In this document: positions 1 through 64,000 of the stretch, piece after piece | Layout: every line of letters begins with the position of its first letter | How positions within the stretch are numbered: the stretch's first letter is position 1 | Notes under the pieces: model-generated | The model's database searches: none | Told to the model about the DNA's origin: nothing | Seen by the model: the letters and a program-made list of their open reading frames with translations, nothing else | NCBI GenBank assembly: GCA_020444075.1 | Contig: JAHLLR010000017.1 | Location: forward strand, 1 to 64,000 | Reading direction: 5' to 3' | Origin: Deltaproteobacteria bacterium | GTDB lineage: Bacteria; Desulfobacterota; Desulfobacteria; Desulfobacterales; Desulfosarcinaceae | DNA: 64,000 nt | Program-made: the position numbers and the translations under genes

Positions 1-102
1 CCGGGATTCTTGGACAACCTCAAACTCCGTTTCCTGAAATATCTCCATCCTCCCTGCCGCTTGGATGGTTACCCGCAGTGTCCCATCTCAATCAAAGCTT
101 GA
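1..102 (+). other. Possible 3' end of an upstream gene
   Basis: Forward frame 1 is open from the first base to a TGA at 100-102, giving 33 residues that end in PQCPISIKA. It could be the carboxy end of a gene cut by the window edge. Nothing in it is recognisable, and forward frame 3 is also open here, so this may be untranslated sequence. The -35 box of the next promoter overlaps the putative stop codon. Confidence 0.2.
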
Positions 103-143
103 CAGACCCGCCAAAGTTTTTATATTTGAACATGTATTCATAT
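99..143 (+). promoter_or_regulatory. Promoter with overlapping ArsR/SmtB-type operator
   Basis: TTGACA (99-104), a 16-bp spacer and TATATT (121-126) form a near-consensus sigma-70 promoter. The -10 box lies inside an imperfect palindrome at 122-143 with halves ATATTTGAAC and GTATTCATAT around a central AT. This is the usual shape of operators bound by SmtB/ArsR/CadC repressors. The layout implies that the following regulator represses itself and the permease gene and is released by metal binding; this is inferred from the sequence. Confidence 0.75.
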
Positions 144-165
144 AAACGCCCGACAGGAGGTCGGC

Positions 166-546
166 ATGATTAAAAATAAGGCGTTTGCCCCGTGCCAGGA
201 CGAAACCTGCGGTGTGCGCGTGGTGCACCTGGAGCGGGTGGCCCGTGCTAAGGGCGAGGCCATCGGGGAAAAGGATCTGGAGCGGCTGGCCCTGACCTAC
301 AAGATCATGGGGGATCCCACGCGGCTCAAGATCATTCTGGCCCTCCGGGGCGGGGAGATGTGCGTTTGCGACATCGCCGCGTTCGTGGGCCTGAGCGAAT
401 CGGCCGTTTCCCATCAGCTCAGGCGCCTGCGGGAACTTGCCTTGGTCAGGTCCCGCCGTGACGGGCAGATCCTTTACTACTCGCTGGACGATGCACATGT
501 GCTGGACCTGGTTACCGTGGGACTGAACCACATCGGCGAATCCTAG
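166..546 (+). CDS. ArsR/SmtB-family metal sensor, CadC-like
   Basis: A 126-residue winged-helix repressor of the ArsR/SmtB family, expected to bind DNA as a dimer and let go on binding a soft metal. The recognition core is visible as GDPTRLKIILAL, then CVCDIA (Cys66, Cys68), then the helix SESAVSHQLRRLREL and wing RRDGQILYYSL. Cys10 and Cys15 in the amino-terminal arm, together with the CVCD pair, match the alpha-3N metal site of CadC (Cd/Pb/Zn), which makes a CadC-type sensor more likely than an arsenite-only one. The ATG follows a strong AGGAGG ribosome site at 154-159. The gene is followed by a metal permease in the same direction, with a matching operator upstream. Confidence 0.9.
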   Translation: MIKNKAFAPCQDETCGVRVVHLERVARAKGEAIGEKDLERLALTYKIMGDPTRLKIILALRGGEMCVCDIAAFVGLSESAVSHQLRRLRELALVRSRRDGQILYYSLDDAHVLDLVTVGLNHIGES

Positions 547-705
547 GCGTTCAGGCCTGATAAACCGCCATCACTCGTGTCCTTTACACCACTTCAGGCC
601 AGATTACGAAATTGGGAATTAAGGGATTACGGCCTTGGGGAATGGGTGGCGCGGGTTCCAGCCGCGGTCGGTTTTCCAATGGCTGCTTACAAGGGGCGAT
701 ACACA

Positions 706-1851
706 ATGAACCTGCTGTTCAACATTTTACTCCAATCCTGGAACATCCTGCTCGAATCGTCGGTATTCATCCTTTTCGGGCTTCTCGTCAGTGGTCTGCT
801 GCGGGTATTTCTTAACCCGGGTTCAGTTTCCCGGCATCTGGGTCAGGGCCGCTTCAAATCGGTATTCAAAGCCTCGCTCCTGGGCATCCCCATCCCGCTA
901 TGCTCCTGCGGCGTGCTGCCGGCAGCGGCCGCTTTGAAGAAGCAGGGCGCCAGCAACGGCGCCGTGACTTCGTTTTTGATTTCCACGCCGGAATCCGGCG
1001 TGGATTCCATCGCCATCACCTATGCCTTGATGGACCCCATCATGACCGTGGTGCGGCCGGTGGCCGCCTTCGTCACTGCCTTTGCCGCCGGGGTCACCGA
1101 GAATCTGCTTGGAAAACCGGAACCGGCCCGCCCCATCGTGCCGGACCTTTCCTGCCCGGTGGACGGCTGTTGCGACGGAAAAAACTGCTCACCGGAAATC
1201 CACCGCAACCACCACCGTTTCGGTGAAAAAATTTTGGCCGGTTTTCGCTTCGCCTTCACCGATGTGTGGGGGGACCTGGCCGTGTGGTTCCTGTTCGGCC
1301 TGCTGCTGTCCGGTATCATCACGGTTCTGATCCCTGAATCGGTCTTCAGCCGGTACATGGGAGGCGGCATCGGCGCCATGCTGATCATGCTGGGGGTAGG
1401 CATTCCCATCTATATCTGTGCCACGGCGTCGACACCTATTGCCGCAACCCTGATCCTGCAGGGTGTCAGCCCCGGTGCTGCCTTGGTTTTTCTGATGACC
1501 GGGCCGGCCACGAATGTCACCTCCCTGACGGTATTGGTCCGGGTGCTGGGAAAACGGGCTACGATCATTTATCTGGCTGCCATTGCGATATGCGCAGTGG
1601 GCTTCGGTCTGCTGGTGGACTGGATCTATGCCGCATGGGGCGTCTCGGCGCAGGCCGTGGTTGGACAGGCCGGAGAAGCCATTCCGCATGCGGTTGAACT
1701 GACCGGTGCCATCTTCATCCTGGTTTTGTCGGTGAAACCGGTATGGCGGCTTATGCGCAACCGCATTTCTACACCAGGATCAACCGGTGACGCGCCGGCA
1801 ACCGGTACCACGGCCGTCGATGCGCCGGCACCCTGTGCCGGCAGCACATGA
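706..1851 (+). CDS. SO_0444-type Cu/Zn efflux permease (ArsP/DUF318 family)
   Basis: A 381-residue inner-membrane permease of the ArsP_1/DUF318 superfamily. It resembles the SO_0444-type transporters linked to copper/zinc efflux. Seen in the sequence: several hydrophobic helices; the motif GIPIPLCSCGVLP with a CxC pair (Cys67, Cys69) in the first half; a second-half counterpart GVGIPIYICATASTPIAA; and a soluble Cys/His-rich loop (about residues 150-170, CPVDGCCDGKNC then HRNHH) suited to metal binding. The open frame extends upstream to a GTG at 577, but the ATG at 706 has the ribosome site AAGGGGCG and begins just before the first helix. Regulation by the upstream CadC-like repressor is inferred from position. 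The exact metal is unknown. Confidence 0.85.
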   Translation: MNLLFNILLQSWNILLESSVFILFGLLVSGLLRVFLNPGSVSRHLGQGRFKSVFKASLLGIPIPLCSCGVLPAAAALKKQGASNGAVTSFLISTPESGVDSIAITYALMDPIMTVVRPVAAFVTAFAAGVTENLLGKPEPARPIVPDLSCPVDGCCDGKNCSPEIHRNHHRFGEKILAGFRFAFTDVWGDLAVWFLFGLLLSGIITVLIPESVFSRYMGGGIGAMLIMLGVGIPIYICATASTPIAATLILQGVSPGAALVFLMTGPATNVTSLTVLVRVLGKRATIIYLAAIAICAVGFGLLVDWIYAAWGVSAQAVVGQAGEAIPHAVELTGAIFILVLSVKPVWRLMRNRISTPGSTGDAPATGTTAVDAPAPCAGST

Positions 1852-1897
1852 GGTTGCCGTTTCTGACCCGTGGGGCCAGTTAACAGAGAACAGAGGA

Positions 1898-1953
1898 CTG
1901 AAGTCGGCGAACGGTGACGCACACCGAAAAGAGGACTCAGGTCCCGACTTCAG
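1898..1953 (+). other. Nested hairpin between permease gene and feoA
   Basis: CTGAAGTCGG (1898-1907) pairs perfectly with CCGACTTCAG (1944-1953). Inside it, CGGTG (1912-1916) pairs with CACCG (1922-1926) over a 5-base loop. A T-run (ATATTTTT) follows about 20 bases later, too far for a classical intrinsic terminator. It may end permease transcription or act as a structured leader or small RNA. No known RNA family is recognised. Confidence 0.45.
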
Positions 1954-1997
1954 GCATCGGTCTGCTATTGGCATATTTTTCTATTGACACCTTTGAA

Positions 1998-2033
1998 AGT
2001 TTGGACTACCTAACTTTTTACGAAGGTTATAAT
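1998..2033 (+). promoter_or_regulatory. feo promoter region with DtxR/IdeR-like palindrome
   Basis: A consensus -10 box TATAAT lies at 2028-2033. Upstream, at 1998-2015, sits the palindrome AGTTnGGnnnnCCnAACT, whose half-site resembles the TTAGG/CCTAA halves bound by DtxR/IdeR/MntR-type iron and manganese repressors. It covers the expected -35 zone, so a bound repressor would block feoAB. A perfect TTGACA lies further up (1984-1989) but is 38 bases from the TATAAT. The promoter is likely; the identity of the repressor is inference. Confidence 0.5.
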
Positions 2034-2056
2034 TTTTTATGTAGCGTGGAGTTCCA

Positions 2057-2293
2057 ATGGCAACGATCAACATTCGTCATATGCAGGTAAACCAGGAAGG
2101 AACCATCGCCAGCGTCAAGGTCGGCGGTGAACTGGGGCGTCGGCTCCGGGATATGGGCCTGGTGCCGGGTACCGCAATCAAGATCCAGGGCCGGGCGCCC
2201 CTTTACGATCCGGTGGCATTGCGGCTTAAGGGATTCACCCTGACCCTTCGGAACAACGAAGCCGATCTCATCGACGTCGAGGTAAACGGATAA
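2057..2293 (+). CDS. feoA: FeoA ferrous iron transport protein
   Basis: A 78-residue SH3-like FeoA protein, the small cytosolic partner of the FeoB ferrous iron channel. The family signature is visible: a conserved GGELGRRLRDMGLVPG stretch, then the strand pattern VALRLKGFTLTLRNNEADLIDVE. A GGAG ribosome site (2048-2051) lies five bases before the ATG. The stop is two bases before the feoB start, so the two are translationally coupled. A palindrome on the promoter suggests control by iron. Length and order are standard for Feo operons of anaerobes. Confidence 0.95.
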   Translation: MATINIRHMQVNQEGTIASVKVGGELGRRLRDMGLVPGTAIKIQGRAPLYDPVALRLKGFTLTLRNNEADLIDVEVNG

Positions 2294-2295
2294 TA

Positions 2296-4503
2296 ATGAA
2301 TTTTTGCGTTGCACTGGGTGGTAATCCCAACGCCGGGAAGACCACCCTTTTTAATGCCCTGACCGGCTCGCGGCAGCATGTGGGCAACTATCCCGGCGTT
2401 ACGGTGGACCGCAAGGAAGGCCGTTATGTGCAAAATGGCCACGATATGCATATCGTGGATCTTCCCGGCACCTATTCACTTACCGCCTACAGTGTCGAAG
2501 AGGTGGTGGCCCGGGATTTTTTGGTCAACGAGCGCCCCCGGGTGACGATCAACATCGTCGATGCATCCAATCTGGAACGCAACCTTTATCTGACCATCCA
2601 GTTTCTGGAGTTGGGCATTCCCACCTGCGTGGCCCTGAACATGATCGATGTGGCCAGGGGACGGGGCATCGAGATCGACCATAATAAACTCTCCCGCCTG
2701 CTCGGAGTGCCGGTCGTCCCCATTGTGGCCCGTTCCGGGTTTGGGAAAAAGGCCCTGATGGACGCCGTGGAAACGGTGGCCGAAGCACCTCTTCGTCAAC
2801 CCCTGCGGGTCTCCTATGGCCCTGATTTGGAAACCGCCATCCAGGAGATGGAAAAAATGATCACCGGGGGGAATTTTCTCACGGACCTGTACCCGTCGCG
2901 CTGGATTGCCATCAAGTATCTTGAAAATGACGAACAGATTCTTGAAAAGGGAGGGGGGACAGACCCGCAGATCTCCGATCAGTTGGAGGCCGTCACCCGG
3001 AAGGTGGGCGCGCACATCGAAGAGACCCTGGAAACCTATCCGGAAGCCATGATCGCCGATCACCGTTATGGCTTCATCAGTTCCATGCTCAAGCAGGGAG
3101 TGGTCAAGGAACTCCATGACCGGAACCGGCTATTTCTCTCCGACCGCATCGACAAAGTCCTGGTAAACCGTTTTGCCGGCCCCATCATCATGCTCTTGGT
3201 ACTCATGGGCTTGTACCAATTTGTTTTCACTTACAGCGAACTGCCCGTCGCCTGGTGCGAGAAGGCCTTTGAATGGCTTTCCGATCTGGTGTCCGCCACC
3301 CTGTCCGACGGATTGCTCAAGTCCCTGATCGTCTCCGGGGTCATCGACGGGGTGGGCGGTGTGCTCGGTTTCGTGCCGCTGATTATGTTCATGTTTTTCG
3401 GCATCGCCGTGCTTGAAGATTCGGGATACCTGGCGCGGGTGGCCTTCATGCTGGATCGGGTGTTCCAGATTTTCGGGCTGCATGGCAGCTCGGTGATGGC
3501 CTACATTGTTTCCGGCGGGATTGCCGGCGGCTGTGCAGTCCCCGGCGTGATGGCCACCCGGACCCTGCGGTCGCCCAAAGAGCGGATCGCCACCCTGCTC
3601 ACGGCGCCGTTCATGAACTGCGGCGCCAAGCTGCCCGTATTCGCCCTGCTCATCGCCGCCTTTTTCCCCCAGAGCCGAGCCCGGATGATGTTTATTCTGA
3701 CCCTGATATCCTGGGGCGGTGCCCTGCTGGCGGCCAAGTTTCTGCGGATGACCGTGGTCAAAGGTGCGTCCACGCCCTTTGTCATGGAACTGCCGCCCTA
3801 CCGCCTGCCGACCTTCCGGGGGCTGATGATCCACACCTGGGAACGGACCTGGCAGTATGCGAAAAAGGCCGGTACTGTGATTCTGGGAATCTCCGTGCTG
3901 CTGTGGGCGGCCATGACCTTTCCCCGCCTGCCGGATGCCCAGATTGAAACCTATGACACCCAGCGAAGGGGGATCGTATCGACGGCGTCGCCCCGGGTGG
4001 TCGAAGAACTGGAGAAATCAGCAGGGGCTCAGCCCCTTTCGGCTGCCGCCGTTGAATTGAAGGACGATCTGCTTGCCGTGGATGCCCGGCAGGCGGGTGC
4101 CGCCCTGCGCCACTCACTGGCCGGTCGCATCGGCACCGGCATAGAATCCGTCACCCGCTGGGCCGGCTTTGACTGGCGCACCAACATTGCCCTGCTGGGT
4201 GGTTTTGCAGCCAAGGAGGTGATCGTCTCCACCCTGGGCACCGCCTATTCACTGGGTACGGTGGACGTCGAAGCCACGGATTCCCTGGCTGTCAAGCTGG
4301 CCGCCGAACCGGGGTGGCGCATTCTTACCGCCTGGAGCCTGATCGTCTTCGTGATGTTTTACGCCCCCTGTTTTGTCACGGTGGTCTGTATCGCCCGGGA
4401 ATCCTCGTGGAAATGGGGCGCATTTTCCATGGTTTTCAACACATCCCTGGCCTTTTTTCTGGCCGTGGCGGTCTACCAGGCAGGTACTGCCCTCGGATAC
4501 TGA
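2296..4503 (+). CDS. feoB: FeoB ferrous iron transporter
   Basis: A 735-residue inner-membrane Fe(II) transporter with an amino-terminal G-protein domain. The G1 loop GGNPNAGKTTLF is at residues 8-19, followed by the G3 motif DLPGTYSLT and the G4 motif NMID. After a guanine-dissociation-inhibitor-like helical region come the Gate motifs, including GGIAGGCAVPGVMATR and the conserved APFMNCGAKLPVFALL, and the carboxy-terminal helices with FAAKEVIVSTLGT. An insertion rich in charged residues lies between late helices (about residues 540-610), as in many FeoB proteins. It imports ferrous iron in anoxic conditions, suiting an organism with a heavy Fe-S demand. It is directly coupled to feoA and followed by the small Cys-rich Feo partner. 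Confidence 0.97.
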   Translation: MNFCVALGGNPNAGKTTLFNALTGSRQHVGNYPGVTVDRKEGRYVQNGHDMHIVDLPGTYSLTAYSVEEVVARDFLVNERPRVTINIVDASNLERNLYLTIQFLELGIPTCVALNMIDVARGRGIEIDHNKLSRLLGVPVVPIVARSGFGKKALMDAVETVAEAPLRQPLRVSYGPDLETAIQEMEKMITGGNFLTDLYPSRWIAIKYLENDEQILEKGGGTDPQISDQLEAVTRKVGAHIEETLETYPEAMIADHRYGFISSMLKQGVVKELHDRNRLFLSDRIDKVLVNRFAGPIIMLLVLMGLYQFVFTYSELPVAWCEKAFEWLSDLVSATLSDGLLKSLIVSGVIDGVGGVLGFVPLIMFMFFGIAVLEDSGYLARVAFMLDRVFQIFGLHGSSVMAYIVSGGIAGGCAVPGVMATRTLRSPKERIATLLTAPFMNCGAKLPVFALLIAAFFPQSRARMMFILTLISWGGALLAAKFLRMTVVKGASTPFVMELPPYRLPTFRGLMIHTWERTWQYAKKAGTVILGISVLLWAAMTFPRLPDAQIETYDTQRRGIVSTASPRVVEELEKSAGAQPLSAAAVELKDDLLAVDARQAGAALRHSLAGRIGTGIESVTRWAGFDWRTNIALLGGFAAKEVIVSTLGTAYSLGTVDVEATDSLAVKLAAEPGWRILTAWSLIVFVMFYAPCFVTVVCIARESSWKWGAFSMVFNTSLAFFLAVAVYQAGTALGY

Positions 4504-4560
4504 TGCCTTCGCACCGATCACTGGCATCGGCCCCAACGCCAAGCCATACAAAGGTATAAC

Positions 4561-4752
4561 ATGCTGGAAAAATTGATTGTCATTGTGATTGTCGCTGCCG
4601 CTGCCGTCTATGTAGGACGGATCTTCTATAAAGGATTCAGGCAAAAGGACGGTTGTAACTGCGGCTGCACCTGCTGCAGCATCTCCGATTCATGCAGCCA
4701 ACCGGCGGCCGGCAGCGCGCATGACGCCGCCCCGGCCCAAAAAGATCGTTAA
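4561..4752 (+). CDS. FeoB-associated Cys-rich membrane protein
   Basis: A 63-residue protein with one amino-terminal membrane helix (IVIVIVAAAAVYVGRIFY) followed by a short cysteine cluster, GCNCGCTCCS. This matches the small FeoB-associated Cys-rich membrane proteins that replace or accompany FeoC in many anaerobes. The cysteines would face the cytosol or sit near the FeoB pore and may bind iron or act as a redox sensor; the role is not established. It follows feoB by 57 bases in the same direction and is very probably co-transcribed with it. Confidence 0.85.
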   Translation: MLEKLIVIVIVAAAAVYVGRIFYKGFRQKDGCNCGCTCCSISDSCSQPAAGSAHDAAPAQKDR

Positions 4753-4818
4753 GCCGCTTCGGCCAACCGTTTGCTATTTAATGCAACCGGAGAGCTGGTT
4801 TTGATGCTGGTTTTAATA

Positions 4819-4847
4819 TTGACTCCGGATTTTGACTCTTCTATCAT
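4819..4847 (+). promoter_or_regulatory. Promoter for the TAXI/ExeA-like gene pair
   Basis: TTGACT (4819-4824), a 17-bp spacer and TATCAT (4842-4847) fit a sigma-70 promoter. It lies in the 213-base gap after the feo operon and about 120 bases before the next start codon, so the following two genes likely form their own unit. Confidence 0.55.
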
Positions 4848-4965
4848 CAACCCCTCAATATCCAGCACAACGACATGCCGGCGTTGGCGATACTTTCGAT
4901 ACCGAATCTGAAATGACGAGCGATCCTTCCGCCGGTTAAGCGATTCCGGCAAAGAGGCATGGTCC

Positions 4966-5973
4966 ATGGATAAACGCGTAACCGTGATGGTGTGGCTGAT
5001 GGTGATGGTCCTGATTGGCTCCCTGCCCGTCAGGGCTGCCGAGGAGGAACAGGACTTCCTGGGTATCATCACCGGGGACGTGAAAAGCACCGCGCATCAG
5101 ATCGGTATGGATATAAAAGCGCTAGTCAAGCTTAACAACATTCATCTGGCGGTATTCAATTCAAACGGGTCTGTCGAAAACATTTACGCCGTTTACCAGC
5201 GCCCCGGCAATCATCTGGGGCTGGTGCAGTCCGACGTGCTGGCCTTTGTGGCCAAGGTAAAAAGCGACCCGCGGCTCAAGCTTATTGCAGATAAAATCAA
5301 ATGGATCTTTCCTTTGTACAACCAGGAGATTCACCTCCTCGCCAAGGAGGAGATCCACCGTTTTTCCGATCTTGACGGAAAACGGGTGGCCATCGGCAAC
5401 GAAGAGAGCGGAAGCTATCTGACCAGCCGGTTGCTCTTTGAGATTTCAGGTGTCCGGCCCCGGGAGATGGCGGCCAGCGGTAATTCCCAGGCTCTGGAGG
5501 CGCTTAAAGCGGGCAGCCTCGATGCCATGATAACCGTAGACGGATTCCCGGTGGAACGTCTGGCGCTGGAGGTTTCCGTTTCAGACGATCTCCACCTGGT
5601 CCCTATCACCGGTGACAAAATACGTGCCTTCTACCCAACATCCCGGATTCCCGCGGGCACCTACCCCTGGCAGGTGGCCGATGTGGATACGGTGTCGGTA
5701 AAGGCTGTGCTGGTGGCTTACGATTTCCGCAACCACCATTGCAACACCATCGGGAATGTTGCCCGGTTGATTTCGGAAAACCTGGACTGGCTTCGATTCA
5801 ACGGCCATCCCAAATGGAATTCGGTGGATCTGGACGAACCGGTGAATGGGTGGGAACAGTATACCTGCGTGAAAAATTATACGCCTGCCGCCATTGAAGC
5901 AGAAACCGAATCATCGCCTGTCCGAAAGCCCAACCCGGTGGCCGATGCCATCGAGGCGGTCTTTCGCCCCTGA
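4966..5973 (+). CDS. TAXI-family periplasmic solute-binding protein
   Basis: A 335-residue exported protein with a cleavable signal peptide (MDKRVTVMVWLMVMVLIG then LPVRAA). The mature part resembles the TAXI family of TRAP-transporter binding proteins: GSVENIYAVYQRPGNHLGLVQSDVL, then the lobe-2 motif LDGKRVAIGNEESGSYLTSR, and later AGSLDAMITVDGFP. Such proteins usually capture small carboxylates or amino acids for a DctQM-type permease, but no TRAP membrane subunit is present here. Instead, an ExeA-like ATPase begins 21 bases downstream. The last 25 residues are a hydrophilic tail outside the usual fold. It may be an orphan receptor or sensory binding protein; the ligand is unknown. Confidence 0.8.
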   Translation: MDKRVTVMVWLMVMVLIGSLPVRAAEEEQDFLGIITGDVKSTAHQIGMDIKALVKLNNIHLAVFNSNGSVENIYAVYQRPGNHLGLVQSDVLAFVAKVKSDPRLKLIADKIKWIFPLYNQEIHLLAKEEIHRFSDLDGKRVAIGNEESGSYLTSRLLFEISGVRPREMAASGNSQALEALKAGSLDAMITVDGFPVERLALEVSVSDDLHLVPITGDKIRAFYPTSRIPAGTYPWQVADVDTVSVKAVLVAYDFRNHHCNTIGNVARLISENLDWLRFNGHPKWNSVDLDEPVNGWEQYTCVKNYTPAAIEAETESSPVRKPNPVADAIEAVFRP

Positions 5974-5994
5974 TGCGCCGAAACGGAAACAACC

Positions 5995-7353
5995 ATGTAT
6001 GAATCCTTTTTTGGCCTGAATAAAAAACCCTTTCAGATCACCACGGATCCCAGTTTTCTGTGGATGGGTAAAAAGCACCGCGAGGCCCTATCCACGCTCA
6101 AGTACGGTGTAATGGACAACAAGGGGTTTTTACTGTTGACCGGCGATGTCGGCACTGGCAAGACCACATTGATCAACCGGCTGGTGGAGGACATCCACGG
6201 CAAGGCCTACACCGCTAAAATTCCTGATCCGGGGCTCAGCAAGTACGATTTTTACCGCATGGTTTCCAGATACTTCGGGCTCCCCATTGAAGTTCGAACC
6301 AAGAACGACTTTTTAGAGCCCTTCAGCCGGTTTCTCAACGATGCCCATGAAGAAAGAAAATCGGTCCTGCTGCTCATCGATGAAGCTCAACGGCTCAAGC
6401 ACGACCTCATGGAGGAGATCCGCCTGCTGTCCAATCTCGAACGACAGGACGCCAAACTGCTCAATATCTTTTTCGTGGGGCAGAACGAATTCAACAGCAT
6501 CCTGCTCCAACCGGAAAACAGGGCGCTCATGCGCAGGATCACCATTACCTATAACATCGATCCGCTGGATCAGGCCGAAACCTGCGAGTACATCCGCCAC
6601 CGCCTGAAAACCGCCGGCGCCGGTTATGAAATCTTCTCCAGCGCAGCCATGGAAGAGGTCTTCGAATTTTCCAGAGGGTTTCCCCGGCAGATCAATATCA
6701 TCTGCGACCTGGCCATGTTTTTTTCCTCCCAGGTGGCTAAGCGGACCATCAGCCGGAAGATTGTCAACCAATGCCGTGAGCGAATATCGTTTACCGTGGA
6801 TGAATCGCCGACGGAAACGGAAAACAATATCCGCGCCCCGGCCCCTAAGACCCGGTATCGACCCATACAAAAGGAGCGCTGGCCGTGGTTTACCGCAGCG
6901 CGTGTGTTTACCGTCGCGGTGGTATTGCTGGTACTGGGCGGCGGCGTTTATTTTACGCCGGATCCGGTGAAAGACCGTGCCAGGCAGTGGATCCGTGAAA
7001 CCTATCGGACCTATTTCCCCATAACCGACCGACCGTCCGGATCGGAACAACCGGTTGCCGATGCCTACCAGACAGCCAATTCCGACATGGCAACGGTTGA
7101 TCGCCACCCCTCTCCTGAGACGGAGAAAACGCCCCTGACCGTCGACCCCCGGTTGCGCATGCCCAGTCGGCCCCCGGACCTAAAATTCCCGGAAACCATC
7201 GACCGTCCTACCCGCAAAGCGCCAGCCGCGAAGACCGCCCCGACCTCCGTGCCGCCTGCTGCCGCGGTGGCGACGCCTCCATCGGAACCGCCCGACCCGG
7301 CCGATGCCATCGACTGGTTGCTAAAAAAACGCAGGCAGGAACTCAGCCAATAG
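5995..7353 (+). CDS. ExeA-like AAA ATPase with transmembrane segment and Pro-rich tail
   Basis: A 452-residue protein. The amino-terminal 270 residues form an ExeA/GspA-type AAA+ ATPase: opening MYESFFGLNKKPF, Walker A GDVGTGKTT (about residue 48), Walker B VLLLIDEAQRL, sensor LSNLERQDAKLLNIFFVGQ, and lid FSRGFPRQINIICDLA. A single membrane helix follows (about 305-320, VFTVAVVLLVLGGGVYF), then a Pro/Thr-rich periplasmic tail of about 130 residues ending DWLLKKRRQELSQ. Classical ExeA carries a peptidoglycan-binding domain in that position; none is recognisable here. ExeA helps place the secretin of type II secretion, but no secretin gene is nearby. It forms a two-gene unit with the upstream TAXI protein. 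Confidence 0.8.
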   Translation: MYESFFGLNKKPFQITTDPSFLWMGKKHREALSTLKYGVMDNKGFLLLTGDVGTGKTTLINRLVEDIHGKAYTAKIPDPGLSKYDFYRMVSRYFGLPIEVRTKNDFLEPFSRFLNDAHEERKSVLLLIDEAQRLKHDLMEEIRLLSNLERQDAKLLNIFFVGQNEFNSILLQPENRALMRRITITYNIDPLDQAETCEYIRHRLKTAGAGYEIFSSAAMEEVFEFSRGFPRQINIICDLAMFFSSQVAKRTISRKIVNQCRERISFTVDESPTETENNIRAPAPKTRYRPIQKERWPWFTAARVFTVAVVLLVLGGGVYFTPDPVKDRARQWIRETYRTYFPITDRPSGSEQPVADAYQTANSDMATVDRHPSPETEKTPLTVDPRLRMPSRPPDLKFPETIDRPTRKAPAAKTAPTSVPPAAAVATPPSEPPDPADAIDWLLKKRRQELSQ

Positions 7354-7461
7354 GAAATGCATTCATTGGATGGGTTGCGGCTGCTTGGGCAAGAATAAAA
7401 CCGATGGCATGCCCCCCGAATCAATGCTCTTCAGTGCGGCCACCTGTGAGTTCCCCGATGG

Positions 7462-8617
<1,156 letters not shown>

Positions 8618-8648
8618 GCCGCCGTCGATTCTTAGCGGCAATTTGGTT

Positions 8649-10205
8649 ATGACCACGCCTCTGATCACCGTGGATAGTATTACCGTCAGGCTGCGGGACC
8701 GTTGGCTGCTCAACGGCTCGTCATGGCGGATCAACACCGGCGAACAGTGGGCCATGACCGGTCCCAACGGGGCGGGCAAGACCACGCTGGCCAAGGCCAT
8801 CGCCGGACGTTTGCCGGTTGTCCAGGGAAAAATCCATTACCATGCCTTTGGCGGCATTGCGCCCATCGATGCGATTGCTTACGTCGCCAGCGATGCCCGG
8901 CGGGATTTCTGGCGCCGGGAGAGAAATCTGGACTACGTACGAGGCTTTGCCGGCCGATTCAATGACGCCACGACCGTCCGAGGGCTGATCTGCCCCCGCC
9001 TTTCCGGCCTTCTGCCGCCATCCGACATGGATATCCGCCTGGCGGATATTGCCGAACGCCTTAATCTGGGATCTCTGCTGGATAAGCCGGCCCTGGCCGT
9101 TTCCACCGGAGAGATGAGCCGGGTGCTGGTTGCCCGTGAACTGATCCGCCAGCCTAAGATGCTGATCCTGGATGAACCCTTTGAAGGCCTCGACCATTCA
9201 GGCCGGCAGGATTTGAAAGAGATGTTTGATCGGCTGGCCGCTTCGGGCCTGCCGATCATGCTGATTACCCACCGCCCCGAGGAGATGCTTTCCGCCACTA
9301 CCCATGTCCTCGCCATGGATAGGGGGCGGATCGCGGCTGCCGGCGCCGTCGACGATCCTTGCTGCACGCATACTACCGGCCCGGCAGTCACTTCAAGGAA
9401 TATGAACATTCGCCGCGCCAACCGCCGCCCTGCGGATCTACAATCCAGCCGGTTTTTTTCGTCGGAACCATTGATTGACATGAAGGCGGTAACGGTGCGT
9501 TATGGCGACACCATTGTACTGGACCGGTTCACCTGGTCGGTGAGCGATGGCGAGCACTGGGCCGTCACCGGTCCCAACGGTGCCGGTAAATCCACGATCC
9601 TCAAGTTGATTACCGGCGACTGCCTGCAGGTGTATGCCAACCGGATCCGCCTGTTCGGCAAGGATCGGGGGACCGCACAAACCTTGTGGGAGATCCGGGA
9701 ACGGTTGGGAGTGGTCAGCCACGATCTGGCCAGCGGATACCAAAAGCGGATGTCTGCCTTGGATGTGGTCTGCTCGGGCTTCTTCGACTCGGTGGGCCTG
9801 TATCGTCACTGTGATGCCGTGCAGATAAAAACCGCCCAAAGACGGTTGGCCCAGATGGATCTCTCAGCACTTTCCCAAACCCCGTTCAACCAGCTTTCCC
9901 AGGGTCAGCGGCAGATGATCCTTATCGCCCGGGCCATGGTGAAATCACCGAAGCTGCTGATTCTGGATGAACCGTGCGCCGGTCTGGATCCGGAAAACCG
10001 CGGCATGGTCCTGAGCCTGCTGGAGCAGATCGGCCGCCGTGATAGCACCAGGCTGATCTTTGTCTCCCACCATGAAAAAGAAATTCCAGCCTGCATTACC
10101 CATCGATTATTTTTGGATCGTGGAATCGTCGTGCGCAGTGGACCCTCGGGGACGACCGATCGTCAGGCGTTGGTGTTGCCGCCGTCTTCCAAACCGTCGT
10201 TATAG
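8649..10205 (+). CDS. ModF-like protein with two ABC ATPase domains
   Basis: A 518-residue protein made of two fused ABC nucleotide-binding domains and no membrane part, like E. coli ModF/PhrA (about 490 residues). Domain 1 has Walker A GPNGAGKTT (residues 38-46), signature VSTGEMSRVLVAREL and Walker B MLILDEPFEGLD. Domain 2 has GEHWAVTGPNGAGKST, a ModF-like stretch CSGFFDSVGLYRH, signature LSQGQRQMILIARAM and Walker B LLILDEPCAGLD, then FVSHHEKEIPACITHR. The role of ModF is poorly defined; it has been linked to molybdate transport operons, but no mod genes are present here. The ATG at 8649 is preferred over an upstream in-frame codon inside leuB. Its last 43 bases overlap trmJ tail to tail. 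Confidence 0.88.
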   Translation: MTTPLITVDSITVRLRDRWLLNGSSWRINTGEQWAMTGPNGAGKTTLAKAIAGRLPVVQGKIHYHAFGGIAPIDAIAYVASDARRDFWRRERNLDYVRGFAGRFNDATTVRGLICPRLSGLLPPSDMDIRLADIAERLNLGSLLDKPALAVSTGEMSRVLVARELIRQPKMLILDEPFEGLDHSGRQDLKEMFDRLAASGLPIMLITHRPEEMLSATTHVLAMDRGRIAAAGAVDDPCCTHTTGPAVTSRNMNIRRANRRPADLQSSRFFSSEPLIDMKAVTVRYGDTIVLDRFTWSVSDGEHWAVTGPNGAGKSTILKLITGDCLQVYANRIRLFGKDRGTAQTLWEIRERLGVVSHDLASGYQKRMSALDVVCSGFFDSVGLYRHCDAVQIKTAQRRLAQMDLSALSQTPFNQLSQGQRQMILIARAMVKSPKLLILDEPCAGLDPENRGMVLSLLEQIGRRDSTRLIFVSHHEKEIPACITHRLFLDRGIVVRSGPSGTTDRQALVLPPSSKPSL

Positions 10206-10930
10206 CGTTTGTCCCCGTATCGCTGAATCTGGCGGCAGACGCCGCGGATGATGCTGGTCTCACCGGAACGCAGGGACAATCGGGAGAAAAACCGGCGGAT
10301 ACGGCCCATCCAGTAGTCGGGGTTTTCCGGATTTATGTATCCGATTTGAACCAGTGACGCGGTCAGTTCCTCGTACATCTGGTCCAGTTCAATACGCTTG
10401 GCCAGGCGGGGAGTATGGGCGGGGAGGCTGGTCCGGCCAGCAGTGGACAGGCAGTAGCAAACCACCATGACGGCCTGGGCCAGGTTCAGGGAGGTGAAGT
10501 CCACTGTGGGGATGTTGACCAGTTGGTGGCAGTGTTTCAGGTCGTCGTTGGTGAGACCGCGATCTTCGGGACCGAAGAGAAGGGCCACCGTATTGGTTCT
10601 GGAGATGGAAATGAGGTTTAGGGCCATGAATTCAGGGGATTTGATTACCGGACGCTGGCCTCCCAACCGGGCGGTGGTACCGACCACATGACCGAAGGGC
10701 GCCAGAGCTTCATCCAGCGAATCAAATCGCTGGGCCATGTCCACCACGGATGCGGCTGCGTGGGTGGCCAGCCGCCGAATGCGCGCTTCGTCCCAGATGT
10801 CGGGTTCCACCACGATCAGGCGGCTAAATCCCATGTTGCACATGGCCCTTGCCGCGGACCCGATATTCTCGGGATACCGGGGCCGCTGCAGGACAATGGT
10901 AATGTTTTCACGATTGACACCGACTGTCAT
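10163..10930 (-). CDS. trmJ: tRNA (cytidine/uridine-2'-O)-methyltransferase TrmJ
   Basis: A 255-residue SPOUT-class methyltransferase that methylates the ribose of position 32 in tRNA using S-adenosylmethionine. SpoU motifs: [19 protein letters not shown] near the start, [17 protein letters not shown] in the middle and the knot motif [15 protein letters not shown]. The carboxy-terminal extension [15 protein letters not shown]...IRGVCRQIQ separates TrmJ from other SpoU enzymes. The start codon overlaps the ndk stop by four bases (ATGA), so ndk-trmJ are coupled. Its 3' end overlaps the convergent ModF-like gene by 43 bases. Confidence 0.93.
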
Positions 10931-11346
10931 CGGGCGTTGATTTCAAAGGCATTGAAAAAGTAGCCGATTTCAAATGCCGCGGTTTCCGGGGCGTCGGAGC
11001 CGTGGACCACGTTTTTTTCGATATCGGTGGCAAAATCGCGTCGGATGGTGCCTTCGGCCGCGTCCTTGTAATTGGTGGCGCCCATGAGTTCACGATAGCG
11101 GGCAATCGCATTTTCTCCCTCAAGCACCATGACCACCGCCGGGCCGGAAGACATGAAATCGGTAAGGCTGCCGAAAAATGGCCTCTTGCGATGCACGGCG
11201 TAAAATCCCTCGGCCTGGGCCTTGGTCATATGGATCATTTTCATAGCGATAATATTCAGGTCATTGGCTTCCAGCCGCTTGATCACTTCGCCGATAACGC
11301 CCCGGGCCACACCATCGGGTTTGACGATTGACAATGTTCTTTCCAT
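10927..11346 (-). CDS. ndk: Nucleoside diphosphate kinase
   Basis: A 139-residue kinase that transfers the gamma phosphate from ATP to other nucleoside diphosphates through a phospho-histidine. The full family pattern is visible: [13 protein letters not shown] at the start, [44 protein letters not shown], and the active site NVVHGSD with catalytic His115. The length is normal. It is the first gene of an ndk-trmJ unit and has a candidate promoter at 11383-11411. Confidence 0.97.
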
Positions 11347-11382
11347 ATTGGTTTTCCTTTCATCAGGTTTTTATTCGAGGCT

Positions 11383-11411
11383 GCCATAACAGAAGGCCGG
11401 TACCAAGTCAA
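11383..11411 (-). promoter_or_regulatory. Candidate ndk-trmJ promoter
   Basis: Read on the minus strand, TTGACT (11411-11406), a 17-bp spacer and TATGGC (11388-11383) preceded by TG form an extended -10 promoter about 40 bases ahead of the ndk start codon. The -10 box is weak. Confidence 0.45.
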
Positions 11412-11512
11412 CCGGTTACACCGGTGGGGAAAATCTATTTGATATGTGCCAACGAACTGATATCTTGATATTAAATCCAAACCTTAACCGTCTGCCAGAG
11501 CCGTTGAACCCG

Positions 11513-11541
11513 TTGACATCATCGGGTTGGCGTTCTATTAT
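11513..11541 (+). promoter_or_regulatory. Promoter for the FmdB-like gene
   Basis: TTGACA (11513-11518), exactly 17 bases, then TATTAT (11536-11541): a near-consensus sigma-70 promoter about 75 bases upstream of the zinc-ribbon gene start. It is divergent from the ndk promoter across a 273-base intergenic region. Confidence 0.7.
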
Positions 11542-11619
11542 TTTGATCGCTCCATTTTGATTCTTTCATTGCATAAACAAGCTATTAGCATGCAACAACA
11601 GGCGGAATGCGGAGAAACT

Positions 11620-12114
11620 ATGCCGATCTATGAATTTTACTGTCCGGACTGCAATACCCTTTTTAATTTCTTTTCCAGAACCATCAATACCTCCAAGAAA
11701 CCCAAATGTCCAAAATGCAGAACCTGTAAGCTGGAGCGGCAGATGTCCGCCTTTGCCTTTACCGGGAAGGCCTGTGAGCCTGGAGAGGGTGAAGAGATGC
11801 CCTTTGACGAGAGCAAAATGGAAAAGGCCATGCAGATGCTGGCCAGCGAAGCGGATCGGATCAACGAGGACGACCCGCGCCAGGCCGCCAATCTCATGCG
11901 AAAACTTACCGACATGACCGGCATGGAACTGGGTGCGGGAATGGAAGAAGCCTTGCGGCGTATGGAGCGCGGCGAGGATCCGGAGGCGCTCGAGGCGGAG
12001 ATGGGGGACCTGCTTGAAGGGGAAGACCCGTTTGTGTTGCCGGAAAAAAAAGGGAAGGGGACTTCAGCTGCCAGACGAGTCCCCCTGCGGGATGAAACCC
12101 TTTACGACCTTTAG
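11620..12114 (+). CDS. FmdB-family zinc-ribbon protein
   Basis: A 164-residue protein beginning with the FmdB/CxxC_CxxC_SSSS zinc ribbon: MPIYEFYCPDCN, then PKCPKCRTCKLER. The two CxxC pairs should hold one zinc. The rest is acidic and helical (MPFDESKMEKAMQMLASEADRINEDDP) and ends in a basic tail. FmdB-type ribbons are common regulators or adaptors of uncertain role. The ATG at 11620 with GGAG at 11611-11614 is chosen over an upstream in-frame codon because the ribbon starts exactly there. Forty bases separate it from the macrodomain gene. Confidence 0.8.
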   Translation: MPIYEFYCPDCNTLFNFFSRTINTSKKPKCPKCRTCKLERQMSAFAFTGKACEPGEGEEMPFDESKMEKAMQMLASEADRINEDDPRQAANLMRKLTDMTGMELGAGMEEALRRMERGEDPEALEAEMGDLLEGEDPFVLPEKKGKGTSAARRVPLRDETLYDL

Positions 12115-12153
12115 CAGAGGGGTGTTTCCCATTCTGCTGTCGGAGGCCGAATC

Positions 12154-12675
12154 ATGTCCCTAAAAGACAGACTGGAAGTATGGCTGGGTGACATTACCCA
12201 ATTGGCTGTGGATGCCATCGTCAATGCGGCCAACACGTCGCTGCTGGGTGGCGGCGGAGTGGACGGAGCCATTCATCGTGCCGCCGGACCCGAACTGCTG
12301 GGCGAATGCCGTACCATCGGCGGGTGCCCCACCGGCGAAGCGCGTTTAACCAAGGGCTACCGTCTGCCGGCACGATATGTGATCCATACCGTAGGGCCCG
12401 TATACCGGGGCCGTCCCGAAGACAGCAGACTGCTCTCCGGCTGTTACCTCAACAGCCTGACGGTGGCCATGAATCACGGGATCCGAACCTTGGCCTTTCC
12501 AGCCATCAGTTGCGGGGTTTATGGTTATCCCATTGCCGATGCCAGTAAAATTGCGGTGGATGTCTGCGCAACCTTTATGCAAACCCATGATGTGCCCGAA
12601 AAAGTGATCTTCACACTCTTCTCGGCAGCGGATTTTGACATCTACACCCGTTATCTGTCCAACCGGTCAGGATAG
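12154..12675 (+). CDS. Macrodomain protein (ADP-ribose-binding, YmdB/MacroD type)
   Basis: A 173-residue single macrodomain. Visible features: GDITQLAVDAIVNAANTSLLGGGGVDGAIHRAAGPEL, the MacroD-type loop containing the catalytic Asn/Asp region, then PTGEARLTKGYRLPARYVIHTVGPVY and the second ADP-ribose loop AFPAISCGVYGYP. Enzymes of this class remove ADP-ribose from acidic residues or hydrolyse O-acetyl-ADP-ribose. The length is typical of stand-alone bacterial forms. It follows the FmdB-like gene by 39 bases in the same direction and is probably co-transcribed. Confidence 0.93.
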   Translation: MSLKDRLEVWLGDITQLAVDAIVNAANTSLLGGGGVDGAIHRAAGPELLGECRTIGGCPTGEARLTKGYRLPARYVIHTVGPVYRGRPEDSRLLSGCYLNSLTVAMNHGIRTLAFPAISCGVYGYPIADASKIAVDVCATFMQTHDVPEKVIFTLFSAADFDIYTRYLSNRSG

Positions 12676-12788
12676 GGGCCCTGCCGCCAAATCCAAAGGA
12701 CACCAAGATTTCATAAAAACTCCGTTCTACCGGAAAGCAATGGAACCGGCGTTCGTATATCCCCTGTCGATACCGGCTGGAATTGGGA

Positions 12789-12816
12789 TTGACAAACCCG
12801 ATGGACATGGTTAAGT
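12789..12816 (+). promoter_or_regulatory. Candidate promoter for the selenoprotein gene
   Basis: TTGACA (12789-12794), 16 bases, then TTAAGT (12811-12816). The -35 box is perfect and the -10 box weak, which would suit an activated promoter. It lies about 80 bases ahead of the start codon in the 218-base intergenic region. Confidence 0.4.
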
Positions 12817-12893
12817 TCCACAGCTGAAACCAATAAGGGGTTTCCGGTCCTGAAACCGTTCGGGCCGATTTTTTTATTTCCAAGGAGGGTATC

Positions 12894-13208
12894 ATGCTTG
12901 AAGTTACACAACCGGCAGTTCAACAGATTGCCGAGTATTTCAAGGGGAAAGATGTCAAACCGATCCGGATTTTCCTCAACGAAGGCGGCTGAGGAGGCCC
13001 CGGCCTGGCCATGGCTCTGGATGAGCTATCCGATACGGACAAGTCGTTTGACATTGATGGTTTTAAATTTATCGTCAACACGGAATTTCTGGAGAAAGCC
13101 CAGCCTATCAAGGTGGATTTCCATCAGTACGGCTTCAAGCTGGACTGCGGTATCGACTTCGGCGCCGGTTGCACCAGCTGCGGCACCAAAGGGTCCTGTT
13201 GCTCCTGA
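12894..13208 (+). CDS. HesB/IscA-like selenoprotein (in-frame UGA = Sec33)
   Basis: Read through a TGA at 12990-12992, this is one 104-residue protein. It starts MLEVTQPAVQQIAEYF after a strong AAGGAGGG ribosome site (12882-12889) and continues IRIFLNEGG-U-GGPGLAMALDE before ending at TGA 13206-13208. The block GGU(G/A)GPxLxxALDE is the hallmark of the known HesB/IscA-like selenoproteins of Desulfobacterota, where Sec replaces the first conserved Cys of the A-type Fe-S carrier fold. The carboxy end DCGIDFGAGCTSCGTKGSCCS is Cys-rich and may bind iron or Fe-S clusters. Both sides of the TGA belong to the family and there is no frameshift, so this is recoding, not a pseudogene. A SECIS-like hairpin follows and a terminator closes the unit. 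selA, selB and selC must lie elsewhere. Confidence 0.9.
13000..13020 (+). promoter_or_regulatory. Candidate bacterial SECIS hairpin
   Basis: Directly after the UGA codon, CCGGCC (13000-13005) pairs with GGCT and, past a two-base bulge, GG (13013-13020), leaving a seven-base apical loop TGGCCAT at 13006-13012. The loop begins 14 bases after the UGA and has a G in its first two positions, as expected of bacterial SECIS elements read by SelB. I folded it by eye; alternative pairings of this GC-rich stretch exist. Confidence 0.5.
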
Positions 13209-13231
13209 TCGACCCGGACCAAAGTTAACTG

Positions 13232-13263
13232 AAAGGCGACCTCCATAAGGTCGCCTTTTTTTT
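13232..13263 (+). terminator. Intrinsic terminator after the selenoprotein gene
   Basis: AAAGGCGACC (13232-13241) pairs perfectly with GGTCGCCTTT (13249-13258) around a 7-base loop, followed by more T residues to 13263. A textbook rho-independent terminator 24 bases after the stop codon. Confidence 0.92.
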
Positions 13264-13491
13264 GCTCCCCGCCAAGAAATTATCAATTCCTTTCAACTCC
13301 AATCATCGAAGACCCGCTTGAATGCACCCACCAGCTGCATTCTTTTCCTTGCAGCTCCGGCGCTGTCTTGCTATAACGCACTGAACGCCAATTGCAGGAG
13401 ATAAACATCAGCGCCGCCCGACAGATATTGCTGTTGCCGGAAATTGATTCCCATCCATGACCAACGTTCGACGGTTCCCAAGGAGCAGACC

Positions 13492-14208
13492 ATGAAATTG
13501 GTGGAGTACGCGGTAAATGAGCATGTGGCCACAATCACCCTGAACGATGGGGAAAATCGGTTTAACCCGGATTTTCTCAACTGCTACTTAGGCGTCCTCG
13601 ATGAGATCGAGAATGCCACCGATGCGACCACCCTGGTGGTGACCTCCGCCCATGAAAAGATATTCTCCAACGGGATCGATCTGGAATGGCTGATCCCGGT
13701 TATTCAAAAAAACGACATCACCCGGGCCAAAGAATACTTTTACCTGCTTAACCGCATGTTCAAGCGCCTCGTCACCTATCCCCTGGTGACCGTGGCCGGA
13801 ATCTCCGGTCACGCCTTCGCCGGCGGTGCCATCATGTGCTGTGCTTTTGATTTCCGCTTCATGCGATCCGATCGCGGCTTTTTCTGCTTTCCCGAAGTGG
13901 ACCTGGGCATTCCTTTTCTGCCGGGCATGAACGAACTGCTGAAAAAGGCCATGCCCATGTACATGGTGGAGTACATGGAGTACACCGGAGTCCGGCTGAC
14001 TGCAAACCAGTGCGTGGACCATCATATTGTTCACAAGGCATGCACGATCGATACCCTTATGGATGAAACCATGGCTTTCGCCCTGGCTATCAACAAAAGA
14101 CGTCCAGTGGTGGCAGAGATGAAAAAACGGCTGAATCAAGCCATCGTCCACGCCATCGAGGTTGAGGATGTGACCTATATCGAGTCGGGGCAATTCAATA
14201 TCGGTTGA
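13492..14208 (+). CDS. Enoyl-CoA hydratase/isomerase family protein
   Basis: A 238-residue crotonase-fold protein. The oxyanion-hole segments are VVTSAHEKIFSNGIDLEWL and the helix start ISGHAFAGGAIMCCAFDFRFM. The later FPEVDLGIPFLPG carries the glutamate used by delta3,delta2-enoyl-CoA isomerases, while the first hydratase glutamate position holds Ala/Gly, which points to an isomerase-like enzyme. It would act on CoA thioesters in fatty-acid breakdown; the substrate is unknown. The ATG at 13492 sits behind AGGAG (13481-13485). It stands alone after the terminator and is followed by a nitroreductase gene. Confidence 0.85.
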   Translation: MKLVEYAVNEHVATITLNDGENRFNPDFLNCYLGVLDEIENATDATTLVVTSAHEKIFSNGIDLEWLIPVIQKNDITRAKEYFYLLNRMFKRLVTYPLVTVAGISGHAFAGGAIMCCAFDFRFMRSDRGFFCFPEVDLGIPFLPGMNELLKKAMPMYMVEYMEYTGVRLTANQCVDHHIVHKACTIDTLMDETMAFALAINKRRPVVAEMKKRLNQAIVHAIEVEDVTYIESGQFNIG

Positions 14209-14271
14209 TCGGACCCCCGGAACTGTCGAACCCATGGGAAAAAGGCAGGTTTTTATTAAGGGGTCAAAAAG

Positions 14272-14817
14272 GTGGCTGATTTATTAGAGATTATTAAAGG
14301 CAGGCGAAGCATTCGAAAATACGATGACCGCGACGTTCCCGAGGCGATGGTGGATCAGATCCTAGAAGCCATCCGGTGGGCTCCGTCATGGACCAACTGC
14401 CAGTGCTGGGAAGTGGTGGTGATCCGGGATCCGGCCATCAAGGCGCAGCTTCAAGCCACCCTTCCGCCGAAAGGCAACCCGGCCGCCACTGCCATTGTTC
14501 AGGCTCCTGTGCTGCTGGCCCTGTGTGCCAAGACTGGAATTTCGGGCTATTACAAGGAACTTCAGACCACCAAGTTTGGTGAGTGGATGATGTATGACCT
14601 GGGCCTGGCCACCCAGAACCTTTGCCTCATGGCCCATGATCTGGGATTGGGGACCGTCATCGTCGGCCTGTTCGACCATGACCGGGCCAAGATAGTGATC
14701 AACGTTCCGGACGGATATGAGGTGGTCACCCTGATTCCGTTAGGGTATCCCGCAAAAGTGGGGAACGCCCCCAAACGCCGCGAATCCCATGGGTTCACCC
14801 ACGACAATCATTTCTAA
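14272..14817 (+). CDS. Nitroreductase-family flavoprotein
   Basis: A 181-residue FMN-dependent oxidoreductase of the nitroreductase fold. It opens LLEIIKGRRSIRKYDDRDVPE with the Arg-Arg-Ser FMN-phosphate motif; later come RWAPSWTNCQCWEVVVI, the dimer-helix region DLGLATQNLCLMAHDLGLGTVIVG and the closing VTLIPLGYP. The physiological substrate cannot be told. The start is GTG, with AAGGGG eight bases upstream. It lies 63 bases behind the enoyl-CoA isomerase-like gene. Confidence 0.88.
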   Translation: MADLLEIIKGRRSIRKYDDRDVPEAMVDQILEAIRWAPSWTNCQCWEVVVIRDPAIKAQLQATLPPKGNPAATAIVQAPVLLALCAKTGISGYYKELQTTKFGEWMMYDLGLATQNLCLMAHDLGLGTVIVGLFDHDRAKIVINVPDGYEVVTLIPLGYPAKVGNAPKRRESHGFTHDNHF

Positions 14818-14842
14818 GACCAACCGGTAGAAACAGGGGAAA

Positions 14843-16525
14843 ATGAAAAGACCTCCCCGGCCAAGCCTGCCGATACTTTTTCCGAATGACCCTCTGCAAA
14901 ATGGAGACCCGCTGTTTCGTGCCCTATTTAATCAGGCGGGCACCGGAATCGCTGTCACTTTTCTCGACGGTCGTTTCATCAAGGTCAATTCAGCCTTTTG
15001 CACCCTGCTCGGCTATTCCGCAAAAGATCTTCTGGACCGCCGTCTGGAAAACATCGTGACTCCGGACCAGCGGTGCCGGCTTTCTGAATTATTTCGGAAA
15101 ATTTCGACCGGCAAACCAAGCCACGCCCAGATTTTTCTCGAATGCCGCAACCAGGCTGGAAAAGCGATCCGAGGACTATTGAATCTCTCCATGGTCGCCG
15201 ATAAGGAAGGCGCCTCCTGCTATTTCATTGTCCAGCTCCAGGATATCAGCAATCTGATGAATACAGACACCGAATTGGAAGAGAGCCGGCAGCGGTACCG
15301 TGCTCTGTCCAATGCCACTTTTGAAGCGGTGTTTATTTCCCGTAAGGGGGTATGCATCGACGCCAATCGCACCGCGTCCATCATGTTTGACATGCCCCGC
15401 GAAGAGCTGATCGGCATTTTCGGTACTGATGTCATTGCACCGGACTATCAGGCACGGGTCAGGGAAAACATGCTTTCCGGTTACGAAGAACCTTACCATG
15501 CTGTGGCCGTGAAAAAAGACGGCACCCGGTTTCATGTGATGATTCAGGGGAAAATGATCCGGATTGACGGACGCGAGGTTCGGGTAACCGTTCTGCGGGA
15601 TATCGATGCACAGGTGACGGCGGAAGCGGCGCTTAGGGAAAGCGAACGCCACCTGCGTTCCTTCATGGAAAGCGCCTCCAACTTCGTACTCTTCCGCCTG
15701 CGCCACCGGCCAGACACCCCATACCAGCCCTGGCGGGTATTCATCAGCCCCTCCATTGCGGAAATCATCGACCCGACCCAGGTGCCTGATTTTCAATCCT
15801 GGCTTAAGATGCTTCGCCCGGATGACCGAAAACGCCTGCTGGCCGCCGGACTCAAGATGCTCGACACCCACAGGCTGGATGAAACGGTTCGGATTTACGA
15901 CCACTCGAGAAGGCGGTGGCGGTGGCTGCACATCATTTCTGTCGCAGTATCCGATGAAACCGAAAATAGCTTGTTTTTCAACGGTATAATTCTGGACATC
16001 ACCAAGGAGATGGAAGCCACTGCGGCGCTGAAAGGCAGGGAAAAGGAGTTGAAGGAAAAAACCGAAAGCTTGTCCGAAGCCAACACGGCTCTGGAGGTGC
16101 TCCTGCAAAAGCGTGAAGCCGATCGCATGGAAATGGAAGAGAAGATGCTGATCAACGCCAAGAGCCTGATCCTGCCATACCTGGAAAGACTCAAGGCCAG
16201 TCGGATGGATGAGCACCAGCGGGTCTATCTCAACCTGGTGGAGTCCAATCTCAACGAAATCCTCTCGCCCCTGTCCAGGAGCATGTCCAGGCACTTCCTG
16301 AATTTCACGCCCTCTGAAATCCAGGTGGCCAACCTGGTCAAGCAGGGAAAGACCACCAAGGATATCGCCTTGATCCTGGGGCTGTCCGCCCGAACCATCG
16401 AGGCGGTCCGCTATACCATTCGAAGAAAATTGGGTATCAAGAAAAAACGGTCCAACCTCAGGTCATACCTTCTCTCCATTGATGGTTCCGACACCATCCC
16501 CGGCGGCAGCGGCCGGATTCGTTAG
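14843..16525 (+). CDS. Multi-PAS regulator with LuxR-type DNA-binding domain
   Basis: A 560-residue soluble protein with three PAS-like domains: residues about 25-140 (LFNQAGTGIAVTFLDGRFIKVN), 145-270 (EAVFISRKGVCIDANRT) and 275-400. A coiled-coil linker follows (KEKTESLSEANTALEVLLQKREAD). The carboxy-terminal GerE/LuxR helix-turn-helix reads FTPSEIQVANLVKQGKTTKDIA then LSARTIEAVRYTIRRKLGI. There is no kinase or receiver domain, so it is a one-component regulator whose PAS domains sense a ligand or redox state. This architecture is frequent in sulfate-reducing Desulfobacteraceae. The target is unknown. It starts 25 bases after the nitroreductase gene. Confidence 0.88.
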   Translation: MKRPPRPSLPILFPNDPLQNGDPLFRALFNQAGTGIAVTFLDGRFIKVNSAFCTLLGYSAKDLLDRRLENIVTPDQRCRLSELFRKISTGKPSHAQIFLECRNQAGKAIRGLLNLSMVADKEGASCYFIVQLQDISNLMNTDTELEESRQRYRALSNATFEAVFISRKGVCIDANRTASIMFDMPREELIGIFGTDVIAPDYQARVRENMLSGYEEPYHAVAVKKDGTRFHVMIQGKMIRIDGREVRVTVLRDIDAQVTAEAALRESERHLRSFMESASNFVLFRLRHRPDTPYQPWRVFISPSIAEIIDPTQVPDFQSWLKMLRPDDRKRLLAAGLKMLDTHRLDETVRIYDHSRRRWRWLHIISVAVSDETENSLFFNGIILDITKEMEATAALKGREKELKEKTESLSEANTALEVLLQKREADRMEMEEKMLINAKSLILPYLERLKASRMDEHQRVYLNLVESNLNEILSPLSRSMSRHFLNFTPSEIQVANLVKQGKTTKDIALILGLSARTIEAVRYTIRRKLGIKKKRSNLRSYLLSIDGSDTIPGGSGRIR

Positions 16526-16588
16526 CCTTGTGCAAATAGTTTTTGTCGCGACCCCGAGATTACCATCCCATAAAGCCTGACGGCTATT

Positions 16589-18178
<1,590 letters not shown>

Positions 18179-18204
18179 ATGCGTTTCGTCTTTATTCGTT
18201 TACC

Positions 18205-18228
18205 AAAAAAAATAGGCCGAATGCGGCC
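18205..18228 (-). terminator. Intrinsic terminator after the HD-GYP gene
   Basis: On the minus strand GGCCG (18228-18224) pairs with CGGCC (18219-18215) over a CATT loop, followed by TATTTTTTTT (18214-18205). It separates the HD-GYP gene from prfC. Confidence 0.75.
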
Positions 18229-18271
18229 CGTTACCGAAATCCAATGATATAATAATAGTTTAAGTTCTGGC

Positions 18272-18946
18272 TCACATAACGTTGTAGCCGGCGGCAGACC
18301 GAACCAGTTTGTCAGCAAGCAGCGGATCGGGGCCGGTGTCCGGAATGATTCCGTTCTCTTCAATCTCTTCGATAAATGTCTCTACGTATTCTTCACAAAA
18401 ATAGCGGCGGCAGCCTTCACGAAGGATTTTATAGGCCGATGCAACCGATTGCCCTTTCTGATAGGGCCGGTTCGTGGTAACCGCATCAAAGCAGTCTGCA
18501 ATGCTGACAATTTTTGCGCCGGGCGGAATTTCCCCTGCCTTGAGGCCGAAGGGATAGCCGTTGCCGTCCTCCCGTTCGTGATGAAACAGCACAAAATCCA
18601 CAGCCGGTTTCAGAAAGTCGATGTTCTTGAGCAGGGCGGCACCGATCAGCGGGTGGCAGCGAACTTCCTGCCGGAGATCTCTGGGCAGGCGGTTCTCCCG
18701 ATTGGTGAAAATTCGATCGCTCAGGGCCAGTTTGCCCACGTCATGAAACAATCCGCCCATGCCTACGTTGCGGATATCTTCCGGGGAAAATCCCAGTCGC
18801 CGGGCCAGGCGCATGGCATAAAGGGCTACCCGGTGGCCGTGGGCCTGGGTATACCGGTCCTTTTCCCCGAGGGCCTGGGATATCTCACTCAAGGTGTGCA
18901 GGTGCTGTTCATAAAGCCGTTTCCGGCTCGTCAAATTTTGTTGCAT
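18272..18946 (-). CDS. HD-GYP domain phosphohydrolase
   Basis: A 224-residue stand-alone HD-GYP domain, the class that hydrolyses cyclic di-GMP. Visible metal and signature motifs: YTQAHGHRVALYAMRLAR, GGLFHDVGKLALSD, HPLIGAALL, and HHEREDGNGYPFGLKAGEIP with the GYP triplet, then IVSIADCFDAVTTNRPYQKG. No sensor or receiver domain is attached, so its activity may be set by expression. It has an excellent promoter over 200 bases upstream and hence a long leader. It is monocistronic, with a terminator downstream. Confidence 0.9.
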   Translation of the reverse strand: MQQNLTSRKRLYEQHLHTLSEISQALGEKDRYTQAHGHRVALYAMRLARRLGFSPEDIRNVGMGGLFHDVGKLALSDRIFTNRENRLPRDLRQEVRCHPLIGAALLKNIDFLKPAVDFVLFHHEREDGNGYPFGLKAGEIPPGAKIVSIADCFDAVTTNRPYQKGQSVASAYKILREGCRRYFCEEYVETFIEEIEENGIIPDTGPDPLLADKLVRSAAGYNVM

Positions 18947-19278
18947 GGATGCCAGGCAGCCTCCGGGTTAACCTGCGTGCGAGCCGAACCAACCAGTTTA
19001 TTGCTTATGCCTTGGGTATTGCTTCCAATTTGCCGAAATGAGGATTCATAAACAGGGCAAGATGGAACGACCATCGGGCGGCTTAAAACGCGTCGTCTCG
19101 CCTCAGGCGGGATCGTGTTCAGGTGTCAATCTGAAATAAACTCTCAAACGGCAGCAATATAAGGCACTACAGAAAAAGTGTCAAACGAAAACGGACGGTT
19201 AATTGGGCCGTGGTTGATAACGGCCTACACACGAACGTGCTGACCGGTTCGGAAAAAGGTTGGAATGGGAATGTGTTC
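18947..19278 (-). promoter_or_regulatory. HD-GYP promoter and long 5' leader (332-base gap)
   Basis: This gap contains no gene. On the minus strand, TTGACA (19184-19179), exactly 17 bases and TATATT (19161-19156) form a near-perfect promoter. Transcription would begin near 19149, leaving a leader of about 200 bases before the HD-GYP ATG at 18946. The leader contains at least one tight hairpin, CGCC-TGA-GGCG, near 19094-19104. I looked for the conserved blocks of the cyclic di-GMP (GEMM) riboswitch and did not find them. Confidence 0.65.
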
Positions 19279-19285
19279 TCATTCC
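19252..19285 (-). terminator. Candidate terminator after coaE
   Basis: On the minus strand, GGAATG (19285-19280) pairs with CATTCC (19267-19262) over a 12-base loop, followed by AACCTTTTTCC. The stem overlaps the coaE stop codon. It is moderately convincing because of the large loop. Confidence 0.45.
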
Positions 19286-19896
19286 GTTTCGTTTTTCGAT
19301 TTTCGCTTCAATCGGTTAAAAATCTCCAGCGCCTGCCTCCGGCTATCGGATAGAGTGCGGCTGTTATCAATGACAACGGTGGCTCGTTTGCGTTTTTCCT
19401 CGATGGGCATCTGGGAACGAATCCGGGCCATGGCGGCTTGTTCATCGATACCGTCACGCTTCATGAGTCGCTCCAGCTGAAGGATTTCGGGAACATAAAC
19501 AACAATTACCTCTGCAAGATTCCTTTCCATGCCCGCCTCCAGAAGCAGCGGAATGTCCATGATCACCACCGCGTCGGGTGTCTGGGTGGCGATTTGGGCG
19601 ATCATTTCCGCTGACCGTTCAAAGACCTGCGGGTGAACGATGGCATCCAGGCGTGCCTTTTTCTCCGGGTCATTGAAAATGATCTCACCCAAGCGTTTGC
19701 GGTCAATTTCCCCGTCGGGAAGAAGGATGGTGCGACCGAAAAAAGAGAGGATTTCATCATAGCCGGTGGTGCCCTGACTGACGACTTCCCTGGAAATTTC
19801 ATCGGCGTCGATGATTCGGGCTCCGGCTTCGGAAAGAAATCTGGAGACCGTCGATTTGCCACTGGCAATGCCTCCAGTGAGACCGGCGATGATCAT
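19279..19896 (-). CDS. coaE: Dephospho-CoA kinase
   Basis: A 205-residue P-loop kinase that phosphorylates the 3'-hydroxyl of dephospho-CoA in the last step of CoA synthesis. Motifs: MIIAGLTGGIASGKSTVSRFL (P-loop), IIDADEISREVV, the acceptor-site region IVHPQVF, DIPLLLEAGMER and VVYVPEILQLERLMKRDG. The frame extends 24 codons further upstream, but the ATG at 19896 begins the conserved fold and has AAGGA ahead of it. Its neighbour upstream is uspA, with a strong hairpin between them. Confidence 0.95.
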   Translation of the reverse strand: MIIAGLTGGIASGKSTVSRFLSEAGARIIDADEISREVVSQGTTGYDEILSFFGRTILLPDGEIDRKRLGEIIFNDPEKKARLDAIVHPQVFERSAEMIAQIATQTPDAVVIMDIPLLLEAGMERNLAEVIVVYVPEILQLERLMKRDGIDEQAAMARIRSQMPIEEKRKRATVVIDNSRTLSDSRRQALEIFNRLKRKSKNETE

Positions 19897-19934
19897 GGAG
19901 CGTCCTTTTGGATACAAACGACAATTTTCACGGA

Positions 19935-19963
19935 ATCGGGGCGGGGGGAGACTCCGCCCCGAT
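19935..19963 (-). terminator. Strong hairpin between uspA and coaE
   Basis: ATCGGGGCGG (19935-19944) and CCGCCCCGAT (19954-19963) form a perfect 10-bp stem with a 9-base loop, six bases after the uspA stop codon. On the minus strand it is not followed by a T-run, so it may be a partial or factor-assisted terminator, or a transcript-stabilising structure that lowers coaE expression relative to uspA. Confidence 0.55.
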
Positions 19964-19968
19964 CGCAA

Positions 19969-20361
19969 TTATTTAACGGTGACAACAGGGCAATGGGCTT
20001 TAATGATTACATATTGAGCGTTGGATCCGAAGAGCAGTTTTCCGACCTTGGAGCGGCGTTTGATGCCGATGATGATTTCATCAATCCCTTTTTCCCTGGC
20101 ATAGTCGACAAGATCTTCTCCGGGGGTCATGCCGCGCACCAGTAGCTTGGTTTCACACGCGATGCCGTCATCGTCAAACATTTTTTTTGCCACTTCCAGA
20201 TTTTCGGTGGCATGTTCAACTTCTACGCTGTGAGTGACGCTTCCGCCGGTCAGTGATGAAACGACGATCACTTTTGCATCGAAGGCGGCAGCGTGTTTTT
20301 TTGCCAGAGCCAAGGCGTCTTTGGCCGAATTGGACCCGTCATAACCGACCAGGATTTTCAT
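19969..20361 (-). CDS. Universal stress protein (UspA family)
   Basis: A 130-residue single Usp domain. It starts MKILVGYDGSNSAKDAL and has the ATP-binding carboxy motif G-2x-G-9x-G(S/T), seen as IIIGIKRRSKVGKLLFGSNAQYVI, so it is probably of the nucleotide-binding type. Such proteins support survival under stress or energy limitation; the partner is unknown. An AAAGGAG ribosome site precedes the ATG. It is followed by coaE in the same direction. Confidence 0.92.
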   Translation of the reverse strand: MKILVGYDGSNSAKDALALAKKHAAAFDAKVIVVSSLTGGSVTHSVEVEHATENLEVAKKMFDDDGIACETKLLVRGMTPGEDLVDYAREKGIDEIIIGIKRRSKVGKLLFGSNAQYVIIKAHCPVVTVK

Positions 20362-20918
20362 TTATTTCTCCTTTTCTGTCACGATGGCATGATGAACGAC
20401 TGGTTTCCATGCCTGAATTTGGATTATGGCCGGAGCGCTAAAAATATCGGCATTGCTTATCCGGTGAGCGCGAAACCGCCAGTTATTGCGAAACTGTCAA
20501 AAACATGTTTGGCATCATCTGTCAAGGAAACAGTCATCGGGTGGGTGTCGTCGAACCGAATCTGCCCCATCTGTTCCACGGCGTCCCGTCGCTGGGATTT
20601 CCCCTTCCGGGGTCTTCCGCTGACCGAAAATTTTGATAGCAGCGGATAGGTGATGTATAAAGATTCTTTGATCAATTGAAAAATTCCTTCAGTACGCAAA
20701 AAAATACGTATTTTATAAATAAAAAACGAGGGTTGATTTTTAACCGGAATCCCGTCATCTTAGCAGCCGTGGTGACACCACCCGCTGGCCGGAAGTGTTT
20801 TATAAACATGCCCTGTTTTTTGAAGCGCCCGGCAGACGACAATACCGGCTCACTGGACGGGGAAATCCATTGTTAAGCCTAGTTTAGCCAACGTTTATTG
20901 CGGAAAAGAGATCCGAAG
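20362..20918. other. 557-base intergenic region, partly AT-rich
   Basis: No confident gene. A minus-strand frame (20457-20699, 80 codons, or 72 from an internal TTG with AAGGA ahead) resembles nothing I know and reads toward uspA; it could be a small lineage-specific protein. The stretch 20640-20760 is far more AT-rich than its surroundings and contains a perfect 14-base palindrome AAAATACGTATTTT (20701-20714). This is a plausible control region between uspA and the divergent bEBP-like gene. Confidence 0.4.
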
Positions 20919-21845
20919 GTGATATTGCCGATTTTTAATACCGATAATGCCAACGTTTTTTACAAGATCATCGAAACGATGGGCAATGCCAGTTTGGGGT
21001 TGCATCTATCCGGGGAGAAGGGGTTGGGCAAGGAGGCCATCGTCAGGCTGCTGTATGACCGCTCTCCCCACCGCGGAAGCCCCTTCATTAAAGTGAACTG
21101 TCCTATGCTTTCCGTCACTGACGGGAACGACAACACCCCCTGCCTCAACCAGGTTGCTTTCCGTAAGAACGTCAGCAGCTTCAATCTGTTCAGGCTTTTC
21201 TACCAAGGCGTGCTATACCTGCATACCGTCGATGAGATGGACATGGAACTGCAGGGTAGCCTGTTGGCACTGGTCAATCGCAAGTTTCAATCATCCTCCT
21301 TTTCATCGAACAGGCCAAAGGGAGGGTTGCTGATTTTTTCCACCTCCACCCGACCGTTGGAAGACTGCGTGGCGGCCGGAACCTTTAACCCGGAACTTTG
21401 TGAATTGTTGAGTGGTTTGTCCATTCATATCCCACCGCTTCACCATAGCCCGGAGCGTATTTCACAGTTGGTTGACTATTTTTTGAACCGTTTTGCTCTG
21501 AGTGAACGCCAGAGTGGATTCGCCTACCCCTCGGCTGCCCACATGGCAATGATGAAGACGCACCGGTGGCCTGGAAACGTGAAAGAGCTCCAAGAGATAG
21601 TCAAAACAGCACTTCGGCTCAACGATTGGGACTCCGCCATCAACATGCTCAACCGCACAGAAAACGCTATGGATAGCTATTCAACGGTTGATTTGTCGCT
21701 TGACGGGGTATCACTGATGCCCGATTTCGAGATCAGAAAGGGGCGAATGCTTGAACGCCTGGAAGAAAGGATCCCTGCTGAAGAGATGGGTCTGATGGAT
21801 CTGGTCATTTATGAAGGGGCAATATCTTCCACAAAAATAAATTGA
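20919..21845 (+). CDS. Degenerate sigma-54-activator-type AAA+ protein
   Basis: About 308 residues related to the central AAA+ domain of sigma-54 enhancer-binding proteins. Recognisable parts: Walker A-like SGEKGLGKEAIVRLLYDRSPH (residues 31-51), SPFIKVNCPML, the Walker B position GVLYLHTVDEMD with His in place of the usual Asp, IPPLHHSPERISQLVDYFL and the sensor-2 helix HRWPGNVKELQEIV. Missing are the GAFTGA loop that contacts sigma-54 and any Fis-type DNA-binding domain; the last 70 residues are unlike known domains. It cannot be a normal activator; it may be an antagonist, a signalling adaptor or a decaying gene. The start is uncertain: GTG 20919 has a purine-rich site before it, and an in-frame TTG lies at 20898. 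Confidence 0.65.
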   Translation: MILPIFNTDNANVFYKIIETMGNASLGLHLSGEKGLGKEAIVRLLYDRSPHRGSPFIKVNCPMLSVTDGNDNTPCLNQVAFRKNVSSFNLFRLFYQGVLYLHTVDEMDMELQGSLLALVNRKFQSSSFSSNRPKGGLLIFSTSTRPLEDCVAAGTFNPELCELLSGLSIHIPPLHHSPERISQLVDYFLNRFALSERQSGFAYPSAAHMAMMKTHRWPGNVKELQEIVKTALRLNDWDSAINMLNRTENAMDSYSTVDLSLDGVSLMPDFEIRKGRMLERLEERIPAEEMGLMDLVIYEGAISSTKIN

Positions 21846-21895
21846 TCCGGTACCGGCCGTTTTGTCCGGCTGTAATTGAACCGCGATAGCGAGCG

Positions 21896-21990
21896 CCTTC
21901 CCGGCGGGGTTTGCGAGCGAACGGGGAATCGATTTTCATCCTTGCGGTGAATCCTTCCTGCGGGAAGTCGCAAGCGACGGGAAATAAGTT
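21896..21990. repeat. Imperfect direct repeat, two ~38-base units
   Basis: Unit 1 (21896-21934) begins CCTTCCCGGCGGGG and ends GCGAACGGGGAATCGATT. Unit 2 (21953-21990) begins CCTTCCTGCGGGAAG and ends GCGACGGGAAATAAGTT. They align over their length with small gaps. Each contains small self-complementary pieces (TTCCTGCGGGAA, GTCGCAAGCGAC), as seen in REP-like intergenic repeats. They lie between convergent genes. Confidence 0.6.
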
Positions 21991-22001
21991 GGTTTCTCGG
22001 T

Positions 22002-23369
22002 TCAGCGAATACTCTTCAACCGCTCCTTACGACTGACAATCTCACTGATCCGAATGCCGTACTTCTCTTTTTCCACCACCACAAAACCCTTGGCGATCAG
22101 GGTCTGGTTGATCAGAATGTCAACCGGTTCACCTTCCATCTGTTCCAGCTCGACCACTGAGCCCGGCCCCATTTTGAGTACATCATTTATCCGTTTTCTG
22201 GAGCGTCCCAGCTCCACGGTGACCTGCAGGGGTATGTCCATGACCAGGCCCAGGTTTTTGAACTGATCAACCTCACTGGCCGTGTCGGTCATTACCATCG
22301 TTTGAACGGATTCCGAGAGCTCGCTTTTCTCTTCGGTTTCATCCGATTCTTGAGAAGACGCAGATTCATCCCTTTTTACGCCGGCTTCAACGATAATAAT
22401 GCTATCTTTGTGAGAAAAGAGAAATCGAGTGGGCTTGATGACGTTGGTGGGACTTACTTTGAAGTCCCGACCATTGGTGATGGAGGGGGTGGATAACACG
22501 CAGGAAAGCCCTGCGTCCACAAACTTGGACTTGAGGTTTCCACCGATGATATTGCTAACTTCGCGGATGACATCGTAGACCTCTTCCTTGCTTTCGACCT
22601 CATCGGCTTCCATTCCCAGCATAGCGGCGGTCATCTGTTTTCCGAAATCGTCGTTGACCTGGATATTAAACATCCCGTCAACCTCACCCGCGAAGGTGAC
22701 CGAGCCTACGGTTCGCATCTCTTCGGTAAAAGATTCGGGGACATCCTGAATGGCCTCGACTTCCATGTCCAGCATGGTGTAAAAGACGTCGATGACTGAG
22801 TTGACGATAGCCGTCTTGATGTCCACTCCGGCGACCCGCTCCATGATGACATCGCTGGGCAGATCGCTCATAATGTCTTCTTTGGCGCCGATTTCCTCCT
22901 TGGCGCATAATTCTACCAGCACATATTCATCCTGGTACCGGAACGTGAGATTTAAGGGTGGCGCGATATCTACGGGGTCGATCTTGAAATTGCTTCCCGA
23001 CGTAAGAGACGGCGTTGATATGACGCAGGCGAGATCGGCGTCGAGAAATTCCGTTTTCAGATTTCCGGCCACGATGTTGGCCAGCTCTCCGATGACATCT
23101 TTAATTTCCTCATTACTTTTTATTTCATCGGCTTCGATTCCCAGCATAGCGGCAGTGACGGTTCGGGCGAACGCCTCGGAGAGATTGAAACTCATCACGC
23201 CCACCACTTCACCGCCGAAGTGGATGGTTCCCACCATCCGGTTCTCGTCGAGACCGGTGGGCACGCTATCGTCTTCCGCTTTCAAGGCCATGGACATCAT
23301 GGCGTCGAAGGTTTCGATGAGCGTGGAAGTGATCGTATGACGTATAGTATCATCAGCGACTTTTTCCAT
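22002..23369 (-). CDS. Tandem CheX/CheC-like + FliN fusion (FliY-type)
   Basis: A 455-residue fusion of two CheX-like domains and a carboxy-terminal SpoA/FliN domain. Domain 1 (about 1-165) has the phosphatase helix DVIGELANIVAGNLK with Glu95/Asn98; domain 2 (about 180-330) has DVIREVSNIIGGNLK with Glu270/Asn273. This is the E-x-x-N pair that CheC/CheX/FliY enzymes use to dephosphorylate CheY. An acidic Ser/Glu-rich linker leads to the FliN domain (about 370-455, LVMDIPLQVTVELGRSRKRINDVLKMGPGSVVELEQ). B. subtilis FliY has one CheC-like unit; two are unusual. No other flagellar or chemotaxis gene lies in the window. It has its own promoter. Confidence 0.85.
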   Translation of the reverse strand: MEKVADDTIRHTITSTLIETFDAMMSMALKAEDDSVPTGLDENRMVGTIHFGGEVVGVMSFNLSEAFARTVTAAMLGIEADEIKSNEEIKDVIGELANIVAGNLKTEFLDADLACVISTPSLTSGSNFKIDPVDIAPPLNLTFRYQDEYVLVELCAKEEIGAKEDIMSDLPSDVIMERVAGVDIKTAIVNSVIDVFYTMLDMEVEAIQDVPESFTEEMRTVGSVTFAGEVDGMFNIQVNDDFGKQMTAAMLGMEADEVESKEEVYDVIREVSNIIGGNLKSKFVDAGLSCVLSTPSITNGRDFKVSPTNVIKPTRFLFSHKDSIIIVEAGVKRDESASSQESDETEEKSELSESVQTMVMTDTASEVDQFKNLGLVMDIPLQVTVELGRSRKRINDVLKMGPGSVVELEQMEGEPVDILINQTLIAKGFVVVEKEKYGIRISEIVSRKERLKSIR

Positions 23370-23406
23370 CGATTCCCCGTATGCAAGGTGGTTTTTAATT
23401 AGTTGT

Positions 23407-23435
23407 ATTTAAGGGCGTTTTCCCATTTTTGTCAA
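23407..23435 (-). promoter_or_regulatory. Promoter of the CheX-CheX-FliN gene
   Basis: On the minus strand, TTGACA (23435-23430), 17 bases and TTAAAT (23412-23407), about 40 bases before the start codon and just downstream of the fhs terminator. This makes the gene independent of fhs. Confidence 0.65.
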
Positions 23436-23444
23436 TAATTTGCG

Positions 23445-23476
23445 ACAAAAAAGGCCCGGGCTGAGTGCCCGGGCCT
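23445..23476 (-). terminator. Intrinsic terminator of fhs
   Basis: On the minus strand, AGGCCCGGGC (23476-23467) pairs perfectly with GCCCGGGCCT (23461-23452) over a 5-base loop, followed by a run of T (plus-strand A-run around 23447-23452). A very strong terminator 31 bases beyond the fhs stop codon. Confidence 0.92.
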
Positions 23477-23507
23477 GAAATTACCTGGTTGATTGTTGAC
23501 CGCCGTT

Positions 23508-25271
23508 TTAGAACAGGCCGCTCACCTTGCCGGTGGTCGGATCGACGTCGATACGGCGGAAGGCCGGATTGGAACTGGTGCCCGGCATCAGGCTGATGGT
23601 GCCTGCGCAGGGACAGAGGAACTTGGCGCCGGAATAGATGAGCACGTCGCGGATGGGCAGTCGCCAGCCCTTGGGCACACCCTTTTTGACCGGGTCGTGG
23701 CTCAGGGAGAGGTGGGTCTTGACCATCATGGTGGCAAAGTCAGCGTATTTGGGATCGTTTTCCAGCATCTCGGCTTTGGCATTGGCTTCCGGTGCCCAAT
23801 CCACACCGTCGGCGCCGTAGACTTCCTTGGCGATGGTTGCTACGCGGTCGCGCAGTTTCATCTTCAACGGATAGAGGAAATCAAATTTGTTGCCCTCCTT
23901 GCAGGCATCGATAACCGCATCGGCGAATTCCAGGGCGCCGTCGCCGCCTTTCTCCCAGTGCTTGGATTCGGCACAGCGGGCACCGGCGGCTTCGGCGGCC
24001 TTCTTAACGATGGCCACTTCAGCGTCGGTATCCGTGTAGAACCGGTTGACGCAGACCACCGGGTTAATACCGGCTTTGCGGATCACGCCGATCATGTGGA
24101 CCATGTTCTCGCATCCCTGTTCCACCAGCTTGAGGTTCTCCTTGGTGTAGGCATCATCCAAGGCTTTGCCGGCAACGACTTTGGGGCCACCGCCATGCAT
24201 TTTCAGGGCGCGGATTGTGGAGGTCAGGACCGAGACGTGGGGCTTAAGGCCGGAGAAGCGGCATTTGACGTTCCAGAACTTCTCGAAACCGATGTCGGCG
24301 GCAAATCCGGACTCGGTGACGTGGTAATCAAAGAGTTTCAAACCGACGCGGTCGGCGATGATGGAGCTCTGGCCCACGGCGATGTTGGCAAATGGGCCGG
24401 CGTGGACAAAACAGGGGTTGTACTCGGCGGTACACATGAGGGTCGGGTTGATGGTGTTGCGCATGAACGCGGCCATGGCGTTGCCTACTTCCAGGTCGCG
24501 GCAGGTGACCGGTTTACCGCTTTTGTCAAAGGCCACGGTGATGTTATTGATGCGCTCTTTCAGGTCCGCCAGGTCGGTGGCCACGGCCAGAATGGCCATC
24601 AATTCGGAGCCCACAGCGATGCCGAACTTGCTCTGCATAGTGAAACCGTCGGTGCGGCCGCCAAGGCCGATGACGATGTTGCGCAGGGCCTGGGCGCAGA
24701 AGTCGATGATCCATCCCATCTCTACCCGGGTGGGGTCGATGTCCAGCCGACGCATTCCGGTCAGGCGGGCCAGCTGCTCGTCGTTGTAATTGCGCTCATG
24801 CTGCATGCGGGCGGTCATCGCCACCATGGCCAGGTTGTGGGCGTTCATGATGTCGTTGATATCGCCGGTGAGTCCCAGGGAGAATTCGGTCATGGGAATC
24901 AGCAGGGAATTGCCGCCTCCGGCCGCCGTTCCCTTGACGTTCATGGTGGGACCGCCGGAGGGCTGACGCAGTGCGCCGCCCACGTTGACACCGCGCTTGC
25001 CCAAGCCTTCCATCAGCCCGCAGGACGTGGTGCTTTTCCCTTCACCCAGAGGAGTCGGAGTAATGGCGGTAACCTCGATGTATTTCCCATCGGGTTTGTC
25101 TTTGAGACGGTTGATCACCTTGAGAAAATCGATCTTGGACAAACGTCCCATGGGAAGCATTTCGTCGGCCTGCAGGCCGAGTTTTTCGCGCCACTCATCG
25201 GGAGTGGGCATGTTCTTTTCAGCCTCTTCAGAAATCTGCCAGTCGGCCATTTTTGTCGCATCGTAAGCCAT
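23508..25271 (-). CDS. fhs: Formate-tetrahydrofolate ligase
   Basis: A 587-residue ATP-dependent ligase making 10-formyl-tetrahydrofolate from formate. It feeds one-carbon metabolism and, in acetogens and many complete-oxidising sulfate reducers, the methyl branch of the Wood-Ljungdahl pathway. Family landmarks: the P-loop variant [12 protein letters not shown] (about residues 68-79), [49 protein letters not shown], and the carboxy-terminal [23 protein letters not shown]. The length is slightly above the usual 555-560 because of the amino-terminal 30 residues. It is monocistronic, with its own promoter, a 160-base leader and a strong terminator. Confidence 0.98.
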
Positions 25272-25428
25272 CTATCCAATCCTCCTTTAAGTTGATAATT
25301 AACGATGGGGGGCCCTGATGGCCCGTCACCAGGTGCCGCTGCACCGTTGGGTCATATGAAAAAACGCAATCGGATTGATGTAAGATTAGAATGATCGAAA
25401 TTTTTCCGGGAACCAGAAAAACGCGATC

Positions 25429-25457
25429 AATCTAACATGCTTAACTGATTTTGGCAA
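25429..25457 (-). promoter_or_regulatory. Candidate fhs promoter with long leader
   Basis: On the minus strand, TTGCCA (25457-25452), 17 bases and TAGATT (25434-25429), the latter preceded by TG. About 160 bases separate it from the fhs ATG. The leader holds GC-rich self-complementary stretches (GGTGCAGCGGCACC; GGGCCATCAGGGCCC) near 25300-25345. No tetrahydrofolate riboswitch blocks are recognised. Confidence 0.5.
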
Positions 25458-25559
25458 GACTTATATGGCTGGTGAAAACCACCTCGAAAAGGATATTAAC
25501 ATCCTGAAAATAAAAATAATATATCCCATCCAACATGCCTGGAAACCGTCGGATTACCC

Positions 25560-27536
25560 TTATGGTCCGCTGTCCTGGAGATGATAGAGCCGATGATAAA
25601 ATCCCTGACGCGCCATCAGCGATGCATGATCACCGGTTTCCACCATCATGCCGTTGTTGAGCACCACAATCCGGTCGGCGGTGCGGGCGGTGGTGAGGCG
25701 GTGGGCCACCACCACGCAGGTGCGGCCGCGCATGAGGTTGGTGATGGCCTCCTGCAGGTGCATTTCCGTCTGTGAGTCCACATAGGAGGTAGCTTCATCG
25801 AGAATGATCAGCTCCGGATCCGCTGAAAAGGCGCGGGCAATCGAAATAAGCTGGCGTTCGCCGCTGGACAGGGATGCGCCGCCCTCCGAGATAAGGGTAT
25901 GCAGTCCGTCCGGGAAGCGGGCGACCAGATCCCGGCAGCGGGATGCATCAATGATATTCGCCTGCTGCTGGGGGGAAAGACCGTTGGCCGCAAAGAAGAT
26001 ATTCGCCTGCAAGGTGCCGGTGAACAGGAACGGGTCCTGCATGACCAGGGCAATTCGTTTTCTCAGCACATCCGGCCGTATCAGCCTGCAGTCGATGCCG
26101 TTAAAGGATACGAACCCTGCGGAGGGCTCGTAAAAACGCACCAGCAGGTTCACCAGCGATGTCTTGCCTGAGCCGGTGGCACCGACAATGGCGATGGTTT
26201 CCCCGGCATTGATTGTCAGATTGATGTCCTTTAGAACGGATTCGCCTTCGTTGTAGGCCAGGGATACCGACGCAAAACGGATCCGTTCCAGCGGCCCGGG
26301 AATTTGAACATCGGGTGGCTCGGATAAAGGGTTGGTCCGGGTGTCCATGAGCATAAAAATCCGTTCTGCGGAAGCCATGGCATTTTGCAGGATGTTGTAC
26401 TTTTCCGCCAGGTCCCGTATGGGACGGAAAAACATCTTCATATAGGCGATGAAGGCTGCCAGCACCCCGATGCTCACACTCTGATCCAGTGCATGTGCGC
26501 CTCCGAAATAGACCACGATGGCGATGGCGGTAACGCCCAGCATTTCGATGATGGGCATAAACACGGCGAAGATGTTGATCTGGCGCATACCTGCCAGGTA
26601 GTTGTCGTGATTCAGCCGGGCAAATGCATCGAAGTTCTCCGGTTCCCGGCGAAACGTCTGGATCACCTTGATGCCGGCGATGGTTTCTGAAAAACGGGTG
26701 TTGATTTGGGCCACCTGGATGCGCAACTCTCGAAATACGTCTCTAACCTTACGGGAAAATACGAATGCCGTTGCCACCACCAGGGGCAGGACGACAAAGG
26801 TCAGCAACGCCAGGCGCCAATCCATGGCAAGCAGCACGATGGCGATGCCCGCCAGCAGAAACATATCTTTGAACACCATGGAGATAAAAGAGGTGAACAG
26901 ATCGTCCATGTTCTGGATGTCGTTGGTCACCCGGGTCACCAGCCGGGCCACGGGGTTGCGGGTGAAAAAGCGCAGGGGCATGTCCTGGATGTGGCGATAA
27001 AGGTCAATACGCAGGTCGTGCATAATGCGGTGGCCGGCAATTTCCATGATCAGGTTCTGGGCAAAGGTGAAAATGAAAATGGCCACCGCCACCCCCATGA
27101 AGAGACCGGAGAAGCGCAGCAGGCCCGACAGATCCGTGTGGCGCAACCGGCTCAAGCTGGACCGGTCGAGACGGTCGAGGTCTGTCATCCGGATTTCCGC
27201 ATGGTCTCCCCGGATTTGAAACCATTTTTTTTGCCGGTTAACCACCTCGGCAGCTGCAGGATCATTCAGGTCAACGGACAGCGACTGCCCACCGTTATTT
27301 TTAGCGCTGCCTGCATCGCCGGTGATGCGGTGCCGGGGAACGATATGGCGGTCGATGATCTCCTTGGTGATGTAGGGGACCGACAACTCCAGGAGCGTAA
27401 TGGCCACCACCAACGTTATGGAGACAGCCAGCTTGACCCGGTGGGAGGCCGCATAGGGAAGGACGCGGCGAAGCAGTTTCAAGTCATAGGGCTTCCCCAG
27501 TCGCTGCTCTTCGTCGTAGCCGTAGTCAAATCGCAT
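25560..27536 (-). CDS. ABC exporter half-transporter (second subunit)
   Basis: A 658-residue fusion of a six-helix ABC exporter membrane domain and an ATPase. Landmarks: IVGATGSGKTSLVNLLVRFY (Walker A), MQDPFLFTGTLQANI (Q-loop), LSSGERQLISIARAF (signature), LIILDEATSYVD (Walker B, catalytic Glu present) and VVAHRLTTAR. An insertion of about 70 residues after the first helix (with RHRITGDAGSAKNNGGQSL) forms an extracytoplasmic loop, as in MdlB/YheH-type subunits. The start is set at the ATG at 27536, giving an 11-base overlap with the upstream subunit. The two likely form a heterodimeric multidrug or lipid exporter; the substrate is unknown. Confidence 0.9.
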   Translation of the reverse strand: MRFDYGYDEEQRLGKPYDLKLLRRVLPYAASHRVKLAVSITLVVAITLLELSVPYITKEIIDRHIVPRHRITGDAGSAKNNGGQSLSVDLNDPAAAEVVNRQKKWFQIRGDHAEIRMTDLDRLDRSSLSRLRHTDLSGLLRFSGLFMGVAVAIFIFTFAQNLIMEIAGHRIMHDLRIDLYRHIQDMPLRFFTRNPVARLVTRVTNDIQNMDDLFTSFISMVFKDMFLLAGIAIVLLAMDWRLALLTFVVLPLVVATAFVFSRKVRDVFRELRIQVAQINTRFSETIAGIKVIQTFRREPENFDAFARLNHDNYLAGMRQINIFAVFMPIIEMLGVTAIAIVVYFGGAHALDQSVSIGVLAAFIAYMKMFFRPIRDLAEKYNILQNAMASAERIFMLMDTRTNPLSEPPDVQIPGPLERIRFASVSLAYNEGESVLKDINLTINAGETIAIVGATGSGKTSLVNLLVRFYEPSAGFVSFNGIDCRLIRPDVLRKRIALVMQDPFLFTGTLQANIFFAANGLSPQQQANIIDASRCRDLVARFPDGLHTLISEGGASLSSGERQLISIARAFSADPELIILDEATSYVDSQTEMHLQEAITNLMRGRTCVVVAHRLTTARTADRIVVLNNGMMVETGDHASLMARQGFYHRLYHLQDSGP

Positions 27537-29262
27537 CTTCGAGCTCCTGGAGCCCCCAGGCCCGGGCATAATATCCGCCTGTGGCCAACAATTGCGCGTG
27601 GCTGCCTGCGGTGACGATCCGCCCCTTTTCCATCACAATGATTTGATCCGCATGACGTACAGCCGACAGCCGGTGGGAAATGATGATCAGGGTTTTCTCT
27701 CCGGCCATTGCCCGCAGCGTGTTTATGATGCGGGCGGCGGTGCGCGTGTCCACCTGGCTCACCGGGTCGTCGAGAACCAGGATGGGGGCGTCATTGATCA
27801 GTGCCCTTGCCAGGGCCACGCGCTGTTTCTGTCCGCCGGATAAAATCACGCCCTTTTCCCCAACCACCGTGTCAAACCCGTGGGGCAATTCTTCGATGGT
27901 GCTGTCCAGCGCTGCCAGGGTCGTTGCCCGTTGCAGGTCCGCCTCCGTTATCCCTTTGCCGCCGAAAATGATATTCTCCCGGACGGTGCCGGCGAACAGA
28001 AAGGGTTCCTGGGGAGAAATGGACAGAAGTGATCGCAGCGTATTGATCTTCAACTGCCGGATGTCTGTTCCGTCGATTCGAATGCTGCCTGAGCGCACAT
28101 CGTAAAGGCGCATCAATAAAAGCATCATCGTGGTTTTTCCGGCACCCGGCGGTCCCACGACGCCCACCGTCTGGCCCTTTTTAAGTTCCAGATCGATGCG
28201 GTCGAGAACCTTGCCCCGACTTGGGTCATAAGAAAAACAGACGTTTTCGAATGTCAGCTTTCGATCAAACCCGGAAATGGGAATGGGGTCCTGAGGGTCG
28301 GCCAATTCGGGCCGGGTGCTGAAAATGCCGTCCAGCCGGTCCAGGGAGGCCCGGCCGCGCTGGATAAGATTGGTCACCCAGCCCAGGGCCATCATGGGCC
28401 AGGTGAGCAGGCCCAGATAGCTGATGAATGCCACAAAATCGCCGGGGGTGATTCGGGCGAAAATGGTCTGGCGGCCGCCCTGAAACAGGACGATGGCCAG
28501 GCTCAGGTTGGTGAGCAGCATCATCAGCGGGAAAAATGCGGCGGTGACCTTCACCAGGTTGATGTTTTCCCGAACATACCTGCTTGAGATCCGGGTTATT
28601 TCTCTGGTTTGGGCAGCCTGGGCGTTATGGGCCATGACGACGCGGATACCGGCAAAGCGTTCCCGGACCGCTTCGGTGAGTTCGCTGAAGGCACCCTGTA
28701 CGCGCTTGTAGCGGCGATGCATCCGCCGGCTGAAATAACGGGTGCCCAAAACGATCAGGGGCATGGGAATCAGCACGTACAGGGTCAGTTCCAGATTGAT
28801 GTAAATCATGAAGCCGATGGCCGCCGATCCTAAAAATAGGGCGTCATTCAGGGCCACCAGTCCCATTCCGGAGGCCATGCGCACCTGCTGGATGTCGTTG
28901 GTGGCGTGGGCCATGAGGTCGCCTGTGCGCATCCGGTCGAAGTAGGCCGGCGACAGGGTCTGGATATGGGAGAAAAGCCGGTTGCGCAGCGATTCTTCGG
29001 TCTTGCGGGCGGTGCCCAGAAGGCAGCGGCGCCAGAAAAACCGGAAAAAACCGATACACAGCCCCAGACTCAGGATGATCAGGGCATAATCCAACAGGGT
29101 GCTGCGATCCACCTGCATGAAGGTGAGGTCGTCCACCGCCCGCTTGATGACGCGGGGGATGAAAAGCTGGAGAAGATCCACCACGATCAGGCACAACAGG
29201 CCGAACAGAATGCTGGTACGGTTAGCGATCAGGTAGGGCTGGATCAGCTTGAAGGATTTCAT
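27526..29262 (-). CDS. ABC exporter half-transporter (first subunit)
   Basis: A 578-residue ABC exporter subunit (MdlA/YheI type). The six-helix membrane domain starts after FKLIQPYLIANRTSILFG. The ATPase follows with GVVGPPGAGKTTMMLLLMRLY (Walker A), ISPQEPFLFAGTVREN (Q-loop), LSGGQKQRVALARAL (signature), ILVLDDPVSQVD (Walker B) and IISHRLSAVRHAD. The residue after the Walker B aspartate is Asp instead of the catalytic Glu (LDDP), the mark of a degenerate ATP site, whereas the partner subunit has LDEA. This asymmetry is typical of heterodimeric exporters. A GAGGAC ribosome site precedes the ATG. Confidence 0.92.
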   Translation of the reverse strand: MKSFKLIQPYLIANRTSILFGLLCLIVVDLLQLFIPRVIKRAVDDLTFMQVDRSTLLDYALIILSLGLCIGFFRFFWRRCLLGTARKTEESLRNRLFSHIQTLSPAYFDRMRTGDLMAHATNDIQQVRMASGMGLVALNDALFLGSAAIGFMIYINLELTLYVLIPMPLIVLGTRYFSRRMHRRYKRVQGAFSELTEAVRERFAGIRVVMAHNAQAAQTREITRISSRYVRENINLVKVTAAFFPLMMLLTNLSLAIVLFQGGRQTIFARITPGDFVAFISYLGLLTWPMMALGWVTNLIQRGRASLDRLDGIFSTRPELADPQDPIPISGFDRKLTFENVCFSYDPSRGKVLDRIDLELKKGQTVGVVGPPGAGKTTMMLLLMRLYDVRSGSIRIDGTDIRQLKINTLRSLLSISPQEPFLFAGTVRENIIFGGKGITEADLQRATTLAALDSTIEELPHGFDTVVGEKGVILSGGQKQRVALARALINDAPILVLDDPVSQVDTRTAARIINTLRAMAGEKTLIIISHRLSAVRHADQIIVMEKGRIVTAGSHAQLLATGGYYARAWGLQELEDAI

Positions 29263-29518
29263 CGGTCCTCATTTACCGGGGTGACAATCAAGGCGGCGGC
29301 AAGAAAATAATAACCCGTCCAACCCTATTCAGCGCTCTTATCTTTTGCCGTAAGCCTGCACGGGCAGGAGGGGCTTTCCGGGGCATCGGAACTGCCGACG
29401 CGCTAAACCAACTTAAAAATTAATCTAAGGCAGGAACAAGGAACGGTCAAACCGTCGACGGACAATCAAAATCGATGTTGCATCGCGAGCCTGTCGTTTT
29501 TAAGGAACTGGCATGGCG

Positions 29519-30163
29519 CTAGCCGGGCAGCAGGTTTATCGACTGAATCCTGAACCCGTTGGCCGCCTGCCGCTCAATCAGGTTCATGGCACCCCAGTCT
29601 TGGGCTAGGCGGAAAAGATTTCCCGGCGGCATGTCCAGCAGATGGCACAGAATCATGCGGTTGACACCGGCGTGAGCCACGATCAAGATGTTCATGCCGG
29701 CATGATCCACCGCCTTTTCAAACACCGGGACCACCCGTTGCTGCAAGTCCAGGAAGCTTTCTCCCCCCGGCGGTCGGAAACCGGCAATCTGCATTCCGCG
29801 TTGCCTAAAGGCATCGGGCCAGCGCTCCTTGACCTGGCGAAAGGTCAATCCGTCCCATTGGCCCAATTGGATTTCTCTGAGCCCGGCCTGCGGTAAAACC
29901 CCCGGTGACCGATGGCCGGCAATGATGCCGGCGGTTTCCATGCAGCGGGACAGATCGCTGGAGATGATTTGCGCCAGCGGGATATCGGAGAGCTGCTCGT
30001 GCCAGTATCTGGCCTGGCGGCGTCCCCTGTCGTTGAGCGGCAGGTCGACCTGTCCGATGAAGCGTTTGGCAGTATTTCCGTCGATCTGAACTTCACCGTG
30101 GCGAAGTAGAAGAATTTTCTTCCCATCACCTTTATCGAGCCAGCGCTTCAGGGTGTTTTGCAT
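29519..30163 (-). CDS. Histidine phosphatase (phosphoglycerate mutase-like)
   Basis: A 214-residue branch-1 histidine phosphatase. The catalytic motif is LLLRHGEVQIDGN, followed by SDLSRCMETA, LREIQLGQWDGLTF (with the acid/base Glu), GGESFLDLQQRVVPVF and the second histidine IVAHAGVNRMIL. It resembles alpha-ribazole phosphatase/CobC-type small-molecule phosphatases, but the substrate is not clear. The ATG at 30163 with GGGAG ahead is preferred over an upstream in-frame codon; it overlaps the preceding nucleotidyltransferase-HD gene by 16 bases, implying coupled synthesis. Confidence 0.85.
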   Translation of the reverse strand: MQNTLKRWLDKGDGKKILLLRHGEVQIDGNTAKRFIGQVDLPLNDRGRRQARYWHEQLSDIPLAQIISSDLSRCMETAGIIAGHRSPGVLPQAGLREIQLGQWDGLTFRQVKERWPDAFRQRGMQIAGFRPPGGESFLDLQQRVVPVFEKAVDHAGMNILIVAHAGVNRMILCHLLDMPPGNLFRLAQDWGAMNLIERQAANGFRIQSINLLPG

Positions 30164-31320
30164 GGTTGACTCCCATCTATGATTCCGGCCTCTGTCAAAA
30201 TTATCTCTATCGGGCTCCCAGATATCTGCTCGATCTTCTTCTGGATACAAAAGGCCGAACGCCGCCGCTGTCTGATTTTCGCCAAGGCCTTCGGATCGCG
30301 GCCATATTGTTTCTCCTTCGCCTCGAACCGCCGCAACAGGTCCACTACCGTATTGCCGGCAACCAGCTTGTCTGCCAGGTAAACGATCTGCGCTTCATCC
30401 AGGGGGGAATCCGCTGAAACGTCGATATCCATATGGGCCGCCACGATGGCTGCCATGGCGGGATATCCCATGGCATCCAGCAGACCGGCTCCGGCGGCGG
30501 CATGGTTACGCTCCAGCCTGGCTAAATCGTGAACCCGGGCGGCGGACCTTACCAGGGGCGCATCAATGGCTCCGCCACTGCTATTGACGGCCCTTGCCAG
30601 CCCTTCGGCCACGCGCGCCACCTGCCGGCAGTGGTCGATCATCGTTTCTGGGAGCATGCACACTTTTTCAATCAGCACCCGGCACTCGGCTTCGTTGAGA
30701 ATAGCGGAGTCTTCCAACCGGGTTGACAGGCGCTGGAAATCGTCCGGGGTGTCGAGGTCCAGCAGCACCCCTTCATCGGCCACCTGGATTTCCCGCGCCG
30801 ATGAATCAAAACCGCGAAGCAGGGTGCGGAGCCCGCCGCTGCCGCTATGGGAAAGAATTGCTGTTTTCATTTCCCCATGGATCAGCGGGGGATGCCCCCG
30901 CGTATCATCGAACACCGGATAGACCACTGGTGACGGGTTTTCATCGAAAGCATCCATCAGTGCCGCCAGCGTCTGAGGGCGAACCAGGGGAATATCGACC
31001 GGATGAACGAAAAAGGATGGGACATCGGCCGGAAGGCTGTTGACGCCGGCCCGCACCGAGGAAAACATGCCGGTATCATGCGCCGGGTTATGGACCACAG
31101 TTACCGGCAGGGAGGTCAGTGCAGAGCGGATGGCTTCCGAACGAAAGCCGGTCACCACGCGGATGTCCGTCACGCCGATGCTGCGGTGGAGGGAGACGAC
31201 CCTTTCCAGCACCGTTTGCCCGCCCAGGAGCAACAAGGGCTTGAATCGCTGCATGCGCCGGGAGTAGCCGGCGGCAAGGATGATGGCGGATCGTTTACGC
31301 CGACGGGTCATGGAAGCCAT
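30148..31320 (-). CDS. MobA/MocA-like nucleotidyltransferase fused to an HD domain
   Basis: A 390-residue two-domain protein. Residues 1-195 form a MobA-like NTP transferase: AIILAAGYSRRMQRFKPLLLLGG, VVHNPAHDTGMFSSVRAG, HPVDIPLVRPQTL and GHPPLIHG. Residues about 215-330 form an HD hydrolase: MIDHCRQVARVAEGLA, AARVHDLARLERNHAAAGAGLL and IVAAHMDIDV. A basic tail follows. MocA-type enzymes attach CMP or GMP to molybdopterin; an HD domain plus an overlapping histidine phosphatase suggests a nucleotide-sugar or cofactor modification-and-repair unit. That function is inference; no molybdoenzyme genes are nearby. Confidence 0.82.
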   Translation of the reverse strand: MASMTRRRKRSAIILAAGYSRRMQRFKPLLLLGGQTVLERVVSLHRSIGVTDIRVVTGFRSEAIRSALTSLPVTVVHNPAHDTGMFSSVRAGVNSLPADVPSFFVHPVDIPLVRPQTLAALMDAFDENPSPVVYPVFDDTRGHPPLIHGEMKTAILSHSGSGGLRTLLRGFDSSAREIQVADEGVLLDLDTPDDFQRLSTRLEDSAILNEAECRVLIEKVCMLPETMIDHCRQVARVAEGLARAVNSSGGAIDAPLVRSAARVHDLARLERNHAAAGAGLLDAMGYPAMAAIVAAHMDIDVSADSPLDEAQIVYLADKLVAGNTVVDLLRRFEAKEKQYGRDPKALAKIRQRRRSAFCIQKKIEQISGSPIEIILTEAGIIDGSQPCKTP

Positions 31321-31337
31321 CTTCTTTTTGTGGCTGT

Positions 31338-33182
31338 TTACTTTTCGGTGACCAGGGTCATGTACTGGCTTTCAGTTAGAATGGTCACTCCCAGCCGGTT
31401 GGCTTTATTTATCTTCGACGCTCCGACGCGTTCACCGCACACCAGATAGTCGGTGCTGCCACTGACGGCGGTTTGCACCTTGCCGCCCAGCGCCCGGGCT
31501 TCCGCCTGCATCGCCTCCCGGGAGCCGTGAATCATTTTTCCGGTGAAGACGATACCTTTTCCCGCAATGGGACTGACTATGGCCTCCTGCTCGGACGATA
31601 GGGGAGTCCGCTGGAGATTGAAGCCCAGATCGAGCATGTGGCGAATGGTTCCGGCCATGGCGTCGATGCTTTCCACGATGCTCTGGCTGGTCTTGTCGCC
31701 GAAGCCCTTGATCCGGGCGATGGCCGCCCGATCCATCTTCACGATATTTTCCAGCGGTATGTGTGCCAGCAGTTTGCGGCTGTCTCCGATACCTAAATCT
31801 GCGATGCCGAAAGCGGCCAAAAATCGCCAGTCCTCAACCGGTTTCGTGCGGCTGAGGGTGATGGCTTCGGCCAGGTTTTTTGACTGGACCGGTCCGAACC
31901 CCATGTCTGCGAAATCCGACTCGGAGAGCCGGTAGACCGCTTCCAGACTGTCATGGCCGTTGTCGACAAGCCTGCGGATGGTCTTGATGCCGAACCAGTC
32001 GGCATTGCCCAGAATTCGGAACCAGTGGCTGATGCGCTGCTCGATCTGCGCCCGGCAGGCGCTGTTGGTGCACTTGAGAAAATCGTTCTGCCACACCAGC
32101 GGTGTATTGCATGAGGGGCAGGTTTTGGGCCGCTCTACTTCTCCCCGGACTTCCAGAACGGCTTCCAGTTTGGGGATGACTTCACCGCTACGGATGACCT
32201 CGATGCGAGTGCCGATGCCAATACCGGAATTGCGGATATTTCCGGCGTGATGGGCGGACACCCGGCGGATGGTGGCACCCGACAACGATACCGGATCGAC
32301 CTCCAACACCGGTGTGACCTTGCCGGTGCGGCCTACCTGCCACTGGATGCCGGTTACCGTCGTCTGCGCCGTCTCACCTTTGGTTTTAATGGCGATCTGC
32401 CAGCGGTAGTGGTGGGCGGTGGCTCCCATCCGCTCCTTTAGCCGGTCATCCGTCACTTCGGCCACAACGCCGTCGGTGGGATAGTCCACATCTTTCAGCA
32501 GGTCACGGACCAGGAGCCGGGTCTCTTCCACCAGCCGGCGACCATCAACGATTAGGGAAGCGGTCTGAGTGTAAGGGACGAAATGGACCATCCGGGCCTC
32601 CAAGGCGCTTGCGGCGTTTTCATTGAGCGTATCCGAAGAGATGATGCCCACCACCATATTGCGCGGGTGTTCGAAAAAATCGGCCATGCGTTCATCGAAA
32701 TAGCTTTTAACCACCACAATCTCTCCCATTCCCTGGCCGCGGCCGCCGATGGGGATAACCCCTTTGGCAAAGGCATTGGAGATTTCGTACCCCACTTCTC
32801 CGTTTCCCCGTGTGGCGAAGACGATGCCGTCATCCCGGCCGGCCAGGCCGTCCAGTTTGGGGGTCAGCCTGAAGCTCACCGAATCCACTCCCAGGGCGTC
32901 GGCTTCCTTTTGTACCCGGGCCACGAAGCGTTCCAACTGCTCCCGAGTGTAGGATTTTTCAATGGAGAGCATAGGCGTGGGATGGCGTACCTCCTGCCGT
33001 CCGGTGAACTGCTCCGGTTCCACAACCTGCAAAAACGGATGGTCCGGTGCGATTGCGCGCAGTTGCTCCACCAGCGTGTCGTATTCGGCGTCACTGACGA
33101 TAGGGACACCCCGGCGATAAGCCTGGTTGTAGGCATTCAGCAAGTCGACCAGTTCGTCTATGGTTTCTTGGCTCATCTTCAA
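31338..33182 (-). CDS. Divergent NAD-dependent DNA ligase (LigA-like)
   Basis: A 614-residue LigA relative, shorter than the usual 670. Kept: the amino-terminal NAD-binding helices (PIVSDAEYDTLVEQLR), the adenylation motif TPKLDGLAG with the catalytic Lys, ATRGNGEVG, DGVVAEV, the OB fold VGRTGKVTPVLEV and RSGEVIPKLEAV, the zinc finger CPSC-x16-C-x5-C, helix-hairpin-helix repeats and a carboxy BRCT (GIVFTGKMIHGSREAMQAEA). Altered: the SPTQRVG block is absent, the YENG strand after KLDG is contracted, and VRGE reads GMGE. It may be a second ligase with a repair role or lower activity. A canonical ligA is expected elsewhere in the genome. Confidence 0.85.
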   Translation of the reverse strand: MKMSQETIDELVDLLNAYNQAYRRGVPIVSDAEYDTLVEQLRAIAPDHPFLQVVEPEQFTGRQEVRHPTPMLSIEKSYTREQLERFVARVQKEADALGVDSVSFRLTPKLDGLAGRDDGIVFATRGNGEVGYEISNAFAKGVIPIGGRGQGMGEIVVVKSYFDERMADFFEHPRNMVVGIISSDTLNENAASALEARMVHFVPYTQTASLIVDGRRLVEETRLLVRDLLKDVDYPTDGVVAEVTDDRLKERMGATAHHYRWQIAIKTKGETAQTTVTGIQWQVGRTGKVTPVLEVDPVSLSGATIRRVSAHHAGNIRNSGIGIGTRIEVIRSGEVIPKLEAVLEVRGEVERPKTCPSCNTPLVWQNDFLKCTNSACRAQIEQRISHWFRILGNADWFGIKTIRRLVDNGHDSLEAVYRLSESDFADMGFGPVQSKNLAEAITLSRTKPVEDWRFLAAFGIADLGIGDSRKLLAHIPLENIVKMDRAAIARIKGFGDKTSQSIVESIDAMAGTIRHMLDLGFNLQRTPLSSEQEAIVSPIAGKGIVFTGKMIHGSREAMQAEARALGGKVQTAVSGSTDYLVCGERVGASKINKANRLGVTILTESQYMTLVTEK

Positions 33183-33254
33183 GGAAATTTTTGCGATTGT
33201 GGGTAAAAAAACCTGGCGTAATCGCCGCTCATGTCAACCTTCAGCCTGACCGCC

Positions 33255-33986
33255 TCAACAGTTGATCATCGTCAGCGCCGCCTGGCAGGCGCTCTCTCGG
33301 GCCGATTTAAAGGCGGGGGTCTTGAAACCGGGACGCCACTGGTAGTCGGAGAGATCATCGGATACGACCAGAATTCCCGCTGCCTCCATTTCCCGGAACC
33401 CGGCAACCGTGAGGATGGCTGAAAGCTCCATCTCGACGGCCAGGGCGCCTTTGGCCTGATAGTGCTTCACCTTTTCCACGGTTTCGCGGAAAATGGCATC
33501 GGTGGTCCAGACTGCACCGTCGTGAAAATCGGCCCCATGGTGTTGCAGGGCCTTCCGGGCCTGGTGCACCAGGGGTCGGGCGGGCAGCGCCACCCGGCAT
33601 GAGGGGTCGCAATAGTGACCCGAGGTCCCCTCGTCGACCATGGCGCTGTCCGGCACGATGATGTCGCCGGCCTTTACCCGACGGGAAACGGCACCGCACC
33701 AGCCGATAAAGAGGATTTTTTCAACTCCCCAGACACCCAGGGATTCTACGATCATGGCGGCATAGGGGGCGCCGACCAGCGGTCCTACCAGCGTGAATCG
33801 CTGCTGGTCGTTCGCATGTACCTGAAGGCTGCTCATGTAGAGCTTGCGTTGTTCAACCACCGGTGGCTCCGCCAGGTGGGCCAATAGACGCAGATCGCTC
33901 TCTGTTGCCGCGATAATGGCAAAGCGACCGGTTTCGGGCGGCTTTTTCCCTTTCACGGGGTTTACGATGGCACGGCGGTCAGGCAT
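33255..33986 (-). CDS. Nucleoside phosphorylase-family protein
   Basis: A 243-residue PNP/UDP-family enzyme. Motifs: FTLVGPLVGAPYAAMIVESL, KILFIGWCGAVSRRVKAGDIIVPDSAMVDEGTS, the nucleoside-binding ALAVEMELSAILTVA (Glu-Met-Glu) and VVSDDLSD. It should cleave a purine or pyrimidine nucleoside with phosphate; the exact nucleoside is unclear. It lies in the same direction between the small unknown gene and the DNA ligase, so it may share a salvage role with neighbouring nucleotide genes. Confidence 0.85.
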   Translation of the reverse strand: MPDRRAIVNPVKGKKPPETGRFAIIAATESDLRLLAHLAEPPVVEQRKLYMSSLQVHANDQQRFTLVGPLVGAPYAAMIVESLGVWGVEKILFIGWCGAVSRRVKAGDIIVPDSAMVDEGTSGHYCDPSCRVALPARPLVHQARKALQHHGADFHDGAVWTTDAIFRETVEKVKHYQAKGALAVEMELSAILTVAGFREMEAAGILVVSDDLSDYQWRPGFKTPAFKSARESACQAALTMINC

Positions 33987-34075
33987 TCGGCTTTCTATGC
34001 AGGTGAAGAATCGGGCGGCGGCGTGCAGACGGGTCGGCGGCCGCTCGATGGCAGTTGTCGTGGCATGTCAGCGCA

Positions 34076-34330
34076 TCAGGTCGGCCGCTGCAGGTCGGTC
34101 AGTTCATCTTTGATTTCATCCATGATGTCATACAGCCAGAGGATATCTTCCGTGGTCAGGCGGCCGGCCTTCACCGGCGCCCTATCACTGCCGTCCTGTT
34201 TCTTGAGAATGCGGGGGCCGATCTGCACCTTGGCCTCTCCCTGGTCATAGCGGTTGATGGTGATCAACAGCCCGGTTTCCGGGCACTTCCATTTTTTGAG
34301 CACCTTGTCTTTGTTTGGATCAAAGGGCAT
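34076..34330 (-). CDS. Small conserved-looking protein of unknown function
   Basis: An 84-residue soluble protein (MPFDPNKDKVLKKWKCPE, then LLITINRYDQGEAKVQIGPR and a helical end DILWLYDIMDEIKDELTDL). An excellent AGGAGGA ribosome site sits seven bases before the ATG, supporting expression. It contains one Cys and no catalytic signature. It lies between glyS and the nucleoside phosphorylase in the same direction. I do not recognise a family. Confidence 0.65.
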   Translation of the reverse strand: MPFDPNKDKVLKKWKCPETGLLITINRYDQGEAKVQIGPRILKKQDGSDRAPVKAGRLTTEDILWLYDIMDEIKDELTDLQRPT

Positions 34331-34350
34331 CGGTTCCTCCTGAAAATAGA

Positions 34351-34461
34351 ATTGTGGGATTGAGGGATGCTGGAATTGAGGAATTGAAACCGTGCCGATC
34401 CTTTTTCAATCCCCCAATTCCCAAATTCCCTATTCCTCAATTGACCCGGCGTGTCCGGGTC
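34351..34461. repeat. Degenerate GGAATTGA repeats forming inverted arms, plus hairpin
   Basis: On the plus strand 34351-34389 holds repeated variants of GGAATTGAG (for example GGGATTGAGGG, GGAATTGAGG). 34405-34442 holds the complementary series (CAATCCCCCAATTCCC, CCTATTCCTCAATT). The arms could form a long imperfect hairpin of 30 or more paired positions. Next to it, GACCCGG (34443-34449) and CCGGGTC (34455-34461) form a perfect 7-bp stem overlapping the glyS stop. It may end glyS transcription. Confidence 0.55.
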
Positions 34462-36535
34462 ATGTGGATATCTGCGAAAAGTCAGCTATTTGTCCAAATA
34501 TGGCCGATATGGATGCCAACAGGGCCAGCCGGTTGCGGCGGACGGCATCGTCTTCGGCCATGACCATGACACCGTCGAAAAAGGCGTCCACCGGATCACG
34601 CAGGGTGGCGATGGCGCCCAGGGCGCTGTCCAGATCTCCCTGACCAATGAGGTGGTCCACCTGGGTGGTTATCGACTGACAGGCCGAATGCAGAGCGCCT
34701 TCCGACGCATGGGCAAAAAGGGCCGGATTCACGGTTGCAGCGGTGGTTTCCGTTGTTTTTTTGAGGATATTCTCCACCCGCTTGAAGGCGGCGGCCAGAG
34801 GTTCGAAACCGGGTTTGCCTTTGAGTTTTTCCAGGGCACTCACCCGGCGTTCCACATCGGGGATGCGATCCACCGAAACGCTGGTTACCGCGGCAATGAT
34901 GTCCTTGGACAACCCTTCGTCGGCCAGCAGCCGGGAGAGACGGTTTTTAAGGAAAGTCAACACGGCGGCGGTGGTTTGGCCGGGCGCTTCGGTACTCATG
35001 TCCGCAAACAGGGAAACCGCTTTTTTAACCAGTTCGGTAAGAGAAATGTTGATTTTGCGGCTGCGCATGATCTGCAGGATGCCGATGCCCTGACGCCGAA
35101 GGGCATAGGGATCCGCCGCACCAGTGGGAATCAGGCCGACGGAGAAGCATCCGCAGATGGAGTCGATTTTTTCGGCGATGGACAGCAGGGCGCCGGTTTC
35201 CGTCTCCGGCAACTGCCCGCCGCTATGGGTGGGCCGGTAATGCTCTTCGATGGCCACAGCCACATCCGGTGCCTCACCGGCCGCCTGGGCGTAAATTCGT
35301 CCCATGATCCCCTGGAGTTTGGCAAATTCGCCCACCACCTGGCTCACCAGGTCGGCTTTGCACAGGTATGCCGCGCGGGTCACCTTCTCCTTCTCGGCCA
35401 GGTTGACGGCATCGGCCAGCCAGCCGGCCAGCGCTTGTACACGCATCACCTTGTCGAACATACTGCCCAGCTCGGCCTGGAAAAGCACGCCTTTGAGCTT
35501 TTCCACCCAGCGCTCCATCGGCACTTTGACATCGGCGGTATAGAAATAGCGGGCATCGGAGAGCCGGGCCCGCAGCACACGCTGGTGCCCGGTGGCCACC
35601 AGGTCCATGTCTCGGGTGCGGGTATTGTTCACGGCGATAAAACCGGGTAAAAGCCTGTTCTCCATGTCGATTACAGCGAAGTATTTCTGGTGTTCGCGCA
35701 TGGCCGTGATGAGAATCTCTTTGGGGACTTCAAGGAAGATGTCGTCAAACCGACCGGCTGTGGCGATGGGGATTTCTACCAGATTGGTGACAATGTCCAG
35801 CAGCTCTTCGTCAGGCAGCACCCGACCGCCCAGGGTGGCCGCCGCAGCCGTTACGACCGCTGACGTCATCTGCCGGCGTTCGGCGATATTCACCACCACG
35901 TTGACCGAGGCCAAGGTTTGCACGTAGGCTTCAGGGGAGGGGATGGTCACCTTTCCCGGACTCATGAACATGTGGCCCAGGGCCTGCCGGCCGCTTTTTA
36001 TCCGGCCGCCCAGGGTGAAGGAAACCACCTTGGTGCCATAAAGCGCCACGATGCTCTGGATGGGCCGGGCGAATTGGATGGAGAGATCGGCCCAGCGCAT
36101 GCTCTTAGGAAAGGGCGTGGCCAGGATTACCTCCGGCAGGATGGTTTTGAGGAGCTTGACGGTGGGCTGCCCGCGGTTGGTCTTGCGTGCGCTCAGGTAG
36201 CGGCCTTTGTCGGTGGTGACCACTTTGAGCCGATTGACTGCAACGCCGATCTTCTCGGCAAATTTTACTGCCGCCATGCTGGGGTTGCCCTGGTCGTCGA
36301 AAGCGATTTTTTCCGGCGGCCCCAGGAGATCTTCGGTCACCGTTTCCGGTTTGGGAGCCACCTGTTCGACGATCACGGTGAGCCGCCGTGGCGTTCCGAA
36401 GATACGGGCCTGGCCGTGGCCGATGTTGGCGTCATCCAGCCGTTTGAGCAGGTTCTGGGCCATGGCATCCAGCGCCGGCCGGATATATCCCGCCGGAATC
36501 TCTTCGGCGCCGATTTCAAGCAGTAGGGTATCCAT
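34460..36535 (-). CDS. glyS: Glycyl-tRNA synthetase beta subunit
   Basis: The 691-residue beta chain of the bacterial alpha2beta2 glycyl-tRNA synthetase, carrying the tRNA-binding and HD-like regions. It opens MDTLLLEIGAEEIPAGYI and includes the HD-domain-like stretch AYLCKADLVSQVVGEFAKLQGIMGRIYA and the block ADPYALRRQGIGIL; the carboxy part is the anticodon-binding DALR region. The ATG at 36535, preceded by GAGGTG, is preferred over an in-frame ATG five codons earlier. It follows glyQ by 60 bases. Confidence 0.97.
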   Translation of the reverse strand: MDTLLLEIGAEEIPAGYIRPALDAMAQNLLKRLDDANIGHGQARIFGTPRRLTVIVEQVAPKPETVTEDLLGPPEKIAFDDQGNPSMAAVKFAEKIGVAVNRLKVVTTDKGRYLSARKTNRGQPTVKLLKTILPEVILATPFPKSMRWADLSIQFARPIQSIVALYGTKVVSFTLGGRIKSGRQALGHMFMSPGKVTIPSPEAYVQTLASVNVVVNIAERRQMTSAVVTAAAATLGGRVLPDEELLDIVTNLVEIPIATAGRFDDIFLEVPKEILITAMREHQKYFAVIDMENRLLPGFIAVNNTRTRDMDLVATGHQRVLRARLSDARYFYTADVKVPMERWVEKLKGVLFQAELGSMFDKVMRVQALAGWLADAVNLAEKEKVTRAAYLCKADLVSQVVGEFAKLQGIMGRIYAQAAGEAPDVAVAIEEHYRPTHSGGQLPETETGALLSIAEKIDSICGCFSVGLIPTGAADPYALRRQGIGILQIMRSRKINISLTELVKKAVSLFADMSTEAPGQTTAAVLTFLKNRLSRLLADEGLSKDIIAAVTSVSVDRIPDVERRVSALEKLKGKPGFEPLAAAFKRVENILKKTTETTAATVNPALFAHASEGALHSACQSITTQVDHLIGQGDLDSALGAIATLRDPVDAFFDGVMVMAEDDAVRRNRLALLASISAIFGQIADFSQIST

Positions 36536-36595
36536 ATTCACCTCGATCACGAGTTCGCGTTCAATATTGATTCAATCCGTCCAGACAGCCTTCGA

Positions 36596-37471
36596 TCATC
36601 CCCTCTGCTTCAAGAGGGGAAACCCCATGGCCTCGCGCTGCTTCAGGTAGCCCATGCCGCATGCCCTTGCCAGGTTGCGGATTCGTGCGATGTATCCGGT
36701 CCGTTCGGTGACACTGATGGCGCCGCGGGCGTCCAGCAGATTGAAGGTATGGCTGCACTTGAGGGTGAATTCATAGGCCGGAAGCACCAACCCTTCTTCG
36801 ATAATCCGCCTGGCCTCGGCTTCATACCGGTTGAACAGATCCAGCAGCATGCTCACGTCGGCCTTCTCGAAGTTGTAGGTGGATTGCTCCACCTCCTGCT
36901 GGTGGTGGACCTGACCATAGGTGACCGTGTCGTTCCATTTCAGGTCGTAGACGTTGTCGATGCCCTGAAGGTACATGGCGATGCGCTCCAGACCATAGGT
37001 CAGTTCGACGGAAATGGGCGACAGCTCCATGCTGCAGGCCTGCTGGAAATAAGTGAACTGGGTGCACTCCATGCCGTCCAGCCACACCTCCCAGCCGAGG
37101 CCGGAAGCACCCAGGGTGGGCGACTCCCAGTCGTCTTCCACGAAACGGATGTCGTGCTCCAGCGGGTCCACGCCCAGGGCCTTCATACTCTGCAGATAGA
37201 GTTTCTGCACGTTGGTGGGAGATGGCTTGAGCAGCACCTGATACTGGTAGTAATGCTGGAGACGGTTGGGGTTGTCTCCGTAGCGCCCGTCGGTGGGTCG
37301 CCGGGAGGGCTGGACGTAGGCCACATCCCAAGGCTCCGGCCCTAAGGCTTTCAAGGTGGTGTGGTGGTGAAAGGTGCCGGCGCCCACTTCCAGGTCATAC
37401 GGCTGAACCACCACGCAGCCCTTGCGCCCCCAAAATCTGTTCAACGTGAGAATTACATCCTGAAAATTCAT
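36596..37471 (-). CDS. glyQ: Glycyl-tRNA synthetase alpha subunit
   Basis: The 291-residue catalytic alpha chain of tetrameric glycyl-tRNA synthetase. The family core is unmistakable: [77 protein letters not shown] and [18 protein letters not shown], ending with [17 protein letters not shown]. It charges tRNA-Gly together with glyS downstream. The length is normal. It is the first gene of the gly pair, 173 bases after the GHMP kinase gene. Confidence 0.98.
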
Positions 37472-37644
37472 GCGTGTTTCCTCGACTGTCCGTACCGATA
37501 GCCAAACGGTTGATAAAATTTACGATCCATTGGGATTTCCGGACCCGACACTTTTTTTGATAAGGGCCTTTCGTACCATTATCGGTAGGGTTTAACAAGC
37601 CCCAGGTTGTCACAGGCACAGGCCCTTTTTTGGACCTTTGGCAT

Positions 37645-38730
37645 CTAATGGGGTGTCACCATGACCCCGCAGGTGTCCACGCGACAGGTCAGCAATCCGG
37701 CCGTGGGCCGTCCGGTCAGCATCCTTTCCCATACCGGCTTCAGAGCGGCTACGGCATCGGCTGCACCGATGGCCCACATGCAGCCGCCGCCCCCGGCACC
37801 GGTGAATCGGGCACCGCACCCGGCGTCGACAGCGGCTGCGGCCAACCGGTCGCCCATGTCGTCAAGTACCTGGGGGGTCATGGCCTTTCGAATGGCCGTT
37901 TCCCGGTTCATGGCTTCGGCCGCCGCCGGCATGTCCCCGCGGGCGACCGCTCCGGCAAATTCCCGGGTCAGGCGGATGATTTCGCGCCATTTTTCACGGC
38001 CGTTCCCGCTGATAAACTGGCTGACCCATGACCGGTTGACATCCTTGGATACATGGGTGACGCCCAGGTACGCCACCAGCAGCTGGCTGTCCAGGCGCCG
38101 AAGCGCTGCCGCCTCCACCAGGGGGGTTCGAACGAAAGGCGGCAGGCCGGGATCCGCCGGCCAGGTCCAGGCGTTGGCCCCGCCGAAAGCGGCGGCTAAC
38201 TGATCCTGAAGACCGCAGGGCACACCGGCCACGCCCTGTTCGATGGCGTGGGCCAGAAGTACTATCCGGTCCCGGGAGATGCCCCTTTTGCCGATGCCTT
38301 CCAGCGCTTTGGAAAAAGTGGCAATCAGGGCCACGGCAGCCACCGACGATCCCCCCAGTCCACTCCTGGGCGGCGAGGTGGACTGGATGTGAATGTGGAC
38401 CCCCCTGGCGCCGAAATAGTCCGCCACGGCAAACATAAGCCCCAGGGGATGATCGTAGGGAGCCTCAGACGGGTTGAATTCCGCGTCGGCGATTCCCGCT
38501 GATGAGACGTGTATCCGGTCGCCGTGGATCGGGCGCAGGCTGACGGTGGTGCGTCGGTCCAAGGCGATGTTAACCGTGGAGGGGGCCAGGTGCCTCAGCG
38601 GATAGTGGAAGCTGCTGATGTCCAGGGTCCCTCCGAAATCGATGCGGCAGGGAGCCGATGCGTCGATGGGGCGGCTTTCCAGCAACGGCCCGATATTACC
38701 CAGATGCAGGTCACTTGCTTGCGGTGTCAT
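37645..38730 (-). CDS. GHMP-family sugar kinase
   Basis: A 361-residue small-molecule kinase of the GHMP fold. Visible: amino-terminal DASAPCRIDFGGTLDISSF, the ATP-binding motif 2 SPPRSGLGGSSVAAVALI, the region AIEQGVAGVPCGLQDQLAAAFGG and motif 3 GARFTGAGGGGCMWAI. It resembles the D-glycero-D-manno-heptose 7-phosphate kinase (HddA) branch more than galactokinase, but the sugar is not certain. The ATG at 38730 has AGGAG ahead of it; its first 20 bases overlap the recO stop, so it is coupled to recO. No lipopolysaccharide cluster surrounds it. Confidence 0.8.
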   Translation of the reverse strand: MTPQASDLHLGNIGPLLESRPIDASAPCRIDFGGTLDISSFHYPLRHLAPSTVNIALDRRTTVSLRPIHGDRIHVSSAGIADAEFNPSEAPYDHPLGLMFAVADYFGARGVHIHIQSTSPPRSGLGGSSVAAVALIATFSKALEGIGKRGISRDRIVLLAHAIEQGVAGVPCGLQDQLAAAFGGANAWTWPADPGLPPFVRTPLVEAAALRRLDSQLLVAYLGVTHVSKDVNRSWVSQFISGNGREKWREIIRLTREFAGAVARGDMPAAAEAMNRETAIRKAMTPQVLDDMGDRLAAAAVDAGCGARFTGAGGGGCMWAIGAADAVAALKPVWERMLTGRPTAGLLTCRVDTCGVMVTPH

Positions 38731-39514
38731 GGTTTCTCCTGCCATTGATCGAATGCCTCACGGCCCGAAGGACCTTCAGGCTTTTCGGGGATTTGCCGAT
38801 GTGATAGGGAACGAAGGCTTCCAGAAATTTCAGTCCTTCGGAGATGGCCGTCGGCGCAAACCGAATGCGGGCGGCCCGTTCCAGGTTGCCGGTGTCGGTC
38901 CACATGAGCTGTTTCAGCGTGCCTTTGGAAATCTTCAAGCGGCCGTTGGTGGGAATCCCGCAGGTCGGACAGGCGATCCCTCCTTTGGATGGATCCGAAA
39001 CCACCGATGCATGCCGGATCTGGTCCAGGCAGGTCTTGCAGGCATGGCAGTGGTCAAAATTGGGGCGAAATCCCGCCAGCGATAAAAAGCGCATCTGAAA
39101 CAGGATGCTGAGGACCTCAACGGGCGTCTCTCCCCGGTTGAGTTCGGCCAGCACATGCGACGTCAGCCGGTAAAGGCTCTCCTGGGGTTCTCCCTCGGCC
39201 ATCCACAGATAGATCAACTCCAACCAGTAGCTGGCGTAAGTCGTTTTGATGATGTCTTCACGGATTTTGAAAAACGGATCTTCGAGAGAGGCCTCCTGGA
39301 GCACCGGCATGCCTTTTCCCCTGCCTCGGGTCAGCACCACGTTGAGCCGGGAAAAGGGCTCGAGCACCCCGGGAAAGCGCTTGACGCTCTTTTTGGCGGA
39401 TTTGGCAATGGCACTGGTCTTTCCCTGTGCCAGGGTGAACAGGGTGACAATGAGATCGTAGTCGCCGAACTCGATCCGGCGCAGCAGGATGGCGGGTGTG
39501 CTCAGGCTGGTCAT
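38711..39514 (-). CDS. recO: DNA repair protein RecO
   Basis: A 267-residue recombination mediator that loads RecA onto SSB-coated DNA with RecR. The amino-terminal OB fold reads PAILLRRIEFGDYDLIVTLFT, then GKTSAIAKSAKKSVKRFPGVLEPFS. A helical middle follows, then a zinc-binding carboxy region with two pairs, HCHACKTC and CPTC. The length is slightly above average. It starts four bases from the mgtE stop and overlaps the GHMP kinase start, so mgtE-recO-kinase form one tight unit. Confidence 0.92.
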   Translation of the reverse strand: MTSLSTPAILLRRIEFGDYDLIVTLFTLAQGKTSAIAKSAKKSVKRFPGVLEPFSRLNVVLTRGRGKGMPVLQEASLEDPFFKIREDIIKTTYASYWLELIYLWMAEGEPQESLYRLTSHVLAELNRGETPVEVLSILFQMRFLSLAGFRPNFDHCHACKTCLDQIRHASVVSDPSKGGIACPTCGIPTNGRLKISKGTLKQLMWTDTGNLERAARIRFAPTAISEGLKFLEAFVPYHIGKSPKSLKVLRAVRHSINGRRNHDTASK

Positions 39515-39518
39515 GGTT

Positions 39519-40871
39519 TCAGACGCCGAGAAATCCGGTGGCGATGGTAAAGTAAAAGTAGACGCTGATGATGTCGACGGCGGTGGTCACGAAGGGTCCG
39601 GTGGCAACCGCCGGATCGATATTGATCCGAGCCAGCAGCATGGGCACGCAGGATCCCACCAAGGCGGCGACGGACATCGAACAGACGACCGCCAGGCAGA
39701 CCGCCAGTGCCAGCATGAAGGTACTGTACTGCAATTGGGCCACCGATCCGATGATCAGGCCATAGACCAGACCAAGGATAGAGCCCACGCTCAGCTCTTT
39801 GCCCACCACCGACCAGACGTCGCGAATATTGAGCCGCCCGGTGGCCAGTCCGCGCACCACGATGGTGGAGGACTGGGTGCCGATATTACCGCCCATGCCC
39901 ATGATAACCGGGATGAAGGCGGCCAGGTAGGTGATCCTGCTCAAGCTGTCCTCGAATTGGCCGATCACGTAAAAAGCGAATATGCCGCCCAGGCAGCTGG
40001 CAAAGAGCCAGGGAAGGCGGATGCGGGAACTTTTGAGGATGCTCTGGGTCTCAATGAACTCTTCGCCTACACCGGCCATCTTAAGGATGTCTTCGGTGGC
40101 TTCTTCGCGGAAAATATCGATGACATCGTCCACGGTAACGATACCCACCAACCGATTGCTTTCGTCCACCACCGGTACGGCCAGAATGTCATAGCGGGCC
40201 ACCAGCTTGGCCACTTCTTCCTGGTCCATGTGGGTCTGCACGGAAAGGACCTCGGTGGTCATGAAGGATTTCAGGGGCGTCTGGGGCTTGACGACCACCA
40301 GCTGCCGCAGTGAGCAGACCCCTACCAGATTGCCGTATTCGTCCACCGCGTAGAGATAAAAGGGCATCTCGACATCGGCAAACTCTTTTTGGATACGTTC
40401 GATGGCCTCTTTTGCGGTGATCTCCTGGTTCAGGGCGATAAAGTCGGGGTTCATGATACCGCCGGCGGTATCGTCTTCGAAGCGCATGAGGTCCTCGACC
40501 TCGTCGGATCCCTCTTTCTTCATGCGTTTGAGCAGGCTGCTGGCGGTCTCATCGGGGAGCTGATTCAGCAGGTCGGCGACGTCATCGTTGGGCATGGCTT
40601 CCAAAATGGCCGCGACTTCATCGGGATCCATGCCGTCTATAAGTTCAACGAAGAGGTCCTCATCCAGTTCGCTGAAGAGGATCCCCTTTTGCTCCACATC
40701 GTCGATCATGTCGAATAGCAGTCGCTGATCCTGCAGCGACAGGCTCCGGAACAGAATGGAAAGATCCGCGCCATGGGTTTTGTTGACAATTTTGTGCAGT
40801 CGGCTGCTGGCGCCCCGCCGCAACAGCCGTTTGACGCTGATGGTCAGAATTTTTTGTCGATCCTGCTGCAT
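39519..40871 (-). CDS. mgtE: MgtE magnesium transporter
   Basis: A 450-residue Mg2+ channel. The amino-terminal MgtE_N superhelix (ELDEDLFVELIDGMDPDEVAAILEAMPNDDVADLL) is followed by two CBS domains (including FYLYAVDEYGNLVGVCSLRQL and DILAVPVVDESNRLVGIVTVDDVIDI) and a carboxy-terminal five-helix pore with AFIPVIMGMGGNIGTQSSTIVVRGLATG. The cytosolic part closes the pore when magnesium is plentiful. The length is typical. It heads a unit with recO and the GHMP kinase. Confidence 0.97.
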   Translation of the reverse strand: MQQDRQKILTISVKRLLRRGASSRLHKIVNKTHGADLSILFRSLSLQDQRLLFDMIDDVEQKGILFSELDEDLFVELIDGMDPDEVAAILEAMPNDDVADLLNQLPDETASSLLKRMKKEGSDEVEDLMRFEDDTAGGIMNPDFIALNQEITAKEAIERIQKEFADVEMPFYLYAVDEYGNLVGVCSLRQLVVVKPQTPLKSFMTTEVLSVQTHMDQEEVAKLVARYDILAVPVVDESNRLVGIVTVDDVIDIFREEATEDILKMAGVGEEFIETQSILKSSRIRLPWLFASCLGGIFAFYVIGQFEDSLSRITYLAAFIPVIMGMGGNIGTQSSTIVVRGLATGRLNIRDVWSVVGKELSVGSILGLVYGLIIGSVAQLQYSTFMLALAVCLAVVCSMSVAALVGSCVPMLLARINIDPAVATGPFVTTAVDIISVYFYFTIATGFLGV

Positions 40872-40982
40872 GGGGAATTTTCTATATTAAATTAGGGAGA
40901 TAAAAATAAACTCCGCAACGATTTACCTCAAAGGATGTCGTCAACTGGGTTTTGCGGTTAAACGGTTGGAATTTATCCCGGG

Positions 40983-41705
40983 TCAGGGAATTTTCAAGCT
41001 TACCACCTGATCGCTGCTCCCGTAGATCTTCACCGGCTGCCCATTCAGAAAAATCTGGAGCCCGGCGGCATTGCCGATCATCAGGTTGAAGTTGGTGGTC
41101 CCTTCCAATTCCAGACGGTCCTCGGGTTTAAGATTATAGGACCGGGCATTCTGACCGTCCACAATGACCTTCAGCCAGGTCTGTTTCACGGCGATGACCT
41201 TGAGTTTGAGCTTGTCCTGCGTCTTTGCAACGGACGGGCGGCTCCCGGCCGTCTCACCTTCAGTGGCAGAAGGCTCGGGAAGGACGTTGGTTCCAGGTCC
41301 CGCGGTGTCTGGCGTGGGTACCGGATCCATAAAAATATCGGTGTACCGCAGCAGCAGCAGAATGCTGATGATTACACCCGCAGCCATTATTGCCCGGCGG
41401 ACCGCCCCCAGTTTTTTCCGTCGTCTCAGATTCTGCCGTTTGGCGTTTTCCTGTTGTTCCACTTCCGACAGATAGAGACCGACTGCGACGTCGGCATTGG
41501 CTCCCACGGCATGGGCGTAGGTCCGGATGAAGCTCTTGACATAGGCCTGCGGGGGAAGCCGGTCATGGGCATTTTCTTCAATGGCCTTGAGGCAGTGGAC
41601 GGCAATTTTTGTATTTTCGGCGACCGTTTGGATCGCCAATTCCTGTTTCATCCGGAAGCCTTTCAGATAGCCGCCGAATGAATCCTGATTCGTTTCCGAT
41701 TCCAT
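40983..41705 (-). CDS. RodZ-like helix-turn-helix membrane protein
   Basis: A 240-residue protein with an amino-terminal Cro-like HTH_25 domain (GGYLKGFRMKQELAIQTVAENTKI and AYVKSFIRTYAHAVG), a basic stop, one membrane helix (about 107-122, IMAAGVIISILLLLRY), a low-complexity Pro/Thr spacer and a carboxy-terminal DUF4115 beta domain (KLKVIAVKQTWLKVIVDG). This is the RodZ layout, linking MreB to the elongasome, though shorter than E. coli RodZ. It follows surA by 54 bases and is probably the last gene of the mfd-surA unit. Confidence 0.85.
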   Translation of the reverse strand: MESETNQDSFGGYLKGFRMKQELAIQTVAENTKIAVHCLKAIEENAHDRLPPQAYVKSFIRTYAHAVGANADVAVGLYLSEVEQQENAKRQNLRRRKKLGAVRRAIMAAGVIISILLLLRYTDIFMDPVPTPDTAGPGTNVLPEPSATEGETAGSRPSVAKTQDKLKLKVIAVKQTWLKVIVDGQNARSYNLKPEDRLELEGTTNFNLMIGNAAGLQIFLNGQPVKIYGSSDQVVSLKIP

Positions 41706-41759
41706 ATAGTAGAACCGCTATATCCAAGGATCCTGAGTTTTATCTGCTAGTTCCCGATC

Positions 41760-42752
41760 CTAGTTGATGATTTTGATGCTTGAGCGACTGCGCAGATCCT
41801 CAAGCCATGAGAGGAATTTTTTATCCACCACTTCGGCAAACAACTTCTGGTGGATCTCTTCCCTGACGTTTTCCAGGGGTTTCCCTTCGGTCCGGTTGAC
41901 CGCCTCCACATAAAAGATCTGAAACCCCTGATCCGTGTCCAGAACGGCGGTGGCCTGGCCCGGGGTCAACCCGTTGAGGGCTGCCTGAATCTGGGGGGAA
42001 AGCGTTTCTTTGGCAAATTCGCCAATATCACCACCGTCTGCAGCAGCCGGGCTCTGGCTGTATGTCCGGGCAAGATCGGCAAAGGATTCTCCAGCGTCAA
42101 TCTGTGATTGAATCTGCTGAAGCTGTTCCCTTACGGTCTGCTTTTCGGCATCGGTAGAAAAATCCGGCACCCGCATCAGGATGTTTCTCAAATGGTATCG
42201 AAGCTTTCCTCCGTATATCTCGGGATGGCTGTCGTAGTAAGCCCGGATCTCTTCTTCGGTGATGACAATCTTGGACTTGACCTGGTAATTGACCAGCCGG
42301 GTGCGCAGGACCTGCTCTCTGATTTTTTGCCGATACTGCTCCATGGTCATCTGATCCTGTTCCAGAAAGCGGCGCAGGTCTTCATCGGTAAAGGTATTGG
42401 CCGCTTTGATACGCTCGATGGTGCTGTCGATTTCGGCGTCATCCACCTGGATATCGTTTCGTTTGATCTCCTGATCGGTGAGCTTTTCATCCACCAGGCG
42501 GTTGAGCATCTCCTCGCGAACCTTGAAGATCATCTGCCGCTCTTTGTCCAGGTCGAACCCCTGCTGACGGATGCGCTGGGCATAGGGTTCCATGCGATCC
42601 CTGAGTTCAGACAGCAAAATGATGTCTTCATTGACCACCGCCACGATCCGGTCCAGCACTTCGGTCGCCGCCGAAGCCGTGGCCGAGGTTGCAAAAACCA
42701 GTACCAGCATCCCTATCAGGATTCCCAATGACAAATTTCGCTTCAAGGCCAC
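41760..42752 (-). CDS. SurA-like periplasmic peptidyl-prolyl isomerase
   Basis: A 330-residue exported chaperone. A signal peptide (LSLGILIGMLVLVFATSATASAA) is followed by a SurA_N domain (VLDRIVAVVNEDIILLSELRDRM) and one parvulin domain (YHLRNILMRVPDFS, ESFADLARTYSQSPAAADGGDIGEFAKETL, FQIFYVEAVNR). It should assist outer-membrane protein folding. One parvulin domain instead of two makes it shorter than E. coli SurA. Its first base is shared with the last base of the preceding lipoprotein gene (TAATG-type junction). Confidence 0.92.
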   Translation of the reverse strand: MALKRNLSLGILIGMLVLVFATSATASAATEVLDRIVAVVNEDIILLSELRDRMEPYAQRIRQQGFDLDKERQMIFKVREEMLNRLVDEKLTDQEIKRNDIQVDDAEIDSTIERIKAANTFTDEDLRRFLEQDQMTMEQYRQKIREQVLRTRLVNYQVKSKIVITEEEIRAYYDSHPEIYGGKLRYHLRNILMRVPDFSTDAEKQTVREQLQQIQSQIDAGESFADLARTYSQSPAAADGGDIGEFAKETLSPQIQAALNGLTPGQATAVLDTDQGFQIFYVEAVNRTEGKPLENVREEIHQKLFAEVVDKKFLSWLEDLRSRSSIKIIN

Positions 42753-43546
42753 TATTCCTTTCCCTGACCGGTGGATCCGGCGTCAGGGTGTTGGGACTGT
42801 TCCCACAGCTCCCAGTTGATCTCGACCCCATAACGCGCTCGAAGCCCGTCCATCCATTGGGGGTAGGCCGCTTCCACCTTTTCGAGCCGGAGCTGTTCAA
42901 CGATGTGGCGCTTCAACTCCTCCATCTCCGGCGGGTTTTTATCATTGACGGCATAGTCGTCTTCGTGGGCTTTATAGTACGCTTCAATATCCTGTACGGT
43001 TATATTCACCGGCTGAACCAGTTCCTTGTTCACCACTTTTTCTATGAGCAGGCGCACCCGAAGCCGATCCTTCCACAAGGAATAGGGGATGGCGCTTTCC
43101 AGCAGCATCTGCTCGAACTCGTCTTCCGGATAGTCCTTTTTAATCGCCTGGATCGCGGCCTCCAGTTCGTTGTCATCCAGCGAAATGCCCAGTTCCTTGG
43201 CCCGCCGGTCGATGATCACCTCTTCCGTCATCTGGTTCAGCAGCCGCAAACGTGCGTTTTCAATTACCTCGGGATCCACCGACCGGTCGTCGCTGTAGGC
43301 AATCCGGGCGGCTTCGAAGGCGCGTTCGAACTGGGCCAGGGTCACGGTCTCCTGGTCGGTGCGGATCAGCACGGCATCCTGCGGCGATGGGCTGTCCGGT
43401 CCGGAACACCCCGCCCCTGCAATCGCCATCATCGTTGCGCAGCAGGCAATGCCCCACACCTGGCTCGCGGCCGGTGGGCAGCGTCGCTTCGCCGATTTTC
43501 TGTCACGGGTATAACTTATTGCAAACTTTCCAAATATGGTTCTCAT
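42752..43546 (-). CDS. SurA_N-domain lipoprotein
   Basis: A 264-residue probable lipoprotein: a basic amino end, a hydrophobic stretch and a lipobox-like IAGAGCSG at about residues 42-49. The mature part is a SurA/PrsA-type chaperone arm (ETVTLAQFERAFEAARIAY, NARLRLLNQMTEEVIIDRRAKELGISLDDNEL, VVNKELVQPVNITVQDIEAYYKAHEDDY) without a recognisable parvulin domain. It probably works with the adjacent SurA in envelope protein folding. It lies six bases after mfd and abuts surA, so all three are translated from one message. Confidence 0.8.
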   Translation of the reverse strand: MRTIFGKFAISYTRDRKSAKRRCPPAASQVWGIACCATMMAIAGAGCSGPDSPSPQDAVLIRTDQETVTLAQFERAFEAARIAYSDDRSVDPEVIENARLRLLNQMTEEVIIDRRAKELGISLDDNELEAAIQAIKKDYPEDEFEQMLLESAIPYSLWKDRLRVRLLIEKVVNKELVQPVNITVQDIEAYYKAHEDDYAVNDKNPPEMEELKRHIVEQLRLEKVEAAYPQWMDGLRARYGVEINWELWEQSQHPDAGSTGQGKE

Positions 43547-43552
43547 AAGCCT

Positions 43553-46500
43553 TCAGGAATTAACATGTTGCGCTATCTCGATCAAGATGTTTTTCGTCTG
43601 GGCCAGCATGGCCCGGGCAGTTCCTTTGGCCAGAGTAGCTTTGAACTGGTGGTCCGGGGTAAATCGGTAGGGTTGGTTGCCGTTGGTGATCATCTGGACA
43701 ATCCCTAACGGCCGGAGCTGGTGGGTTTCGCTGAATGCCAGACACAACTGCTGGCCGTAAAGGTCCAGGCGCTTGACCCCGGCGCGGACCGACAATACCC
43801 GAAGCATAATCTTGAGCAGCAGGTTTTCCGTCTCTTCGGGAAGAGGCCCGAAACGGTCCGCCAGTTCAGCCTTCATAGCGGTGATCTCCTTGAGCTCATT
43901 CATTTTAGCCAGGCGGCGGTAGATGGACAGCCGCTGATCGATATCGGCCACATAGTCCTCGCCCACATAGGCGGACATGGGCAGGTTGATTTCCGGTTCC
44001 AGGCCTTCGGTTACAGGTTCTCCTTTCATCTGGGCGACGGCCTCTTCCATGAGTTTGAGGAACATGTCATACCCCACGGCGGCAATGTGGCCGGATTGGG
44101 ATGCGCCCAGAATCGCCCCTCCTCCCCGGATCTTCAGGTCGTTCATGGCAATCTGGAAACCGGACCCCAGATCGCTGTGTTCCATGAGTACTTTGAGGCG
44201 TTTTTGGGCATCTTTTCCCAAGCGGCTCTCTTCGGGAATGAACAGGTAGGCATAGGCCTGCTCCTCCGACCGGCCCACCCGGCCCCTCAACTGGTAGATC
44301 TGCGCCAGGCCGAAACGGTCGGCCCGGTTGACCAGGATGGTGTTGGCCGTGGCCACATCGATGCCGGACTCGATGATGGTGGTGCACACCAGCATGTCGA
44401 TCTCCCGGTTCATGAAGCGCATCATCACCGCTTCCAGATCCTCCTCGGCCATCTGTCCGTGGGCTACGGCCAGGCGGACCTCGGGCACTCTTTCCAGAAG
44501 ATAGGCGGCCATGCGGTCGATGGTGTTGACGTTATTGTGTACGAAAAAGATTTGGCCGCCCCGGGCCAGTTCATTGCGGATGGCCTCGCTGACCACGGTA
44601 TCGTCGAACTCGCACACATAAGTGATGATGGCATGGCGTTGTTCGGGTGGTGTGGAGATGACGCTGATGTCCCGGATGCCCATCATGGAGAGATGCAGCG
44701 TCCGGGGGATGGGGGTGGCGGTGAGAGCCAGCACGTCCACGGTGGTTCGCAGCCGTTTGAGCTTTTCCTTGTGGCGGACACCGAAACGCTGCTCCTCGTC
44801 GAGGATAAACAATCCCAGATCGGCAAAGGAGACGTCCTTCTGGAGCAGCCGGTGGGTGCCGATGACGATGTCGACAGTTCCCTTTTTTATCTCTTCCACG
44901 ATCCGGCGCTGCTCGGACCGTGACCGGAAGCGGCTCAGACAGGCCACCTTCACCGGGTAGGCCTCAAAACGCTGGACAAAGGTAGCGTAATGCTGTTCGG
45001 CCAGCACCGTGGTGGGCACCAGCATGGCCACCTGCTTGGCCTCGCTGACGGCCAGGAAGGAGGCCCTCAAGGCCACCTCTGTCTTTCCGTACCCCACGTC
45101 TCCGCATACCAGACGGTCCATGGGGGTGGAGTTGCGCATATCCTCGAGTACATCCTCGATGGCCTTGAGCTGGTCCGGGGTCTCCTCGTAGGGAAAGTCC
45201 GCCTCGAAATCGGCAAAGTGGCTGTCGGCTGCACCGTACCCGTGCCCTTCGTTGACCTTGCGCTGGGCGTATATCTTAAGCAGTTCCCCGGCGATTTTCT
45301 CCGCTGATCGGCGTACTTTCTCCTTGGCCCGTTCCCAGGACCGGCCGCCCATTTTGTCCAGCGCCGGCATCATGCCCTCCACCCCCATGTACTTCTGGAT
45401 CAGGCCCATGCGATCCACGGGCAGGTAGAGGCGGTCGTCATCCCGGTAGACAACGAGCAGGAAGTCGTTGACGGTGCCTTCCAGGCTCAGTTTAACCAGC
45501 CCTTCATACTGACCGATGCCGTGCTCGTCGTGGACCACCAGATCCCCCTGCTTCAAGTCGGAGAAAGCCAGCAGTTCGCTTCGTACGGTTGTCGTGCTGC
45601 GTCTGGAGCGCTTGGCCCGGGGGCCGAAAACTTCGGCTTCGGTGGCCACCGCAAGGCCATCTGTCGGCCAGGTAAACCCTGCAGACAAGCTGCCGCGGCA
45701 GATGAACAGTCGACCTGGACGAAGATTTTGCGGGAACGGTTGGCCGGAAACCGCTTCAATGCCATGAGGTACCAGAATTGAGGTAAGGCGACCGACCTGG
45801 CGATCGGTCTCGCAGGAAATTACCATGGTGCGACCCGCATCCCGTTGCTCCGCAATCCACCGAAGCAGGGGGGCGGCCGGCTGGTCGGTCTTTCTGCCTT
45901 GCTCCATGGCGAGCACAAGATCGCCGTTGTCGGCAATATCGGCATGGACGGTCAGGCGGTCACCGGTGCCGGTCACCGCCAACGGCGCCAGGGAGACGGC
46001 CTCACGACGGGTCAGTTCGGCTCTGATTTCTTCCCAGCTTAAAAAGAGGTCTGTCGGTTTTACGCACAGGTGCTTTTCACTGCAGGCCTTGTCATAGTTC
46101 ACCTGCGCAAGCTGCGCGCTTTTTTCAGCGGCCTGGGCCAGATCGGCCATATTCTCGGCGATGATAACCGTGTTGCCCGGCAGGTAGTCGAACAGCGTGT
46201 CCATGTGGTCGTAGATCAGCGGAGTGAGGTTTTCGATGCCGGGAAACACTCCCTGTTCCTTGATGCGCTGCACGACGTCCCTGACCGTGGTGCGCGGCAG
46301 TTCCTGTTCCAGTGCCCGTGCCCGGAAACGGCCGACGATCACATCCAACCGGGCCTTTTCCAGGGTCACTTCCCTGGCCGGCAGAATTACCGCTTCATGA
46401 ACGTGTTCCAGACTGCGCTGGCTGGCAGGGGAAAAAAAACGAATGGTTTCTGCAAAGTCGCCGAACAATTCGATGCGAAGCGGGTTGTCATAAAGGGGCG

Positions 46501-47050
46501 AAAAAATGTCAATGATACCACCGCGGACGCAAAAATCCCCGGGTTCCTCCACGACCACGCTGCGGGTATACCCGCCGGCCACGAGTTTGGCCACCAGACG
46601 ATCCGGTTCGATCTCCTCTTCGGCGATGATCAATTCCGCAAAGTCCGCCAGCACGGACTTTGGAATCAGTCGTTGGCGAAGGGCCGCGGCCGTGGCCACC
46701 ATGGTTTGCGGCTGGCGGCCCTCGATCATGGCATAGAGCCCCCGGATGCGTCGGGCGGCGGTTTCGTTATGGTAGGACATGAATTTGAACGGGGAAATAT
46801 TATAAGCGGGAAATAGAATCGTGGAGGAGCCCGTTCCCCCGGAAAAGAAATCGATTTCCGCCTGCCGTTGCTCGGCGGCTTTGGCTGACGCCGCTACCAC
46901 CAGCACGGGCGACTTGAGGGCCCGTCTGACGCCGGCCGCCAGACGGGCACCGGCGCTGCCGATTATTCCGGAAATCACGAGGCCACCGGTGCGCTCGGCA
47001 ATGGCCCGGATCAGGCTGTCCGATGCACTTTTTTCTTGCTTTTGATCCAT
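43553..47050 (-). CDS. mfd: Transcription-repair coupling factor Mfd
   Basis: A 1165-residue translocase that removes stalled RNA polymerase and recruits UvrA. Order of parts: UvrB-like amino domain, CarD-like RNA-polymerase-interacting domain (LKQGDLVVHDEHGIGQYEGLV), then superfamily 2 motor with Walker A CGDVGYGKTEVALRA, LFILDEEQRFGV, ALTATPIPRTLHLSMMGIRD, motif V/VI QIYQLRGRVGRSEEQAYAYL, and the carboxy-terminal TRCF domain (LPMSAYVGEDYVADIDQRLSIYRRL). The length is normal. It is the first gene of a unit with two SurA-type chaperones and a RodZ-like protein. Confidence 0.97.
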   Translation of the reverse strand: MDQKQEKSASDSLIRAIAERTGGLVISGIIGSAGARLAAGVRRALKSPVLVVAASAKAAEQRQAEIDFFSGGTGSSTILFPAYNISPFKFMSYHNETAARRIRGLYAMIEGRQPQTMVATAAALRQRLIPKSVLADFAELIIAEEEIEPDRLVAKLVAGGYTRSVVVEEPGDFCVRGGIIDIFSPLYDNPLRIELFGDFAETIRFFSPASQRSLEHVHEAVILPAREVTLEKARLDVIVGRFRARALEQELPRTTVRDVVQRIKEQGVFPGIENLTPLIYDHMDTLFDYLPGNTVIIAENMADLAQAAEKSAQLAQVNYDKACSEKHLCVKPTDLFLSWEEIRAELTRREAVSLAPLAVTGTGDRLTVHADIADNGDLVLAMEQGRKTDQPAAPLLRWIAEQRDAGRTMVISCETDRQVGRLTSILVPHGIEAVSGQPFPQNLRPGRLFICRGSLSAGFTWPTDGLAVATEAEVFGPRAKRSRRSTTTVRSELLAFSDLKQGDLVVHDEHGIGQYEGLVKLSLEGTVNDFLLVVYRDDDRLYLPVDRMGLIQKYMGVEGMMPALDKMGGRSWERAKEKVRRSAEKIAGELLKIYAQRKVNEGHGYGAADSHFADFEADFPYEETPDQLKAIEDVLEDMRNSTPMDRLVCGDVGYGKTEVALRASFLAVSEAKQVAMLVPTTVLAEQHYATFVQRFEAYPVKVACLSRFRSRSEQRRIVEEIKKGTVDIVIGTHRLLQKDVSFADLGLFILDEEQRFGVRHKEKLKRLRTTVDVLALTATPIPRTLHLSMMGIRDISVISTPPEQRHAIITYVCEFDDTVVSEAIRNELARGGQIFFVHNNVNTIDRMAAYLLERVPEVRLAVAHGQMAEEDLEAVMMRFMNREIDMLVCTTIIESGIDVATANTILVNRADRFGLAQIYQLRGRVGRSEEQAYAYLFIPEESRLGKDAQKRLKVLMEHSDLGSGFQIAMNDLKIRGGGAILGASQSGHIAAVGYDMFLKLMEEAVAQMKGEPVTEGLEPEINLPMSAYVGEDYVADIDQRLSIYRRLAKMNELKEITAMKAELADRFGPLPEETENLLLKIMLRVLSVRAGVKRLDLYGQQLCLAFSETHQLRPLGIVQMITNGNQPYRFTPDHQFKATLAKGTARAMLAQTKNILIEIAQHVNS

Positions 47051-47080
47051 AAACGCTATACGTGGTCTTTCTATTTTTCA

Positions 47081-47104
47081 GCCGGCGTAACTCAGCTGGT
47101 AATG
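47081..47104 (+). pseudogene. 5'-half tRNA relic
   Basis: The stretch GCCGGCGTAACTCAGCTGGT (47081-47100) and the next few bases match the acceptor strand and D-arm of a tRNA. Against the intact tRNA-Thr 96 bases downstream (GCCACCGTAGCTCAGTTGGT) 16 of 20 positions agree. The similarity then stops abruptly; no anticodon arm or T-arm follows. It looks like a truncated tRNA gene left by deletion, recombination or an old integration event. Confidence 0.6.
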
Positions 47105-47136
47105 TCGTTGATATTGTATAAGCATTTTAAATTGTT

Positions 47137-47145
47137 TGTTATAAT
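47137..47145 (+). promoter_or_regulatory. Extended -10 promoter of tRNA-Thr
   Basis: TGTTATAAT is a perfect extended -10 element (TGnTATAAT). It lies 31 bases before the mature 5' end of the tRNA. No good -35 box sits at the normal distance, which extended -10 promoters tolerate. Confidence 0.6.
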
Positions 47146-47176
47146 GCTTATTTCAAGATCAGCGGAACAGTTAAAC

Positions 47177-47252
47177 GCCACCGTAGCTCAGTTGGTAGAG
47201 CAACGCACTCGTAATGCGTAGGTCCGCGGTTCGACTCCGCGCGGTGGCTCCA
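47177..47252 (+). tRNA. tRNA-Thr (anticodon CGT)
   Basis: A 76-base gene with encoded CCA (47250-47252). The acceptor arm GCCACCG pairs with CGGTGGC; D-arm GCTCAGTTGGTAGAGC; anticodon arm ACGCA-CTCGTAA-TGCGT with anticodon CGT at 47210-47212, reading ACG (Thr); T-arm CGCGG-TTCGACT-CCGCG. All four stems are intact. A rho-independent terminator follows 11 bases later. Confidence 0.97.
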
Positions 47253-47262
47253 AAGCCAGTTC

Positions 47263-47301
47263 CGGGTTCCCTCATCTGCCTTGCGGGAACCCGTTTTTTT
47301 T
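47263..47301 (+). terminator. Terminator of tRNA-Thr
   Basis: CGGGTTCCC (47263-47271) pairs perfectly with GGGAACCCG (47285-47293), followed by eight T residues (47294-47301). Confidence 0.92.
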
Positions 47302-47468
47302 AAATCCGGCACGGGATGGGATCCGGTGCAGCGGAAGCCCGCCGATGGGCGCCTTATTAGCGCAACCCGCATCGCTTTTGCAACCGCCGTTTGCGATCCT
47401 CGTTCATTTTAACCCTATGCCACGGTGTCGGCTGGTTCACCCATCGGCCGTGGCAGGAGATATCATCC

Positions 47469-49322
47469 ATGCAGCTTTCACCGCAGCAGCAGGCCGCTGT
47501 CGAACATACCGACTCCCCAGCCCTTGTGGTGGCCGGTGCCGGATCGGGAAAGACCCGAACCCTGACCGCCAAGTTCGCCCATCTGGTGAAATCGGGCATG
47601 CCTCCGGAACAGATTCTGGCCATCACCTTCACCAACAAGGCGGCCGACGAAATGAAGAGCCGCCTGATTCGTATGACCGGCATGGGTGTCCAGCGCTTTC
47701 CCTGGGTGAGGACCTACCATTCCGCCTGCTTCCAGATCCTGAAGGAACACAGCCATCTGCTTGATTTTCATCCACCCCTCCAGGTGTTTACGTCATACCA
47801 CCAGCAAAAGACGGTGAAGGAGGTGCTGCTGACCCTTAATTATGATAAAAAACATGCCCTTTCCGTGCTCGGGCAGATTTCCAACGCCAAAAACAGCGGA
47901 CATCCAGGAGCCTATTTCGACAGCCACCCCCGGCAGGGCAACATCCGCCTGGCTGATGTGTACGAGCGGTACGAGGGGAGGTTGAAGGCAGCCAATGCAG
48001 TGGATTTTGACAACATCCTGCTTCTGACCCGCAACCTGTTGCGCGACCACATGGATATCCGGCAGCGCTACCAGAACCAATTTCAGTACATTCTGTGCGA
48101 CGAGTACCAGGATACCAACGACCTGAACGAGGAGATCACCGCTTTGCTGCTCAAGGACGGGAACCTTTTTGCCGTGGGCGACGACTGGCAATCCATTTAC
48201 TCGTTCCGGATGAGCAACGTCAGCCATTTCCTCTCTTTTGAAAGGAAGTACAAAGGCGCGCGCATCTTCCGGTTGGAACAGAACTACCGCTCCGCCGACG
48301 AAATCGTGCAGTTGGGCAACCGGGTCATCGGCTTGAATGAAAACCGCATGGAAAAGGCCTGCTTCTCGGACAAAGAAGGCGGGGTGGTGGAGACCCATGA
48401 GTTTTATACCGACCAGGAGGAGGCCCGCTGGGTGGCGGACAAGATCCGCAGTTTGGTCCGGATGAGTATTCCCTATGAGAAGATGGCCGTCCTCTATCGC
48501 ACCAAGTTCTGCTCCCTGCCCTTCGAACAGGCGTTTCGCCGGGCGCACATTCCCTACCACATGATGGGCGGAAAGGGTTTTTTCGACCGGGTGGAGATCC
48601 TTGACCTGAATTGCTACATCACCGCCGCGGTGTTCGACAAGGATGATACCGCCTTCGAAAGGGTCCTCAACACCCCCAAACGAGGCATCGGACCGGGGAC
48701 CGTCAAAAAGATATCCCAGATGCGGAGCGGACTCATGAGCCTCAAGGAGGCTGCTCGGCTGGCGGTGGCCCAACGCGTGCTCACCCCCAAACTTTACCAA
48801 TCCCTCAAAGATCTGCTGGCGCTGCTGGATGAGATCCGGGATCTGCGGCCCGATGAAGCCATCCGCCTGACGATTGCCCGCACCGGGTACATGGACCATC
48901 TGGAAAATTACACCCGATCCAATTCCATGGATTTTACCGCCCGCCAGGAAAACATCGATCAGTTGATCCATGCCGCTTCACAGAAAGAGACGATCGTGGA
49001 CTACCTGGAAGAAGCTGCCCTGGTCCGCGAGGACAAGGATGATGAAGAGGAATCCGCCGGTGTCAACCTCTCCACCGTTCACGGAGCCAAGGGCTTGGAG
49101 TTTCACACGGTGTTCGTGATCGGGTGCGAAGAACAGTTGTTTCCCCACTGGCGATCCATGGACAGCGCCGAAGACCTGGAGGAGGAACGTCGACTCATGT
49201 ACGTGGCGGTGACCCGGGCGGAGCGCTGTCTCTTTATCACTTCCGCCAGCTACCGCAAAGGCCAGTTCAACCCCCGCAGCCGTTTCCTGGACGAAATCGA
49301 CACCGTATTGGCTGATCGGTAG
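47469..49322 (+). CDS. UvrD/PcrA/Rep-type DNA helicase
   Basis: A 617-residue superfamily 1A helicase. Motifs: LSPQQQAAVEHTDSPALVVAGAGSGKTRTL (Q motif and I), AITFTNKAADEMKSRL (Ia), CDEYQDTN (II), FAVGDDWQSIYSFR (III), LEQNYRSADEIV (IV), STVHGAKGLEFHTVFVIG (V) and RRLMYVAVTRAERCLFI (VI). Motif III has DDWQ where most relatives have DDDQ. It is shorter than UvrD/PcrA (about 720) and lacks their carboxy tail, closer to Rep-type. It should unwind DNA 3' to 5' in repair or replication restart. The ATG at 47469 with AGGAG upstream is chosen over an earlier in-frame codon. Confidence 0.9.
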   Translation: MQLSPQQQAAVEHTDSPALVVAGAGSGKTRTLTAKFAHLVKSGMPPEQILAITFTNKAADEMKSRLIRMTGMGVQRFPWVRTYHSACFQILKEHSHLLDFHPPLQVFTSYHQQKTVKEVLLTLNYDKKHALSVLGQISNAKNSGHPGAYFDSHPRQGNIRLADVYERYEGRLKAANAVDFDNILLLTRNLLRDHMDIRQRYQNQFQYILCDEYQDTNDLNEEITALLLKDGNLFAVGDDWQSIYSFRMSNVSHFLSFERKYKGARIFRLEQNYRSADEIVQLGNRVIGLNENRMEKACFSDKEGGVVETHEFYTDQEEARWVADKIRSLVRMSIPYEKMAVLYRTKFCSLPFEQAFRRAHIPYHMMGGKGFFDRVEILDLNCYITAAVFDKDDTAFERVLNTPKRGIGPGTVKKISQMRSGLMSLKEAARLAVAQRVLTPKLYQSLKDLLALLDEIRDLRPDEAIRLTIARTGYMDHLENYTRSNSMDFTARQENIDQLIHAASQKETIVDYLEEAALVREDKDDEEESAGVNLSTVHGAKGLEFHTVFVIGCEEQLFPHWRSMDSAEDLEEERRLMYVAVTRAERCLFITSASYRKGQFNPRSRFLDEIDTVLADR

Positions 49323-49398
49323 CCGCATCTTCACGTTCACGGTGGATGTCGAACATGGCGGCTGCTTCCGGATTCGCTGTGGCGTGCGTCATATGAAC

Positions 49399-49427
49399 TT
49401 GACATCCTCCGGCCTTGCGTATATTTT
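49399..49427 (+). promoter_or_regulatory. Candidate promoter for the unknown gene at 49533
   Basis: TTGACA (49399-49404) followed by TATTTT (49422-49427) after 17 bases, or TATATT (49420-49425) after 15. It lies about 110 bases before the next start codon, ahead of the perfect palindrome at 49492-49513. Confidence 0.5.
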
Positions 49428-49491
49428 TAATAGCTGCATGATATTATTGAACAAAGCGGCAATTCGAGCTTAAATAACAATACCCTTGGGA

Positions 49492-49513
49492 CCCCCTGAC
49501 CCGGGTCAGGGGG
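49492..49513. repeat. Perfect 22-base palindrome
   Basis: CCCCCTGACCC immediately followed by its reverse complement GGGTCAGGGGG, with no spacer. It lies 20 bases before the start codon of the 110-residue unknown gene and downstream of its candidate promoter. It could be an operator, or a cruciform/hairpin that hides the ribosome site. Confidence 0.7.
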
Positions 49514-49532
49514 GGCACAGGATCGGGAACCA

Positions 49533-49865
49533 ATGAATTGTATCGATGCCGTAGAAGGTATGGCAAAGGCGCTGCTGGGAAAGTTTTTGGAAGTTTCCAC
49601 CGAGTATCGTCTCGACGACAGTGAATATATCCGCACCGTCAAGGCGGTGATCGATACCGTCATTCTGTTCGTCAAAAACAACCCGGAGATCAGCGAAACA
49701 CCGGAACTGATCCGGGAGGTCCTTTATGATTACGCAAAAACACAATGGCTGGGGCGTCTGGAGAAGACCGTCGATTCCGACCCGGTGGCGGGTGCAACGC
49801 GCGACCTCGAATACCAGGCATACTGCTATGACTACCTTTATGCCCACGGCAACTACCCGCGTTGA
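49533..49865 (+). CDS. Uncharacterised 110-residue protein
   Basis: A soluble, mostly helical 110-residue protein (MNCIDAVEGMAKALLGKFLE, YIRTVKAVIDTVILFVKNNPE, ATRDLEYQAYCYDYLYAHGNYP). I recognise no family or catalytic motif. It precedes another small unknown gene and ihfA in the same direction. A modest purine-rich site (AGGATCGGGAA) comes before the ATG. A possible role in DNA or nucleoid biology is only suggested by the neighbour. Confidence 0.55.
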   Translation: MNCIDAVEGMAKALLGKFLEVSTEYRLDDSEYIRTVKAVIDTVILFVKNNPEISETPELIREVLYDYAKTQWLGRLEKTVDSDPVAGATRDLEYQAYCYDYLYAHGNYPR

Positions 49866-49954
49866 CCCCAGAGGCCTTCCGGGTCCCGATTCGTGAATTG
49901 AACAGGGACTTTTTCACTTCAACGCGGATTGTTCCCAAAAAAAGGAATTCTCAA

Positions 49955-50101
49955 ATGACCGAAGTCGATGATGAAGCGCTTAAAGCCGAAATTGAAGAGA
50001 TAATGAGCAAGGTGGATACGATTATGGACAATGTGGCCCGAATCATTCCCGGAGATACAAAAGAAACCAACGACCGGGAGTTGCCGGATCGTGCTTCGTG
50101 A
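49955..50101 (+). CDS. Very small acidic protein of unknown function
   Basis: A 48-residue acidic helical protein, MTEVDDEALKAEIEEIMSKV then a polar tail. AAAGGAAT stands before the ATG. The frame is open further upstream (from 49862), but only this start has a ribosome site. Its heptad-like pattern suggests a short coiled coil. It sits between the 110-residue unknown and ihfA; 53 bases separate it from ihfA. Confidence 0.45.
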   Translation: MTEVDDEALKAEIEEIMSKVDTIMDNVARIIPGDTKETNDRELPDRAS

Positions 50102-50154
50102 TCCGATTCAGTTCGGACATCCCTATCCGGCAACCATTTCCCTCAGGAGGCGCT

Positions 50155-50436
50155 ATGGCATTGACCAAAAACGACATCGTAGCAAAGGTGAACAACCTGG
50201 GCTTTACGAAAAAAAAGGCCATTGAAACCGTTGAATCGCTGCTCGAAATCGTCAAGGGTACTCTTGAAGAGGGAAACGATGTACTTGTATCCGGTTTTGG
50301 AAAGTTTTGCGTGAAGGAAAAAAAGAAGCGACGGGGAAGAAATCCGGCGACCGGTTCGGACCTGACTCTGCGTGAGCGCAAGGTGGTCACCTTCAAATGT
50401 TCTGGAAAACTGCGAGGCAAGATCAATGGCAGCTGA
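50155..50436 (+). CDS. ihfA: Integration host factor subunit alpha (HU/IHF family)
   Basis: A 93-residue DNA-bending protein. It opens MALTKNDIVAKVNNLGFTKKKA, then has the dimer core VESLLEIVKGTLEEGNDVLVSGFGKF and the DNA-intercalating arm KKRRGRNPATGSDLTL with the proline that kinks DNA, and ends PxK-like FKCSGKLRGKING. The RGRNPxTG arm and sequence pattern fit IHF-alpha more than HU. CAGGAGG stands five bases before the ATG. IHF shapes the nucleoid and assists many promoters, including sigma-54 ones. Confidence 0.9.
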   Translation: MALTKNDIVAKVNNLGFTKKKAIETVESLLEIVKGTLEEGNDVLVSGFGKFCVKEKKKRRGRNPATGSDLTLRERKVVTFKCSGKLRGKINGS

Positions 50437-50633
50437 TTTTTGCAGCCGGGATTAAACCCTTCTAAATGGCCAAAATACATGAATTTAAATAAAAATAAAC
50501 ATTCATTGCTGCCTGGCAGACGATGGCATCCTGCCCACATCAACCCGTTTCAATAATCCATTCTGCCGGGCAATGGTTGCTCACGACCACTGGAAAATAA
50601 GGTGCTCCCTGTGATCGTTTTTTGGCCCTGACG

Positions 50634-50900
50634 CTACGTCCGTCCAAGCTTGTCGAGAAATGTTCGTTGACGCAATTTTGTCAGTTCATCACCTTCTTCC
50701 ACCAAGTAGTATACGGGCTGGTTGTTTTCATCATAACAGGCATAAAGCCCGCTGTAGCCCTTTGAGTCTGACACGGACTTGATCCGCCGAACATCGTTAT
50801 CGAACCTTTCGCATACCACATCCCAAGCTTCCGGGGATACGTCGTCGATGGGATCAATGGCCTGGGTCGCTTCATTGAAATTGACGTGAAGGGATTTCAT
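50634..50900 (-). CDS. Uncharacterised 88-residue protein
   Basis: Read from the ATG at 50900 (GAGGAAC upstream), this gives MKSLHVNFNEATQAIDPIDD, a Ser/Asp-rich middle and YACYDENNQPVYYLVEEGDEL. An in-frame start 36 codons earlier would add a basic extension. No family is recognised. The acidic, aromatic-rich carboxy half suggests a small beta fold. It is convergent with ihfA and divergent from the DUF4136 gene. Confidence 0.45.
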   Translation of the reverse strand: MKSLHVNFNEATQAIDPIDDVSPEAWDVVCERFDNDVRRIKSVSDSKGYSGLYACYDENNQPVYYLVEEGDELTKLRQRTFLDKLGRT

Positions 50901-51318
50901 GGCACGTTCCTCATCTCTCTTATCCTTTAAAACCGAACAGATCCGTTTAGGGGTTGAGGAAAAAATCTGTGATTTACGGATTTTCCAATTTTCCATCGCC
51001 CTTTGCACGGGTCGGCCGATTGCCCCGATGATAGTGCTCCGATACGATAGGCTGAAAAATATTAACCCTTGGCGATGATGCTGTCAATCCGTCCATCGTC
51101 CCGACAGTGGTCTTGCCGATTGGTCCAGATATGATTATATCACTATCATGGTTGTCACAACTATCCCCATGAATGGACTCGGCTCAAAATCGCGGCCGAT
51201 TCGTGTTTTGACCAGCAGACAACTTTACCGATGGCGGGAACGTGAACTGGGGAATCGGCAATCTGACAAAGCCGACATGCATTTTGGGACAGCCGCTCAA
51301 TGCACAATGGAGGACTTT
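50901..51318 (+). promoter_or_regulatory. Divergent intergenic region with DUF4136 promoter
   Basis: This 418-base gap has no convincing gene. On the plus strand TTGCCG (51113-51118), exactly 17 bases and TATATC (51136-51141) form a plausible promoter, giving a leader of about 170 bases before the lipoprotein start. Just after it is the perfect short palindrome GTTGTCACAAC (51151-51161), a possible operator. The rest shows nothing I can name. Confidence 0.45.
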
Positions 51319-51879
51319 ATGAGACCGCTGATACTGTATCCCTTGATGGTGGTCGTCTTGGCCTTGACCGGCTGCACCAGTGTTCAGGTGAGCCAGGATT
51401 ATGACCCGCATGCGGATATGTCGCGATATGGCACCTGGCAGTGGCGGGACCCGGTGCAGGCTGCTACCGGAGATATCCGCGTCGACAACCCCCTGTTGGA
51501 TAAACGCATTCGCCACGCCGTCGAAAATCATCTGGCAAGCCGAAACCTCAATCATTCACCGGGGAAGCCTGATCTTTATCTGACCTATCATCTGACCATC
51601 GAGCAGAAAATTCAAAGCGACACCTATTACTCGACAATGGGTTTGGGAGGCTTCTATCATCCTTGGTATGGGGGCGTCGGTACGGAGACGCGTATCCTGC
51701 AGTTTGACGAGAGCCGTCTGACCATCGACATCCAGTCTGCAAATACAGGCGATCTGCTGTGGCGGGGGGTGGGGACCTACCGGCTGAGAACTTATAAGAC
51801 TCCCGAAGAAGCTGCCGCGGCAGCTCAACAGACCGTCGACAAGATCCTTTTTCAGTTTCCGCCAAGCAGACAACCTTAA
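51319..51879 (+). CDS. DUF4136 lipoprotein
   Basis: A 186-residue lipoprotein. Signal peptide MRPLILYPLMVVVLALTGC ends in the lipobox LTGC with the lipidated Cys at residue 19. The mature part is the DUF4136 fold: VSQDYDPHADMSRYGTWQW, LLDKRIRHAVENHLASRNL, GKPDLYLTYHLTIEQK, TGDLLWRGVGTYRL. Family members sit in the outer membrane or periplasm with unknown roles. The ATG at 51319, behind GGAGG (51309-51313), is preferred over the ATG at 51307 that overlaps that ribosome site. Confidence 0.88.
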   Translation: MRPLILYPLMVVVLALTGCTSVQVSQDYDPHADMSRYGTWQWRDPVQAATGDIRVDNPLLDKRIRHAVENHLASRNLNHSPGKPDLYLTYHLTIEQKIQSDTYYSTMGLGGFYHPWYGGVGTETRILQFDESRLTIDIQSANTGDLLWRGVGTYRLRTYKTPEEAAAAAQQTVDKILFQFPPSRQP

Positions 51880-52494
51880 CCCGCCTTCCGGTCTACCTTC
51901 AGCAGTGATGCATAACCCTGTCGTTTTGCACGTGAGGGGAAAACGCAATCACGCAAGGAACGGTTACGCTTTTTTCGGTCAAGTCAGCCACGAGATATAC
52001 ATGCCGTGGCTATGATCCTTTGGGGAATGCTGATGCCTGTTGAGTCTGGAACAGATGCCCGGATCGTGGAGCCCCATTCGCCGGAAAAGGCGAACGGCCC
52101 AATGGGGGCGCAACATTCAAGATCCTTCATAGCTGTCAATTCCTCCGGGTCGGCATTCCACCTTTCCGGTCAACCATTCATGTTTTCAAAATGCCCCTTT
52201 CACATCAGAAACGCCACTACCACGTGCCATAACTACCCGGAAGAAAAGCTTAACCCTGATCTGCTTCCCCAAACAGGCAATGGCTTTCGCCGACGGTCTG
52301 TGATATGTAAAAAGCGCACAGACAAAGTGATTGCCGGCACTTAATCGCGGCAATATCTCCCAGGAAATATTTTTGTTGCTGTTTTAACCGAGTTTGTTTT
52401 ACCTTTTAGGGCCATAAGGAATTCCTTCGGTCGTATGGCCAATGTATGCAGGTATTTATAAGCCTTGGCGACTTCAATCAGATGGAGATGAAGA
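51880..52494. other. 615-base intergenic region with structured segments
   Basis: No gene is supported; a plus-strand frame at 52006-52344 looks non-coding in composition and lacks a ribosome site. Two structured pieces stand out. At 52071-52109, GCCCCA pairs with TGGGGGC (one bulged G), and inside it TTCGCC (52077-52082) pairs with GGCGAA (52089-52094) over GGAAAA. At 52410-52440, GGCCATA pairs with TATGGCC around a loop holding the palindrome AGGAATTCCT. The second lies 55 bases before the next gene and may be part of its leader. No known riboswitch motif was found. Confidence 0.5.
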
Positions 52495-53913
52495 ATGAAG
52501 GACAGCAGATTCTTATCCGCTGACATCGATCCTACCAGAGACACCAATGTGAACAACCTGAAGGAACAGGCACTGGAGCTGATTCATCAGGAGTTGACTG
52601 AGGATCGGAAACTACACGATGATGCGGCAGTCGCCATTTTGAACGACTATGATGGTATGGGGGCAATAACTTTTTTGAAACAGCTGCACACCTACAGTCT
52701 GATCCTGAATGCCTTGAAAGATAAGGTTGTCTTCCCAAAGATGGTGAATCTTCTGGCGAACATCTTGCGGGCAGGAATTTACAAGGTTGATGGCGAGGCG
52801 CTGGACGCTGTTTCCGTGCGACGGGATGCCATACAGGTAAATATCGATGGCAAGTCAACCATGATCGGCAGCGTAAATGGTGAACTTCTGACGATCCTGT
52901 CTCTGGGGAAAGAGAGCCGTGAAACCGAACGGCAGTTGATGGTTATCGATCGGCTGGTCAAGCGACGCAATGATGTAAACCTTCAGGCCGTCTCCCATGC
53001 CTTTAAGATCCCTCTGCATGACACAGAAAAAATAACCCTGCTGATTCAAAAGCTGTTTGATGGGAAGGGTAACTTCATCCGTAAAACATTCGAGCCGATG
53101 ATCGATGAATTGGCGAGGCACGGCAACCATGCCTTCGAATTGTTATGGTGTTATTTCAAGGCGCTGAAAGGCCGTGCCAATCGGGTTTCCTTCCTCAATG
53201 CCCTGCAGCATCTGATCAGCCGCATCAAGCGGCCCAAACATGCGCTGCGTTTTTTGCTGGCCGATTTCTGCCGGCATCCCGACAGGGTGGAACCCTCGGA
53301 CCGGAATGCAATCATGCTGGCCAACATCCTGCTCAGGACATACAACAAGGAGCTTGATGTCGATATCGAAATGACGCCCGAGGAGGTCCTTAATGTCCGC
53401 AACGGGTTGGAAATGGACGTGGTACACTATGCACAGTTTCGGATCGATTCGGTGGAGTACCGGTTCTCCAGCAAGGTGGTTACGATCCATGAAAAAATGG
53501 TAGCGCTTCTGAACGCAACCACACCTGGAAAACAGACCCCTTCCGTCCGCCACCTGCTGTTTCTTGAACGAGAGATCTTCATCTTTCTTTCCCTGCTGTC
53601 GGGCAAGACGGCTCACCTGATCCTGATTTCGGCCTTGAACGAGTACGGCGATCCGAAAGCGGGAATTTATCGCAACCTAAAAGCGGCAACCTACCTGCCT
53701 GTATTTCTGCAGCACCTGAAAATCATTGTCCGGGGCGTTGGACGGGTGGGGACGCGGGATGATGTTGGCCTGCTCAGGCAAATCAACGAATACGGCTTTC
53801 AGTTGTCCGAACTCAGCGGTACTCAGGAGAACCAACGATCCGTGGTCCGAACCATGGAGTGGATCGAAAATGTTATCCGGAGCATCACCACTGCCAACTG
53901 GCATTCAGTATAA
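52495..53913 (+). CDS. Large helical protein of unknown function, beside PilB-like gene
   Basis: A 472-residue soluble protein without signal peptide or membrane helix. It is largely alpha-helical, with HEAT-like stretches (HAFELLWCYFKALKGRANRVSFLNAL, HLILISALNEYGDPKAGIYRNLKAA). Near residues 100-135 a beta-like segment reads VSVRRDAIQVNIDGKSTMIG. I recognise no domain. It ends 18 bases before the GTG of the PilB/GspE-like ATPase, so the two are almost certainly co-expressed, and it may be a regulator or partner of that ATPase. A structured intergenic leader precedes it. Confidence 0.75.
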   Translation: MKDSRFLSADIDPTRDTNVNNLKEQALELIHQELTEDRKLHDDAAVAILNDYDGMGAITFLKQLHTYSLILNALKDKVVFPKMVNLLANILRAGIYKVDGEALDAVSVRRDAIQVNIDGKSTMIGSVNGELLTILSLGKESRETERQLMVIDRLVKRRNDVNLQAVSHAFKIPLHDTEKITLLIQKLFDGKGNFIRKTFEPMIDELARHGNHAFELLWCYFKALKGRANRVSFLNALQHLISRIKRPKHALRFLLADFCRHPDRVEPSDRNAIMLANILLRTYNKELDVDIEMTPEEVLNVRNGLEMDVVHYAQFRIDSVEYRFSSKVVTIHEKMVALLNATTPGKQTPSVRHLLFLEREIFIFLSLLSGKTAHLILISALNEYGDPKAGIYRNLKAATYLPVFLQHLKIIVRGVGRVGTRDDVGLLRQINEYGFQLSELSGTQENQRSVVRTMEWIENVIRSITTANWHSV

Positions 53914-53931
53914 GTGCTGGGGGATATTCAC

Positions 53932-55746
53932 GTGAGCGATCAGCTGTCGGAGAAACGCCTCCTTTCTGCCCTTGAAAAAAAAGGCTTGATATCATTTAAG
54001 CAGGCACGGGACCTTTACGGCAACCGTTTTGAACTGATCAAACAGTTCGAGCGGCGCCGCGTCAACCAAGGCGAGGCCGCCGCAAATGAGAATCGGGACA
54101 AGCCGTTTGTTTTTATCGATGCTATTGTGGCCCTGAACCTGAAGCGCAAGGACGACCCGTCCAAAATACTGGATGAAGATACCATTTTTCATACCCTTGC
54201 AGAAAGCTGGGGGATTCCTTTTGTCAAGGTCGATCCTCTGAAGCTTGACCTGAATGTCGTCACCACCACCATCCCCATCTCCTTTGCTAAAAACCACCTG
54301 GTTTTGCCCGTGGAGGTCAGCCAGGGAAAACTAACCGTAGCCACACCGAATCCGTTTAACGTCGAAGTATTTGAGGATATCACCCGCGCCTGCCAGATGC
54401 AGGTCCACGTCGTGGTGAGTTCCCGCTCGGACATCATCAAGTTGATCGAAGAGTTTTTTGGCTTCAAGCGATCCATCGCGGCAGCCGAACATCAGTTTTC
54501 CGGACCCGTTGTGGACCTGGGCAATCTGGAGCGATATACCCAACTTAAGACCGCAGACGAACTGCCGCCCACCGACCACCACGTGGTCAATGCCGTCAAC
54601 CACCTGTTTATTTATGCATTCGACCAGAAGGCCAGCGACATTCATATCGAACCCAAGCGGGAGGTCAGCCTGGTCAGAATGCGGATTGACGGAGTTTTGC
54701 ACACGGTTTATAAGCTGCCCAAAAATGTCCATTCGGCAATCATCAGTCGGATCAAGAACCTGGCCGGGTTGGACATGGCCGAGAAGCGACGGCCGCAGGA
54801 TGGTCGCATCAAGACCGGCAAGAAAGATGTGGAAGTGGAGATTCGTGTCTCCACCGTTCCCGTGGCCTTCGGCGAGAAGGTGGTCATGCGGATTATGGAC
54901 CCGGATATATTGTTCCAGGATCTCGAATGCCTGGGTTTTTCATCGGTGGATATGCAAAAGTACAACCAGATCATTTCCCATCCCCACGGTCTGGTTCTGG
55001 TTTGCGGTCCCACGGGCAGCGGGAAATCCACCACACTGTACTCCACACTCAGGAAAATCAGCACCACGAAGGTCAATGTTACTACTGTTGAAGATCCCAT
55101 TGAAATGGTGCATGAAGATTTCAATCAGATTGCCGTCAGGCCCCAGGTGGGAATTACCTTCGGGTCGATTATGCGCAACATTCTCAGGCAGGATCCCGAT
55201 ATTATCATGATTGGAGAACTCAGGGATCTGGAAACGGCGGAAAACGCCATCCAGGCGGCGCTCACCGGACATCTGGTGATGTCGACCCTGCACACCAACG
55301 ATGCCCCGTCATCGATTGTCCGGATGATGGATCTGGGGGTTCCTTCCTTCCTGATCCAGGCGACGCTCAGAGGTATTCTTTCTCAGCGGCTGGTTCGAAA
55401 AATCTGCAATGCCTGCAAGGCGCCCATTGAAATAGACGCGGCCAAACTCCTGGCACTGGGGCTGGAAACCGGAAAGTCGGGTATCCTCTCTCTATTTCAT
55501 GGCAAAGGGTGCCAGAAATGCAGGGGGACCGGTTATCAGGGGAGAACCACCATCCATGAAGTGCTTCCGTATTCCGATGCCATCAAAGCCCAGACCGTAC
55601 CGGACGCAGATCTGGCTGCTCTGACAGAAACGGCGCGGGCAGAGGGCATGTCTTCCCTGCGCGAGAGCGCCGTTGAGAAACTGATGGAGGGCATCACCAC
55701 CTATCAGGAAGTACTTCGCGTCACCTCCAGCAGCGATTTTGACTGA
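53932..55746 (+). CDS. PilB/GspE-type secretion or pilus assembly ATPase
   Basis: A 604-residue hexameric ATPase of the type II secretion/type IV pilus class. The amino-terminal T2SSE_N domain (DEDTIFHTLAESWGIPFVKVD, NHLVLPVEVSQGKLTVATPNP) is followed by the motor: ASDIHIEPK, Walker A CGPTGSGKSTTLYSTL, Asp box TTVEDPIEM, Walker B IIMIGELRDLETAE, His box GHLVMSTLHTNDAP, and the zinc tetracysteine loop CNAC then CQKCRGTGYQGR. All catalytic motifs are intact. No pilin, PilC or secretin gene is nearby, so it is an orphan here. GTG at 53932 with GGGGGAT upstream is the likely start. It forms a pair with the unknown 472-residue protein. Confidence 0.9.
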   Translation: MSDQLSEKRLLSALEKKGLISFKQARDLYGNRFELIKQFERRRVNQGEAAANENRDKPFVFIDAIVALNLKRKDDPSKILDEDTIFHTLAESWGIPFVKVDPLKLDLNVVTTTIPISFAKNHLVLPVEVSQGKLTVATPNPFNVEVFEDITRACQMQVHVVVSSRSDIIKLIEEFFGFKRSIAAAEHQFSGPVVDLGNLERYTQLKTADELPPTDHHVVNAVNHLFIYAFDQKASDIHIEPKREVSLVRMRIDGVLHTVYKLPKNVHSAIISRIKNLAGLDMAEKRRPQDGRIKTGKKDVEVEIRVSTVPVAFGEKVVMRIMDPDILFQDLECLGFSSVDMQKYNQIISHPHGLVLVCGPTGSGKSTTLYSTLRKISTTKVNVTTVEDPIEMVHEDFNQIAVRPQVGITFGSIMRNILRQDPDIIMIGELRDLETAENAIQAALTGHLVMSTLHTNDAPSSIVRMMDLGVPSFLIQATLRGILSQRLVRKICNACKAPIEIDAAKLLALGLETGKSGILSLFHGKGCQKCRGTGYQGRTTIHEVLPYSDAIKAQTVPDADLAALTETARAEGMSSLRESAVEKLMEGITTYQEVLRVTSSSDFD

Positions 55747-55771
55747 CGATCAAGCAGGCACATAAAACGAA

Positions 55772-55797
55772 ACGCCTGCCCCGGAGAGGGCAGGCGT
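55772..55797. terminator. Shared terminator between convergent genes
   Basis: ACGCCTGCCC (55772-55781) pairs perfectly with GGGCAGGCGT (55788-55797) over a 6-base loop. It lies 26 bases past the ATPase stop and 30 bases past the stop of the convergent LysM gene. T-rich sequence follows on the minus strand (GTTTCGTTTTATG), less on the plus strand; it probably serves both. Confidence 0.75.
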
Positions 55798-55826
55798 CAT
55801 CTTGCGGCATTTCAGGTTGTCTGTTT

Positions 55827-56882
55827 CTAATTGATCGGCGTTCTGAACCGTTCTCCCGGAAAGATGGCTTTTGCGGCACTGGTAATAATCACCGTAGATG
55901 TGGTCTGCTCTGTATGCAGGACGAGAAGGGTGCCAAAGTCAACGGGAGGCAGGCTTTTTGCGCTGATCACATTTTTTTCCAGGACCATTTTCTGTTTACT
56001 GTAAATGCTGTATTGCTGGCCGACCTGGATGTTGTCAGCGCGACCCTTATCGATAAAAGCCAGCGTATAATCACCGGTCAATTCTGTATGATCCTCAGAG
56101 ACGATGATTTGTCCATCGATACCGGGGATGCTCGGTTTCAGCTCAATTTTGGGATGCCGCTGGCTGAACGGCATCAGCAGATCGTCTACCCGGATGGGTC
56201 GAAATGACTTCAAAACCTTTGCAAGGACCATATCCGGCTCTTTTTTAGTCACTTCCACGATGCCCAGAATATAGTGCTGGGTTCCAATGGTTTCTGTTGA
56301 ATCCCGTTCATCCGTCGGTTTCATATACCTGAAAACAGTGTGCCGGCTTCCGGGAATGAGAATTCCTTCTGCAGTTTGGTCTGCAGGTCGAATGTAAACC
56401 GTATCCCCCTCACTGATCAGGGTTTTTCTTCCTTCGACCTCAAAAATAGTACCCGAGGGCGGTACGGGGGGTTTCCTGATAAATCCGACACGGTCCATGG
56501 ATGTGTATACGAAAAAGGGTGCAGCCGTTTTTTCGCCCTCGGCGGGTTTTACAGGCGCAACGGCTACCGGCTGGATAGCATCGGTTGGTGTAATGGCCTG
56601 AGAACCTGACTTTTTGTAAAGGCGGATCCGTTCACCGGGGAAGATCCAGTGAGGATTGGTAATCTGATCGTTTCCTTCCCACAGTTCCGGCCACAGCCAG
56701 GGAGAATCGTTAAAGTGCTTTGACAGATCCCAGAGGGTATCACCTTTCTGGATGGTGTAATAAAACCCTGTCTCGCTTTCGACCACATCAATTTTGTCCG
56801 CTGCTGGTGAAAGCCTTGAAAAGAGCAGGGACAGGAGCAGAAAAACGGAAAAAAGAACGGTTGAATTCATTCTGCAATTCAT
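55827..56882 (-). CDS. LysM-domain exported protein
   Basis: A 351-residue protein with a signal peptide (STVLFSVFLLLSLLFSRLSPAA) and an amino-terminal LysM domain (YYTIQKGDTLWDLSKHFNDSPWLWPELWEGNDQI then IFPGERIRLY). The remainder (about 230 residues) is beta-rich with short SH3-like repeats (EGDTVYIRPADQTAEG, RADNIQVGQQYSIY), likely binding cell wall or polysaccharide. This layout is common in Desulfobacterota, but its task is not defined. The second ATG (56882) has TGAGGT ahead and is preferred to the ATG at 56894. Confidence 0.85.
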   Translation of the reverse strand: MNCRMNSTVLFSVFLLLSLLFSRLSPAADKIDVVESETGFYYTIQKGDTLWDLSKHFNDSPWLWPELWEGNDQITNPHWIFPGERIRLYKKSGSQAITPTDAIQPVAVAPVKPAEGEKTAAPFFVYTSMDRVGFIRKPPVPPSGTIFEVEGRKTLISEGDTVYIRPADQTAEGILIPGSRHTVFRYMKPTDERDSTETIGTQHYILGIVEVTKKEPDMVLAKVLKSFRPIRVDDLLMPFSQRHPKIELKPSIPGIDGQIIVSEDHTELTGDYTLAFIDKGRADNIQVGQQYSIYSKQKMVLEKNVISAKSLPPVDFGTLLVLHTEQTTSTVIITSAAKAIFPGERFRTPIN

Positions 56883-56995
56883 CAGATACCTCATCTTTTG
56901 GGTGTCATAGATGTATCTATTGCAACTTTTATATTGATTTCAGTAACCTGATTAATGGCGTGTTGTCAAGAGTTTACATGGCAACGGAGGAAAAC

Positions 56996-57031
56996 AAAAG
57001 CCCCCGCATGATCAACCATGCGGAGGCTTTT
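56996..57031 (-). terminator. Terminator of groES-groEL
   Basis: On the minus strand AAAAGCCTCCGCATG (57031-57017) pairs with CATGCGGGGGCTTTT (57010-56996) over a 6-base loop, with one mismatch, and the distal arm ends in T residues. It lies about 34 bases after the groEL stop. Confidence 0.9.
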
Positions 57032-57064
57032 CCATTTGTTCAGGTTGTGACGCAGGGCGATTGG

Positions 57065-58729
<1,665 letters not shown>

Positions 58730-58765
58730 TCATAACCTCCATGTCTAACGTTAGTGGAATATTCG

Positions 58766-59053
58766 TTACTCAATGACGCCGAGCACGTCGTCTTCACGCA
58801 TGATCAGATACTCTTCACCGTCGATTTTAACCTCAGTGCCGGAGTACTTTCCGAACAGAATCCGGTTGCCGACCTTGATCTCCAGTGCCACACGCTTGCC
58901 GTCATCACCTACTTTGCCATTTCCCACAGCTTTGACTTTTCCCTCAGCCGGTTTTTCCTTGGCGGTGTCCGGGATGATAATGCCACCTTTGGTTGTGGTC
59001 TCTTCTTCTACGCGCTGCACCAGAATTCGATCCTGCAATGGTCTGAGTTTCAT
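58766..59053 (-). CDS. groES: Co-chaperonin GroES
   Basis: A 95-residue lid subunit of the GroEL cage. It opens [18 protein letters not shown], carries the mobile loop [16 protein letters not shown] that grips GroEL, then [10 protein letters not shown], and [36 protein letters not shown]. The frame is open 14 codons further upstream, but the ATG at 59053 behind AAGGAGAG matches the family. No CIRCE element lies upstream; a different inverted repeat is found at 59131-59149. Confidence 0.98.
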
Positions 59054-59130
59054 TTTTCCTTCTCTCCTTTTTTGATTAGAACTTGTGTTGAACACCTAAA
59101 AAAAGCAAAGCCTCATCACTATCTTAAAAT

Positions 59131-59149
59131 AGGTCAGTCTATATGACCT
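59131..59149 (-). promoter_or_regulatory. Inverted repeat upstream of groES
   Basis: AGGTCA (59131-59136), seven bases, then TGACCT (59144-59149): a perfect 6-7-6 inverted repeat 78 bases upstream of the groES start codon, with TATAGA (a -10-like box on the minus strand) inside the spacer. It could bind a repressor that controls heat-shock expression. I could not place a clear -35 box. Confidence 0.45.
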
Positions 59150-59350
59150 GACTTTTAACAAATGTCATCGCATCTGCTGATTATTTTTCAGGAAAACGAA
59201 AGATTTAATAATCTAATCACACGTCATGATTTGTAAAGAGTGGATGTTATTTTTTATAGCGGGAACCACAAGTCTCTCATTTTTGCACGGTCGCTTTAAC
59301 CATCATCGTTATTGGATGGCACCGAACGGGTTGCCTCCGGATCCAGACAA

Positions 59351-59635
59351 TCAATCATCGGCTTTCGTTGTTTTGGCGTCTGAACCGCCGTCATTGCTTT
59401 TTTTATCGGCGACCGTTTTTGATTCCGGATTTTTGCCATTGGCTGCAGTCGCTGACTTTTTGGAATAATCCGTTACATACCAACCCGTTCCTTTAAGGTG
59501 AAAGCTACTCTGTGAAATCAGTTTGTTCAACTTTCCCGAGCAATGTCTGCAAGCGGTTAACGGGGCGTCTGAAAATTTCTGGATCGCCTCTTCGATTTCT
59601 CCGCACTCCGTACATTGGTATTCGTAGAGCGGCAT
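59351..59635 (-). CDS. FmdB-family zinc-ribbon protein
   Basis: A 94-residue FmdB/CxxC_CxxC_SSSS protein. The zinc ribbon reads MPLYEYQCTECGEIEEAIQKF then ACRHCSGKLNKLISQSSFHLKGTGWY. The last 35 residues are a charged Lys/Asp/Ser tail (KKSATAANGKNPESKTVADK), probably disordered. The ribbon is complete and normal; its role is poorly known in all bacteria. It is a second FmdB-like gene in this window (the other is at 11620) and lies upstream of groES in the same direction. Confidence 0.88.
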   Translation of the reverse strand: MPLYEYQCTECGEIEEAIQKFSDAPLTACRHCSGKLNKLISQSSFHLKGTGWYVTDYSKKSATAANGKNPESKTVADKKSNDGGSDAKTTKADD

Positions 59636-59751
59636 GGTTTAATCTCCCCCTGTAACATAGTGCAAAAATTAAATAAAATTGGGTATTACATCGAATTGAC
59701 AGGACTAATATATGTCACTTTTCGTGCTTGTCAAGAAGATGCAGATGAAAA

Positions 59752-60303
59752 TCAGGGGATGTTTTTCAGCCCGTCGAAGGGGGTGCGCCAGGTACCGTAA
59801 AAATCGAGTACAGCACCCAGCCCATGGGCCTTCACAGGATCGAGAATGTCGTGGGTAATGCCGTGTACTCGACGCTCTTCGACGAGTTTTTCCATATCGC
59901 TGGCATTAAAATTTTGTAGAAAACGGCTGAAACGAACGATATGGACCAGCTCATGGGTGACTACATACAGGGCAAACGGGGAGAGTGCGATTTCCGGACG
60001 TTCCCTGAGGACTTCAAGGATGGCATGATCCTGGATACAGATTTTATAGAAATCATATGTGCTGGATCCTAAAACCCCATTTTTCAGTTTGCCTTCGTAT
60101 CGAATGATTTGGGCAAAGGGACCGTTGACGATCTCATCCTCGGCCAGATCGGCAAGGGTTTTGACATCAAATTTAGGGCGCAGCCACTGGTTTGACGACA
60201 TTTTATAGTGGTTGCTGACCAACTCTTCGGCCATGGCCACTGCATTGTTGACAATCGTCAATTCATCGTCCCTGAATGTGGGCATGACACTCTTTTTTTC
60301 CAT
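59752..60303 (-). CDS. Uncharacterised protein with HExxH zincin-like motif
   Basis: A 183-residue cytosolic protein. Around residue 117 it carries VVTHELVHIVRF, the HExxH pattern of zinc metallopeptidases; a downstream region VEERRVHGITHDILDPV supplies extra Glu/His that could complete a metal site. The amino half is helical (DDELTIVNNAVAMAEELV) and contains DEIVNGPFAQIIRYEGKLKN. The protein looks like a conserved family restricted to Desulfobacterota-like bacteria, though I cannot check. It might be a protease or a metal-binding relic. Confidence 0.7.
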   Translation of the reverse strand: MEKKSVMPTFRDDELTIVNNAVAMAEELVSNHYKMSSNQWLRPKFDVKTLADLAEDEIVNGPFAQIIRYEGKLKNGVLGSSTYDFYKICIQDHAILEVLRERPEIALSPFALYVVTHELVHIVRFSRFLQNFNASDMEKLVEERRVHGITHDILDPVKAHGLGAVLDFYGTWRTPFDGLKNIP

Positions 60304-60525
60304 GAAATTCCTGTAGCATACCCCTTTTCAAGGATCAATGGCTTAATCAGATGGGGAGATCGCAGAAAAAGACGGTTTCGTCCATGATTCTGTGACGTCG
60401 GAATTCCTATCCCTTACTATTGGGGTTGATCCTCGATGGAAATCAAAAAATTATGGACAAGAAAAGTGCGATGGTATAAAAGAACGGGTTTATCCAGATA
60501 CTTTAATATGAATGGGGGTGATCAG

Positions 60526-60624
60526 TTGGGCAGCGTGATCAAGAAAAGAAGAAAAAAGATGCGCAAGCATAAGCACCGAAAGCTGTTGGCCCGCACGCGG
60601 CATCAGAGAAGAAAGGGTAAATAA
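60526..60624 (+). CDS. Tiny basic AURKAIP1/COX24-type protein
   Basis: A 32-residue, extremely basic protein, GSVIKKRRKKMRKHKHRKLL then ARTRHQRRKGK. It matches the AURKAIP1/COX24 domain, whose mitochondrial members are small-subunit ribosomal proteins (mS38); similar tiny bacterial proteins are thought to sit on the ribosome. The start is taken as TTG at 60526 with GGGGGTGAT just before it, since family members begin at this Gly-Ser-Val; an upstream ATG (60436) would give 62 residues. It is easily missed because of the size and the TTG. Confidence 0.75.
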   Translation: MGSVIKKRRKKMRKHKHRKLLARTRHQRRKGK

Positions 60625-60660
60625 TGATACCTTCGCACTTCTGTGATGGACACCAATAAA

Positions 60661-60698
60661 AAAGCACCGACACAACGCGCGTCGGTGCTTTTGTTTCC
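60661..60698. terminator. Bidirectional terminator
   Basis: AAAGCACCGAC (60661-60671) pairs perfectly with GTCGGTGCTTT (60681-60691) over a 9-base loop. T-rich sequence follows on the plus strand (TTGTTTCCTTTT), and a T-run follows on the minus strand (complement of the A-run at 60658-60663). It ends both the tiny basic gene and the hflK-hflC unit. Confidence 0.88.
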
Positions 60699-60715
60699 TT
60701 TTGATTAAATCGTCG

Positions 60716-61684
60716 CTAAGGTCTTCCCACCGTATTCCCCTCGTAACCCTTCATGTACTTGAAGATCTCAGAGTCCGTTGACAGAATAATCGAGCTGTTT
60801 TCGGAGAGCGCCTCGTTGTAGACTTCCAGCGTTTTTACGAAAGAATAAAATTCCGGGTCCAGCCCGTATGCTTCCGCATAGAGCTTCGTCGATTCCGCAT
60901 CTGCCTTGCCTTTTACCTCCTGGGCGGTTCGGTAAGCTTCCGATTCGATTCGTTTTAATTCCCGCTCTTTTTCACCCAGGATTTTCTGGGCTTCGCCTTT
61001 TCCTTCGGACCTGAATTTTTGGGCAATCTGCTTTCTTTCGGCAATCATCCGGTCGTAGACGGATTTCCTGACTTCTTCGACATAATTGACACGCTTGATC
61101 TTTACATCGACCAGTTCGATCCCGAAATTGGACAGCTTGGGCTTGGCCTGCGTCAGGATACCGGTGTCGATTTTGTCACGGCCGACAAAAACCTGAGAAA
61201 ATCGGACCGGCTTGTTCTTTTGCGCATCCTGGTCTGTCCCATCGCCCAAATCCTCGAAGGTGTCCAATTCGCGGTTGCTGTTTCGAACCGCCTCGATGAG
61301 GCGGTTCGAAGTGATGAAGTTCCTCACGGTGGGATCGATGATTTCGTCCAGCCGCTGCTGAGCCCGGCTCACGTATCCCACCGTCTTGAAGAAGAGGACG
61401 GGGTCAACTATCTTCCAGCGGGCAAAGGTATTCACCCAAATGTAGGTTTTGTCTTTGGTGGGGATCTGCCCCGGGTCTCCGTCCCATTCCTGAAGGTTGT
61501 TGGGGAAAACCAGCGCTTTTTCGATAACCGGGAGTTTGAATTTGAGTCCCGGTGTTATCACTGTCCGTTGGACCTTGTCGAAACGGGTGACCACGACCTG
61601 TTCGGTTTCATCCACGGTATACGCACAGATAAACAGCATCAATACCACTGCGCCGGCGATAGCCAGCAATAGTTTTGCTTTCAT
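60716..61684 (-). CDS. hflC: HflC, FtsH protease modulator
   Basis: A 322-residue SPFH/prohibitin-family protein with one amino-terminal membrane anchor (LLLAIAGAVVLMLFICAYTV), the SPFH domain (QVVVTRFDKVQRTVITPGLKFKLP, WVNTFARWKIVDPVLFF) and a long coiled coil (MIAERKQIAQKFRSEGKGEAQKILGEKERELKRIESEAY). With HflK it forms a large cage around FtsH in the inner membrane and tunes its proteolysis. Its start overlaps the hflK stop by four bases (ATGA). Confidence 0.95.
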   Translation of the reverse strand: MKAKLLLAIAGAVVLMLFICAYTVDETEQVVVTRFDKVQRTVITPGLKFKLPVIEKALVFPNNLQEWDGDPGQIPTKDKTYIWVNTFARWKIVDPVLFFKTVGYVSRAQQRLDEIIDPTVRNFITSNRLIEAVRNSNRELDTFEDLGDGTDQDAQKNKPVRFSQVFVGRDKIDTGILTQAKPKLSNFGIELVDVKIKRVNYVEEVRKSVYDRMIAERKQIAQKFRSEGKGEAQKILGEKERELKRIESEAYRTAQEVKGKADAESTKLYAEAYGLDPEFYSFVKTLEVYNEALSENSSIILSTDSEIFKYMKGYEGNTVGRP

Positions 61685-62715
61685 TTTGTTTCACCACTGT
61701 TTCCGAGGTTCAAGAGAGGCAGAACGTTCTTCTGATCGGCATCCACGATAAATTTTCGACTGATCTTGGGCAGCAGTTCCTTCAGCGACTCCAGATACAG
61801 CCTTCGCTTGGTCACGTCCTTGGCCTTGGCATATTCCCTATAGAGGTCTTTGAACCGGGCCGCATCACCCTGGGCACGGTTGACCCGGTCTAGAGAGTAG
61901 CCTTCGGCAGCTTTGATGGTCCGTTCTGCTTCGCCCTTGGCGGCCGGAATAGCTTTGTTGTAGTCTTCCCGGGCCTGGTAGATCATTTTCTCTTTTTCCT
62001 GAGTGGCCTGGTTGACTTCATTGAAGGACGCTTGCACCGGTGTGGGAACGTTGGTTTTTTTCATTTCCACGGTGACCACGTTGATTCCCGTTTCCGCCTT
62101 GTCCAACTCAATCTGAAGAACCCGATGCGCTTCCACTGCGATTTCATCTCGCTTCGTGATTACCTCGTTGATACTCCTGTCCCCGACCACCAGTCGCATG
62201 CTGGATTCAGAAAGGTCCCGCAGCAGGCCGTTGGCATCTTTCACCTTGAACAGGTAATTGTACGGATCCTTGATTTTGTATTGAACAATCCACGGCACGA
62301 CCGCTACGTTCAGGTCACCGGTGAGCATCAGGGAAATAGTGGCCGCGTCGGAGGTCGATACATACACGCCCTCGTTATCGTTGCGATCCGACTGGAAGCC
62401 GAACTCTTCTTTGTAGACGCGGTCCTGGCGGACCTTGGTGACTTTCTCTATCCCGAAGGGCAGTTTGAAGTTTGGACCCGGCTCCGCGATCCGGACAAAC
62501 TTGCCGAATCGCTGAACCACTCCGACCGAACCGGACTCGATGGTAAAAAAGACAGAGTAGCCGATCATCAGCAGAGCGATTACAACTATAATCAGCATCG
62601 AACCGCCGGGCGGTTTGATTTTTTTCAACTGATTGATGATATCATCCATTTGCGGAGGAACACCGCCGGGTTGCTGCTGGTGCTGACGGTTTAACTTTTC
62701 CCAATCCCAAGCCAT
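61681..62715 (-). CDS. hflK: HflK, FtsH protease modulator
   Basis: A 344-residue SPFH protein and partner of HflC. The amino-terminal leader has Gln-rich MAWDWEKLNRQHQQQPGGVPPQ, then a membrane helix (GSMLIIVVIALLMIGYSVF), the SPFH domain (VGVVQRFGKFVRIAEPGPNFKLPFGIEKV, VPWIVQYKIKDPYNYLF) and a coiled coil (NEVNQATQEKEKMIYQAREDYNKAIPAAKGEAERTI). It shows the expected layout and length, slightly shorter than in E. coli. A promoter candidate lies about 180 bases upstream. Confidence 0.95.
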   Translation of the reverse strand: MAWDWEKLNRQHQQQPGGVPPQMDDIINQLKKIKPPGGSMLIIVVIALLMIGYSVFFTIESGSVGVVQRFGKFVRIAEPGPNFKLPFGIEKVTKVRQDRVYKEEFGFQSDRNDNEGVYVSTSDAATISLMLTGDLNVAVVPWIVQYKIKDPYNYLFKVKDANGLLRDLSESSMRLVVGDRSINEVITKRDEIAVEAHRVLQIELDKAETGINVVTVEMKKTNVPTPVQASFNEVNQATQEKEKMIYQAREDYNKAIPAAKGEAERTIKAAEGYSLDRVNRAQGDAARFKDLYREYAKAKDVTKRRLYLESLKELLPKISRKFIVDADQKNVLPLLNLGNSGETK

Positions 62716-62892
62716 TTTTTATCCTTGTGTAGTGGTGATGCTAACATGGTTCTTGCCGCCGCTCTAAGGATCGATGGGCTTACTCATCGCCTTATGGTGT
62801 CGAAAAGTAACGCCCATCTGTGCCCGGTGGAATTTGACGGTTGGCGGAAAGATGAATTGTAGCTGGCCCTAGACGATTTTCAAATGTAAGGT

Positions 62893-62921
62893 AATTTAAG
62901 ATTGACATCCTGCTAAGTCAA
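62893..62921 (-). promoter_or_regulatory. Candidate hflK-hflC promoter
   Basis: On the minus strand TTGACT (62921-62916), exactly 17 bases, then TAAATT (62898-62893), about 178 bases before the hflK start codon. The -10 box is fair. Confidence 0.5.
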
Positions 62922-62980
62922 GGGAAATCAAAGGCCAGCACCCATCTGGTTCACTTCGAACCGGATGCTGTGGGTTTGTG

Positions 62981-63009
62981 TTGACTTCCGGGAGGACTGT
63001 TTCTATATC
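62981..63009 (+). promoter_or_regulatory. Promoter of the DciA-like gene
   Basis: TTGACT (62981-62986), exactly 17 bases, then TATATC (63004-63009), 65 bases before the start codon. A good sigma-70 match. Confidence 0.65.
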
Positions 63010-63073
63010 GATCATATGGCCCAATCATTGTGCAATGCTGTTTTACCGTAGTTGTAGAGGAGATCGATCCGGC

Positions 63074-63391
63074 ATGGAGAAAAAACGTCCGCCGAACAGC
63101 ACGTTCACACCCATTGGCCGAGTGCTGGAATCCATTCTCGATCAATGCCGGTCCGACAGCGGTGGAGGTATACTGCAACTGGTCCATGTGTGGGAAAAGG
63201 TGGTGGGGCCGCCGATTTCAGACAATGCAAAACCCTTTGCCGTCAAGGGATCGCTTCTGTTGGTGCATGTGTCCAGTTCCGCGTGGCTCCATCAGCTGCA
63301 GTTTTTGAAAGCAGAACTCCTGGAAAAGCTTAACCACGGCCTTAAAAACGAACGGATCGAGGATATAAAATTCAAAATCGGCCTGATGTAA
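63074..63391 (+). CDS. DUF721 / DciA-like protein
   Basis: A 105-residue protein of the DUF721 (DciA) family: IGRVLESILDQCRSDSGGGILQL, the conserved VWEKVVGPPISDNAKPFAVKGSLLLVHVSSSAWLHQLQFLKAELLEKLN, and a closing IEDIKFKIG. Full-length DciA helps load the replicative helicase in bacteria without DnaC/DnaI; this short form keeps the core domain. GAGGAG lies 11 bases before the ATG. It is followed by a methyltransferase gene and has its own promoter, divergent from hflKC. Confidence 0.8.
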   Translation: MEKKRPPNSTFTPIGRVLESILDQCRSDSGGGILQLVHVWEKVVGPPISDNAKPFAVKGSLLLVHVSSSAWLHQLQFLKAELLEKLNHGLKNERIEDIKFKIGLM

Positions 63392-63511
63392 CACTCCCCC
63401 GAACCGAGCACTGGCTTACCGGCTGCCCCCTGTCGCCTGAAGTGCACTGCCGTGAACAAAGTAAAGGCTTACTTTTGCAAGCTCTTTGGACCAGGAGAGA
63501 CAACTCTTACC

Positions 63512-64000
63512 ATGGACCAGCTGACCCGCAATCATTTTTTTAATGGTAACATCGTCCTGAATCAACCAGACACAGGCTACCGGTTCTCCATTGATGCGGT
63601 TATTCTCTCCCACCTGGTCTGTCCGGCTCCCGGTGAGACCGTACTGGACCTGGGAACCGGTTGCGGTGTGATTCCCATTATGCTGGCGTTCCGGCATCCG
63701 GAAATCCGAGTGATTGGCGTAGAGATCCAACCCTCTCTATCCCGACTGGCCCGACAGAATGTGGCGGACAACCGCGTAGCTGACCGGGTCGGTATTGTGG
63801 ACAAGGATATTGGACATTTGTCACTGGCGGATATCGGTGGACCGGTTGACCTGGTAGTGACTAACCCGCCCTACCGTAAACTGGACAGCGGCAGGATTAA
63901 TGCCGACAGTCAGAAGGCCGTGGCGCGGCATGAATTGAAGGTCGACCTGGAAACGGTGTTGCTGACTGCCCGGCGAATGTTGCGAAGGTTCGGACGGTTT
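63512..64000 (+). CDS. tRNA1(Val) A37 N6-methyltransferase-like protein (partial)
   Basis: The first 163 residues of a methyltransferase cut off by the window end. Motifs: GYRFSIDAVILSHLV, the SAM site TVLDLGTGCGVIPIMLAFRHP, VEIQPSLSRLARQNV and the catalytic VTNPPYRKLDSGRIN (NPPY, as in N6-adenine enzymes). The YRFSxDAVLL opening and NPPYRK point to the TrmN6/YfiC group acting on tRNA. An in-frame GTG at 63452 could add 20 residues; the ATG at 63512 agrees better with the family, with AGGAG a little far upstream. No stop codon is reached. Confidence 0.85.
   Translation, partial: MDQLTRNHFFNGNIVLNQPDTGYRFSIDAVILSHLVCPAPGETVLDLGTGCGVIPIMLAFRHPEIRVIGVEIQPSLSRLARQNVADNRVADRVGIVDKDIGHLSLADIGGPVDLVVTNPPYRKLDSGRINADSQKAVARHELKVDLETVLLTARRMLRRFGRF

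Follow-up and report, generated by a model that had tools for sequence, protein, structure and literature searches.

The C-terminal ligand cysteines of A-type iron-sulfur carriers form a C-G-C motif. Proteins of this type, which have one N-terminal and two C-terminal ligand cysteines (PMC7144353), include IscA, SufA, ErpA and HesB (IscAnif). HesB-like selenoproteins have been listed since 2005–2006 (PMC1088965, PMC1794560), among others for Desulfovibrio, Syntrophobacter, Syntrophus and Geobacter (PMC1794560), and a 2026 review places them among the families that are known only from bioinformatics and whose role is unsettled (PMC13188914). TIGR01911 is the model named for the HesB-like protein in that review. 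For the relative in M. maripaludis, 75Se labelling has been cited (PMC11097638). The family is known in Desulfobacterota, as the initial annotation had stated (PMC1794560, PMC13188914).

Compared with these systems, the gene at 12894–13208 on the forward strand of the window, the whole stretch of 64,000 nucleotides analysed here, encodes a typical member of one selenoprotein family. Its read-through protein matches the NF038090 model (IscA_HesB_Se) with 102.5 bits (cut-off 85) from profile position 1 to 101 of 101, so that the homology claimed to run across the TGA at codon 33 is continuous over the full length of the model. With the NF038090 HesB-like selenoproteins of Deltaproteobacteria it shares length, Sec position, the U-x-G-P motif, the Cys-rich tail and the taxon, and it differs from them in nothing of substance. 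The motif at its Sec site is GGUGGP, and U-x-G-P is common to all Sec sequences. TIGR01911 (HesB_rel_seleno) has the IscA fold and the Sec position in common with the window protein and is a related but separate model; it scores 23.4 bits, below its cut-off of 66.35, and gave no match in the window's genome at E 0.001. The score for TIGR00049 (IscA, SufA, ErpA) is 33.9 bits, or 25.9 bits in the genome search, below the cut-off of 58.8, and Pfam Fe-S_biosyn reaches 25.1 bits, just below its cut-off of 26.3.

With the A-type carriers the window protein has the fold and tail cysteines in common, but Sec replaces their N-terminal ligand Cys. An AlphaFold model based on 56 sequences (pLDDT 85, with a disordered tail of pLDDT under 50) has the IscA/HesB fold, and its best PDB matches are IscA (1r94, 1x0g and 1s98) and SufA (2d2a), with E-values of about 1e-6 to 1e-5 and TM-scores of about 0.6–0.7. 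Of these, 1x0g is IscA with a [2Fe-2S] cluster. AQ_1857 of Aquifex is matched as well, with Sec33 aligned to its N-terminal Cys. The Cys-rich tail that the initial annotation had pointed out is present at 13170–13205; Cys93, Cys96 and Cys102 are kept in at least 98% of the 56 aligned sequences, and Cys103 is not conserved. Its spacing, Cys93-x2-Cys96-x5-Cys102, is not the C-G-C of the canonical A-type carriers, and the protein therefore belongs to a branch distinct from them.

The recoded reading frame and its relatives

The frame 12894–13208 comprises 104 amino acids plus a TGA stop at 13206–13208, and its single internal TGA is codon 33 (12990–12992); otherwise it is open. Codon 33 is assigned to Sec from the NF038090 and AQ_1857 alignments and from the Cys found there in paralogues. 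The strong ribosome-binding site noticed before the gene is AAGGAGGG at 12882–12889, four bases 5' of the ATG, and the terminator after it is represented by a terminator-like stem-loop with a 12-bp stem and a T run at 13231–13263. Upstream, a further terminator-like stem with a T run at 12849–12876, a consensus match only, suggests that the selenoprotein gene is transcribed alone. The in-frame ATG at 13011 (codon 40) from which standard callers were expected to start does exist and is a possible start for a gene caller. The window gene is a clear-cut example of a selenoprotein prone to truncation by annotation. In a simple-motif scan for other in-frame TGA selenoproteins in the window, only the TGA at 12990 was convincing.

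The neighbouring gene at 12154–12675 (forward strand) encodes a macro-domain protein similar to O-acetyl-ADP-ribose deacetylases. Its cluster accompanies the Sec gene in 31 loci, mostly upstream, a candidate association by synteny. Genes for macro-domain, FmdB-like, enoyl-CoA hydratase and nitroreductase proteins recur beside the Sec gene among relatives; in other lineages PFK/ClpB-type neighbours are found instead. A conserved functional neighbour of the Sec gene was looked for across related loci and none was found.

Matches to NF038090 occur in 165 of 297 genomes of the phylum, 125 of them above the cut-off and most with one TGA. Relatives were also sought with a TGH codon pattern, which picks up genes with either Sec or Cys and puts no constraint on the synonymous sites examined; among the matches listed, which give no totals by taxon, are Desulfatitalea, Desulfobacter, Desulfovibrio, Desulfogranum, Syntrophus and the Olavius Delta 1 symbiont. 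The closest named relatives are a Desulfosarcina sp. and a Desulfobacteraceae bacterium, followed by Desulfatitalea, and judged by this one gene the window probably stems from the Desulfosarcinaceae or a group close to them. Within the order, a homologue of the window protein is present in 105 of 116 genomes, and by our own tally the best match bears TGA at the Sec site in 98 of these 105. Among 200 distinct proteins, position 33 is Sec in 160 and Cys in 36. Cys homologues aligned with Sec33, which the initial annotation had proposed to look for, thus exist. Close homologues reveal purifying selection both upstream and downstream of TGA33. Against the nearest homologue in the order, a member of the same family with 80% identity, the downstream part has a pN of 0.107 and a pS of 0.594, and so the sequence past the stop is conserved rather than lost.

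SECIS element and selenocysteine machinery

In the region 12990–13030, suggested earlier for a SECIS search, the element is best placed at 13011–13029 on the forward strand. The predicted hairpin, identified by folding and covariation, has a 7-bp stem (AUGGCUC/GAGCUAU) and a UGGAU loop with a conserved G, and its folding energy is -8.1 kcal/mol (z -2.45). It starts 18 nt past UGA33 and contains the ATG at 13011. The start of the loop is 26 nt from the last base of UGA33, a distance within the usual range for bacterial SECIS elements. Rfam gave no SECIS match, and near the gene only sub-threshold matches to the terminator.

The core GGCUC-UGGAY-GAGYC spans the codons of Ala-Leu-Asp-Glu, and these are almost invariant in Sec genes. 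The Ala codon is GCT in 157 of 157 Sec genes but in only 8 of 28 Cys homologues (Fisher p = 1e-20), the Leu codon is CTG in 159 of 160 compared with 19 of 28, and the Glu codon is GAG in 156 of 158 compared with 9 of 19 (Fisher p = 9e-10). Codons outside the stem, such as those of Gly35, Pro36 and Leu38, vary in Sec and Cys genes alike. Across 28 diverse sequences, 94% of the cells of the helix are paired and compensatory changes occur at three pairs, twice from C-G to U-A and once from G-C to A-U. Three doubly changed pairs were equalled by none of 500 shuffles, a result that is not a probability, since the sequences are related. Sliding the stem partners destroys the pairing signal. Together, these features of the SECIS, whose synonymous sites are frozen in TGA-bearing genes only, are the strongest evidence for the predicted Sec decoding.

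The window's genome (5.59 Mb, 173 contigs, 95.75% complete) encodes selA, two selB, selC and selD, the Sec machinery whose absence would have spoken against recoding. A genome search placed selA on contig C67 and selD, with an in-frame TGA of its own, on C88, and the tRNA-Sec gene selC (anticodon TCA) lies at C148:23176-23267. The selD product (L020; G000:C88:25157-26083) is itself a selenoprotein by virtue of this TGA. SelD is known as a selenoprotein elsewhere. One selB gene is located on C27 (372 bits; L024:641-2554) and the more divergent copy directly after selC on C148 (296 bits; L023:9179-11229, which with selC corresponds to G000:C148:23176-25192). Tetranucleotide distances make contamination an unlikely origin of contig C27, which is only 5.4 kb long. 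About 11 of the 116 genomes surveyed in the order have a second selB match, and tRNA-Sec directly precedes the second-type selB in 10 of 10 loci examined. The two selB genes possibly reflect two SelB specificities.

The NF038090 match, the Sec machinery, the TGA-bearing relatives and the SECIS hairpin, together with the Cys homologues, all agree with the UGA-recoded HesB/IscA-like selenoprotein of the initial annotation, and they make it almost certain that the window gene yields a Sec protein of an already known family. For the decoding itself we propose that SelB would bind the hairpin at 13011–13029 and bring Sec-tRNA(Sec) to UGA33, a step that is strongly supported by comparison.

Exchange of selenocysteine and cysteine within the family

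On a tree of 196 proteins and 110 columns with many unresolved forks, the Cys state needs 15 changes, of which at least 9 are forced by well-supported branches. According to this tree, Cys paralogues arose repeatedly. Copies with Sec and copies with Cys stand in tandem at nine loci (L044, L047, L066, L075, L110, L122, L129, L133 and L136), and Desulfovibrio piger has a three-copy array of the family. Such tandem copies hint at heterodimers or at selenium-dependent switching. The paralogues at L088:354-677 and L137:2328-2618, both on the minus strand, adjoin intact Sec copies but themselves lack both Sec and Cys at position 33.

The Cys paralogue of the window's order forms one clade (SH-aLRT 94) and lies within a cluster of the HdrA/HdrBC/MvhD type in six of six loci examined (L023:4726-5043 on the minus strand, L203, L204 and L213-L215), sometimes adjoining selC-selB2. 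In the window's genome it is part of such an Hdr/MvhD cluster, 4 kb from selC-selB2, and in another genome (G307) it stands directly beside selC. In L213-L215 the paralogue keeps the Hdr/MvhD cluster without tRNA-Sec nearby.

Candidate role in iron-sulfur metabolism

In a 2009 survey, many Delta-Proteobacteria were reported to lack A-type carriers (PMC2682760), and the minimal anaerobic Fe-S system MIS is described as carrier-free (PMC12192291). In our survey no genome among 58 from the order reached the TIGR00049 cut-off, compared with 8 of 14 control genomes, and the matches below the cut-off in the order lie at loci of the IscA_HesB_Se family. By our own tally, the Sec form is the sole IscA-fold protein found in about two thirds of these genomes of the order; the window's genome has two, the Sec protein and the Cys paralogue. 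A three-domain NifU is encoded beside a NifS-type desulfurase on contig C102, and the SufB/D core was not found in the window's genome but in 14 of 14 control genomes. Due to the lack of a canonical carrier in the order, the presence of NifU-NifS and the lack of SufB/D, the simplest reading is that the selenoprotein fills the place of an A-type carrier in a system based on NifU. The genome survey, we infer, favours such a role.

We hypothesize that the selenoprotein most likely serves as A-type Fe-S carrier or acceptor for the NifU-NifS assembly system of this anaerobe, in which a cluster or Fe atom would be held between Sec33 and the flexible tail with Cys93, Cys96 and Cys102. The fold, the conserved residues and the absence of a canonical A-type carrier are the reasons for this assignment. 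Counting against the carrier reading are the altered tail, the Pfam score below the cut-off, the missing linkage of the Sec gene to nifUS, the carrier-free description of MIS and the finding that M. maripaludis still fixed nitrogen when its HesB-like selenoprotein was disrupted (PMC11097638). Taken as a whole, Sec decoding via SECIS combined with an A-type carrier function for NifU-NifS seems to us somewhat probable.

Alternatively, the protein may have borrowed the fold for redox or sensing purposes and, instead of carrying clusters, work as a thiol-type switch or reductase through a selenenylsulfide that Sec33 forms with a Cys of the tail. Most uncharacterised selenoproteins are believed to have redox functions (PMC13188914), the tail is mobile in the model and nearly all Sec forms have at least three Cys; however, Sec33 occupies the cluster-ligand position of IscA instead of a CxxU or UxxC motif, and no conserved redox partner gene adjoins the Sec gene, which leaves this explanation rather unlikely. 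A part in selenium or sulfur handling, in which Sec would carry a persulfide or selenide for SelD or tRNA modification, is improbable: the proximity to selC that speaks for it, both here and in G307, is that of the Cys paralogue and seems to follow from its place in an Hdr/MvhD cluster, which is retained where tRNA-Sec is not close. That TGA33 is a true stop, in a pseudogene or through a sequencing error, can be practically dismissed; nothing was found in its favour, and it is refuted by the TGA that most relatives in the order and phylum share at this codon, by the purifying selection after it and by the frozen SECIS.

Returning to the carrier function, we tentatively suggest a wider statement, which may well not hold: that the missing A-type carrier of Desulfobacterales is a Sec-ligated Fe-S selenoprotein that works for NifU-NifS with no other carrier of this fold beside it. 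Such a carrier would easily be overlooked because gene callers cut at the UGA and because the standard models score it below their cut-offs. Annotation may thus explain in part why A-type carriers have been reported as absent from Delta-Proteobacteria (PMC2682760). The frozen SECIS, the recurring Sec/Cys pairs and the order's lack of a canonical carrier were not found described in the searchable literature, outside of which most subscription papers lie. If Sec is indeed a ligand in the only A-type carrier, the iron-sulfur metabolism of a large group of anaerobes would depend on selenium, and a selenoprotein family whose function reviews call unclear would gain a testable role.
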